Positions 1 through 36,324 of a stretch of 36,324 nt of DNA are shown in pieces; position 1 is the first letter of the stretch; the number at the start of each line of letters is the position of its first letter. The position numbers and the translations under genes are program-made. The notes under the pieces were generated by a model. The model was not told the origin of the DNA. It worked only from the letters and a program-made list of their open reading frames with translations, and did no database searches. Where the stretch lies: positions 1 to 36,324 of the IMG/VR virus record IMGVR_UViG_3300046817_000404; one strand, 5' to 3'. Source of the stretch: a virus.

Positions 1-187
1 CCTCATCCGGGAGATCCGCGAGGCCATTGCTGCCGGCGCGGAGTTCCGGATCCCATGGACGTCGGCGGTCTACATCAGCATGCGGGACCAGTTCAACGAG
101 TCCGGACTGGCCACCCGCGTGTCGGATGCTCAACTCAACGCCTTGAAGAAGGCAAAGGCAATGATGACTAAGCCGAGGAAACACTAA
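1..187 (+). CDS. 3' end of an unidentified phage gene (partial)
   Basis: The frame beginning at base 2 is open from the window edge to a TAA at 185-187 and gives 61 residues. They include an Arg/Ala-rich helix, a short segment reading FRIPWTSAVYIS and a basic tail ending in KPRKH. I do not recognise the family. The stop overlaps the ATG of the next gene (TAATG), so this gene belongs to the same plus-strand operon of small genes. The start lies outside the window. It is called real because it is open with natural codon use and is tightly coupled to its neighbour. Confidence 0.6.
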   Translation, partial: LIREIREAIAAGAEFRIPWTSAVYISMRDQFNESGLATRVSDAQLNALKKAKAMMTKPRKH

Positions 188-342
188 TGGATAAGATGGT
201 GACGACTGGAGACCTCATCTCAGCAATAATTGTAATAAGTCTCATCATTATGGCAGCGACACTGTTCATCTTCGACAAGATCGACGCCCGCTTCGACGCG
301 CTGGAAGAGAAGTTAGAGGAGAAGGAGAAACCCCATGATTGA
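187..342 (+). CDS. Small single-pass membrane protein (51 aa)
   Basis: A 51-residue protein starts with ATG at 187, overlapping the previous stop by one base (TAATG), with GAGGAAA about eight bases upstream as the ribosome binding site. Residues about 10-29 (running from LISAIIVISLII to MAATLFIF) form one strong transmembrane helix. They are followed by a highly charged coiled-coil-like tail rich in Glu and Lys (residues about 30-48). The layout, a short N-terminus, one membrane segment and a charged cytoplasmic or periplasmic rod, is seen in small phage membrane proteins and in Rz-like spanins, but nothing identifies it as a lysis protein. Its stop TGA at 340-342 overlaps the next gene by eight bases. 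Confidence 0.7.
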   Translation: MDKMVTTGDLISAIIVISLIIMAATLFIFDKIDARFDALEEKLEEKEKPHD

Positions 343-568
343 AACCAAGCGACGAATACCCTGCGGCTGCAAAAACGACGACTTCCACGCGCCCAATACC
401 GAGGGGTGTCTGATGACCCGAGCAGTGATGGCGTTAGAGCGGATTGTCATGCTTATGACACCGGACAGCATGCCAAAGGAAGAATTCATAATTCAAATGC
501 CACTCGCACTCAAAGAAGCCAAGGCAGTGATTGAGGCGGCGTATGGGGGCAACGATGCCAAATCCTGA
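335..568 (+). CDS. Small Cys-containing protein, paralogue of the next gene
   Basis: A 77-residue protein with ATG at 335 inside the end of the preceding gene. An AAGGAG ribosome binding site lies seven bases upstream. The N-terminus carries a CGC motif and a third Cys (residues about 11-25, CGCKNDDFHAPNTEGC). The rest is helical and ends in a tail reading LKEAKAVIEAAYGG. The downstream gene has the same plan: CGC near the N-terminus, Cys residues, a helical middle and an A-K-A-x-x-x-A-A-Y-G-G end. This indicates a tandem duplication. No function is known to me. The Cys cluster could bind a metal, but only three or four Cys are present. Confidence 0.75.
   Translation: MIETKRRIPCGCKNDDFHAPNTEGCLMTRAVMALERIVMLMTPDSMPKEEFIIQMPLALKEAKAVIEAAYGGNDAKS
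536..549 (+). repeat. First copy of a 14-nt direct repeat (gcggcgtatggggg)
   Basis: An identical 14-base word occurs here and at 810-823. In both places it encodes the AAYGG tail of a small protein, and its G-run lies just upstream of the next gene's start codon, where it can act as a ribosome binding site. It looks like the conserved end of a duplicated gene cassette. Confidence 0.7.
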
Positions 569-836
569 GCGGGTGTTCAAGGGTTGCGGGTGTCACTCAA
601 TACCGTTAAACGGAAAGCATGTTGTCCATCAGGCGAACTGCTGCGCTCCCGCACTGGTGGAGGCGTTGGAAGCTTGTGCGGAAGCGTTAGATGTATGCCG
701 TGGTGCACTCGGCATGTGTGGAGACGGTGACGGCAAGGGCCACAAGGCAGACGCTGAGGATATGTGGGGAACGGGTAATGCGCTGAATGCCGCCAAAGCC
801 GCCCTCGCGGCGGCGTATGGGGGGAGTACGGAATGA
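555..836 (+). CDS. Small Cys-rich protein, paralogue of the previous gene
   Basis: The ATG at 555 is chosen because the GGGGG run at 545-549 lies at ribosome-binding distance; an in-frame ATG at 543 is possible, and the TTG at 531 is less likely. The protein (93 residues) has a GCGC motif near residue 9, a CC pair, further Cys in the helical middle (ACAEALDVCRGALGMC) and an AKAALAAAYGG tail shared with the upstream gene. Seven to eight Cys in so short a protein is high. The function is unknown. It overlaps the preceding gene by 14 bases and the next start by four (ATGA), so the three genes are translationally coupled. Confidence 0.75.
   Translation: MPNPERVFKGCGCHSIPLNGKHVVHQANCCAPALVEALEACAEALDVCRGALGMCGDGDGKGHKADAEDMWGTGNALNAAKAALAAAYGGSTE
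810..823 (+). repeat. Second copy of the 14-nt direct repeat
   Basis: Identical to 536-549. It again encodes AAYGG and is followed by the start codon of the next gene at 833. Confidence 0.7.
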
Positions 837-1036
837 ACGATGAACCTTTACCATCTGTCGCCGGTCGAATGCAAATCACATTCGCTCAATTCGAGTTGCG
901 CTGCCAGCATTTGATCCAAGAAGAGCAAGCTAAGGCGTTCCCAGATAATGCCCTGATTGGCGTTCTCTGTGATGCAGTTAGACTGAAACGGGAATATTTG
1001 GAGCAAATCCAGATTGATTTGGAGAAACTGAAATGA
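833..1036 (+). CDS. Small helical protein of unknown function (67 aa)
   Basis: The ATG at 833 overlaps the previous stop in an ATGA. The 67 residues are mostly helical. A C-terminal heptad-like segment (LKREYLEQIQIDLEKLK) could form a coiled coil, and there are two isolated Cys. No family is recognised. Its TGA overlaps the next start at 1033. The region is less GC-rich than the virion genes, as is common for the small accessory genes of phages. Confidence 0.7.
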   Translation: MNDEPLPSVAGRMQITFAQFELRCQHLIQEEQAKAFPDNALIGVLCDAVRLKREYLEQIQIDLEKLK

Positions 1037-1317
1037 ACGCGGAGGCACTTCTTTCCTTAGTCGATCATTATGCTGGATTTCAGGACAGAATCCACGATGC
1101 CTCCTTCGTGGCGCTGGATGCCGCCATCCGCGAAGTCTGCGCCGAGAGGGATCGGTTGAGAGATATCATCCTCGGCTTATATAAAATAGAACTAGAGCAC
1201 GATACTGCCAAGCGCAGTGGAGATTGGGCCTGCGTTGAATGCAAGACACATAGCCACATGCTAATTGAAGGGTTTCGTTGCGCGTATCATCGCGCCTGCA
1301 AGGAACTTGGCATCTAA
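1033..1317 (+). CDS. Small protein with a Cys/His cluster (possible zinc knuckle)
   Basis: A 94-residue protein with ATGA coupling to the gene before it. The N-terminal half is helical (LSLVDHYAGFQDRI and a following helix rich in Arg and Glu). The C-terminal part holds CVEC, then H-x-H, then C-x2-H-x2-C over about 24 residues (from about residue 68). This spacing could coordinate one zinc ion, though it is not a textbook finger. It might be a small regulatory or nucleic-acid binding protein; that is inference only. Confidence 0.7.
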   Translation: MNAEALLSLVDHYAGFQDRIHDASFVALDAAIREVCAERDRLRDIILGLYKIELEHDTAKRSGDWACVECKTHSHMLIEGFRCAYHRACKELGI

Positions 1318-1342
1318 GTGGGGGAGATTGAAGAGGAGGATT

Positions 1343-1549
1343 ATGATTGAAATCACCGTCAGCACCACCGACCACCGCGGGGAATACCCAGGAACGCGCA
1401 AGAAGACGTTTGTCGTCGATGCCCCGCAGGTCGAACACTACCTGAAATTCATCGAGGCCCAGGGATGGATTGAAGACCACACCGCGGAGCTCGTTCTGAT
1501 CAAGGACCACACGGCCGCAGCCCTGTCAGAGATAGCGCCCCCGCTTTAG
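1343..1549 (+). CDS. Small beta-rich protein, last gene of the plus operon
   Basis: The start at 1343 is chosen because a strong ribosome binding site (AGAGGAGGA, 1332-1340) sits just upstream; the frame is open further back only to a TTG at 1265 inside the previous gene. The 68-residue product (starting MIEITVSTTDHRG) looks like a small mixed beta protein. No family is recognised. Its TAG at 1547-1549 lies inside the end of the oppositely oriented appendage gene, so the two genes converge with 24 bases of shared coding sequence. A terminator-like hairpin for this strand follows 29 bases later. Confidence 0.7.
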   Translation: MIEITVSTTDHRGEYPGTRKKTFVVDAPQVEHYLKFIEAQGWIEDHTAELVLIKDHTAAALSEIAPPL

Positions 1550-3052
1550 CACGTAGATCTGCCCTCTGATAATCATCGGAGTCCCCGGCGGCAGCCAGAT
1601 CCGGGGACTCTTCTTGATGAAGTTCGCTTCAAACACGTACCAGTAGAAGAGTCCCGGCGCCGCCTGCAGAACGCGAGTCCTGGAAGCATTCAGAGTTTCC
1701 AGCGTCGTCGTGAAGAGTCCCGTACCTGCCGTCAGGGTGGTGTTGACTACCGGAGTTTCAATCTCGAAGTCCGCCGTGAACCGCGTCAACACAAACGCCA
1801 CCATACCCACCGCCACGATCCTGGAGTACAGCAGCGCCGCATCCTCCCGCGTCAGAACGTAGGACTGCTGCGCGGCAATCATCGTGCGCCCCTTCTGGAA
1901 GTTGGCTGTCTCCCTTGTCAGCACGTAACTCTGCTGGAGCGCCGGCAGCTTGTGGCCAAAGAGCAGACCTGCATTCTCCCTGGTGAGCACGTAGGACTGC
2001 TGGAGTGCTGGAAGAGACCGACCGAACAGCAGGTTGGCATTCTCGCGAGTCAGTGCATAGGACTGCTGCGCGGCCACCATGATGCGCGTGCGAAGGAAGC
2101 TGGCATCCTCTCGCGTGAGGGTATAAGACTGTTGCGCCGCAATCATCGCTTTACCGAGATGGAAGTCGGCCGTCTCCCTTGTCAGCACGTAAGACTGCTG
2201 ATTGACCGTCCCCATGCGCCCGAACAGCCCGGAGAGATTCTCCCGAGTCAGCACATAGGACTGTTGTGACGGCACTCCGACCTTGCCCACCAGGCCACTG
2301 AGATTTTCCCGCGTTAACGTGTAGGACTGCTGGGTAGCCGTCAGGGTATAGGCGTTCAGTTCGGTGATGGAGATCCACGCGATCATCGTATCGGCCGAGG
2401 TGCAGGTGGGATTGTAGGTTTGCGTGGCCGTGCCGGTGGTGACCTTGGTCTGGCTGGTGACCGACATTCCATTTGTGCTAGTCCCGAATCCAGTGTGCTG
2501 ATGTGTCGCCCACGACCCATTGCTGGTGTCGGCATCTCCGGCCCAGGTATCGGCCGACTCCACCCCCGCCACGCCCACCACCGCATCACCGCTGGTAATC
2601 GACGACGTTGTCACTGTGGGTGTTCCGGTGGTGGCTCCGGTGCCCGCGGCGCCTGCCTTGAATGCCGCCAGCTTGGCGGCGCCCGCAGCGCATTCCTGTA
2701 GGGTCCAAGCTTTGGCCGTAACGGAAACAGCAGACACCCAGTTGAGCACTAGCGATCCGCCTGTGGTCAATGAGACGACGATCGGCGCCGTATAGATCGC
2801 CACCTCGACGCCAGCGGAGGCCGCGCCATTGTCATAGATGCCGTCGACCTGCCGCGTCCATGCGTTGCCCGCTGAATCGGTTACAGGCCCAGCCGGGGCC
2901 GCAATCGCGGAACCCGCGGAACCCGCATTGTCCAACGCCACGCAGAGCACGCCCAGCGTACCGACAGTCAGGTTGGATCCTGGAACGACGGTGAGTGACG
3001 TGGCACTGGCGTTGTTACCACCAGTGCCACGAGTAGTGAACGATAGCGCCAT
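1526..3052 (-). CDS. Appendage/tail-fibre-like protein with eight 22-residue repeats
   Basis: A 508-residue protein. Residues 1-235 form a beta-sandwich-type domain (signature pieces VTDSAGNAWTRQVD and AKAWTLQECAA). It is a clear paralogue in layout of the exported protein at 24602-25381 but has no signal peptide. Residues about 241-416 are eight near-perfect 22-residue units with the pattern QQSYxLTRExAxxxxGR, followed by one degenerate unit (VAFVLTRFTADF). Short Y-x-L-T-x-x-x-A repeats occur in many phage appendage proteins, where they are thought to form extended beta rods. The C-terminus (about 440-508) has an aromatic segment (FYWYVFEANF). It is the last gene of the minus operon, six bases after the Lar-like gene. 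It is probably a virion appendage; receptor binding is inferred. Confidence 0.75.
   Translation of the reverse strand: MALSFTTRGTGGNNASATSLTVVPGSNLTVGTLGVLCVALDNAGSAGSAIAAPAGPVTDSAGNAWTRQVDGIYDNGAASAGVEVAIYTAPIVVSLTTGGSLVLNWVSAVSVTAKAWTLQECAAGAAKLAAFKAGAAGTGATTGTPTVTTSSITSGDAVVGVAGVESADTWAGDADTSNGSWATHQHTGFGTSTNGMSVTSQTKVTTGTATQTYNPTCTSADTMIAWISITELNAYTLTATQQSYTLTRENLSGLVGKVGVPSQQSYVLTRENLSGLFGRMGTVNQQSYVLTRETADFHLGKAMIAAQQSYTLTREDASFLRTRIMVAAQQSYALTRENANLLFGRSLPALQQSYVLTRENAGLLFGHKLPALQQSYVLTRETANFQKGRTMIAAQQSYVLTREDAALLYSRIVAVGMVAFVLTRFTADFEIETPVVNTTLTAGTGLFTTTLETLNASRTRVLQAAPGLFYWYVFEANFIKKSPRIWLPPGTPMIIRGQIYVLKRGRYL
1579..1610 (+). terminator. Intrinsic-terminator-like hairpin for the plus operon, inside an antisense gene
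   Basis: A perfect 10-base inverted repeat (GAGTCCCCGG at 1579-1588 and CCGGGGACTC at 1601-1610) with a 12-base loop is followed on the plus strand by TTCTT. It lies 29 bases after the last plus-strand stop codon. The same bases encode residues of the oppositely oriented appendage gene. The T-run is short, so termination strength is uncertain. Confidence 0.55.
1805..2332 (-). repeat. Eight tandem 66-bp repeats coding for QQSYxLTRE units
   Basis: The word ctgctg or ctgttg (encoding QQ or QS on the minus strand) recurs at exact 66-base spacing, with its last base at 1870, 1936, 2002, 2068, 2134, 2200, 2266 and 2332. Each unit encodes 22 residues. Units differ most in their second half (for example LLFGRSLPAL and HLGKAMIAA), and the types alternate, which suggests unequal exchange followed by divergence. 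Confidence 0.9.
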
Positions 3053-3058
3053 AGGCGG

Positions 3059-3442
3059 CTACTTCTGGAATGCGTCCAGTTTCTTATCGATCAGATATTG
3101 ATCGTCATTCCACATCTCGACCGCCTCTTGAGGCGTGCGCCCCTGGGACGACCACGACTTACGCCACCGCACCTCCCCATCAACGATGACCGGCTCCGGC
3201 GGACAGACCAGGCAGCCCACCTCGAATAACGATTTGCCATCCCGGTCCATACCATGCGGAGCATTGCCGCACTTCGGGCAAGGCTTGGCCCCCTCAGAAT
3301 AGACATCGGAGAGCTCCTGCCGGAAGCCCTTGATCTTCATATCGTTCTCGCGCGTCTTGCCCGCAGTCCATTCCTGTGAATTGGCGTGATGGTCGGCCAG
3401 CGCCGCGGATAAATCCGCCCGGATATCTTTGACTCTTCTCAT
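3059..3442 (-). CDS. Lar-like restriction-alleviation zinc-ribbon protein
   Basis: A 127-residue protein with a strong GGAGGG ribosome binding site four bases before the ATG. C55-P-K-C58-G and C77-L-V-C80 form a four-Cys zinc ribbon, followed by EAVEMWND at 106-113. CPxCG, a second CxxC and an A-x-x-x-WN tail are the hallmarks of the Lar restriction-alleviation family (Rac prophage Lar modulates type I restriction), in which short phage members are common. The first 50 residues are an extra charged helical extension. The location in the late tail operon is odd for an anti-restriction protein, which should act early, so the function here is unproven. It could simply use the same small ribbon fold. 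Confidence 0.65.
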   Translation of the reverse strand: MRRVKDIRADLSAALADHHANSQEWTAGKTRENDMKIKGFRQELSDVYSEGAKPCPKCGNAPHGMDRDGKSLFEVGCLVCPPEPVIVDGEVRWRKSWSSQGRTPQEAVEMWNDDQYLIDKKLDAFQK

Positions 3443-3451
3443 GTGTCCCTC

Positions 3452-3868
3452 CTACGCGTGCTGTAGCAGCCCGTTGGTTCCGTCGAAGTCGATCGTGAAT
3501 GTTTCGCCAGACGCCAGCGTGACGTCCGAACCGTAATCAAACCAGCCGATGAGCTCATCATTGGCGGCCGTATCGTTGAAGATTCCGACGCCGCGGAACG
3601 TGGCCACTGCGCCTGATGCGGTCAGCACCAGATCCGTCAGCACGAGCTTGTAGGTTCCCGATGTCTGCGCCGACGTCGAGATAGAGATGACCCGCGTCGA
3701 TAGATTGGTGTAGGCGATCTGCGTGATGTTCGACAGCTGGGTGTTCGACGCCACCGGCATGTTGGCGTTGGTGGTAAGGAAGACCGTCAACGCATCGGAT
3801 CCCATGTTGTGGACCTTTTCGTAGACCGCCTCGACAAATGAATTGATTTTGTTGAATGTGACTGCCAT
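3452..3868 (-). CDS. Conserved small phage structural protein
   Basis: 138 residues with a GGAGG ribosome binding site. The start reads MAVTFNKINSFVEAV, followed by KVHNMGSDALTVFLT. Proteins with this opening and the N-x-P-V-A-x-N-T element are widespread beside tail-fibre genes of podo- and siphoviruses and carry no established function. The rest is predicted beta-rich (VISISTSAQTSGTYKL; FRGVGIFND; LASGETFTIDFDGTNGLL). It sits between the holin-like gene and the Lar-like gene. A role as a small fibre, cap or decoration protein is likely from its context but not shown. Confidence 0.7.
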   Translation of the reverse strand: MAVTFNKINSFVEAVYEKVHNMGSDALTVFLTTNANMPVASNTQLSNITQIAYTNLSTRVISISTSAQTSGTYKLVLTDLVLTASGAVATFRGVGIFNDTAANDELIGWFDYGSDVTLASGETFTIDFDGTNGLLQHA

Positions 3869-3885
3869 CTAGTGTGACCTCCAGA

Positions 3886-4170
3886 TTATTTAATCGTCTC
3901 GCGTATCAATGCGAGTACCGCCAAATGCCGGTCCTGTGCGCGCCGATCGGTCTCTTCAATCTTGTCATGAAGGAGACGCACGTTGTCTTTGGACTCGACC
4001 CGCTGAGTTTCAATCAGGTCGTGGATGTTGTCGATTTCCTTGTTATGCTTGCCCCAGAGAGCCCTGAGCAGGAATGCGAATGCCGCCCCCACGCCTCCAA
4101 CGATCCACATAAAAATACCCACCACTGTGCCACTAGGCTCCTCGGTCATACACTCGCACCCCCTGTTCAT
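3886..4170 (-). CDS. Holin-like membrane protein with coiled-coil tail
   Basis: 94 residues. The ATG at 4170 overlaps the TGA of the giant virion gene (ATGA); an internal ATG at 4149 is an alternative start. One strong hydrophobic helix (residues about 15-38, ending in FLLRALWG) is followed by a charged coiled coil (about 40-92). Holins with one membrane helix and a charged tail are common, and a small membrane protein directly after the ejection proteins is a usual lysis-gene position in T7-like phages. No endolysin is seen in this window, so the lysis role is inferred. Confidence 0.6.
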   Translation of the reverse strand: MNRGCECMTEEPSGTVVGIFMWIVGGVGAAFAFLLRALWGKHNKEIDNIHDLIETQRVESKDNVRLLHDKIEETDRRAQDRHLAVLALIRETIK

Positions 4171-7100
4171 CGCTTTGGAATCGACCCCGAAATCAGACCA
4201 CGGACATAATCCCCCGGACCCTGGGGAAATGCTTTGAAATCCGAAATATCTTTGAGAAATCGTGCGGGACTCCCGAGCACTCCCAGCGGGAGTTTCGACA
4301 GCATCCCGATGAACTTCAGAGTGTCGCTGATCTCCTTGCCATGGACCTCGTAGGTGCCGCTGGTCACATCCCGTTTGACCGCACTGTGGAGCGCCGCGGC
4401 CGCCGCCGTCGTCATCGAGATCGTGGGCGAGAGACGAATGTCATCGACCTCTGGTTTTTTGATATCGGTCGCCGCCTGGGCGAAGACGTTCAGCGCCTGG
4501 CCGAAGCCCGGTATCATCGCCGTCCCCATCTTGAACTGCGATCCGATGACCAGATCGAATGCCGCCATCAGGTCGGACTCGTCATCGTCCTTCCAGTGCC
4601 CATGGACCATGTTCAGGATCGCCTGCGCCATCACCGAGGGCAGCATGATGCCGAACGTGTACATCGAGACCGCACGGCCGGCGCGCTGGTACAGTGGCGC
4701 GTCCGACCTCCAGGCATTGCCAATTTGTGTGGCCGCGTTGTTGCCGACGTTGTTGAACCACGAGGAGAACATCAGCATCAGGCGCACCAGCGGAGTGCCG
4801 GACTCGTAAGCCGCGACATCGATCGGCCGGGTGGCGTGTTGCGTCTGCCGCACGATACTGTCTGCATCCCGCACCGCCTGCTCGTTGGTCCGGTTATGGG
4901 CCTTGGCGTTGTCATACCCCGCGTTCCAGACCATCGTCTCCACGAAGCCAGCCGTGATCCGGCGCAGGATCATCCCGTGGCGCTGGAGCGAATCCACACC
5001 GCGCTCGACAGCGCCCGCCACTTCGATCGAGTGCTTGAAGTCCTGGATCAAGTCTGCCGTCTCGGTAGAATTGTGCATCCTCATGTAGGAGGAGAGATCG
5101 TGCGCGCGCCCGAAAGCCTCCTTGGGAGATACCATCATGTGCATGGTCGAACCCAGTAACGCCGACATCGGAAGGTGGGTCTTTGCGATGGGAATGCCGA
5201 CCAGCTGGTGGAGCGCGTTGGTGACCGACAGAGTCAGGGTATTCATCGCGGCGCCGCGTTGGAGTCCATTGAGGAGTTTATCCATCAGGCCGGCATGCAG
5301 CCCCATCTCCGCGATCCGCTGAGTAGCGACCCTTCGCAGCCAGGGTATCAGGGCCCGCTGCATGAACGACGGATCCAGATCCTTCATGGCGTAGGTGAAT
5401 TCCTTATCCTTCACCAGCCGGTAGATGTCCCGCACCCGCGGTTCGAAGTACGTGTACCTCAGCGCCCAGTCGATGTGGCTGGGAACATAGCCGAGTCCCA
5501 GCTGGAGCGGCCGCGCCACGTTCACCCTCTGCTTGGTGGCGCCGCTGCCTGTGCCCGGCAGGGAGAAACTGTTGTTGGATTCACCGACCACCCGCTTGAT
5601 GTCCTGGATCCCCGCCTCCTCCGACAGGATCGGATCCGCCTTGGCCGGCACATACCCCCCGCGGTAGTCGCCCCACGGCGTCGTGAACGGAGTGGCGGTG
5701 ACCTCGTTGAAGTAACTGCCCTTGATCTCCCGGTGCGAGGCCTGAAGCCCGGGCTTGAGATCCTCGAAGAGATCCCAGAGCGATTGGACGTAGTCGAGAT
5801 CCGCCTTGACGATGGTGCCATCCGACATCATCCGGTCGAGCATGGCCTGGACCTTGGTGTCGTCCAGCGTTCCATCCTCGCGGATCCGCCCCCACTCTGC
5901 ACCCTCCGGACCACGGCCACCGCGAACCAGCTTCCAGTAGTTCGACGTCGGTCCTTCGCGGTTCCCGATATGCGTGAGGAACCCGAGCAACTCCGAATGG
6001 TTCTTGAACGTGTAGCCAATCTCGGCGGCCGGGATCTTGGTATTGGTCAGGCGCTCCCGGATCGGCTCCAGGCTCTGATCGTTCCGCAGCAAAAACTCGA
6101 GCCGCTTGATGCGATACTCCGCGTCAGGTCCATCGAGCACATCCCAGATGTACTTGCGGAATGGACCATCGGGACCACCGTCCATCGCCACCGTCCAGGA
6201 TTCAATCCGCCGGAGAACCGCCCGCATGCCTGAGACTGTCTCCCACTTCGTGTGGCCGTGATCCGTACGGTACTTGTTCCAACCGCCTTTGAACTTGTCC
6301 ATGCGGGCGCGGAGCTCGTCGCGCACCAGGTTGGCCTGGACCAGCCGCCCCTCGATCAGCAATTGCTTCTCGCGCCGGGACGAGGTCCACAGTTCGTCGA
6401 TGATATCCATGACGCCCTTGAACTCGGAAACCGTCAGATCGCGCAGAACGCGACCGTCATTCATGAGTACCGGCAGGCGGTCGAGCACGTCCTGATGGCG
6501 CTCCGGATCGTATTCCTTGAGCAGATCCAGGGCCTGCTGGACCCGGGAGGCCTTGTCGGGGAACAGGTAGTGTGCCGCGATCGCCCGGGCCGCGTTGACC
6601 AGATCCATCTCGCGAGTGGCTTCGAGTTTGGCATCCGGCTTGAACATCTTGAGCGCCTTCTCGCGCGCATCCGCCAGCGTCTTGCGGATCTCAGTGGCCT
6701 GCCGGAAGAGCTCCAGGTTCAGGAGCTCCTGCCCTTTGGCCTTGATGGCTCCGGTGAGATCGCCCTTGGCTGTGGCTTCGATGGCCACCCGCGAGGCCTT
6801 GCGCGCCCCCGACCAGAACCGCGAGGGATTGACGTCACCGACACGCGTGTCCGCCAGCTGGTCCTCGGCAATCCGCTCCAGCTGATCCGCCGTGGGGATT
6901 GCCTGGCCCGCCCGCAGATCCTTCAGGAAGCCCCGACGCGCCGCGATCTGTTCCGCCCGCGCCTTGGCCGCCTCCGCTGTCAACGAATCGATGACGGCCT
7001 GCTTCTGGCCTTCCGCGATGGCAACCTTGAGTTTGGCCTCCGCTTCAAACCAGCGCCGCTCGTATGCCCGTTCCGCCTCCTGACGTTCGCGTTCTGCCAG

Positions 7101-10100
7101 CACAGACGGCCGGGCCGCCTTCTGCTGGTCGATCAGCGCCTTCATCTCCAGCCGGACGACGTCGTCGCGGTACTTGCCCATCACTGCCGACCGGGCCTGA
7201 TCATGTACGGTGCCGTCCACAGCGATGTCGCCATGCCGGCGGATCATTTCCTGATGGGCCTCAGCGTCGATCAGCGGATCCATGGGCCGGGCCCCGACCA
7301 ACGCCTCCACCAGTTCCTGGCCGGAGGAATAGCCATACCGGCGGGCGATCAGATCGGGATCGATACCGCCATCCAGGCGCGCAATTCCCAGACGATTGAC
7401 CTGCTCGACGATGGGAGACTTCTTGCCGAACATCTGCTTGATGATGTTGAGATCGAGCTTTACCGGAGGAATGTTCAGCGGCTCCCCGTTCGGCGCCGTG
7501 TTGTTCTTCAGCGCGTGGAGCGCCTGGTATTCCGGACGGCTCTCGATATCGCGGGCAATATCCACACGAACCGCGGCCTCCTCCTCCTTCCACCATTTGG
7601 CGTGCTGCTTCTGGTAGTCGCGCAGGGCTTTCAACTCCAGAGCATCCTTGGCCTTTTGTGTGACCTCGATGGCTTTCTTCTGGTAGGCCACCCACTCTAT
7701 ATCCGACATCGTCGGCGCTTCGTCCCGCGTCAGGAACAGCTGCGTGATCTCTGCCTCCGCTTTGGCGGCGTCGATCGCCTCACTGGTGGCAATCATCCGG
7801 TCGAACACATCGCGGATCTCGGGATTCAATTCGACTCCCAGCCGCCGCTTGACGTCTGCATAGAGACCCACGAGCCATGATTTGAATGTGGCAAACATCG
7901 ACCGGGTTTCAATCGATGGCGCTTTACCCTCGCGCAGGTAGGCCTCGAAACTCTTGGCGAACTTCTCGTGCTGATCCTCGCCAATGTCAGCGCGGGAGTC
8001 GACGCCCAGATAACGCAGGATGGCATTCCAGTCCTTAACCATCTGCTGTTGAGTGACAGAGAGATTCTCCGGATCACGCGTCTTCAGATCGTCGACAAGA
8101 TCTCCCATGATGCCGAGGAACGTATGGCCGGTTTCGTGGAGGAACGTGCTGAGATCCGCCCGAGCAAACAGGTTCATGTTGATGGTGCCATCGGCATTGA
8201 ACACCGTCGAACCACGAGGGATTTTCTCCTTGCCTTGGAACAGCGGGAAGCCTTGCTGCATCGCGGCCTCACGCATGGACTCGGTGATCGGCATGTTGTG
8301 GACGGGCTGTTCAATACTTACAGGAGGGTTCCGTTTCATCCATTCCAGCGCCTGACCTTTCAGCTGGAACGATTCGACCACCTTGCCAGTATTGAAGTCC
8401 CGCACCTCATACCAGCCGTCGCCAGCTTTCGTGACCTCGTATCTGCCAGTGCCTCCCTGCAGCGTCGTCTTCCCCACCTCAGCCCCATACTTCTTGCCGA
8501 GCTTCTCCATGGTGCGTGGGAGGAATTCGTCGTAGAAGGTTTTCATGCCCTCGCCACCCACGTTCATATCGACGCCATTGAGTACGTGAAGTGTTTCGTC
8601 GTGTTGGTTTTTGGTGATCGCCGTGGGATTGCTGATCAGTTTCCTCGCTATTTCGACGCCAACAATATCCGCCAAATCTCCGGGAGTGACGTCGTCTTTC
8701 GTGAATACCTCCTCGCCGTTTTTCGACGCGGAGATCGATCCGGTTTCCGGAATCCAGTAGAGCGTGTCCACATGATTCGCCAGATTGTACCGCTTCGCCT
8801 GCTGCTCTCCCGTAGTCCACGCCACCGAGTCGTAGCCATTCTCGGCAGCGTACCGAACCATGCGCTTCATCACCAGTTCCGGCCATGTGGTTTTGAAAGG
8901 TGCGTCGGGGACGCCGCCGGCATTCTGCGCTGGCCGGGTACGCTCCTCAATCACAAGACCATCGCGTGTCAATTCGTCGAACTGCTGAATGCGCGCCTCT
9001 GCCTCAGCGCGTGTATCGAATTGTCTGTAAACGCTGCCGTTGCGCTTCCCTACAATAAGATATTGAGTCTTCGTTTCAGGCGAGACATACCCCTTCTGTC
9101 TACCCGTCTGGTGCCAATCGCTCTGGACCTCCTCCACCATCAGCACCCGCTTGCCATTAGCATCGGTGCGGTCATCGAAGCGGACGTGCGCGAGGATGTT
9201 GGGCTCGTCGAAGTGGGAGGAGGCGAAGGTCTCCACACCTCCCTTTTCTCGCACCTCCTGAGGTACGAGGAATTTATGTCCATCTTCTCCTGCGATCACG
9301 ATGGTCCCATTGGGAGACAGGTGGTACTCGTCAGTCACCCACCGAGGCCTGACCACACCCATTATCTTCTCGCCTGCGTAGTTCGCGTTGAACCACACCT
9401 TCGCGCGCTCCTCAGGAAGCGGAGGAGTCTTCGTTGGCAACGTCAGCAGCAACTCCCGGTAGTTTTCCTTCTGGCCGGGCAGAGTGTATTTTTCGTATTT
9501 GGTGGGAGGCACTGGGTTCTCGAGATCCAACAGTCGCGTGGCGAGACGAGAATTCTCAATCTCCAGGGCTCTTTTTCTCTCCAACGCTGCGTACAGTTTG
9601 TCCGCCGCCTCGCGGCCACCCTGTTCCGACAACACGCGCAACTCAGAATTGATGTCGGCCAATGCGCGATGCACAATGCTCGATTCCTCAAGCAGTCGTT
9701 TCCGCTCCGGAGATACGACGTCTCCATGCGTGATCTCGGTGACCTGGATCGCATTCGCCCTCAGGAAATCGAGCACCTCCTGCTTGGTGACCTTGCCCTC
9801 ATGCGCGCGCAGCCACGACTCGATCCCGCTCCACTTGATCTCCTCCGCACGCACCCCGTTCTTGCTGGATTTGATGATGCTGATGGCCTGATCGGGCGAA
9901 GTGGTGTTGGGGAACTTGTCCATCACCACCGACTCCAGCTGAGAGAAGAACCCTTGCGCGTTGGGCTGGACGGATTGAAAGTATGTCTTTGACTCGGTGG
10001 CCCGCTGCTTGGCTAATCGGTCGAGACGGCGGGCGGAACGGAGGAGTCCGGCTGCAGCTTCTGCGGCCTGGTTGAAGATTCGACTAATCGGTCGTTTTGG

Positions 10101-13100
10101 ATTTCGACCAACACGTTCACGATTTGTTGATTCAATGGCGCTGAGGACTGGTCCATAACCTGCACCCTCCAGTAGTGCCCGCAATTTTACATCTTTCGTC
10201 AGCATGGTTGCAAAGTCGGGAGTGGCCGCAATCATGGAATCGGTGATGGCGCCGCTCTTGACCAGATCCTCGACCGTGCGCGTCTCACCCTTCGAGGCCG
10301 CCAGTTCGTATGCGGTCTTTGCCCAACTCCACACCGTCTCCTGAACTTCCGCCGGCGTCCAATTCTTGCCCGTACTCTTCGTCAGGTTCTCAGCCACCCT
10401 CCGGATCTTTGCCGACATCGCCAGGTACGCCGCGCCCTTACCGGGATCACCCCCTTTCGTCAGACTCCCACCGAAGACAGTCTGATCCAACAGAGTAAAG
10501 TTCGCCATCCACGCATCGAGTGTCACCGCCTGCACATTGCCCAGCAGGTTCCGCATGAACGAATCGACCTTTGGCCCAGACAACGTCGTTGCCATCGGGT
10601 TCTCGTCACCCAGCGCCCGAACCGAATTGTTGACCCATGCATCGAGAACCGAGGCCCGCCCGCGGCCACCCTGAACGGACTGCCCCATCAGATCGATGAT
10701 CGCCTCACGATCAGTCGGCCGCCCAGCACGCGTCCAGTTCCGCCACATCGTGGCAGCGTTGAGAAGATTGATCTCGACGCTGGTCTGTGGGGACATCGCG
10801 GCAAGCAGGGCCGCAAAGCGCGGCGCATCCTGATCTCCGAAGATCTGCCGAATGGCTTCCGCTGACTTCGCATACCAGCCTTTCTTTGCTTCACCCGCCA
10901 GCGCGGCCGCCTCGAAATCGGCATCCGGCGGCAACGCCTTGAAGAGATCCGCCAGCTTCTGTGCGGAGTCGGTTCTCAGTTTCGCGCTTTCTTCAGGCGT
11001 CAAATGCTTCGCAATAGAACCAAACCCGCGGGGCTCGTTCTCCTTCGCAAGCTGGAATAACTCCACCGCACCCTCAGCGTTCGTCTTAATCTTCGCCGCC
11101 TCTTCCAGCAACTTCTTGATCTGATCATTCGATAACTTGGTGATCTCGATGTCCTGCGTCTTGAGATATTCGGCCAGCGCCCGCAATTGAATCGCTTCCT
11201 GCGCGGCAGGATTCTCCAACGCCGACTGAGCGTAGACCGCCTCGCCCCGGATCTCCTGATCCACCGAATTGATCAGGTCGTTGATTGTGGAACCCTCTGG
11301 TAAGTACCCCTCCTCAATCGCCCGTGTCACCGCGAGATCCAATTCCATACCCTTCGCCGGCTGAATCAAATTCGGCGTAAAGGGTTTCAAGCCTTTGTCC
11401 GGTTCCAAGGAAGCAAGATCACCGCCGAAGTCCCGAACCCCGCCCACACCCCGCAACCACTCGACGAGAGACTTGCCGTACAACTCACCCTGGCTGGGAA
11501 AGTCATTGCGGCGGATCCGGTCCAACATCACGTCGAGATGATCGATGGCCCCGGCTTGTTTCAGAATCGACGGCAATGGGAAGTTGATCTGATTGCCCTG
11601 CTTCGGCTGGTACTTCGCATAGAGAACGAAGGGATCCACGCCGTAGTTTGCGGCCAGCGTCTGATAGATCCATGCCTGTAATCCAGCATTGGCTTCTGCA
11701 GCCCCAGGCGAGTACCGTTGAGAAATTTGCCCCAGAATGTCCTGCTTGATTTTCTCAGCCGATGCGCCCAATTCAGGAAGAGGTTTTCCAGACGCCAGAG
11801 CTTCAATCGCAGCACGTTCCTCCTTTGCCCACTCGGCGGCCTCATTGAAACTCATCTCGGTGGGATCGAAACGAATCTCTTTGTCAAAGAACGTCCCGTG
11901 CTCCGGCGCCAGCTTCACCTCGTAATCGGCAAAGGGAATCGCCAGATCCGCCCCGGTGGCCTTGGCCTCGTTGAACTTCTCAGCCCCACCCACCATCACG
12001 TCGTTCATCGCCAGCGCCGGATCCACACCCTTGCCCTGGAAATACTCCTCGACCTTTTCCGGTGCGACGTAGACGGTCTCCTTGCCCGCCGCTACCGCGT
12101 GATCCGCGATGAACTGGCGCATGGCTTCCGGCGACCGCTCTGTCAGCTTTGCCTCAGTCACCGCCTTGGTGATGGTTTTCAGATTCTCTTGACGAACCGC
12201 GAAGTGGGACTCGGCGCGTATACCGATTGCCGACATCAGCATGGTCATCACCACGCCAGTGAGTCCACCTTGAGCCGTTTCTGCCGCAAGATTTTCGCCA
12301 ATCTTCTGATCTGGATTCGTGAGAATATGGCGCGAAGTCTCGAGAAGCAGAGACTGGACCGCTGTGTAGAGAGCCTGGATTCCACCAGCCGCCGCAATGT
12401 CGGCCAACTCCCGCACTACCTTATTGCGAATCGACAGTGGCAACTTCTTAATCAGGATGCTCATGTCGACCAGACCGAGCACGCCACCGATACCGGCCGC
12501 AGTGAGTGTCTCCAGATCCTTCTTGTACTGTGGCGCGTTGTCCGGCTGACTCTGCGCCTCAGACTCCGCAGCGGACTGGGAGGCCATCATGACCGCACCC
12601 ACCTCAGGACCACCCAAAATGGATGCAGCCAGAAGAGGGACGAACTGCCCTACCGCGGCGCTCGTCTTAGTGACGATGTTCTGCCGATTTTCTGGAATCG
12701 CCGTGCGCTGTGCCAATGACGAGACCTGTTCGCCAGCAGCCTTAATGGCGTTGCCCTGCGTGTACCACCACGGTTTGCCCGGCGCTGTCTGAAGAGCCTT
12801 GCCTGCCAGCGCCAGCGGCATCGTCAACGGACTGATCGGCAACGTACCGGGCAGGCGCTGCGCCGCCTCAGCAATCGCTGGAGCACCCCTTAGAAATCCA
12901 CCAATGCCGGACTCCACTCCCGAGACTGCCGAGAACGTCACATCGTGCAGGATCTGGAGTGTGTGATCGAGGAATCCCAAATGCGGCAATTCGTCCTGGC
13001 TCATCGCCATCACGCCGGGATCTTTCAACTGCTTGGCCAGCACCGGAGACTGCTGCTGGATGGCCTGCACTGGGATCTGATCCGCCGTGACTTTCTTGTG

Positions 13101-13295
13101 GACCTGATCGAAGTTACGGGCGACGACATCCTCCGGAATGCCGGAGACCTGCGAGAGGTGCTTGATTTTCCCAGCTGTGTCCGGAGCCAGTTGAGTGCCG
13201 ACCATGGTGGAATGGACCAGTGAGGGATCGGTGACGGGGCCCTCATCAGGCAGTTTTTGAGATGCCGCCGCGAGGTAATCGCTGGGACGGCTCAC
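4167..13295 (-). CDS. Giant polyvalent internal virion protein (3042 aa) with metallopeptidase motif and LPD38-like end
   Basis: This occupies the place of the T7 gp16-like ejected protein, after the gp14- and gp15-like genes, with a GTG start in a GTGA overlap. Residues about 70-390 hold long Gly/Ala-rich hydrophobic stretches able to cross membranes. Residues about 780-960 (MATTLSGPKVDSFMRNLLG near 895-913) match a phage domain of unknown function often found in polyvalent proteins. Residues about 1330-1620 contain the AHVRFDDR, VEEVQSDWHQ and WTTGEQQAKRYNL motifs, also typical of these proteins. H1720-E-T-G-H1724 with the later FAKSFEAYL (about 1779-1787) is a zinc-peptidase signature. Long coiled coils fill about 1830-2250. 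The last 500 residues, with RQTQHATRP and LMLMFSSWFNN, resemble the large polyvalent protein associated domain LPD38. Such proteins are packaged and enter the cell with the DNA. Domain boundaries are approximate. Confidence 0.85.
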   Translation of the reverse strand: MSRPSDYLAAASQKLPDEGPVTDPSLVHSTMVGTQLAPDTAGKIKHLSQVSGIPEDVVARNFDQVHKKVTADQIPVQAIQQQSPVLAKQLKDPGVMAMSQDELPHLGFLDHTLQILHDVTFSAVSGVESGIGGFLRGAPAIAEAAQRLPGTLPISPLTMPLALAGKALQTAPGKPWWYTQGNAIKAAGEQVSSLAQRTAIPENRQNIVTKTSAAVGQFVPLLAASILGGPEVGAVMMASQSAAESEAQSQPDNAPQYKKDLETLTAAGIGGVLGLVDMSILIKKLPLSIRNKVVRELADIAAAGGIQALYTAVQSLLLETSRHILTNPDQKIGENLAAETAQGGLTGVVMTMLMSAIGIRAESHFAVRQENLKTITKAVTEAKLTERSPEAMRQFIADHAVAAGKETVYVAPEKVEEYFQGKGVDPALAMNDVMVGGAEKFNEAKATGADLAIPFADYEVKLAPEHGTFFDKEIRFDPTEMSFNEAAEWAKEERAAIEALASGKPLPELGASAEKIKQDILGQISQRYSPGAAEANAGLQAWIYQTLAANYGVDPFVLYAKYQPKQGNQINFPLPSILKQAGAIDHLDVMLDRIRRNDFPSQGELYGKSLVEWLRGVGGVRDFGGDLASLEPDKGLKPFTPNLIQPAKGMELDLAVTRAIEEGYLPEGSTINDLINSVDQEIRGEAVYAQSALENPAAQEAIQLRALAEYLKTQDIEITKLSNDQIKKLLEEAAKIKTNAEGAVELFQLAKENEPRGFGSIAKHLTPEESAKLRTDSAQKLADLFKALPPDADFEAAALAGEAKKGWYAKSAEAIRQIFGDQDAPRFAALLAAMSPQTSVEINLLNAATMWRNWTRAGRPTDREAIIDLMGQSVQGGRGRASVLDAWVNNSVRALGDENPMATTLSGPKVDSFMRNLLGNVQAVTLDAWMANFTLLDQTVFGGSLTKGGDPGKGAAYLAMSAKIRRVAENLTKSTGKNWTPAEVQETVWSWAKTAYELAASKGETRTVEDLVKSGAITDSMIAATPDFATMLTKDVKLRALLEGAGYGPVLSAIESTNRERVGRNPKRPISRIFNQAAEAAAGLLRSARRLDRLAKQRATESKTYFQSVQPNAQGFFSQLESVVMDKFPNTTSPDQAISIIKSSKNGVRAEEIKWSGIESWLRAHEGKVTKQEVLDFLRANAIQVTEITHGDVVSPERKRLLEESSIVHRALADINSELRVLSEQGGREAADKLYAALERKRALEIENSRLATRLLDLENPVPPTKYEKYTLPGQKENYRELLLTLPTKTPPLPEERAKVWFNANYAGEKIMGVVRPRWVTDEYHLSPNGTIVIAGEDGHKFLVPQEVREKGGVETFASSHFDEPNILAHVRFDDRTDANGKRVLMVEEVQSDWHQTGRQKGYVSPETKTQYLIVGKRNGSVYRQFDTRAEAEARIQQFDELTRDGLVIEERTRPAQNAGGVPDAPFKTTWPELVMKRMVRYAAENGYDSVAWTTGEQQAKRYNLANHVDTLYWIPETGSISASKNGEEVFTKDDVTPGDLADIVGVEIARKLISNPTAITKNQHDETLHVLNGVDMNVGGEGMKTFYDEFLPRTMEKLGKKYGAEVGKTTLQGGTGRYEVTKAGDGWYEVRDFNTGKVVESFQLKGQALEWMKRNPPVSIEQPVHNMPITESMREAAMQQGFPLFQGKEKIPRGSTVFNADGTINMNLFARADLSTFLHETGHTFLGIMGDLVDDLKTRDPENLSVTQQQMVKDWNAILRYLGVDSRADIGEDQHEKFAKSFEAYLREGKAPSIETRSMFATFKSWLVGLYADVKRRLGVELNPEIRDVFDRMIATSEAIDAAKAEAEITQLFLTRDEAPTMSDIEWVAYQKKAIEVTQKAKDALELKALRDYQKQHAKWWKEEEAAVRVDIARDIESRPEYQALHALKNNTAPNGEPLNIPPVKLDLNIIKQMFGKKSPIVEQVNRLGIARLDGGIDPDLIARRYGYSSGQELVEALVGARPMDPLIDAEAHQEMIRRHGDIAVDGTVHDQARSAVMGKYRDDVVRLEMKALIDQQKAARPSVLAERERQEAERAYERRWFEAEAKLKVAIAEGQKQAVIDSLTAEAAKARAEQIAARRGFLKDLRAGQAIPTADQLERIAEDQLADTRVGDVNPSRFWSGARKASRVAIEATAKGDLTGAIKAKGQELLNLELFRQATEIRKTLADAREKALKMFKPDAKLEATREMDLVNAARAIAAHYLFPDKASRVQQALDLLKEYDPERHQDVLDRLPVLMNDGRVLRDLTVSEFKGVMDIIDELWTSSRREKQLLIEGRLVQANLVRDELRARMDKFKGGWNKYRTDHGHTKWETVSGMRAVLRRIESWTVAMDGGPDGPFRKYIWDVLDGPDAEYRIKRLEFLLRNDQSLEPIRERLTNTKIPAAEIGYTFKNHSELLGFLTHIGNREGPTSNYWKLVRGGRGPEGAEWGRIREDGTLDDTKVQAMLDRMMSDGTIVKADLDYVQSLWDLFEDLKPGLQASHREIKGSYFNEVTATPFTTPWGDYRGGYVPAKADPILSEEAGIQDIKRVVGESNNSFSLPGTGSGATKQRVNVARPLQLGLGYVPSHIDWALRYTYFEPRVRDIYRLVKDKEFTYAMKDLDPSFMQRALIPWLRRVATQRIAEMGLHAGLMDKLLNGLQRGAAMNTLTLSVTNALHQLVGIPIAKTHLPMSALLGSTMHMMVSPKEAFGRAHDLSSYMRMHNSTETADLIQDFKHSIEVAGAVERGVDSLQRHGMILRRITAGFVETMVWNAGYDNAKAHNRTNEQAVRDADSIVRQTQHATRPIDVAAYESGTPLVRLMLMFSSWFNNVGNNAATQIGNAWRSDAPLYQRAGRAVSMYTFGIMLPSVMAQAILNMVHGHWKDDDESDLMAAFDLVIGSQFKMGTAMIPGFGQALNVFAQAATDIKKPEVDDIRLSPTISMTTAAAAALHSAVKRDVTSGTYEVHGKEISDTLKFIGMLSKLPLGVLGSPARFLKDISDFKAFPQGPGDYVRGLISGSIPKR

Positions 13296-15370
13296 TTCCT
13301 TGCACCCTTAGCCGTGGCCGCAATGTTGGCTGGAGTCTCTGGCTTGCCCAGCTGGCGCAACGCCCATGCAGCATTGACAATCTCATCCTTTGTCAGTTCC
13401 ACGCCACCCACTTTCATCTTGTCGGTTGGTCCCAGTTCATAGACATGCTTGGCGCTGGACGTCCAGAAGGTTCCGAAGATCGACCCTGGAATATCGTCAC
13501 CCTGAATGATGAGGCCATCCACGTACCCCTGAAGATCCTGCTTACTGGCAGGCTTGCCGGTGGCAACCTGGAATTGAATCTGATACTGCTCGACTTGTTG
13601 ACGGATTTTCGCCTCAGCCTCTTTGGGCGCAGGCCCTGTCGTTCCCACTGTCTTCTCGATCAATGGCATGATCGTCTCGTTGACCACTTCGTTCTGCGTG
13701 CGGAATCCATTCATCAGCGCGTCGGCCTGTTTGTCATCCCCTTTGATGATTGCCGCCTTGATCTTGACCAGTTCATCGCGGTGCGAATCGTCGAGACTGT
13801 TGAGGTACTTCGCTGAATTGAGATCGATCTTGGCGAAATCGTTCTTCGTGGCAGGATCCGACGCCATCACCATCAGCGCCTGGTAGACGCCGAAATTGTT
13901 CTCCGTCTGCTTCTTGGCCGAACGGCTCTTGGCGTAGGTGATCACCGCAGACTTCTGAGCCTCCGGCAATGCCGCCCAAGCCGATGGGGGAATCTGATCA
14001 ACAGCATCCTGCCAGCCCACTGTCGGTGCCATCGTGTCGACGAAGTTGGTCATGGCCTGGAAATGTTTGTCGACAGTGTCTTTCACCGCAGCGTTGCGCG
14101 CCTGCTCTTGCTGGTTACGATCCTGACGAATAGCCGTGTACCGGGACCGCACGCGCTCCTCAGTGGCGTCCCGTGTCGCCGGATCCTGGATCTGATCGAC
14201 CTGGGCGAGGAGCTCTTCCAGCGTCGGATCCGTCGATTCTCCCGCCAGCGCCCGCTGCTGTTGGTTGTGCAACTGCTCTGCGTAGACTTCCGCATGTGCC
14301 GCCGTGTCGAACTTGCCGAAGTGCTCCCCAGTCTTTTTGTAGTAGGCGATCGCATCCTGATTCGAATACCTCACCCCATCGATGACGGTCGGAATCACGA
14401 CCTCCTTACCATCCTCCTCAATGCCGATCGTGCTGGCCGTCGAGACTGTGCCATCTGGATTCTGTAGCGTCTTCCGATCGTAGGCATCCTTGATGGTGGG
14501 CGCTGTCGTCATACCCACCGCACCGCCGCCGAGTAGGAGATCCGAGGCTTTCTGCGAGGCCGCACGCACGTCCTGCACTCCGATCTCTTTCATCAGCGTG
14601 CTCTGCGTCTTGGGATCCTCGATCTGGTGGCCATACTTCTCCATGTACTTGCGCGCGAGGCCACTATTCCCATCGTTGTTGGCCTGCCCCACCACCGCCT
14701 CGACCGCCTTGCTGGTGTTCTTATCGATGGACTCGGAGATCATGTCGGCACTCCACTTATGGTCGAGACCGAACTTCGTGGTGTTCTGACGAATCTCATC
14801 GATGGCGTCCTGGACATCGTTGGGATTGTCGGCATTGAGGCGCGCCGCATTGACAATCAAATCCATATTGGCCGCCTGGGTTTTCTCAGAAAATGCCCTG
14901 TATTCGCTGTCGGCATGGACGTGGACCTTCTCCATCGTGGAGATGTATTCCTTGGTGGCGAGATCCGAGAACGCCGCCTTCTGTTCGGGATTCGACAGAT
15001 TCTGGGCGATGTCATTGGCGTTCTTTTTGTAGGCCTCACTGACCGTATCCGGAAGACCGAGCACGTCCTTGCCAGACACCGACAGTGCCCCTTGAGGCCC
15101 ATAGAGCAGATCCTGATTCTTGATCAGCAGTTGATTGTGGGCATCGGTCACCGCGGTCGTGTTGGCTGCCTTGCGTGCGGCGGCGGCAATGACCTGCTGT
15201 TGCTCCAGGATCTGGGAACCCATTTGAGCAACGACACCACCAATCTCGGATCCACCACTTTGAGCAGTGGCCGCCTGATCGATGCGAGGCGTCTGGATGA
15301 AATTGCGAGTGGCCGAAGGAATCGGATTCGGTTGAACTGACCGCGCGCCGGGCGAACTGACTTGTGGCAT
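13292..15370 (-). CDS. Internal virion protein, T7 gp15-like position
   Basis: 692 residues, largely helical and Ala/Gln/Lys-rich, with a GAGGAA ribosome binding site before the ATG. The start abuts the stop of the gp14-like gene (TAAATG). A compact inserted module spans about residues 301-370 (from NPDGTVST through IPTVIDG and AIAYYKKTGEHFGKF to YAEQLHNQQ). This module recurs as an insertion in unrelated phage virion proteins; its function is unknown to me. By position and helical content the protein should form part of the ejectosome that carries DNA across the envelope, together with the genes on either side. Sequence similarity to T7 gp15 itself is not visible, so the assignment rests on order and composition. 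Confidence 0.75.
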   Translation of the reverse strand: MPQVSSPGARSVQPNPIPSATRNFIQTPRIDQAATAQSGGSEIGGVVAQMGSQILEQQQVIAAAARKAANTTAVTDAHNQLLIKNQDLLYGPQGALSVSGKDVLGLPDTVSEAYKKNANDIAQNLSNPEQKAAFSDLATKEYISTMEKVHVHADSEYRAFSEKTQAANMDLIVNAARLNADNPNDVQDAIDEIRQNTTKFGLDHKWSADMISESIDKNTSKAVEAVVGQANNDGNSGLARKYMEKYGHQIEDPKTQSTLMKEIGVQDVRAASQKASDLLLGGGAVGMTTAPTIKDAYDRKTLQNPDGTVSTASTIGIEEDGKEVVIPTVIDGVRYSNQDAIAYYKKTGEHFGKFDTAAHAEVYAEQLHNQQQRALAGESTDPTLEELLAQVDQIQDPATRDATEERVRSRYTAIRQDRNQQEQARNAAVKDTVDKHFQAMTNFVDTMAPTVGWQDAVDQIPPSAWAALPEAQKSAVITYAKSRSAKKQTENNFGVYQALMVMASDPATKNDFAKIDLNSAKYLNSLDDSHRDELVKIKAAIIKGDDKQADALMNGFRTQNEVVNETIMPLIEKTVGTTGPAPKEAEAKIRQQVEQYQIQFQVATGKPASKQDLQGYVDGLIIQGDDIPGSIFGTFWTSSAKHVYELGPTDKMKVGGVELTKDEIVNAAWALRQLGKPETPANIAATAKGARK

Positions 15371-15949
15371 TTATGGCTTCCTCGCTCCGTATCGTTGCCG
15401 AATCAGGGTGCCGGCGCCGCCAATGATCTGCGCTGCTGCGCTGGCCCGACTGGCATTCCGCGCCACCATGCCCCCCTGCTGGGCATTCCAGGCGTCCACC
15501 GTTCCCTTGTTGGTGATCGCCGCCGCCTGCGCGGTATCGTTAGCGGCCACCGTTTTGTACCCCCAAGCCTCCCTGGCTGCGTCCAGCTTCACGGTCATGG
15601 CATCGACAGCCCCACCCCTGGCCACCGCCTGCACGACGTCCACAGGGCTGCCTACGTCCACGTTGACCCCCTGTGCCCCGTAGCTGGCCCGCGTCTCCCC
15701 CACCTTTTGGGCTGTATTCGCCCGCACCGTGCTCTCGGCAACATTGCCCCGGTTGATGGCATCCTGCGCCTGCAGATCCGCTACCTTGGCGTTGTACTCG
15801 GCCACCTTGGCGTTGTAGCCCGCCTCATCGATGATGGCATGGGCGTTGTAGTCCCCGGCCTGCTTTGCGGCCGATCCGGCGCGGATCGACGCGTTGGCCG
15901 AGAACCCGACCCCGACGCCGCTAAAGACCGTTGCCACCGTTTGAGACAT
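15371..15949 (-). CDS. Internal virion protein, T7 gp14-like
   Basis: 192 residues, Ala-rich and helical. A GGAGG ribosome binding site overlaps the end of the nozzle C-part gene, and the stop-start junction is TAGATG. The motifs SANASIRAGSAAKQAG, YNAKVADLQAQDAI and RASYGAQGVNVDVGSP are typical of the small internal virion protein (gp14/gpB type) of podoviruses, which forms the outer-membrane part of the ejection channel. The first residues (MSQTVATVFSG) are nearly the same as those of the short protein at 33943-34284. Gene order nozzle, gp14, gp15, gp16 supports the call. Confidence 0.8.
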   Translation of the reverse strand: MSQTVATVFSGVGVGFSANASIRAGSAAKQAGDYNAHAIIDEAGYNAKVAEYNAKVADLQAQDAINRGNVAESTVRANTAQKVGETRASYGAQGVNVDVGSPVDVVQAVARGGAVDAMTVKLDAAREAWGYKTVAANDTAQAAAITNKGTVDAWNAQQGGMVARNASRASAAAQIIGGAGTLIRQRYGARKP

Positions 15950-17776
15950 CTATCCTCCGATATCCACACTAGGAATGGCCGCCAGTATGGTCAGCGGCAG
16001 CGGATCCGATTGTCGCACGATAAACCGCCCCGTCTGTCCCCATGTGGAACTGATTCCCATTTCAATCTTGCCGGTAATCAACGCGTTGGGATCGTTGGCT
16101 TCGTTGGTGTTGAGATCCTGGCCACGCAGACTCAGGTTATCCAGATCCGGCCCGGCATAGATCCCGCGGGAATTCTTCACGATCAGCGTGATCACGTTCA
16201 CCTTTTTCTTCGAGGCCGCGACCTGGGATCCCGCCTGATCCAGATCGAGCGTCTCGAAATCCGAAAGGTAGGGCAGGCCACCATGAACCACCGCGTAGAA
16301 ACCACCCAGACTGACGCGTCCATCCACGACGATCTGCGGCTCGAGCACGTTGCCGTCTGCCAGCAGGCCGATGGTCTCGCCCTCCAGATGATCGAACCCG
16401 GACACCTGGTCTACCGCGCGGTCCCAGTCGGTGACCGCGGTTACGCGCAAGGTGCCCGGTACTTCGATGTTGGGCCGGCCAGACACCGCCGTCGTGCTGG
16501 TGTATGCCGTGATCTTGATGCGGACCTCGTCGGTGGATCCGTCTGAATTCGGCGCCCGCATGACGATTTCGTTGCCCACGTCCAGCGCCTGGAAGAATGC
16601 CGCCGAGGCCGTCAACGTCAGGTCGGGAACCTCCGCGATGTCCGGAGGCGGATCTCCTGTGATCACCCCCCAGTCCGTCCCAGATAAGGTCATGGTGGTG
16701 GCAGTTTGATTCCTCCCGTCATAGGTCAGGAACGAATCCAGAAATGCCGTATCGGCGTTCCGCTTCACATCCGCCACGATCGGTGAGGAGAATCTCTCGA
16801 TATACCGTTTCTGCACCCCGCCGATAGTGCGGCGCACCACAACGTAGACGGCATCCTCCAGACCCTCCGGAACCACCTGAACGTCCTCGTAATACCCATC
16901 GGTGTCGTGCCGGTGCCACGCCCAGATCTGCTGTTCCTTGATGTAGGTCAGTCCCACCATGACGCCATCGGAGCGAACGAAGTAGGCAATCGAATGCGGT
17001 ACCCGTGCGTAGGCTGCGCGCACCAGCGTGAATCCTTCAAACAGATGCGCGGCGAATATCGTCAGATCGGATCCCACAAAGCTGGCCGCATTCAAGTCGA
17101 ACGCCATGTCGCGGACCATCGAACCCAGCCGTTCCACGTAGAGCATCGACTCTCCGATGATCAGCGGAGGAACCCACGAGGCGCCGAACCCGCTCTGCTG
17201 CTTGGGGTTGATCTCGGTAGGCCGGAGCACCCCGGCCGCATCTCCCATGACCCGCCGGATGCTGTTTCCGGTGAGCACCAACAGAAGATCTAACGTCCCG
17301 ACCAGATGCCGCACCTCTTGCACCTCGACGTCAGCCATGGAGAACTTGATCGCGTCATCGGCACGAATGGGCGACGAGATCGTGAAATTCGTGAACAGGC
17401 CTGTACGGGATCCGAAGACCGACTCCGGCTCGTTGTTGGTGTTGGCCACCATCAGCCGTTGCTGATAGTAAGTCGAGACCGCGGGCCGATTGTCACTGGA
17501 ATCAAGCGCATCCCGAGTCACCGGAGGCTGAACCGCCGGATCTGGAACAATGCCGTCGTCGGTGAATGTCCGATCCGGCCCCGCCACCCCCACAAACCCG
17601 TAGATGCTGTTGATGGTTTTGTAGATGTTGTAATAACGGGCGTTGGCCACCGCGTCCCAATTGATGACCGCGGGAGCATCGGCGGTGGCGTCGGCCACCG
17701 GACCGATCGGCGTCGTGGGCACGCTCTCTTCAAAGGTGTTGTCGTCGATCGAGGTGACCAGGTAAAAGCTGCTCAC
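15950..17776 (-). CDS. Tail nozzle protein, C-terminal part (T7 gp12/tubular protein B-like), separate gene
   Basis: 608 residues starting at a GTG that overlaps the previous TAG by one base (TAGTG), with GGTGGAG just upstream as the ribosome binding site. It opens directly with SSFYLVTSIDDNTFEESVP, which in intact nozzle proteins is an internal stretch (YxYVVTAVDxxTGEESLPS type). It then follows the family closely: YYNIYKTINSIYGFVG, TYYQQRLMVANTNNEP, RTGLFTNFTISSPIRADDAI, VRHLVGTLDLLLVLTG, WAWHRHDTDG and VVRRTIGGVQKRYIERF. The usual N-terminal domain is missing here and lies at the start of the gene upstream. The two products should co-assemble into the hexameric nozzle. No canonical slippery heptamer was seen near the junction, so restart at GTG is the simpler reading. 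Confidence 0.85.
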   Translation of the reverse strand: MSSFYLVTSIDDNTFEESVPTTPIGPVADATADAPAVINWDAVANARYYNIYKTINSIYGFVGVAGPDRTFTDDGIVPDPAVQPPVTRDALDSSDNRPAVSTYYQQRLMVANTNNEPESVFGSRTGLFTNFTISSPIRADDAIKFSMADVEVQEVRHLVGTLDLLLVLTGNSIRRVMGDAAGVLRPTEINPKQQSGFGASWVPPLIIGESMLYVERLGSMVRDMAFDLNAASFVGSDLTIFAAHLFEGFTLVRAAYARVPHSIAYFVRSDGVMVGLTYIKEQQIWAWHRHDTDGYYEDVQVVPEGLEDAVYVVVRRTIGGVQKRYIERFSSPIVADVKRNADTAFLDSFLTYDGRNQTATTMTLSGTDWGVITGDPPPDIAEVPDLTLTASAAFFQALDVGNEIVMRAPNSDGSTDEVRIKITAYTSTTAVSGRPNIEVPGTLRVTAVTDWDRAVDQVSGFDHLEGETIGLLADGNVLEPQIVVDGRVSLGGFYAVVHGGLPYLSDFETLDLDQAGSQVAASKKKVNVITLIVKNSRGIYAGPDLDNLSLRGQDLNTNEANDPNALITGKIEMGISSTWGQTGRFIVRQSDPLPLTILAAIPSVDIGG

Positions 17777-19746
17777 TACACTCCACCCGCGTAGGTCTCT
17801 GCGAACCCTTCGCAGATGTAAATGTCGCCGTTGTTGAAGACCATGGGCCCCTCGGCGGTGGTTACAAAGGCACTGGAACCGCCGGCAGGAATCAGAACCG
17901 AGACGGTATTCACATCAGAACCAATCATCGTTCCCGTGAATGCTGAGGCGGCATCCGGAGTGATGCTGAACCCGAGGGGAACCTCGATGTAATTCCCGCC
18001 AGCCGACCCCTTATCGACAATCTGGAACGCGAAGTAGATCCAGCGGCCATGCGGCACAAGCTGAGTTCTTCCAGTGGCCCCCGCGATGGTGGTAAATGCG
18101 CCCGTATTGGGCACAGGAACCACCGTGAATCCTTCCCAATCTCCGTCGAATGCCGGGGTGTCCTTGGTGCCCCACCAGGCTGTGGCGCCGGTCCCCAGCA
18201 CGAAGCAGTCGGGATGCCCGGAGTTCTCCTCGTCGTAATAAGTCACCCGGTTGCTGTAGGAGGGATACGCGAATCCGTCACTGGTACCGGAAGCCTGGAT
18301 GGGATCCGATCCGGAATGCTCAATGATGACCTCATCCCGCACCACGTTGAAGCCCGCAGGACCGCCTGCCATGATCCAGCACCGGTTTGCCAGCCGCACT
18401 GGGTGTCCCACGAGGCGACTCTTCAGGATCGTGTTGTTGTCGCAATTGACCGAATAGATCGCCGGAGTATTCTTGTACGCGATCTCGATATCGAGCTTAT
18501 TCTTCGAGAAATTGGCCGCGGCGGTTCCCGCCCAATAAGCACCATATCCATCAGCCTCCCACTGCCGGCCGCAGTAGTGTCCCATCCCATCCTGCATATC
18601 GCAGGGATCGCCGAGCGTTGTCACCACGCCGGCATACCAGCCCGTCTCAGTGGCATTGAAGCACGAGAAATCGAAATCCCAGTCCCGGTGCGAACGCGTA
18701 TCCATGCCACGAGCAGCAAGCCCATTGCAGTCCATCGTGAAGCCCTTGAACTTGACGCAGGACAGATACTGATTCCCAGCCCCTTCCACAGGAGCGGATT
18801 TCCACATGCTCTCGCCAGGACTTTGCGCGGCGCCGATCCACTTGATCACCGTTCCCGTTGTCAGTGGGCCGACATTGTGGATACCCGACTTTCCCGCGCC
18901 GCTGATCTCGACGTTGCTGTAATCGATATCCGAGAGTGATTCGCTGATCGCATAGACACCCTCTGGCATGAACCCCCTCTTATTGGCGCTGAGACGCACC
19001 GCATTCAGAAAGTTCAGAAACGCCGCATCATCAGCAGTTTCGCCATCTCGAAAGGGATCGAAGTCGAGTAGATTGATTTCTCCCGGAATCCGTTCATCAG
19101 GAGGGGGAACCACGATCCCACCACCCCCACCGCCGGGCGCTCCTATCGCTGGACCGTAGAGCTTCTTGGTGAGGGTCCAGGCCGTGTGCGCCAGCCGCGT
19201 TAACTCTCTGGTCTCGTACCCCCGGTGTGTGATCGTGACGACGTCACCAGATTGGGTAAACCGCAGCATGTCGAGATCGGCGTTCAGATAAGGCGTCGGG
19301 ATCTCGTAGATATCGTCTGTGAGTGGATACCAGTAAGCCGAGTTCGGAGGCGTATGGCTGGTGTGAGCCAACACGCAGTAGTAGTTCACGCCCGCCAGTG
19401 AGACCAGATCCGCCACCGCATAGGTGGTTCCCGAGTCCCACGCCGGCACGTCGGCCACCACGATCTGAGATCCGTTGCGAATGAAACGGAAATACTCCGG
19501 ACCGATCTCGATCAGGTAGGTTTGGTCCTCGTTGAAGACGAACCGCGTCATCAGCAGGACGTTGGCCGAATTCTTTGCCGCATCGATGAATCGGTGGCCG
19601 GGACGCCGCGTCACCCCACCCTGACGCATGACGATGAAATTCCTGCAGGTCTTCAAGCCCGTCTGATACTTGGCCTGGTCTGCACGTCCACCAATATCGG
19701 TGGAGATTTCCCCGCCGGCAAAGGCCCGCTGGATAACGTCAGGCAT
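17776..19746 (-). CDS. Tail nozzle N-terminal part fused to a pectate-lyase-type beta-helix tailspike
   Basis: 656 residues. Residues 1-200 are the N-terminal part of a tubular tail protein B: AGGEISTDIGGRADQAKYQ, GLKTCRNFIVMRQGGVTRRPG, and then TITHRGYETRELTRLAHTAW and LYGPAI. Residues about 103-142 form a chitin-binding-like insert (AWDSGTTYAVADLV to SAYWYPL, CBM5/12 pattern). A GGGGGG-IVVPPP linker (205-216) leads into a beta-helix of the pectate lyase 3 type: DGETADDAAF, GFMPEGVYAIS and EISGAGKS. The C-terminal 110 residues look like a tailspike-end beta-sandwich. In ordinary nozzles the chain would continue from LYGPAI into the next gene. The fusion puts a receptor-binding or glycan-cleaving domain on the tail tube. 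No catalytic residues could be assigned. Confidence 0.85.
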   Translation of the reverse strand: MPDVIQRAFAGGEISTDIGGRADQAKYQTGLKTCRNFIVMRQGGVTRRPGHRFIDAAKNSANVLLMTRFVFNEDQTYLIEIGPEYFRFIRNGSQIVVADVPAWDSGTTYAVADLVSLAGVNYYCVLAHTSHTPPNSAYWYPLTDDIYEIPTPYLNADLDMLRFTQSGDVVTITHRGYETRELTRLAHTAWTLTKKLYGPAIGAPGGGGGGIVVPPPDERIPGEINLLDFDPFRDGETADDAAFLNFLNAVRLSANKRGFMPEGVYAISESLSDIDYSNVEISGAGKSGIHNVGPLTTGTVIKWIGAAQSPGESMWKSAPVEGAGNQYLSCVKFKGFTMDCNGLAARGMDTRSHRDWDFDFSCFNATETGWYAGVVTTLGDPCDMQDGMGHYCGRQWEADGYGAYWAGTAAANFSKNKLDIEIAYKNTPAIYSVNCDNNTILKSRLVGHPVRLANRCWIMAGGPAGFNVVRDEVIIEHSGSDPIQASGTSDGFAYPSYSNRVTYYDEENSGHPDCFVLGTGATAWWGTKDTPAFDGDWEGFTVVPVPNTGAFTTIAGATGRTQLVPHGRWIYFAFQIVDKGSAGGNYIEVPLGFSITPDAASAFTGTMIGSDVNTVSVLIPAGGSSAFVTTAEGPMVFNNGDIYICEGFAETYAGGV

Positions 19747-20357
19747 TAATAGCGGCTCCGGGTGAAGTCGGATTCCGGCTCCGCATCGGGCTGCTCTTCA
19801 GCCAGGGCGCGCACTCCCGCCCGTCCCAGTTCGAACATATAGGCGTTATTGCAGACCACCACGGCATCCTTGATCTTGGTGTGGGCCGGCGCGATCCGGC
19901 CGGCGATCCGCCACGCCAGCGCCGCAATGAAGTGACTATCGAATAAATTCTCGTCGATGATGGTAATGGTCAGTTCCGCGACAGCATCAATCTCGTCGGT
20001 GAAGATCACCATGCGATCCACGTACCTGCCAATGCGGTGAGGGATCTTGCGATCACACAGTCGACCCTCTGGAGGAACCAGGCGCCGGAGCGTCACATAG
20101 CCCTCAGGTATCGGATAAGCGAATGTCCAGTCTGTGTTGACAGGATCTGCGGGATCGCCGTCCGGCGCACCCAGGGTGATGAACTCGGTGGCAAACGGCC
20201 ACGGGAAATCGGCCAGCACGTAGTCGCGCTCCGTCTCATAGACGGCAGCAATCGACTTCTCCTCCGCGGTCTGCGGATTGGAGATGCTGGTGACCTTTGT
20301 CGAGATCCCCAGATTCTGGAGAACCTGCCTGGCGATGGTTTCCCGTGACGCTGCCAT
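19746..20357 (-). CDS. Tail tubular protein A (T7 gp11-like adaptor/gatekeeper)
   Basis: 203 residues. Typical family features are RETIARQVLQNLGI at the start, KSIAAVYETERDYVLADFPWPFAT at about 34-57, YPIPEGYVTLRRL, and the C-terminal helices FDSHFIAALAWRIAGRIAP and KIKDAVVVCNNAY. The protein forms the ring between portal and nozzle. The stop overlaps the ATG of the nozzle N-part gene (TAATG), matching the normal A-then-B order. The length agrees with the family's usual 190-210 residues. Confidence 0.9.
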   Translation of the reverse strand: MAASRETIARQVLQNLGISTKVTSISNPQTAEEKSIAAVYETERDYVLADFPWPFATEFITLGAPDGDPADPVNTDWTFAYPIPEGYVTLRRLVPPEGRLCDRKIPHRIGRYVDRMVIFTDEIDAVAELTITIIDENLFDSHFIAALAWRIAGRIAPAHTKIKDAVVVCNNAYMFELGRAGVRALAEEQPDAEPESDFTRSRY

Positions 20358-20369
20358 GAAGAGCCTCCC

Positions 20370-20714
20370 TTAAATCGCGCTCGACCTGTCGTCGCCGTCG
20401 TCGTCGCCGCTGAGGAGATTGCGGCCCTCAGGATCCCCCATGAACTGCTTCTTGAGCTCCTCGTTGCGCGTAGCCACTCCCTGGGCCGCCGTGCTCACAT
20501 TCTCCACCGCACCCTTAGGAGCGCGTCTCATCGCGATGGACGAGAACGCCTGAGGCACCTTGCCCGATTTGTCCGCCGCCTCCTTGAAGGTCGCCAACTC
20601 CGCTTCCTTCTCCGAGATCGCGGCGCGCCGCGGCTGATCCGCGATCGAGAACACATCGCCAATGCGCCGGCGAATGTCACCGTAGTAGACCGGTCTTACT
20701 GCAATCACTTTCAT
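20370..20714 (-). CDS. Conserved small phage protein of unknown function
   Basis: 114 residues, with an AAAGGAG ribosome binding site (20725-20731) upstream of the ATG. The N-terminus (MKVIAVRPVYYGDIRRRIGDVFSI) belongs to a pattern seen in many small proteins encoded near head-tail joining genes, where a short beta-barrel-like start is followed by a disordered charged tail. The tail here is rich in Lys, Glu and Asp (ending LLSGDDDGDDRSSAI). It precedes the tubular protein A gene by 12 bases. A minor head-tail component is possible, but nothing demonstrates it. Confidence 0.65.
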   Translation of the reverse strand: MKVIAVRPVYYGDIRRRIGDVFSIADQPRRAAISEKEAELATFKEAADKSGKVPQAFSSIAMRRAPKGAVENVSTAAQGVATRNEELKKQFMGDPEGRNLLSGDDDGDDRSSAI

Positions 20715-20729
20715 AGAACTCCCACTCCT

Positions 20730-20758
20730 TTCAAAATTGCTTCACCTTGACATACAAT
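20730..20758 (+). promoter_or_regulatory. Candidate promoter for a lone plus-strand gene (leaderless mRNA)
   Basis: TTCAAA at 20730-20735 and TACAAT at 20753-20758 are 17 bases apart. They match the sigma-70 consensus at four of six and five of six positions. A start site about seven bases after TACAAT would place the 5' end within a few bases of the ATG at 20767, which has no ribosome binding site. The -35 element overlaps the ribosome binding site of the divergent minus-strand gene. Confidence 0.35.
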
Positions 20759-20766
20759 CGCGAACC

Positions 20767-21021
20767 ATGGAAACGAAATCAGGACCGAAACTCTTCACCT
20801 ACGCTGAACACCAACAATGGCATTCTGACCGCCAGCAGATGCTCCTTGAACTGGTACGCGATTTCAAAGCCGTTACCGGCACTCCACCGCACTTAGTCAT
20901 GGAACTCATCGGCTGGAACGCTACCCAGGTCCAGGCCCCGGAGAACCCCCGATCGGTGGATGCTCCCGGTCCTCCTTCTTCTGAAGCGACCGAGTCCCTG
21001 CCGCCGTCGTCAGTGCAATAA
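20767..21021 (+). CDS. Lone plus-strand small gene inside the late operon
   Basis: 84 residues from the ATG at 20767; a TTG at 20737 would extend it but is unlikely. The first 60 residues are protein-like and helical (FTYAEHQQWHSDRQQMLLEL, then FKAVTGTPPHLVMELIGW). The last 25, rich in Pro and Ser, are antisense to the end of the membrane-protein gene at 20921-21181, giving a 101-base tail-to-tail overlap. The 206 bases between 20714 and 20921 have no other gene on either strand, which supports this one. No family is recognised. An isolated opposite-strand gene in a morphogenesis operon is often a moron or a regulator; that is inference. Confidence 0.5.
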   Translation: METKSGPKLFTYAEHQQWHSDRQQMLLELVRDFKAVTGTPPHLVMELIGWNATQVQAPENPRSVDAPGPPSSEATESLPPSSVQ

Positions 21022-21181
21022 ACGAATCCTCGGTGACGCGTGGGCCGGCGTCGACCTTGAATACCGTCATGAAGATCCCGATGACGAACAGGGTGAACAT
21101 CACTACCAACACCGCGCCTGTTGTGGACAGAGACTCCAGAAAGTGAAACCACATCGACATACGTGGGCCTGGATCGTGCAT
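20921..21181 (-). CDS. Small single-pass membrane protein
   Basis: 86 residues. The ATG overlaps the preceding TGA (TGATG) and has a strong GAGGAGG ribosome binding site five bases upstream. One transmembrane helix covers about residues 20-42 (TGAVLVVMFTLFVIGIFMTV). The C-terminal half is charged and then Gly/Pro-rich (GGSPGPGPG). It directly follows the four signal-peptide genes and precedes the tail genes. It may be a second holin or an envelope protein acting with the exported proteins; the sequence does not decide between them. Confidence 0.65.
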   Translation of the reverse strand: MHDPGPRMSMWFHFLESLSTTGAVLVVMFTLFVIGIFMTVFKVDAGPRVTEDSFIALTTAAGTRSLQKKEDREHPPIGGSPGPGPG

Positions 21182-23112
21182 CAGTGCCTCCTCAAAGGTA
21201 TCGAACCGGCATTTGTAAAAGGGGAAACCGCAAACGAGTTCACCGCAGTCACCACCTCAGCACTGGTGGTCACCGTCAAAGAACGAGTGGAGACCAGCGC
21301 ATTCGACGCAATGGTGACGTTGCAGGCCAGATGAGTGGCGTCCGCCACCGTCGTGCTGCCGACAGTGATGCCGGAGCCCGAGAAGCTGCACACCGATGTC
21401 CCATTCGAGAAATGAGTGCCGCTTCCCACGACTGCGATCGCAAGCACATTGCCCTGCCTGGAATCTTCGGGCAGCACTCCCGTGATGCTGATCGGAGAAT
21501 TCACTGTGAAGACGTTCGTTCCCGTGGCCACCTCGCTGGTGGTGGTCATCGTCAGGGAGCGAAGACCCAGCGTTGCACCACCGCTGAGCGTCGCGTTACA
21601 GACCCCGTGAGTGGAATCAGAGACCGTCGTGCTGTTGATCGTGATCCCGGTTCCGCTCATCGTGCAGACTGTCGTGCTGTTGACGAAGTTCGTCGATGCG
21701 CCAACGACGTTGATCGCGGCCGTGTCACCTTGCGAGGCAGACGTCGGGGAGATCGCAGAGATCGTGCTGGGCGTCCCCGCCACATCTCCTGCGTTGTGCG
21801 CGCCGGCATCCCAGGCGCCCATCGCCGGGCGGGGTTGGTTCGCGAACGTCGTACACAAATAGAGCAGGATCCCCGAGCAGAGCGATGTCCGGTTGACTCC
21901 GTAACCTGCTGCAGCACTCATCAATGAGATCCGGAAGTCCCCAGCCGCAGCATCCACGAACGACGGATTCACGCCTTTTAAATCATTGCTCTCTGTGACT
22001 GTGGCATTGCCGCTGATCATCGAATAATCGTCAGTGCCGTTCCCGTAGAAGATATTGTTTTCAAGAATCGCCTTGGTGCAGGGTTGCCCGAAAAAGGCCA
22101 TGCAATCCGCAGCTGAGGTACCGTTGTTGTAACCCAGAGCTACCGCGGACTGCTCATTGAACGCGATGGTGTTGTTGCGTAGACCGCAAGGATTCGCAAA
22201 ATCCGGAACTGAACCATCGCTATAAAGGCCGCATCGGTAGTCGATATCGGCACCGTTGCCGAAATTGTGGTCGATGATCGAATTGATCACATGGTTGTCT
22301 GAGCCGCTACCCGCGACGACGCCGCCACCACCGTGCTGAACAGGGTATAGATGCCCCACATAGTTGTGGTCGAGGCGCGCTCCAGTCACCACGTTGTGGC
22401 TGACCAGCGTGCCTCCGTTGTACATCTGAATGCCGTACCCGGTGTTGTCGTGGATCCGACCGCCGATCATGATGCTGTGGTTCCCGTGCCAATAGATCCC
22501 GTGATCCGTATCGTTGGCCGCGATGGTGCTGGAGTGGTCGACATTTAGATTCAAAAACTCCCAGTCGTCGCCATCGAAAATGACTCCATTCGAAGCGGAG
22601 TGCGTGACCGTTACATTGATAAATTTAATGTGGTCGCCACCGCCGTTGATCATCCCGGTACAAGTAGGCGGAACGGAGCAATGCGACTTGCTGCCCGTTG
22701 TTCCATCGAAAATGAGATCCTGAATAATCCAGTATTGCGGGAAGTGGTCCACGCCATACTGACCGTTGAAGGTCATCACGTTGTCGTAGCCGTCGTTGGT
22801 TAGGGTTACGGTGTCGCCCGGCCATGCGGCCAGTGTGTTGGCATTACCCCAAGACGTCCCCGACATTGTGCCACCATACCCAATGTTGTAGCCCATCTGG
22901 AGACCTTCGTTGTAAGTGCCGGTGCGAATGTAACAGGTGTCTCCCGGTAACATCTGGTCGAGACAGTGGCGTATCGTGAGCCATGGATTACCAAGGCTAC
23001 CCACGCCAGTCATGTCGTTTCCTGCCTTAGTGACCACATAGGTCGACGGAGTCCTACCCAGGCACACCTGCAGCGTCACCGCGAAGAGCAGGAGGGCGAG
23101 GAGCTTTCTCAA
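21181..23112 (-). CDS. Exported beta-helix protein with two Cys-paired TIG-like repeats
   Basis: The TTG at 23112 is chosen as start: it overlaps the previous stop (TTGA), has AAAGGA upstream, and opens straight into a signal peptide (MRKLLALLLFAVTLQVCLG). The 643-residue product continues with a right-handed beta-helix (about 25-420) carrying many N-x-I/V turns such as HNYVGHLYP and NNTIAFNEQSAVALGYNN. Two TIG/IPT-like repeats follow, at about 450-540 and 541-630, each with a Cys pair (VCTMSG with GVCNATL; VCSFSG with ACNVTI). At least eight further Cys occur in pairs in the beta-helix. Disulfides fit export. Similar TIG repeats are frequent in Acidobacteriota surface proteins. A secreted glycan-binding or depolymerase role is inferred; catalytic residues are not evident. 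Confidence 0.8.
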   Translation of the reverse strand: MRKLLALLLFAVTLQVCLGRTPSTYVVTKAGNDMTGVGSLGNPWLTIRHCLDQMLPGDTCYIRTGTYNEGLQMGYNIGYGGTMSGTSWGNANTLAAWPGDTVTLTNDGYDNVMTFNGQYGVDHFPQYWIIQDLIFDGTTGSKSHCSVPPTCTGMINGGGDHIKFINVTVTHSASNGVIFDGDDWEFLNLNVDHSSTIAANDTDHGIYWHGNHSIMIGGRIHDNTGYGIQMYNGGTLVSHNVVTGARLDHNYVGHLYPVQHGGGGVVAGSGSDNHVINSIIDHNFGNGADIDYRCGLYSDGSVPDFANPCGLRNNTIAFNEQSAVALGYNNGTSAADCMAFFGQPCTKAILENNIFYGNGTDDYSMISGNATVTESNDLKGVNPSFVDAAAGDFRISLMSAAAGYGVNRTSLCSGILLYLCTTFANQPRPAMGAWDAGAHNAGDVAGTPSTISAISPTSASQGDTAAINVVGASTNFVNSTTVCTMSGTGITINSTTVSDSTHGVCNATLSGGATLGLRSLTMTTTSEVATGTNVFTVNSPISITGVLPEDSRQGNVLAIAVVGSGTHFSNGTSVCSFSGSGITVGSTTVADATHLACNVTIASNALVSTRSLTVTTSAEVVTAVNSFAVSPFTNAGSIPLRRH

Positions 23113-24602
23113 TGTCCGTGCATCCTTTCGCGGTTCGCGCCGCTGGGATTCACCGCCGGCACCCATTCGTGTGGACCGATGTCGAATGTCCCCGTGCGCG
23201 TCGTCCCATCGATCGTGTTGGTAAACGTGCCAGACTCATCCGTGCCCGTGTCGACCGTATCTCCCGAACCATTCTGTGGAGCCCACAAGTGCGCTTCGTC
23301 ATAGCCCTGCATGGTCGCCTGAGCGGACGTCTGGATGAGGTTGGTGAGATGCGTGTAGGTGCCCGAGATCAGATCCGGCCGACTCAGTAGAACCGTTCCC
23401 GATGGGCCGATGACTTGGTTATTATTAGCGGTCAGGTTGCCGACAAGTTGAGGGCCCGTGCTTGCGCCCGATCGATCCCCGATCCGGATCATCTCATTGG
23501 TGTCTTCCTCAGTCGCGTAGATATAGGCTACGTTGTTTAGGATGACCGCGTTTCCCGGACCTTCACACGGCAGAACGTGCATCGACCCGGTGCAGTAGTT
23601 GTAAGGATCAACATGGATCGGACCTTGACTGGAAATGTTCCCAGAGAAGATGTTGTTGTACACGTAAGCGGTGGCCCCAGCCCGGATATTCGGATAGGCC
23701 ATCTGGGAATTGCTCGACACATCCCGGAATCTCGAATTGCGGATGTAGCCCGTGGATTGCCCCAGCGTTGACGGATCCATATAGACGCCGTTGCCATGGA
23801 ACGGTTCGGCTCCAGGAGACACGTTGCCTCCAGGATACCCAATGTTGTACTGGTAGCCATAGTTCCAGTCGATTGTGAACAAGACGGCGCAATGGACGTC
23901 GTGAATGGTGACCCGTGTCATCACCCCAATAAAACGCGCCGCGAGTCCAGTCTGGGTATTGGATCCCGTGTTTTCTGAGTTTTCGATAACGCTGTCCGTC
24001 AGTGTGACCGTAGGAGCATCCGCGGCCACGTCATCGTAGCTATAGACAACGATGCCGCCGTGCGCCCCATCTGTTCGTGGCCCAGAGCCTGGCATCTGCC
24101 ATCCATGAATATAGAGATTGCTCATCGCGATGTGGTGCGAAGTGTATAACTCGATGATGCCCCCTTCATCAGGCGTGGCCGCCATGATGTAGGACATCTC
24201 GATTCCATCGATCGCGAAGTAGTGGTTTGCAGAAAACTTCGTCACATAGGAAGCCACATAGTTCACCGACCAGATTGGCTTAACCCATGAGCCTCCCGCA
24301 AACCACGAATGATCCCCAGAGCTATAGATAATGGGGTGACCGGATGTTCCGTTGAAGGAGGGCTGTAGAATCCCCAACCACGTCTCTCCTCCCTTAAAAA
24401 TGTAGGTGTCATCTCCCGCCGGTGTTAATGCCGCAGGAACTCCAGTCGCTTCTATGAATCCGGGAGCCCATCTCCAGGCCGTCCCGTGAGTTAATCCATC
24501 ATTGGAGTCACTGCCGGAAGTGCTCACATAGAAGGTTCGTGTCGCGAACGCAGGGACCGCGCAGAGCAGGAACGCCACGACAAGTAGTCCGCGCTTCAGC
24601 AT
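23109..24602 (-). CDS. Exported beta-helix protein (polysaccharide-lyase-like fold)
   Basis: The start is set at the ATG at 24602, which overlaps the previous stop (TGATG) and gives a textbook signal peptide, MLKRGLLVVAFLLCAVPAFA, with an AFA cleavage site. The mature 477 residues begin TRTFYVSTSGSDSNDG, the usual opening of secreted right-handed beta-helix proteins (YYVSPSGSDxNxG type). Many short-turn repeats follow (HHIAMSNLYIHGW, VTLTDSVIENSENTG, VTIHDVHCAVLF, GYIRNSRFRDVSSNS, AVILNNVAYIYA). The C-terminus, FDIGPHEWVP, also fits this class. The next gene overlaps by four bases. It could bind or cut host or biofilm polysaccharide; no active site was assigned. Confidence 0.8.
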   Translation of the reverse strand: MLKRGLLVVAFLLCAVPAFATRTFYVSTSGSDSNDGLTHGTAWRWAPGFIEATGVPAALTPAGDDTYIFKGGETWLGILQPSFNGTSGHPIIYSSGDHSWFAGGSWVKPIWSVNYVASYVTKFSANHYFAIDGIEMSYIMAATPDEGGIIELYTSHHIAMSNLYIHGWQMPGSGPRTDGAHGGIVVYSYDDVAADAPTVTLTDSVIENSENTGSNTQTGLAARFIGVMTRVTIHDVHCAVLFTIDWNYGYQYNIGYPGGNVSPGAEPFHGNGVYMDPSTLGQSTGYIRNSRFRDVSSNSQMAYPNIRAGATAYVYNNIFSGNISSQGPIHVDPYNYCTGSMHVLPCEGPGNAVILNNVAYIYATEEDTNEMIRIGDRSGASTGPQLVGNLTANNNQVIGPSGTVLLSRPDLISGTYTHLTNLIQTSAQATMQGYDEAHLWAPQNGSGDTVDTGTDESGTFTNTIDGTTRTGTFDIGPHEWVPAVNPSGANRERMHGH

Positions 24603-25381
24603 CAGTTGACCCCCGTGAGTAGCGAGGTGGAATCGGAAGGCGGCGGCGCAGAATCGATTCCTTTGTAAACCGCCAGACCCGAGGTTACCAGGTAGGTTGG
24701 AGGCGTCGTTCCCGTCCACGTCGCGGACGTCGTCTCAGTCGAAGTTAGAATCTTGTAGGCCGTGGATTCAATGAGAAACCCTCCGTTATTCAGTTCCAGG
24801 CTGGTGTATCCCGATGTCGGATCTCCAGCCACGGTGTCCGTCTGTCCGTTCAAAAGTGCGAGAACAAAAGCATTGTTTGTTGTATTCCCTGCACCACGAG
24901 TCGCCGTGCAGCTGGCCGAGGCATCGGTATCGCACACCGCAGAACCATCAAACCATACAGACGTCGCGAGATTACTGACCTCGCAGATTGTGTAATTTGT
25001 GAACAGCGCACCGTCTGCCGTGACGCTCATACTGACGGTGAACGTTCCGCTGGCTACCGCCAGCTTGCTGCTTGCAAACCCGAGTAGAGCACGGTTATTA
25101 AAATCATTGTAGGGATGGTTCAGGTCGATCTGATAGGTATTTGCACCACCTCCTTGATTATCTGAAATGGAAGCAAACGATGCAGTAGAGCCATCTATAC
25201 TCGCCCTCGATCCCGCGACACCGGCAATCAAATGATGCCCCACTGTGGGAGTGGAGTCGAAGGAGACGCTTATCGAATTCGTGAAGTCATCCGTCGCCTT
25301 GCACTGGACAACTGCCGGTGCTGCAGCCCACGCCGGCACACCGTAAGCCAGGATCAGGATCAGAAGTGCAATTCGTTTCAT
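24602..25381 (-). CDS. Exported beta-sandwich protein, paralogue of the appendage N-domain
   Basis: 259 residues with a GGAG ribosome binding site and a signal peptide (MKRIALLILILAYGVPAWA, cleavage after AWA). The mature domain runs in the same order as residues 1-235 of the appendage protein at 1526-3052: a VG-x-x-LIAGVA strand, SISDNQGG...TYQID, a GTFTVSMSV strand, TICEVSNLA, a VLALLNGQTDT strand and a final SGLAVYKG strand. The Cys at VQCKATDD, TICEV and VCDTDASASC suit an oxidising compartment. No enzyme signature is seen. It lies between two other exported genes with stop-start contacts of 0-6 bases, so it is co-produced with them. Confidence 0.75.
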   Translation of the reverse strand: MKRIALLILILAYGVPAWAAAPAVVQCKATDDFTNSISVSFDSTPTVGHHLIAGVAGSRASIDGSTASFASISDNQGGGANTYQIDLNHPYNDFNNRALLGFASSKLAVASGTFTVSMSVTADGALFTNYTICEVSNLATSVWFDGSAVCDTDASASCTATRGAGNTTNNAFVLALLNGQTDTVAGDPTSGYTSLELNNGGFLIESTAYKILTSTETTSATWTGTTPPTYLVTSGLAVYKGIDSAPPPSDSTSLLTGVN

Positions 25382-25387
25382 AGTCTC

Positions 25388-27109
25388 CTACCTGTAAAAG
25401 AAGTCCGCTTCCAAGGCCGTCGACGGATTACCGTTTGCCGCCGCCGAAGTCGTGCAGGCGTAACTCATCGCCGCTGAGAACTGAATGCCCTGCGAGATCT
25501 CCAGATTGGCCGCCCGTGATTCTGTCGAATTGCCTGGAATCCGAAACGACAGTTGAGGAACGGTCGTGCCCACCGTGACCGAGCCGTACGCCACGTTGTA
25601 GATGTGAACCCACATATCCGCAGTGTTCGGGTTGGTGATGAAGTAGCCACCAAATACGCCCTGTGAGGCTTTGATAGGCTCAGGCGTGCTGGTGCAAGGA
25701 ACCCCGCTATCCGCCGCCGTCGCGTTGATGGAAGACCAGCCAGAGGTCGCCGCGGGCAGGATCGTGACCGGGATCGTCACCTGGTCGCTGGCCACCGTCA
25801 CCCGCAGCGAACCTGTGCCCGTGTTGCCCGCTCCCATCAGTGGCGTCACGCCATTGATCTTGCCGATGTTGGTCGTCAGGCGATGGTCGGTGTCGAGCAA
25901 GGGATACGCCACCTGGCCATTGGTGAGAGCCGTGGGCGAACTGTAATACACCGCCCCAATGGGCACGGGCGCACTGCACACCGTCGTTTCTGTCGCGCAG
26001 TCGGTGATGCTGGACGTGGAGGTCACTGCAAAGCCCGAGACGCCCGGCGCCACTTTCAATTCACCGCGGTTGGTCAACTGGAAGTCTGGGAACGTCTGTC
26101 CGTCCGTTTTTGTGGGCTGCGTGGCGTTGTACACCATCGCCGGAGCCGCCGCGATGTTCACGTCCGCCGCATAGATCGAGCCGCTGGTGTTGGTGCCCGT
26201 CTGGCCGCGCAAGGTGCCACCGACATTGATGCCCTGGTAGTCGGCATCGGAAGGAACGGCTGATGCCGTGGGAGAGGCCGCTCCGTTGCCGGCGGATCCA
26301 GAGACGACGCTGACCCGCATGGCTCCCGCGAGATCCGTCGAGCAGGCCACCTGGTACGTATTGGTGTAGGTCGGCGCCGCGGTCGTTGCCACGCATGGCA
26401 GCGTTCCGAGATTGGTAGTGCTGGGAATAGCAGTGTTGTTGCCCTTCGCGCCCGTGATTGCTGCTACAGAACCGAGATCGGTGATGACGTGGCCGATGAC
26501 GTTGGTTCCGGCCGGCAACGCGTTCGTGATCGCCGTGACTGCACCCACTGTTGCAATGGATGAATCTGAGGCTGTCGCTACGCGTATCGTTCCCGTACCC
26601 GCCGCACCCAAGCCGCGGTTGACCGTGTTCCCATTGATCTGGGTGATGTTGACGTCACCACCCCCGCCACCACCTCCCCCACCACCGGTTCCGTTGGCAG
26701 TCGTTCCCGTCCAGGCCGGAAATACCCGGCCCGTTCCTGTCGAGGCCGTGATGTTGACTCGCACGTAAGAGTAGTTCCCAGAGCCAGTCACATGGCAGCC
26801 AGTGGTATCGGTGGATGAACCGATGACCGTGGCTCCCGCATCGGTCTGGTCGTTGGATCCCTCCAGATTGATCGAGAGCACGGAAAGCGTTCCACTCAGG
26901 CTGCAGTTCAGTTCATGCTCGTACACGCCATATTGGTTGACCCGGTACCACTGCGATTTGCCCACACCCTGCATCGAGGGTATCGAGATGTGGTAAGCCG
27001 ATGGACTCACGATCGGGACGTTATCCACCACTCCGGTGGTCTGGCCGAATCCGGCAAGAGGCAGCAGCCCCACAACAAACAGAACCGCAAGTAATCGTTT
27101 GATATTCAT
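25388..27109 (-). CDS. Exported phage-structural-like protein, Gly-rich, eight Cys
   Basis: 573 residues with a signal peptide (MNIKRLLAVLFVVGLLPLAG, probably cut near FGQ). An N-terminal beta domain (about 25-150) ends in a run of ten Gly. Segments such as VNRGLGAAGTGTIRVATASD and GAGNTGTGSLRVTVASDQV follow; these GTGxxRVxxASD elements recur in phage structural proteins. The C-terminal domain (about 455-573, VFGGYFITNPNTADMWVHIY) looks like a carbohydrate-binding or capping beta-sandwich. About eight Cys are spread in pairs (TDCATETTVC, for example). Phage-type virion sequence behind a Sec signal is unusual. The ATG overlaps the fibre gene's TGA (ATGA). Its role is unknown. Confidence 0.75.
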   Translation of the reverse strand: MNIKRLLAVLFVVGLLPLAGFGQTTGVVDNVPIVSPSAYHISIPSMQGVGKSQWYRVNQYGVYEHELNCSLSGTLSVLSINLEGSNDQTDAGATVIGSSTDTTGCHVTGSGNYSYVRVNITASTGTGRVFPAWTGTTANGTGGGGGGGGGGDVNITQINGNTVNRGLGAAGTGTIRVATASDSSIATVGAVTAITNALPAGTNVIGHVITDLGSVAAITGAKGNNTAIPSTTNLGTLPCVATTAAPTYTNTYQVACSTDLAGAMRVSVVSGSAGNGAASPTASAVPSDADYQGINVGGTLRGQTGTNTSGSIYAADVNIAAAPAMVYNATQPTKTDGQTFPDFQLTNRGELKVAPGVSGFAVTSTSSITDCATETTVCSAPVPIGAVYYSSPTALTNGQVAYPLLDTDHRLTTNIGKINGVTPLMGAGNTGTGSLRVTVASDQVTIPVTILPAATSGWSSINATAADSGVPCTSTPEPIKASQGVFGGYFITNPNTADMWVHIYNVAYGSVTVGTTVPQLSFRIPGNSTESRAANLEISQGIQFSAAMSYACTTSAAANGNPSTALEADFFYR

Positions 27110-28683
27110 AAGCTGATATACCCCTTCAGGATCATGTTGGCCATTTGAGCATCGGCGTCGGCAGTGGCCGTCAGTGCAATCGGAGATGCCTGGACAGAGT
27201 CCGCGGTGTCCCCGGTGGTGTTGTGGTGATGCGGAGCTCCGTCGAGCGAGAATTCATCCATGCCGGTCTCGGTTTCTCCCGTCATGTGGTGATGGTGGTC
27301 GACCGAATCCGCCGCAGTGAAAACGAAGTCACTGACGTCGACCGTCAACCCCGAGGTGTCGACCGTGATGCCGGAAATGTCGATTGGCACTGGAGATCCA
27401 CCATAGATCCCATCGGTGTGGCCCTCGACGAAGTGCGAGTGAATCCAGACACCGGACGCTCCGGTCACTGGGCCGGATCCTGCGAAGCTGCCACCGACCG
27501 CGTGAGCGTGAGAACCACCGCCCGCGTCGGTGAAACCTGAAACTGTAAAACCGTGAGTATGCACGAGCGCCACTTCAGCAGTGGGGTATTCGAAGAGCGG
27601 AGCCATCACCAGACCGCCTGGAGATGCGTCTGTACCGCCAGCTGCAGAAAACGAATGGCCGTGCGAGATGTCGACGCTATCGGTAGCTCCCGAAATCGAA
27701 CCCGAAACATCCGCGCCCAGGACGGGAACCCACGGCTCCCCGTCGAGCTCCGGGTTCTGGATCCCGACGTTGGATCCCGTGATGTGGGAATGCGCCGGCA
27801 GAACCGCAGATCCGCCGATGGTGGCCGAACCACCCAGTGTGCCAGTGCCAGATCCCGAGATGGCCCCGGTAAATGACCACGGTGCTTCCATGTCATCAAA
27901 CGCCGGGCCCGTCAGCTGGTCGCTGATGTTGTGCCGGTGCGTCAGATCTCCGGTGTAGATCACTTTCCAGGGATCACCGCCATCATCCTTGGCGTCACCC
28001 GAATCGATATCGACCGCATGGTGGTGCGTGAGAGTGCCGGCGGGAATCGAGGCGTGGATTGTCGGAGGTACAGCCGCATTGGGCATTCCCGTGTAGGCAC
28101 TCCCGAACTTCGGATAAAGGCCGGACAGATTTGGCGTGGCCCAACTGTACGTTGATCCATCCGGCCTCGACCGTGTGACGGAGGAGCCATCACAAAGTGC
28201 ATACCCCGCGGACTCTGGAGTCTCAGCACACATATGGATCGAGCGGTCGCGCGCGTTGATCTCCAGAAACACCAAGCCCGTCCATTTGAAAGTGCGATCG
28301 TAAGCCGCATCGTAGGCCAGCAGACCCGTGTCGAAGCTCCCGAGAGTGGCGCCGAGCAGAGCAATACCCACTCCCAGCGTGGTCGCCATCGTCCCGGCAA
28401 ACCAGTGCCAGTGAGCTCCATCGGACTCGTACACGATCCGGTTGCGATCTGTTTCGATATATAGCGTGTGAGGATAGTCGGCAGGATTCAGCGCCACACG
28501 GCCCGAGTGGCTGCCCTCACGAATGACCTGTGTGGCCGCTACTGTGGCCGAAGCCACCGTGTCGAACTTCCGCTTCAGCTGCCGGAACCACACCTCCCAC
28601 GGGACAGACTCCACCACCGTGTTCGCCGGTTGATCCGGAAAGAACGGACGGGTCACTGGAGCTTTGTCTAAGGTCAGTGGCAT
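27106..28683 (-). CDS. Tail collar/fibre protein with nine His clusters
   Basis: 525 residues. The N-terminal 100 residues (PWEVWFRQLKRKFD and YPHTLYIETDRNRIVYESDG) look like a virion-attachment region. A tail-collar-type domain follows at about 155-200 (GYALCDGSSVTRSRPDGSTY, then PNLSGLYPKF). Residues about 218-490 contain nine His clusters: THHHA, THRHN, AHSHI, SHGHS, VHTHG, SHAHA, IHSHF, DHHHHM and PHHHN. In the T4 long tail fibre tip, HxH pairs bind iron along a trimer axis. The same chemistry is likely here, so the C-terminal half is probably a metal-stabilised trimeric needle. It follows the cement gene after a hairpin and precedes the exported cluster. Confidence 0.75.
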   Translation of the reverse strand: MPLTLDKAPVTRPFFPDQPANTVVESVPWEVWFRQLKRKFDTVASATVAATQVIREGSHSGRVALNPADYPHTLYIETDRNRIVYESDGAHWHWFAGTMATTLGVGIALLGATLGSFDTGLLAYDAAYDRTFKWTGLVFLEINARDRSIHMCAETPESAGYALCDGSSVTRSRPDGSTYSWATPNLSGLYPKFGSAYTGMPNAAVPPTIHASIPAGTLTHHHAVDIDSGDAKDDGGDPWKVIYTGDLTHRHNISDQLTGPAFDDMEAPWSFTGAISGSGTGTLGGSATIGGSAVLPAHSHITGSNVGIQNPELDGEPWVPVLGADVSGSISGATDSVDISHGHSFSAAGGTDASPGGLVMAPLFEYPTAEVALVHTHGFTVSGFTDAGGGSHAHAVGGSFAGSGPVTGASGVWIHSHFVEGHTDGIYGGSPVPIDISGITVDTSGLTVDVSDFVFTAADSVDHHHHMTGETETGMDEFSLDGAPHHHNTTGDTADSVQASPIALTATADADAQMANMILKGYISL

Positions 28684-28706
28684 CTCGAGTCCTCAGTTAA
28701 CGAGGA

Positions 28707-28733
28707 GCGGCACTCCGGAAGGGAGAGTGCCGC
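28707..28733 (-). terminator. Hairpin between cement and fibre genes (possible partial terminator)
   Basis: GCGGCACTC (28707-28715) and GAGTGCCGC (28725-28733) form a perfect 9-bp stem with a 9-base loop in the 95-base gap after the cement gene. On the minus strand it is followed by TCCTCGTTAAC rather than a U-run, so it may be an attenuator, processing site or stability hairpin that sets head against fibre expression. Confidence 0.45.
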
Positions 28734-28778
28734 CCCTGCCATCCGCCCAGGTGAAAGGAGAAGGCCTGGACGAAACCC

Positions 28779-29225
28779 TTACAGAATCGCGGATGCAGTA
28801 TGGAAATACTGACGATCCTCGATCATGGACTGCAGCGTCAGCCAGCAGTTCAAGGTAACCGTTGGCGTGTCGCTGGCGCTCACATCGGCATAGATGCCGA
28901 GATAACGCTTGCGAGGCCAGCCCGGAGGAATCGGGATGTACTCCAGATGGCCCAGAGCCAGATCGGTGTAATCGATCGTGCGCTGGAGAATGCTGTCCGC
29001 ACTGGAGAGATCCGCGTTATCCGATTGCTGCAGGATGAACGTGTAGGTCTCAGTGCCGGACGTGTGATCGGCGGCCACCGCGACACTGATGGCAAAGCAC
29101 ATCGGCTCACCCGTTCCAATGTGGCGGGCCAGTGCCAGATCTTCCAGATCGATGATGCCCAACAGTGGCGTGTCGACGGTGATGGCTTGCGCGGTTGCGA
29201 CTTGAAGCAGGATATCTTTCAACAT
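28779..29225 (-). CDS. Capsid cement/decoration protein (Bbp16-like)
   Basis: 148 residues with an AAGGAG ribosome binding site. The layout matches Bbp16-type cement proteins of BPP-1-like phages: an N-terminal helix MLKDILLQVATAQAIT, then GIIDL...RHIGTGEPMCFAISV, a beta strand region TYTFILQQSDNADLSS, and KRYLGIYADVS near the end. It sits directly downstream of the major capsid gene, as in that family. It stabilises the capsid from outside. Hairpins flank it on both sides, which could let it be made at its own level, as expected for a protein needed in hundreds of copies. Confidence 0.8.
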   Translation of the reverse strand: MLKDILLQVATAQAITVDTPLLGIIDLEDLALARHIGTGEPMCFAISVAVAADHTSGTETYTFILQQSDNADLSSADSILQRTIDYTDLALGHLEYIPIPPGWPRKRYLGIYADVSASDTPTVTLNCWLTLQSMIEDRQYFHTASAIL

Positions 29226-29257
29226 GGTCGTTACTCCTTAGAGATTTGAGATTGGGT

Positions 29258-29280
29258 CTCCCCTCCACATCGGAGGGGAG
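29258..29280 (-). terminator. Hairpin between major capsid and cement genes
   Basis: CTCCCCTCC (29258-29266) and GGAGGGGAG (29272-29280) form a perfect 9-bp GC-rich stem with a 5-base loop in the gap after the capsid stop codon. On the minus strand ACCCAATCTC follows, with no U-run. It is more likely an mRNA end-protecting or attenuating structure than a full terminator. Confidence 0.45.
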
Positions 29281-29302
29281 TTCAGGCTGTTACCGACCAC
29301 GT

Positions 29303-30298
29303 CTAGGTGACGACAGTCTCCGCGTTCAGCATGCAATCTAGACGGCGTACCGGCACATCGTCGAAGAACATGACGCGCTTGCCCGCCACGTTATCGAACG
29401 TCAAGCCGCCGCCTGAGGTCACATTTTCACGGACCTGTTTGCGAAGGAATCGGCCCACCGTGCGGTTCATGTAGATCACGTCACGGCCGTCTCCCAAGGG
29501 CAGGCATTCCAGCGCATGCTCCAGCAGTTCGATCAGATCCGCGGGAGTCGTGTTGCTGGTCAGGTTCGACACATCGATGTTGCAGATGCGAACCATGTGG
29601 CGCCAGTCCGGAGTGGCCAGACCGATGTCCCAGGTCCACTGATCGACCAAAGCCTTCATCAGCGCGCCCGTGACGCCGTTAGCGTTCTGGACCATCTGTT
29701 CGCCCAGGTCGAAATGCTTGACGCCGGCCGAGGATCCCTTCGGGAAGAACCCGTGAACACCATCGCCCCATCGGATGACGAGGATCGACGCGTTGTCACC
29801 GCCGGTTCCGCCGGCATTGATCACGTTCTGGGAATTGCCAGCCGTCAGCGAAGACATGCGCGGCATAAAGCCGGTGAATTCACTGGGCGACACTCCCGCG
29901 TTTCCGTAGATCAGGGTGGAGGCCATCTCCTGATTCATGCCTTCCAGCTGCATGCGTCCCTTCTGCATGCTGAACTGGGCCTTGTTGCCACCGAAGTTGG
30001 CCAGCTTGGCATCGATGATGGTCCAGGCTTCGAGCATCGCGGCCTGCTCATCAATCTGGGCCGTGGTTCCCTTGCCGGGAATCACACCCTGATTGTACGA
30101 ACGCCAGTAAGCGGGAGGCAAAGACGTCTCGACCGTCGAACGATGGCCGCCGGGCAGGTTGCCCTCGATCGCCACCATGTCTTCGAGAATCGGATTGCTG
30201 GCCTTGAGAAGCTCGACGAATCGAGCGGTGCTGCCATTGGGATCCAGGGTTTTGGCCTGGTCCAGCAGCGTCGGATAAGCAGAATTCAATACTGTCAT
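29303..30298 (-). CDS. Major capsid protein (Bbp17-like, HK97 fold)
   Basis: 331 residues, the usual length of this class. Hallmarks are YPTLLDQAKTLDPNGSTARF, LKASNPILEDMVAIEGNLPGG, TSLPPAYWRSYNQGVIPGKG, and the C-terminal DGRDVIYMNRTVGRFLRKQV and VMFFDDVPVRRLDCML. These correspond to the major head protein of BPP-1-type and related podoviruses. AAGGAG lies seven bases before the ATG. Scaffold is upstream and cement downstream, the standard order. It assembles in the cytoplasm around the scaffold to form the icosahedral shell. Confidence 0.9.
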   Translation of the reverse strand: MTVLNSAYPTLLDQAKTLDPNGSTARFVELLKASNPILEDMVAIEGNLPGGHRSTVETSLPPAYWRSYNQGVIPGKGTTAQIDEQAAMLEAWTIIDAKLANFGGNKAQFSMQKGRMQLEGMNQEMASTLIYGNAGVSPSEFTGFMPRMSSLTAGNSQNVINAGGTGGDNASILVIRWGDGVHGFFPKGSSAGVKHFDLGEQMVQNANGVTGALMKALVDQWTWDIGLATPDWRHMVRICNIDVSNLTSNTTPADLIELLEHALECLPLGDGRDVIYMNRTVGRFLRKQVRENVTSGGGLTFDNVAGKRVMFFDDVPVRRLDCMLNAETVVT

Positions 30299-30309
30299 GA
30301 GGGGACTCC

Positions 30310-30927
30310 TTAGACTCGGTTAGGAAAGAAGATCGCCTCGTCAGACTTCGGTGTGCCCTCGCCACCCCCTCCGGCAGGAGGAGCACCACCCAGACCCTTG
30401 TCTTCTTTCATGATTTGTGCCAGTGCCGCGAATGCCGCAACCAGTGGCGGATACGCCGAGATCGCCGCATAAGCGGGACTCTCGCGCAACTCCTTACCAA
30501 AGGGCGTGGATTCGGGCAGAACTCGGTCCAGTACGGTCTTGACGGCAATGCTGGTCTCGGCATACTTGGCGCCGCCCAGAGTCTGGTCGGCCTTCAGTTG
30601 TTCCTGCCAGAGCGCAATATTGGCGTCGGTCACTTCTTTGGCCCGCACTTCCGCAGCCTCGTAGGCCGCATGGCGCTGGTCGAGAAGCAGGACAGCCTGA
30701 TCGTTGGGCAGATTCTTCTCCTTCGCAAAGGCAAGGATCTGGTCCACGTCGGCCTGGATCGCCCGAGAACCCTCGGGAATCTTCAGGTCATAAACAATCG
30801 GTGCTGCCGGTGGAGTCCCCGATGGCGGCGCCGCCGGCGGTGTTCCCGCGGGAGGCGTCACTGGAGGAGTTACTACCGGAGGCGTCTCTACGGGAGGCGC
30901 CTCGGGCGGTGGTGTGATCGTGCTCAT
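30310..30927 (-). CDS. Capsid scaffolding protein
   Basis: 205 residues. The first 43 are a Pro-rich, probably disordered tail (PPVTPPAGTPPAAPP). The body is helical and charged (YDLKIPEGSRAIQADVDQIL, FAKEKNLPNDQAVLLLDQRH, LKADQTLGGAKYAE), which is typical of scaffold proteins encoded just before the capsid gene in this phage group. The C-terminus has a Gly-rich patch and then KSDEAIFFPNRV. It is expected to leave or be degraded on DNA packaging. No protease motif was seen, so it is scaffold rather than protease-scaffold fusion. Confidence 0.8.
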   Translation of the reverse strand: MSTITPPPEAPPVETPPVVTPPVTPPAGTPPAAPPSGTPPAAPIVYDLKIPEGSRAIQADVDQILAFAKEKNLPNDQAVLLLDQRHAAYEAAEVRAKEVTDANIALWQEQLKADQTLGGAKYAETSIAVKTVLDRVLPESTPFGKELRESPAYAAISAYPPLVAAFAALAQIMKEDKGLGGAPPAGGGGEGTPKSDEAIFFPNRV

Positions 30928-30937
30928 AGAATTCCTT

Positions 30938-31324
30938 TCATGAATTGTCTTCAGCCTCGGATTTCTCCTTGGCTGTCCTTTGGGCTGCTTTGTGCTCCAG
31001 CTTCTGGCGTTTCTCGTCCTGCTGGGCCTCGGTCATCATCTGGAACAGACGCTGAGGATCGGCCTCCGCGATCTTTGCCATGATGAAGTGGCCCACGTCC
31101 TGCTTGCCGGCGTTGACGAAGGTCATGTTCGCCTCCGGATCCACGACAGAATTAAACGTTTTGCAGTAGACCAGAACCTCCCATAGTGCTTTGCGGCATG
31201 CTGCAAGGGCGGCAGACTCACGCCAGGCCGCAAGAGAAACCTCGGAATGTCGTTCGGACACATCCCGCTTGGCTTCAACTCGGTTCCGGTCTGCTGCGTT
31301 GTCACCGTTATCCCTGCCGCTCAC
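30938..31324 (-). CDS. Bbp19-like structural protein
   Basis: 128 residues with a GTG start and a GGAGG ribosome binding site. The core at about 43-102 (CRKALWEVLVYCKTFNSV, then FVNAGKQDVGHFIMAKI and RLFQMMTEAQ) follows the Bbp19 family pattern of W-x-x-L, C-x-x-F, an F-N-E/A-G-x-R/Q-x-V-G stretch and a final acidic helix. The N- and C-terminal tails are charged and probably disordered. The family sits between portal and scaffold; here a secreted-protein gene separates it from the portal. The exact role in the head is not established. Confidence 0.75.
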   Translation of the reverse strand: MSGRDNGDNAADRNRVEAKRDVSERHSEVSLAAWRESAALAACRKALWEVLVYCKTFNSVVDPEANMTFVNAGKQDVGHFIMAKIAEADPQRLFQMMTEAQQDEKRQKLEHKAAQRTAKEKSEAEDNS

Positions 31325-31333
31325 AGTCCCTCC

Positions 31334-32212
31334 TTAGCTCGTGCAACGAATGAACGCGAATGGTCCCTTGGCCGCCGTGAATGTCGTGGGTGGCGCAATG
31401 AACCGCGGAATGGTTCCGAATACCGACGTCAACTCTGAGGCCGTGACGTCGACGAACGTGGACGTCGCCATCTTCTGCAGGTGCCCGGTGACCGCATCTC
31501 CCTGGAAGGAAACGTAATACCGCCCAGCGGGAAGATCGACGGGAACCAGAAGACTCAACTCCTGGATGGTGCTGGCCGTTCCCAAGGTCGTACCCGCGAC
31601 CAGCGAATTGCCGAGCAACTCACCCTTGCTATCCCGAAGGATCGCGATGACCTTGGTGGTTCCACCCGTGGTTCCGACCAGATAGCCAATCGCAGTGGCA
31701 TGGCAGACAGTCTGAACGTAGACGTCGGTGATCGGTTCCAGCGTCACCGAGAACGCTGCCGACGCCCCATTTGCGGTGTAAGGGAATGCCAAGGGCACGT
31801 TGGTGTAAGCGTACTTGCCGGTATGAAGCGAGAGATCCGCCAGGGTGTAGGCGATCGTCCCGGACGTGAACGCCGAGGGGAACCAGCGGAACCAGACATC
31901 CCGCTGCTGAACACCGGTCTTGACCTGCACGTTGGCCGTGTAATTGGGGCCGACCACGCGCCAGGTCACCTGGCCGTCTACGCTCATCTGGATCTGGTTG
32001 GTGGCCACCCACGTCCCGGTGATGGACATCACCAGCTGATTGCCCGCCTTCACAAAGCAGGCGGTTGTGCCCACGCCGGCCGCTGTCTTGGAACTCGACA
32101 CCGAGCAGGTCTGCGCGTAAGCGGTTTGGCCCAGTCCTGCCAGCAAAGGCAAGCCGAGCAACAGATACAGGAGAAACTTATACAGGAGAAACTTATTCTT
32201 GAGTTTGATCAT
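31334..32212 (-). CDS. Exported protein inserted between portal and Bbp19-like genes
   Basis: 292 residues with a long signal peptide: basic N-region MIKLKNK, a hydrophobic stretch containing KFLLY twice in a row, and a cleavage site near AYA. The mature protein begins QTCSVSSSKTAAGVG and has about four Cys. It is beta-rich throughout (GNQLVMSITGTW, QMSVDGQVTWRVVGPNY, LLVPVDLPAGRYYVSFQGD). The last element, GRYYVSFQGDAV, resembles carbohydrate-binding or adhesion beta-sandwiches, but no family is certain. The ATG overlaps the portal stop (ATGA), so it is translated at a rate tied to portal. Its place inside the head module is abnormal. Confidence 0.75.
   Translation of the reverse strand: MIKLKNKFLLYKFLLYLLLGLPLLAGLGQTAYAQTCSVSSSKTAAGVGTTACFVKAGNQLVMSITGTWVATNQIQMSVDGQVTWRVVGPNYTANVQVKTGVQQRDVWFRWFPSAFTSGTIAYTLADLSLHTGKYAYTNVPLAFPYTANGASAAFSVTLEPITDVYVQTVCHATAIGYLVGTTGGTTKVIAILRDSKGELLGNSLVAGTTLGTASTIQELSLLVPVDLPAGRYYVSFQGDAVTGHLQKMATSTFVDVTASELTSVFGTIPRFIAPPTTFTAAKGPFAFIRCTS
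32166..32195 (-). repeat. Perfect 2 x 15-bp tandem duplication in a signal peptide
   Basis: Two exact 15-base copies lie at 32166-32180 and 32181-32195. They encode KFLLY-KFLLY and lengthen the hydrophobic region of the exported protein's signal peptide. The perfect identity suggests a recent slippage event. Confidence 0.85.
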
Positions 32213-33942
32213 TGGATACCTCGAATGCCCGTGACCAGTTGCGCCAGAGCATTGTCTCCAGTGGTTGGGGATTGGCTGAGATCCTTGGCGGATCCCGCAT
32301 ACTTCGCCGCGACATCCGCGGCGTGCTGCTGTTGGAGCATCTGTTGCTCCTGAGCAATGCTCTGGGCGGCGACATCGGGATCGACCAGAATCTTGGGATT
32401 GATGTCGAGGATATCGCCAATCTCCTCAATGGCAGCACCGATATCCACGTAGTGCCGTGCATCGGGGAACACCGGCGCCGCGTTCACCACGGTCGTCAGC
32501 AGGCGGTCGACGCCGACAATGCCACTGAGGCGCTGGGCGGTGGCCATAATCGAGGTGTACTCGACCTTGAGCGAGACGCCATGGAGCTCAGGAGGCGCAT
32601 CGGGAATGAATCCCCGTCGATCCATGATCGCGAACGTGCGATCGACAAGTGGATCGAACCCTTCATCGTTGAACCGCTCGTAAGTGGGCCCGAGGATCAG
32701 AGACCGCTCCTGCGCGCGCTGTTCCACCTCAGTGGCCGTCATCTCACCGCGTTCTGTGGAAAGCATCGAGAGGAAGAAGTTCACGAGGAACCCATCCTTG
32801 ATCTGGTCGCGGTCCTGCTGATTCCACAACTCGAGTTTGTCCAGCGCCACGTTGACCTCGTGCAGAGGCCGAATACCCTGACGGCCGGGACCGTCCGCAG
32901 TGTACGTGATGTTGCCGGGCAGCATTGAGATGGACGACTGTTTCAATTCGACGGGAGCCTGGAGTGCTGGCGAAACCATCTTCGCCAGGGCCTTGCCTCC
33001 CTCTTTTTTCGCTTGCTGCAGGCCCTTGATGGCGCCGAGTGTCGACATGCCCGGACAGTCCGTGCCATAGGTGTCCTCACCGGTAACGTCCCACCGCGGC
33101 GCGATGATCGGGAACTCATCAAAGCCCTGCTCTCGAAGGAACTTTCCTTCGTTGCACCCTTGCTCATACCAACAGGACGCGAACTTCTTGTACTTCCCGG
33201 AGAGCATGCGCGGGTTGTAATCCATGTTCGGCGTCACCATCCAATCGACCGGCACATTGGTACCGTACTGCCCTCGATCCCAGAGTGTCTTGACCGTCTG
33301 TGACAGGTTCCTCCAGTCGATATCGTTGGTTCCCGGAATCACACCGAACTTCTCGACCAGCTGAAACACCGTCATCGGGTATTCCCGATAGAACGTGTTC
33401 ACCAGGCCGCGCTCATTCAATGCCATGGCAAAGGATCCGATCGGATAGGAATAGGCGCGGAGTACCGACTCCTCATCTTCGAGAATGCCCACGGCCGCTG
33501 ATGCAAACAATCCCGCGTCCCCATACATCATGGGCATCACGTTGTAGATGTTCGACTTGGCGAACACCGCCAGCATTCTACGCGTGACCTCGTGCAACCA
33601 GCTTTTGACAGGACCGTACTTGGCCATATCCTGATCGAGGATCGTCAGCTTCATCCAGGGCCGCGCCGGAGACGTCATGCCGGCATGCATTCCTGCTTTC
33701 AGAGTTCGCAGTGACAGAGTGGCGGTGGTATCGATGATGTTCTGGTTCCGGCGGTCACCCTTGTTTTTGTCATCCACGAACCAGCGAGTGCGCCGCGGCG
33801 AGACCATCTTGGCCAGTTCCGACCAGTGAACTCGGAACGTCGAGCGGTCGTTGAGCATCTCGGCCTGCATGATGCCGTACTTCTCACGTTTGGTGAGTCC
33901 CGTGGTCTTATCCGCGACGTCCCGGTATGAAGCCAGTTTCAC
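32209..33942 (-). CDS. Portal protein (podovirus head-tail connector)
   Basis: 577 residues, the usual size, starting with GTG directly after the TAA of the previous gene. Family features include FRVHWSELAKMVSPRRTRWF, the RRNQNIIDTTATLSLRTLKAGMH stretch, MTSPARPWMKLTI, and later TATEVEQRAQERSLILGPTYERF and DRTFAIMDRRGF. The C-terminal region is Gln/Ala-rich and helical, as expected for the barrel. The dodecameric ring at the capsid vertex takes terminase on one side and the tubular protein A ring on the other. Confidence 0.9.
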   Translation of the reverse strand: MKLASYRDVADKTTGLTKREKYGIMQAEMLNDRSTFRVHWSELAKMVSPRRTRWFVDDKNKGDRRNQNIIDTTATLSLRTLKAGMHAGMTSPARPWMKLTILDQDMAKYGPVKSWLHEVTRRMLAVFAKSNIYNVMPMMYGDAGLFASAAVGILEDEESVLRAYSYPIGSFAMALNERGLVNTFYREYPMTVFQLVEKFGVIPGTNDIDWRNLSQTVKTLWDRGQYGTNVPVDWMVTPNMDYNPRMLSGKYKKFASCWYEQGCNEGKFLREQGFDEFPIIAPRWDVTGEDTYGTDCPGMSTLGAIKGLQQAKKEGGKALAKMVSPALQAPVELKQSSISMLPGNITYTADGPGRQGIRPLHEVNVALDKLELWNQQDRDQIKDGFLVNFFLSMLSTERGEMTATEVEQRAQERSLILGPTYERFNDEGFDPLVDRTFAIMDRRGFIPDAPPELHGVSLKVEYTSIMATAQRLSGIVGVDRLLTTVVNAAPVFPDARHYVDIGAAIEEIGDILDINPKILVDPDVAAQSIAQEQQMLQQQHAADVAAKYAGSAKDLSQSPTTGDNALAQLVTGIRGIQ

Positions 33943-34284
33943 TTAGAGCCCCAGCAGAGTCTTAGTCTGCACGTTGGATTGAGAAATCGATCCGAGCCCG
34001 GATGGACTCGTCATGATCGTGGAATTACGGCCTGTCTTAACACCAGGCCCCTTGGTTCCTGCGGTGAGATCCGGCGCCGCCACTGTCGTGGGAGGCTTTG
34101 GCACAGTGGGAGCCGCAGGAGGGGTGGTCGCTGGTGGCTTCGGGACACCCCCTGCCAGTAGCTTGTTGAGCAGCAGCCCGGCGCCCACGCCAGCCGCCAC
34201 CACTCCGACGTCTCGAATGAGCGGATGTTTCCCTGGCGCATTCGCTTTAGCACCACCGAAGACCACTGCCACAGTCTGGCTCAC
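33943..34284 (-). CDS. Short Pro-rich protein with one hydrophobic segment
   Basis: 113 residues with a GTG start (GTGA overlap with the acetyltransferase gene). It opens MSQTVAVVFGG, almost the same as the gp14-like protein at 15371-15949. It has a Gly/Ala-rich hydrophobic stretch (IRDVGVVAAGVGAGLLLNKL), a Pro/Thr-rich linker, and a tail GRNSTIMTSPSGLGS ending KTLLGL. Small proteins ending in this way are frequent next to terminase or portal genes in podovirus genomes; their function is not known to me. A minor head protein or membrane-associated factor is possible. Confidence 0.65.
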   Translation of the reverse strand: MSQTVAVVFGGAKANAPGKHPLIRDVGVVAAGVGAGLLLNKLLAGGVPKPPATTPPAAPTVPKPPTTVAAPDLTAGTKGPGVKTGRNSTIMTSPSGLGSISQSNVQTKTLLGL

Positions 34285-34763
34285 AGATCGAGGCGCTTTC
34301 CTTGGGTGATATCCAGGTCCACGTATCCCATCAGATGCAGGATCGCGTGCAACGCCGGGTGAGCCAGCTTGGAATGGTGTGTCACTATCTGGACACCCTC
34401 CTCACGCAGCGCGATCTCGGTGTGCTTGATCAGCCGGTAAGCATTTCGGAAGTTTCGGAAAGACGGATGCACGAAGAGCACATCTTGGTGGGCCTGCAGG
34501 CTGCTGCGGTAGTGCAGGTTATATGCCATGCAGAAGACGGCATAGCCAATCAGCAGGCCGTCTTGACGAGCAGTGTAAATCCGAAGAAGCCCCTCCCCAT
34601 CCATCTCCAGGTAGCGTTCGATGTTGGGATCGAGAGGAATGTCTTGGAATGCGGAGATCTCTTCGAAATGCTGGACCAATAGAGGCTTGGCCTCTTCGAA
34701 GAACGATGCGAATGGCTCCCGTGCAAATTTGGTCTGAATACGTGTCTTTTCCGCAACAGGCAT
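34281..34763 (-). CDS. GNAT-type acetyltransferase
   Basis: 160 residues from the ATG at 34763; a TTG at 34781 with GGAA upstream is an alternative start that adds six residues. The central strands GLLRIYTARQDGLLIGYAVF and DVLFVHPSFRNFRNAYRLI match the beta-turn and beta4-beta5-helix of GNAT folds; the acetyl-CoA loop is degenerate (RNFRNAY instead of RxxGxG/A). A C-terminal strand VQIVTHHSKLAHPALHAILH and the GY element follow. Similar GNAT-like genes occur beside terminase and portal in many podovirus-like genomes. The substrate is unknown. Confidence 0.7.
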   Translation of the reverse strand: MPVAEKTRIQTKFAREPFASFFEEAKPLLVQHFEEISAFQDIPLDPNIERYLEMDGEGLLRIYTARQDGLLIGYAVFCMAYNLHYRSSLQAHQDVLFVHPSFRNFRNAYRLIKHTEIALREEGVQIVTHHSKLAHPALHAILHLMGYVDLDITQGKRLDL

Positions 34764-34771
34764 GCGCGGAA

Positions 34772-34799
34772 CTTGACACAAGAGTTTTCCACAGTCAAG
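34772..34799. other. Inverted repeat at the acetyltransferase start
   Basis: CTTGAC (34772-34777) and GTCAAG (34794-34799) are complementary with 16 bases between them. They straddle the TTG alternative start (34781) and lie just upstream of the ATG at 34763, so a hairpin in the minus transcript could influence which start is used. The stem is only six pairs and may be chance. Confidence 0.3.
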
Positions 34800-34823
34800 G
34801 GATTGTATGATTTATTTTTGACA

Positions 34824-36278
34824 CTACCCGGCGTTGGGGTCGAAATCGTGCTTGGCCACAGAGCTCTGGCCCAATTCTCCAGGATACTGTTCCATCGGAG
34901 CATCAGGCAGAAAGAACGTGTTGTTCAATGCGTCGTCATAGTCCGGCGAATACCCGAGCCTGGCTTTCACCAGCCCCTTGTCTTCCAGCACCAGCTTGCC
35001 GCCGAGAATCGTGTAAGTACGGGCAGTCAGTTCGGTCACGAGCTCTGGGATGTTGGGCAGCTTGCCACCCTTCTTAACCCAGTCCGCCTTGCGGAATGCC
35101 ATCTCGGTGGTGACGTTCTTGAACCGATGATCGGTCGCCGGCGCATGGTAGGTGATCGGAAAGGCAGTGTACCCGCCGTTGTTCAGGATATCGAACACAC
35201 CATGACCCCAGTGACCCGTGTCGTCGATGAAGATCGGAACCAGAGATCGATGGCCGCCACCCCACTTCGCCACTGCCCCCGCCACCCGGGCCGCAATCGC
35301 CACGGTATCGGCATTCCGCATCGGCACTGGGCGTGGAGGACAGTAGAGACCCTGCCGCGGGAAGATCACCGAGCGATCGTCACCGAATCGCGCCACGTCC
35401 ACACCGAGCCGCTTCTCTGCCCATTCGTAGAGATGCGGTTCAATCACGCGATCGATAGCCGCCTGAACGTCCTCAATGCCGAGTAGGGCGTTGATCGAAG
35501 CATCCGGGAACTGCCCAAGGATTGTGGCCTTGATCCAGGGATTGTCCCGGCCGTAGGTTTCAATCTGGAGTTTCGCGTTGGCCAGGTTGACGCGCGGTGA
35601 TCGCATCGGATCGTTGGGATCTCCCGTAACTCGGATGATGTACCAGTGTTTCCGCGCATGGCTGGCCGCATGGTAGAGACAGCCTTCCAGTGATGTGGGA
35701 TTGCCGCCCATGAGAATCTTCGCCCACTCAAACGACGTGGAAAAGATCTGCTCTGCGGATCTCAGGATCGGCACGGGAATGTCACCCGCTTCATCCATCA
35801 CCACCAGCACGAACGGCGCGTGGAGGCCTGAGAGTGTGCGGCCCTGGGCCTCCTTGTCAGCCTTCTTGGACCACGTCCGTGCCTCCATGAAGTACGTCTC
35901 GGGGTGGTCGACGTTGTAGAACCGTTCCTTGCCCCAGACGAATTTGCGCTTCAGATACTCTGATCTGTTCTGCCAGTTCGCCAGTTCCGGCCACAGGTTG
36001 GCACGCAGGTTGTCCTGGGTGATCGAGACGCACAATCCCTTCGGGTGTTCATTCTTGCGGGCATAGCAGGCCATGAAGTTTAGGACCATAATGGCCATCA
36101 CCGCGGTCTTGCCCGGCCCCGTGCAGGCCTGCAGACTCAGCCGCATCTTGTCGGCGTCCTGCGAAGGGAATACGCGCAGGGCCTCCTCCTGCCACTTGTC
36201 GGGAGTGAATTTCAGTTCTTCGTAAGCGAACGAGAGGGGATTCTCACGCCAATTGCAGATGATCTCGGCAGCGGTCAA
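34824..36278 (-). CDS. terL: Terminase large subunit
   Basis: 484 residues. The ATPase Walker A motif is ACTGPGKT at 51-58 and Walker B with catalytic Glu is VLVVMDEAG at 157-165. The RNase H-like nuclease has GVDVARFGDD (D294) near 292-301, FIDDTGHWGHG (D352, D353) at 350-360, and DYDDALNN (D448, D449) near the end. All expected acidic metal ligands are therefore present. The start is a TTG overlapping the upstream stop (TTGA) with only a weak ribosome binding site; no better start is nearby. It packages DNA through the portal encoded two genes downstream. Confidence 0.92.
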   Translation of the reverse strand: MTAAEIICNWRENPLSFAYEELKFTPDKWQEEALRVFPSQDADKMRLSLQACTGPGKTAVMAIMVLNFMACYARKNEHPKGLCVSITQDNLRANLWPELANWQNRSEYLKRKFVWGKERFYNVDHPETYFMEARTWSKKADKEAQGRTLSGLHAPFVLVVMDEAGDIPVPILRSAEQIFSTSFEWAKILMGGNPTSLEGCLYHAASHARKHWYIIRVTGDPNDPMRSPRVNLANAKLQIETYGRDNPWIKATILGQFPDASINALLGIEDVQAAIDRVIEPHLYEWAEKRLGVDVARFGDDRSVIFPRQGLYCPPRPVPMRNADTVAIAARVAGAVAKWGGGHRSLVPIFIDDTGHWGHGVFDILNNGGYTAFPITYHAPATDHRFKNVTTEMAFRKADWVKKGGKLPNIPELVTELTARTYTILGGKLVLEDKGLVKARLGYSPDYDDALNNTFFLPDAPMEQYPGELGQSSVAKHDFDPNAG

Positions 36279-36324
36279 GACTTCTTAACCTGATTGGTGC
36301 GCCATGACTTCTCGACGACCTCCT
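36275..36324 (-). CDS. 3' end of an upstream gene, probably terminase small subunit (partial)
   Basis: Fifteen codons (EVVEKSWRTNQVKKS) are open from the window edge to a TGA at 36275-36277 that overlaps the TTG of the large terminase. Only the coupling to terL and the basic tail suggest the small terminase. The fragment is too short for recognition. Confidence 0.45.
   Translation of the reverse strand, partial: EVVEKSWRTNQVKKS

Follow-up and report, generated by a model that had tools for sequence, protein, structure and literature searches.

How does a gene for a protein with a signal peptide come to stand in the head module of a virus, directly behind the portal gene? The question is raised by a viral record 36,324 bases long, analyzed here over its whole length (the window), in which a first-pass annotation had described a gene, here termed exp5, as breaking a fixed portal–Bbp19 block. 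The genes around exp5 were identified as follows.

32209..33942, minus strand: portal (head-to-tail connecting protein; PF12236, 1.2e-133)
30938..31324, minus strand: Bbp19-like protein, weak match (PF25181, 8.7e-4, below cut-off; phrog_528, 5e-7)
30310..30927, minus strand: scaffold/protease-type gene (phrog_458, 1e-18)
29303..30298, minus strand: major capsid protein, GP7 type (PF20911, 8e-106)
28779..29225, minus strand: cement protein, homolog of BPP-1 Bbp16 (33% identity, E 5e-9), the next gene after the capsid gene

The premise of a fixed block proved to be wrong. Among the relatives found via the capsid protein, Bbp19 usually comes directly after the portal; other genes were found between the two in L021, L033, L051, L070, and L073, a Bbp20-like gene in L028, and in BPP-1 itself bbp20 sits between bbp21 (portal) and bbp19. 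Because BPP-1 and several relatives carry genes there, the interval is known as a site of additional genes, and the break seen in the window is not unusual. BPP-1 Bbp20 has the same head-module place as exp5 but differs from it in its length of 109 aa, in having no signal peptide, and in that no sequence relation was found. A phmmer search with mature exp5 against all ORFs of the loci, including the Bbp20-like protein of L028, gave no such match, and exp5 was rejected as a member of the Bbp20 family. Homology with the L021 protein at the same place was likewise not found. The latter is the product of a small beta-sandwich-type gene (L021 6480-6866) following the portal with an ATGA overlap, and its homolog in L019 (7872-8237) lies downstream of the capsid gene, i.e., one protein is found at two head-module places. 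Bbp16, the cement protein of the BPP-1 head, has a jelly-roll fold (PMC3863775). In the window, the Bbp16 homolog is a different gene (28779-29225); hence, exp5 is not the cement protein, membership in the Bbp16 family was ruled out, and exp5 stands as a separate protein that is exported by prediction.

The exp5 gene itself was resolved into the following features.

31334..32212, minus strand: exp5, putative exported two-domain protein of 292 aa (near-identical copies in eight viral contigs, ortholog in L085)
32219..32222, minus strand: GAGG, Shine-Dalgarno-like, about 7 bases upstream of exp5, within the end of the portal gene
32209..32212, minus strand: ATGA, overlap of the exp5 start with the portal stop (sequence)
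32114..32212, minus strand: signal peptide, residues 1-33, predicted cleavage between AYA and QTC (sequence and heuristic scan)
32165..32194, minus strand: two head-to-tail 15-bp units coding for KFLLY-KFLLY, inside the signal peptide (alignment with L007)
31838..32113, minus strand: N-terminal mature domain, residues 34-125, GTW-type beta-sandwich (hhalign probability 92-96)
31337..31837, minus strand: C-terminal domain, residues 126-292, a widespread phage domain, weakly DUF4082-like
32105..32107, minus strand: Cys36 (conserved in L085)
32057..32059, minus strand: Cys52 (conserved in L085)
31703..31705, minus strand: Cys170 (sequence)
31343..31345, minus strand: Cys290 (sequence)

The N-terminus of exp5, MIKLKNKFLLYKFLLYLLLGLPLLAGLGQTAYA followed by QTC, was found in a heuristic scan to combine a charged n-region with a hydrophobic core free of interruptions and an A-x-A site, which by sequence are the features of Sec export and SPase I cleavage. 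All signal-peptide calls given here were made with our own heuristic, and two positive labels (L106 and L168) were assigned by eye. The copies of exp5 in the eight viral contigs are mostly identical, with that of L007 differing by 20 amino acids. In this comparison dN/dS was 0.19 for exp5 and 0.08 for the portal, and judging from this ratio exp5 is under purifying selection. The signal peptides of the two differ by four amino-acid changes, two of them Lys to Arg. Both Lys codons of the KFLLY-KFLLY repeat, one per 15-bp copy, are CGG (Arg) in L007, and the two copies look as if they were evolving together.

The order of genes in L085 (TerL, a GNAT-type gene, the end of the 33943 gene, the portal, and the exp5 ortholog) is that of the window, with 47-51% identity over most genes (TerL, 47%; portal, 48%; GNAT-type gene, 51%; exp5 protein, 50%). 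AGGAGG precedes the ortholog at the position matching GAGG in the window. The signal peptide of the ortholog, MKKFLLLFTLIVGLCIAANPQPAFA with QAC after the predicted cleavage site (mature start QACSVSS), looks unrelated to that of exp5 and is equally good. L085 is the decisive case for the signal, whose sequence differs while its properties are kept. The exp5 ORF and its signal peptide are not due to chance, because dN/dS against L007 is 0.19 and because the gene, its place, and its signal are kept in L085. These data confirmed the initial description of a signal-peptide protein overlapping the portal by ATGA. The same gene with no signal peptide at this place, which had been named as the finding that would overturn that description, was searched for in relatives and not found. 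Export of exp5 by way of the predicted signal peptide is regarded as highly likely.

Direct searches of Pfam, PHROGs, PDB, cultured phages, and prokaryote genomes with exp5 returned nothing usable, and no relative was found in a close-match scan of one genome for each of ~85,000 prokaryote species. The lack of a match in cultured phages would suit a host gene for a secreted protein that was recently captured as cargo and has no role in the phage. The outcome of the prokaryote scan and the kin that both domains have in phage proteins (described below) speak against such an origin; it is already disfavored because the place is shared with L085, where it is kept at 48-51% identity, and because selection is purifying, and we give it hardly any credence.

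The C-terminal domain was traced via L084-L086 to 42 loci and then in a further scan of 80 loci. The alignment for the first wide scan contained two made-up variant rows, used only as bait to widen the patterns; subsequent alignments contained real sequences only. An AlphaFold2 model of the domain, with pLDDT mostly above 90, was a beta-sandwich, and its best match among solved folds was 9jwb_Z (E 2e-5, probability 1.00), a capsid chain of cyanophage A4 that is ORF25 of Anabaena phage A-4L. Further matches were the Bxb1 tail tip, chitosan-binding and other carbohydrate-binding modules (CBMs), and, among predicted viral structures, minor tail proteins. The adhesion-type beta-sandwich suspected in the first-pass annotation is thus in agreement with the structure search. 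ORF25 resembles exp5 in fold and is a phage protein of ~200 aa; unlike exp5, it has no signal peptide (MSIAWYRELYG...), is resolved in the capsid, and is encoded next to a tail fiber gene. Relatives of the domain that lack a signal peptide are tail-type proteins of 190-220 aa, and the domain also ends a pectate-lyase-type tailspike (L202). The C-domain proteins tested had no informative family annotation for this domain; three of them matched PF13313 (DUF4082) weakly, with E values of 1e-4 to 2e-3, all below the curated cut-off (19.6 vs. 28.4 bits for L085), and exp5 itself gave no match.

The N-terminal domain of exp5 and L085 was found by profile comparison to be related to virion-type domains of L023, L062, L053, L051, and L074 (hhalign probability 92-96; at most 2.7 in 20 column-shuffled controls). 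The proteins of L051, L053, and L062 are encoded downstream of the capsid gene, and in the 755-aa protein of L023, encoded just after Bbp19, the first domain is the one akin to exp5, the remainder being tailspike-/spike-like. Modeling of the exp5 N-domain was poor, and the AlphaFold2 model obtained from two sequences (pLDDT 35) was discarded. Taken with the model of the C-domain, these comparisons predict that exp5 consists of two beta-sandwich domains, both with kin in phage virion-type proteins. The related domain of L074 (4831-6255) is a GTW beta-sandwich inserted into a nozzle-type protein. A nozzle-type (T7 gp12-like) protein is also present in the window, where by reading only it looks split over 15950-17776 and 17776-19746 (minus strand): the upstream ORF couples a nozzle-like N-terminal part to a spike region of beta-helix/pectate-lyase type, and the rest is carried by the following ORF, which starts at the stop of the upstream one.

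Tracing of the C-terminal domain also led to a second group of signal-bearing proteins, encoded directly after the coat gene in about 50 distinct environmental P22-type viruses. The distinct C-domain proteins numbered 89, ~55 of them with a signal peptide, in a scan that was seeded with signal-bearing proteins and whose counts with and without the signal are not natural frequencies. Nearly all the signal-bearing ones occupy the slot immediately downstream of a P22-type coat gene (PF11651/phrog_283), which is itself preceded by a portal and a scaffold gene of P22 type. The point of the counts is the link of slot to signal: among the labeled rows, a signal peptide was called in 50/50 proteins in the coat slot and in 3/29 elsewhere, with exp5 and L085, which follow the portal, set apart. 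Control genes of the same loci received the heuristic call in 19 of 467 cases, several of them plausibly exported. The C-domain of exp5 was matched to that of the coat-slot protein of L116 (hhalign probability 97.4, with tblastn and alignment support), and the N-domains of the two groups were unrelated by profile comparison. exp5 itself is placed not directly after a P22-type coat gene but after the portal of a GP7/BPP-1-type operon. Other large proteins with good signal peptides were observed in the P22-type viruses (L142 3936-5798, L130 10729-12960, and L113 6471-8690), and by these heuristic calls phage-protein export in such viruses does not seem to be limited to the coat slot.

The strongest rival to an exported adhesin is that the protein belongs to the virion and is completed only after leaving the cytoplasm: exp5 and the coat-slot group would be head or neck decoration adhesins that are exported, oxidized, and joined to particles at or after lysis. 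The head-module position in two podovirus groups is consistent with it, as are the small signal-less proteins that cultured P22-type relatives encode directly after the coat gene; the best PDB match, being a capsid component, counts in its favor and against the adhesin. Assembly after export would, however, be unprecedented, as we know of no such case in tailed phages, and the phage of the window already has its Bbp16-type cement protein. We regard this alternative as unlikely.

The distribution of cysteines follows that of the signal peptide. Exactly four cysteines are present in 48 of the 55 mature signal-bearing C-domain proteins. The two cysteine columns of the C-domain are both filled in 49 signal-bearing proteins and singly in none, and the pair occurs in 0/26 of the signal-less relatives; the two N-domain columns of signal-bearing proteins are filled in 49/49 and 50/50. 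Mature exp5 has four cysteines (36, 52, 170, and 290) and L085 four within the known part of the protein, and Cys170 and Cys290 of exp5 sit at columns other than those of the coat-slot group or L085. Since the paired cysteines occur together only in signal-bearing members, disulfides formed in an oxidizing compartment are proposed, and from these patterns those of exp5 are considered likely. Taken together, the exported proteins of the window contain 1.53 cysteines per 100 residues vs. 0.45 in the others (mature counts 4, 8, 4, 3, and 14). It might be argued that the hydrophobic N-terminus is an uncleaved membrane or virion anchor, e.g., one that holds portal-nucleated assembly at the inner membrane, given that exp5 adjoins the portal and that some phages, e.g., T4, assemble their heads at the membrane. 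Such an anchor is very improbable in view of the A-x-A cleavage motif followed by Q, which is kept in diverged members (+1 was Q in 35/55 heuristic calls), and of the confinement of paired cysteines to signal-bearing members. exp5 is very probably exported and disulfide-bonded, and the group appears to be a previously unnoticed set of exported, probably disulfide-bonded head-block proteins, as judged against the libraries and open-access papers searched; no paper dealing with virion-type phage proteins that have signal peptides was found in that literature.

Clear signal peptides were called for four proteins of the window, namely exp5 and those at 25388-27109, 24602-25381, and 23109-24602; a fifth candidate at 21181-23166 has a signal-like stretch and an uncertain start. 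The homology test suggested by the first-pass annotation was carried out by profile comparison of exp5 with the other four, and none was detected. The accompanying claim that exported genes had entered the operon at least twice, or that one had been moved, was not upheld: separate acquisition would agree with the missing homology, yet neither a donor nor an empty site was found. In the C-domain tree, exp5 and L085 paired (97) and were placed among signal-less proteins. This quick tree suggested independent gain of the signal in the portal and coat groups; this claim was dropped because the AU test did not reject a single signal-bearing clade (p 0.77) and the tree constrained to one such clade scored better than the quick tree, so that the C-domain trees are compatible with one gain as well as with several. 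Among the other exported proteins, that at 21181-23166 (minus strand), a beta-helix protein, is 77-78% identical in L015 and L017, all its neighbors being 99-100% identical, suggesting exchange of one exported gene. The N-terminal mature domain of the protein at 25388-27109 (minus strand) resembles that of an exported C-domain protein of L184 (6068-7426); the two are 30% identical across 67 aa (BLASTP E 6e-4), with an hhalign probability of only 14.

These neighbors bear on a further alternative, namely that exp5 is an exported glycan binder which, alongside the exported beta-helix proteins (21181 and 23109), targets polysaccharide of the matrix or capsule, aiding exit of progeny from a biofilm rather than masking a receptor. 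The CBM-like fold and the two signal-bearing beta-helix-type proteins in the same operon would be in keeping with such a role, which is nevertheless quite improbable: exp5 has no enzyme domain, and for most of the coat-slot group the flanks examined show no sign of such partners.

The best overall explanation, to which we assign slightly less than an even chance, is that exp5 is an adhesin of virion type that has been adapted for export. It would be a late protein, translated with the portal, secreted through the host Sec system, and cleaved after Ala33, and it would fold outside the cytoplasm into two beta-sandwich domains with stabilizing disulfides. There it would bind a host-envelope ligand, most likely a receptor or surface glycan that the virion itself uses, and by occupying this ligand would stop secondary adsorption and keep released progeny off the dying cell and its debris. 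Where its domains occur makes binding of such a ligand an evenly balanced proposition; masking of the ligand, whether to protect progeny or to block secondary adsorption, is proposed by likeness to T5 Llp, though by another route, and is rather doubtful. Llp is a periplasmic superinfection-exclusion lipoprotein with one disulfide that blocks the phage receptor (PMC9586334). Like Llp, exp5 is phage-encoded and, by prediction from its sequence, exported and disulfide-containing; Llp differs in being a small lipid-anchored lipoprotein and not one of virion adhesion domains. As exp5 has no lipobox, no cysteine being present at such a site in AYA-QTC, it was rejected as an Llp/Cor-type superinfection-exclusion lipoprotein. 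The late-operon place also counts against superinfection exclusion by exp5, which would be made late, and not against progeny protection.

The phage-exported proteins known to us are of three kinds: small lipoproteins, regulators of lysis, and proteins of lysogenic conversion. In the viruses described here, signal peptides and paired cysteines, both absent from the non-exported relatives, accompany virion-type adhesion domains in at least two head modules that are unrelated to each other, and the group combining a signal peptide with the C-domain is common in environmental viromes. We tentatively suggest, at somewhat below even likelihood, that environmental podoviruses widely encode in the head operon (after the coat gene in P22-type and after the portal in BPP-1-type viruses) soluble exported virion adhesion domains, with disulfides of their own, as a receptor or glycan mask that would protect progeny or exclude superinfection; such a phage would be secreting a module of its own receptor-binding type during head assembly. 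If secreted exp5 masks the receptor, it would provide simple protection of progeny; should it become part of virions, some of the particle would be produced outside the cytoplasm, an even stranger outcome.
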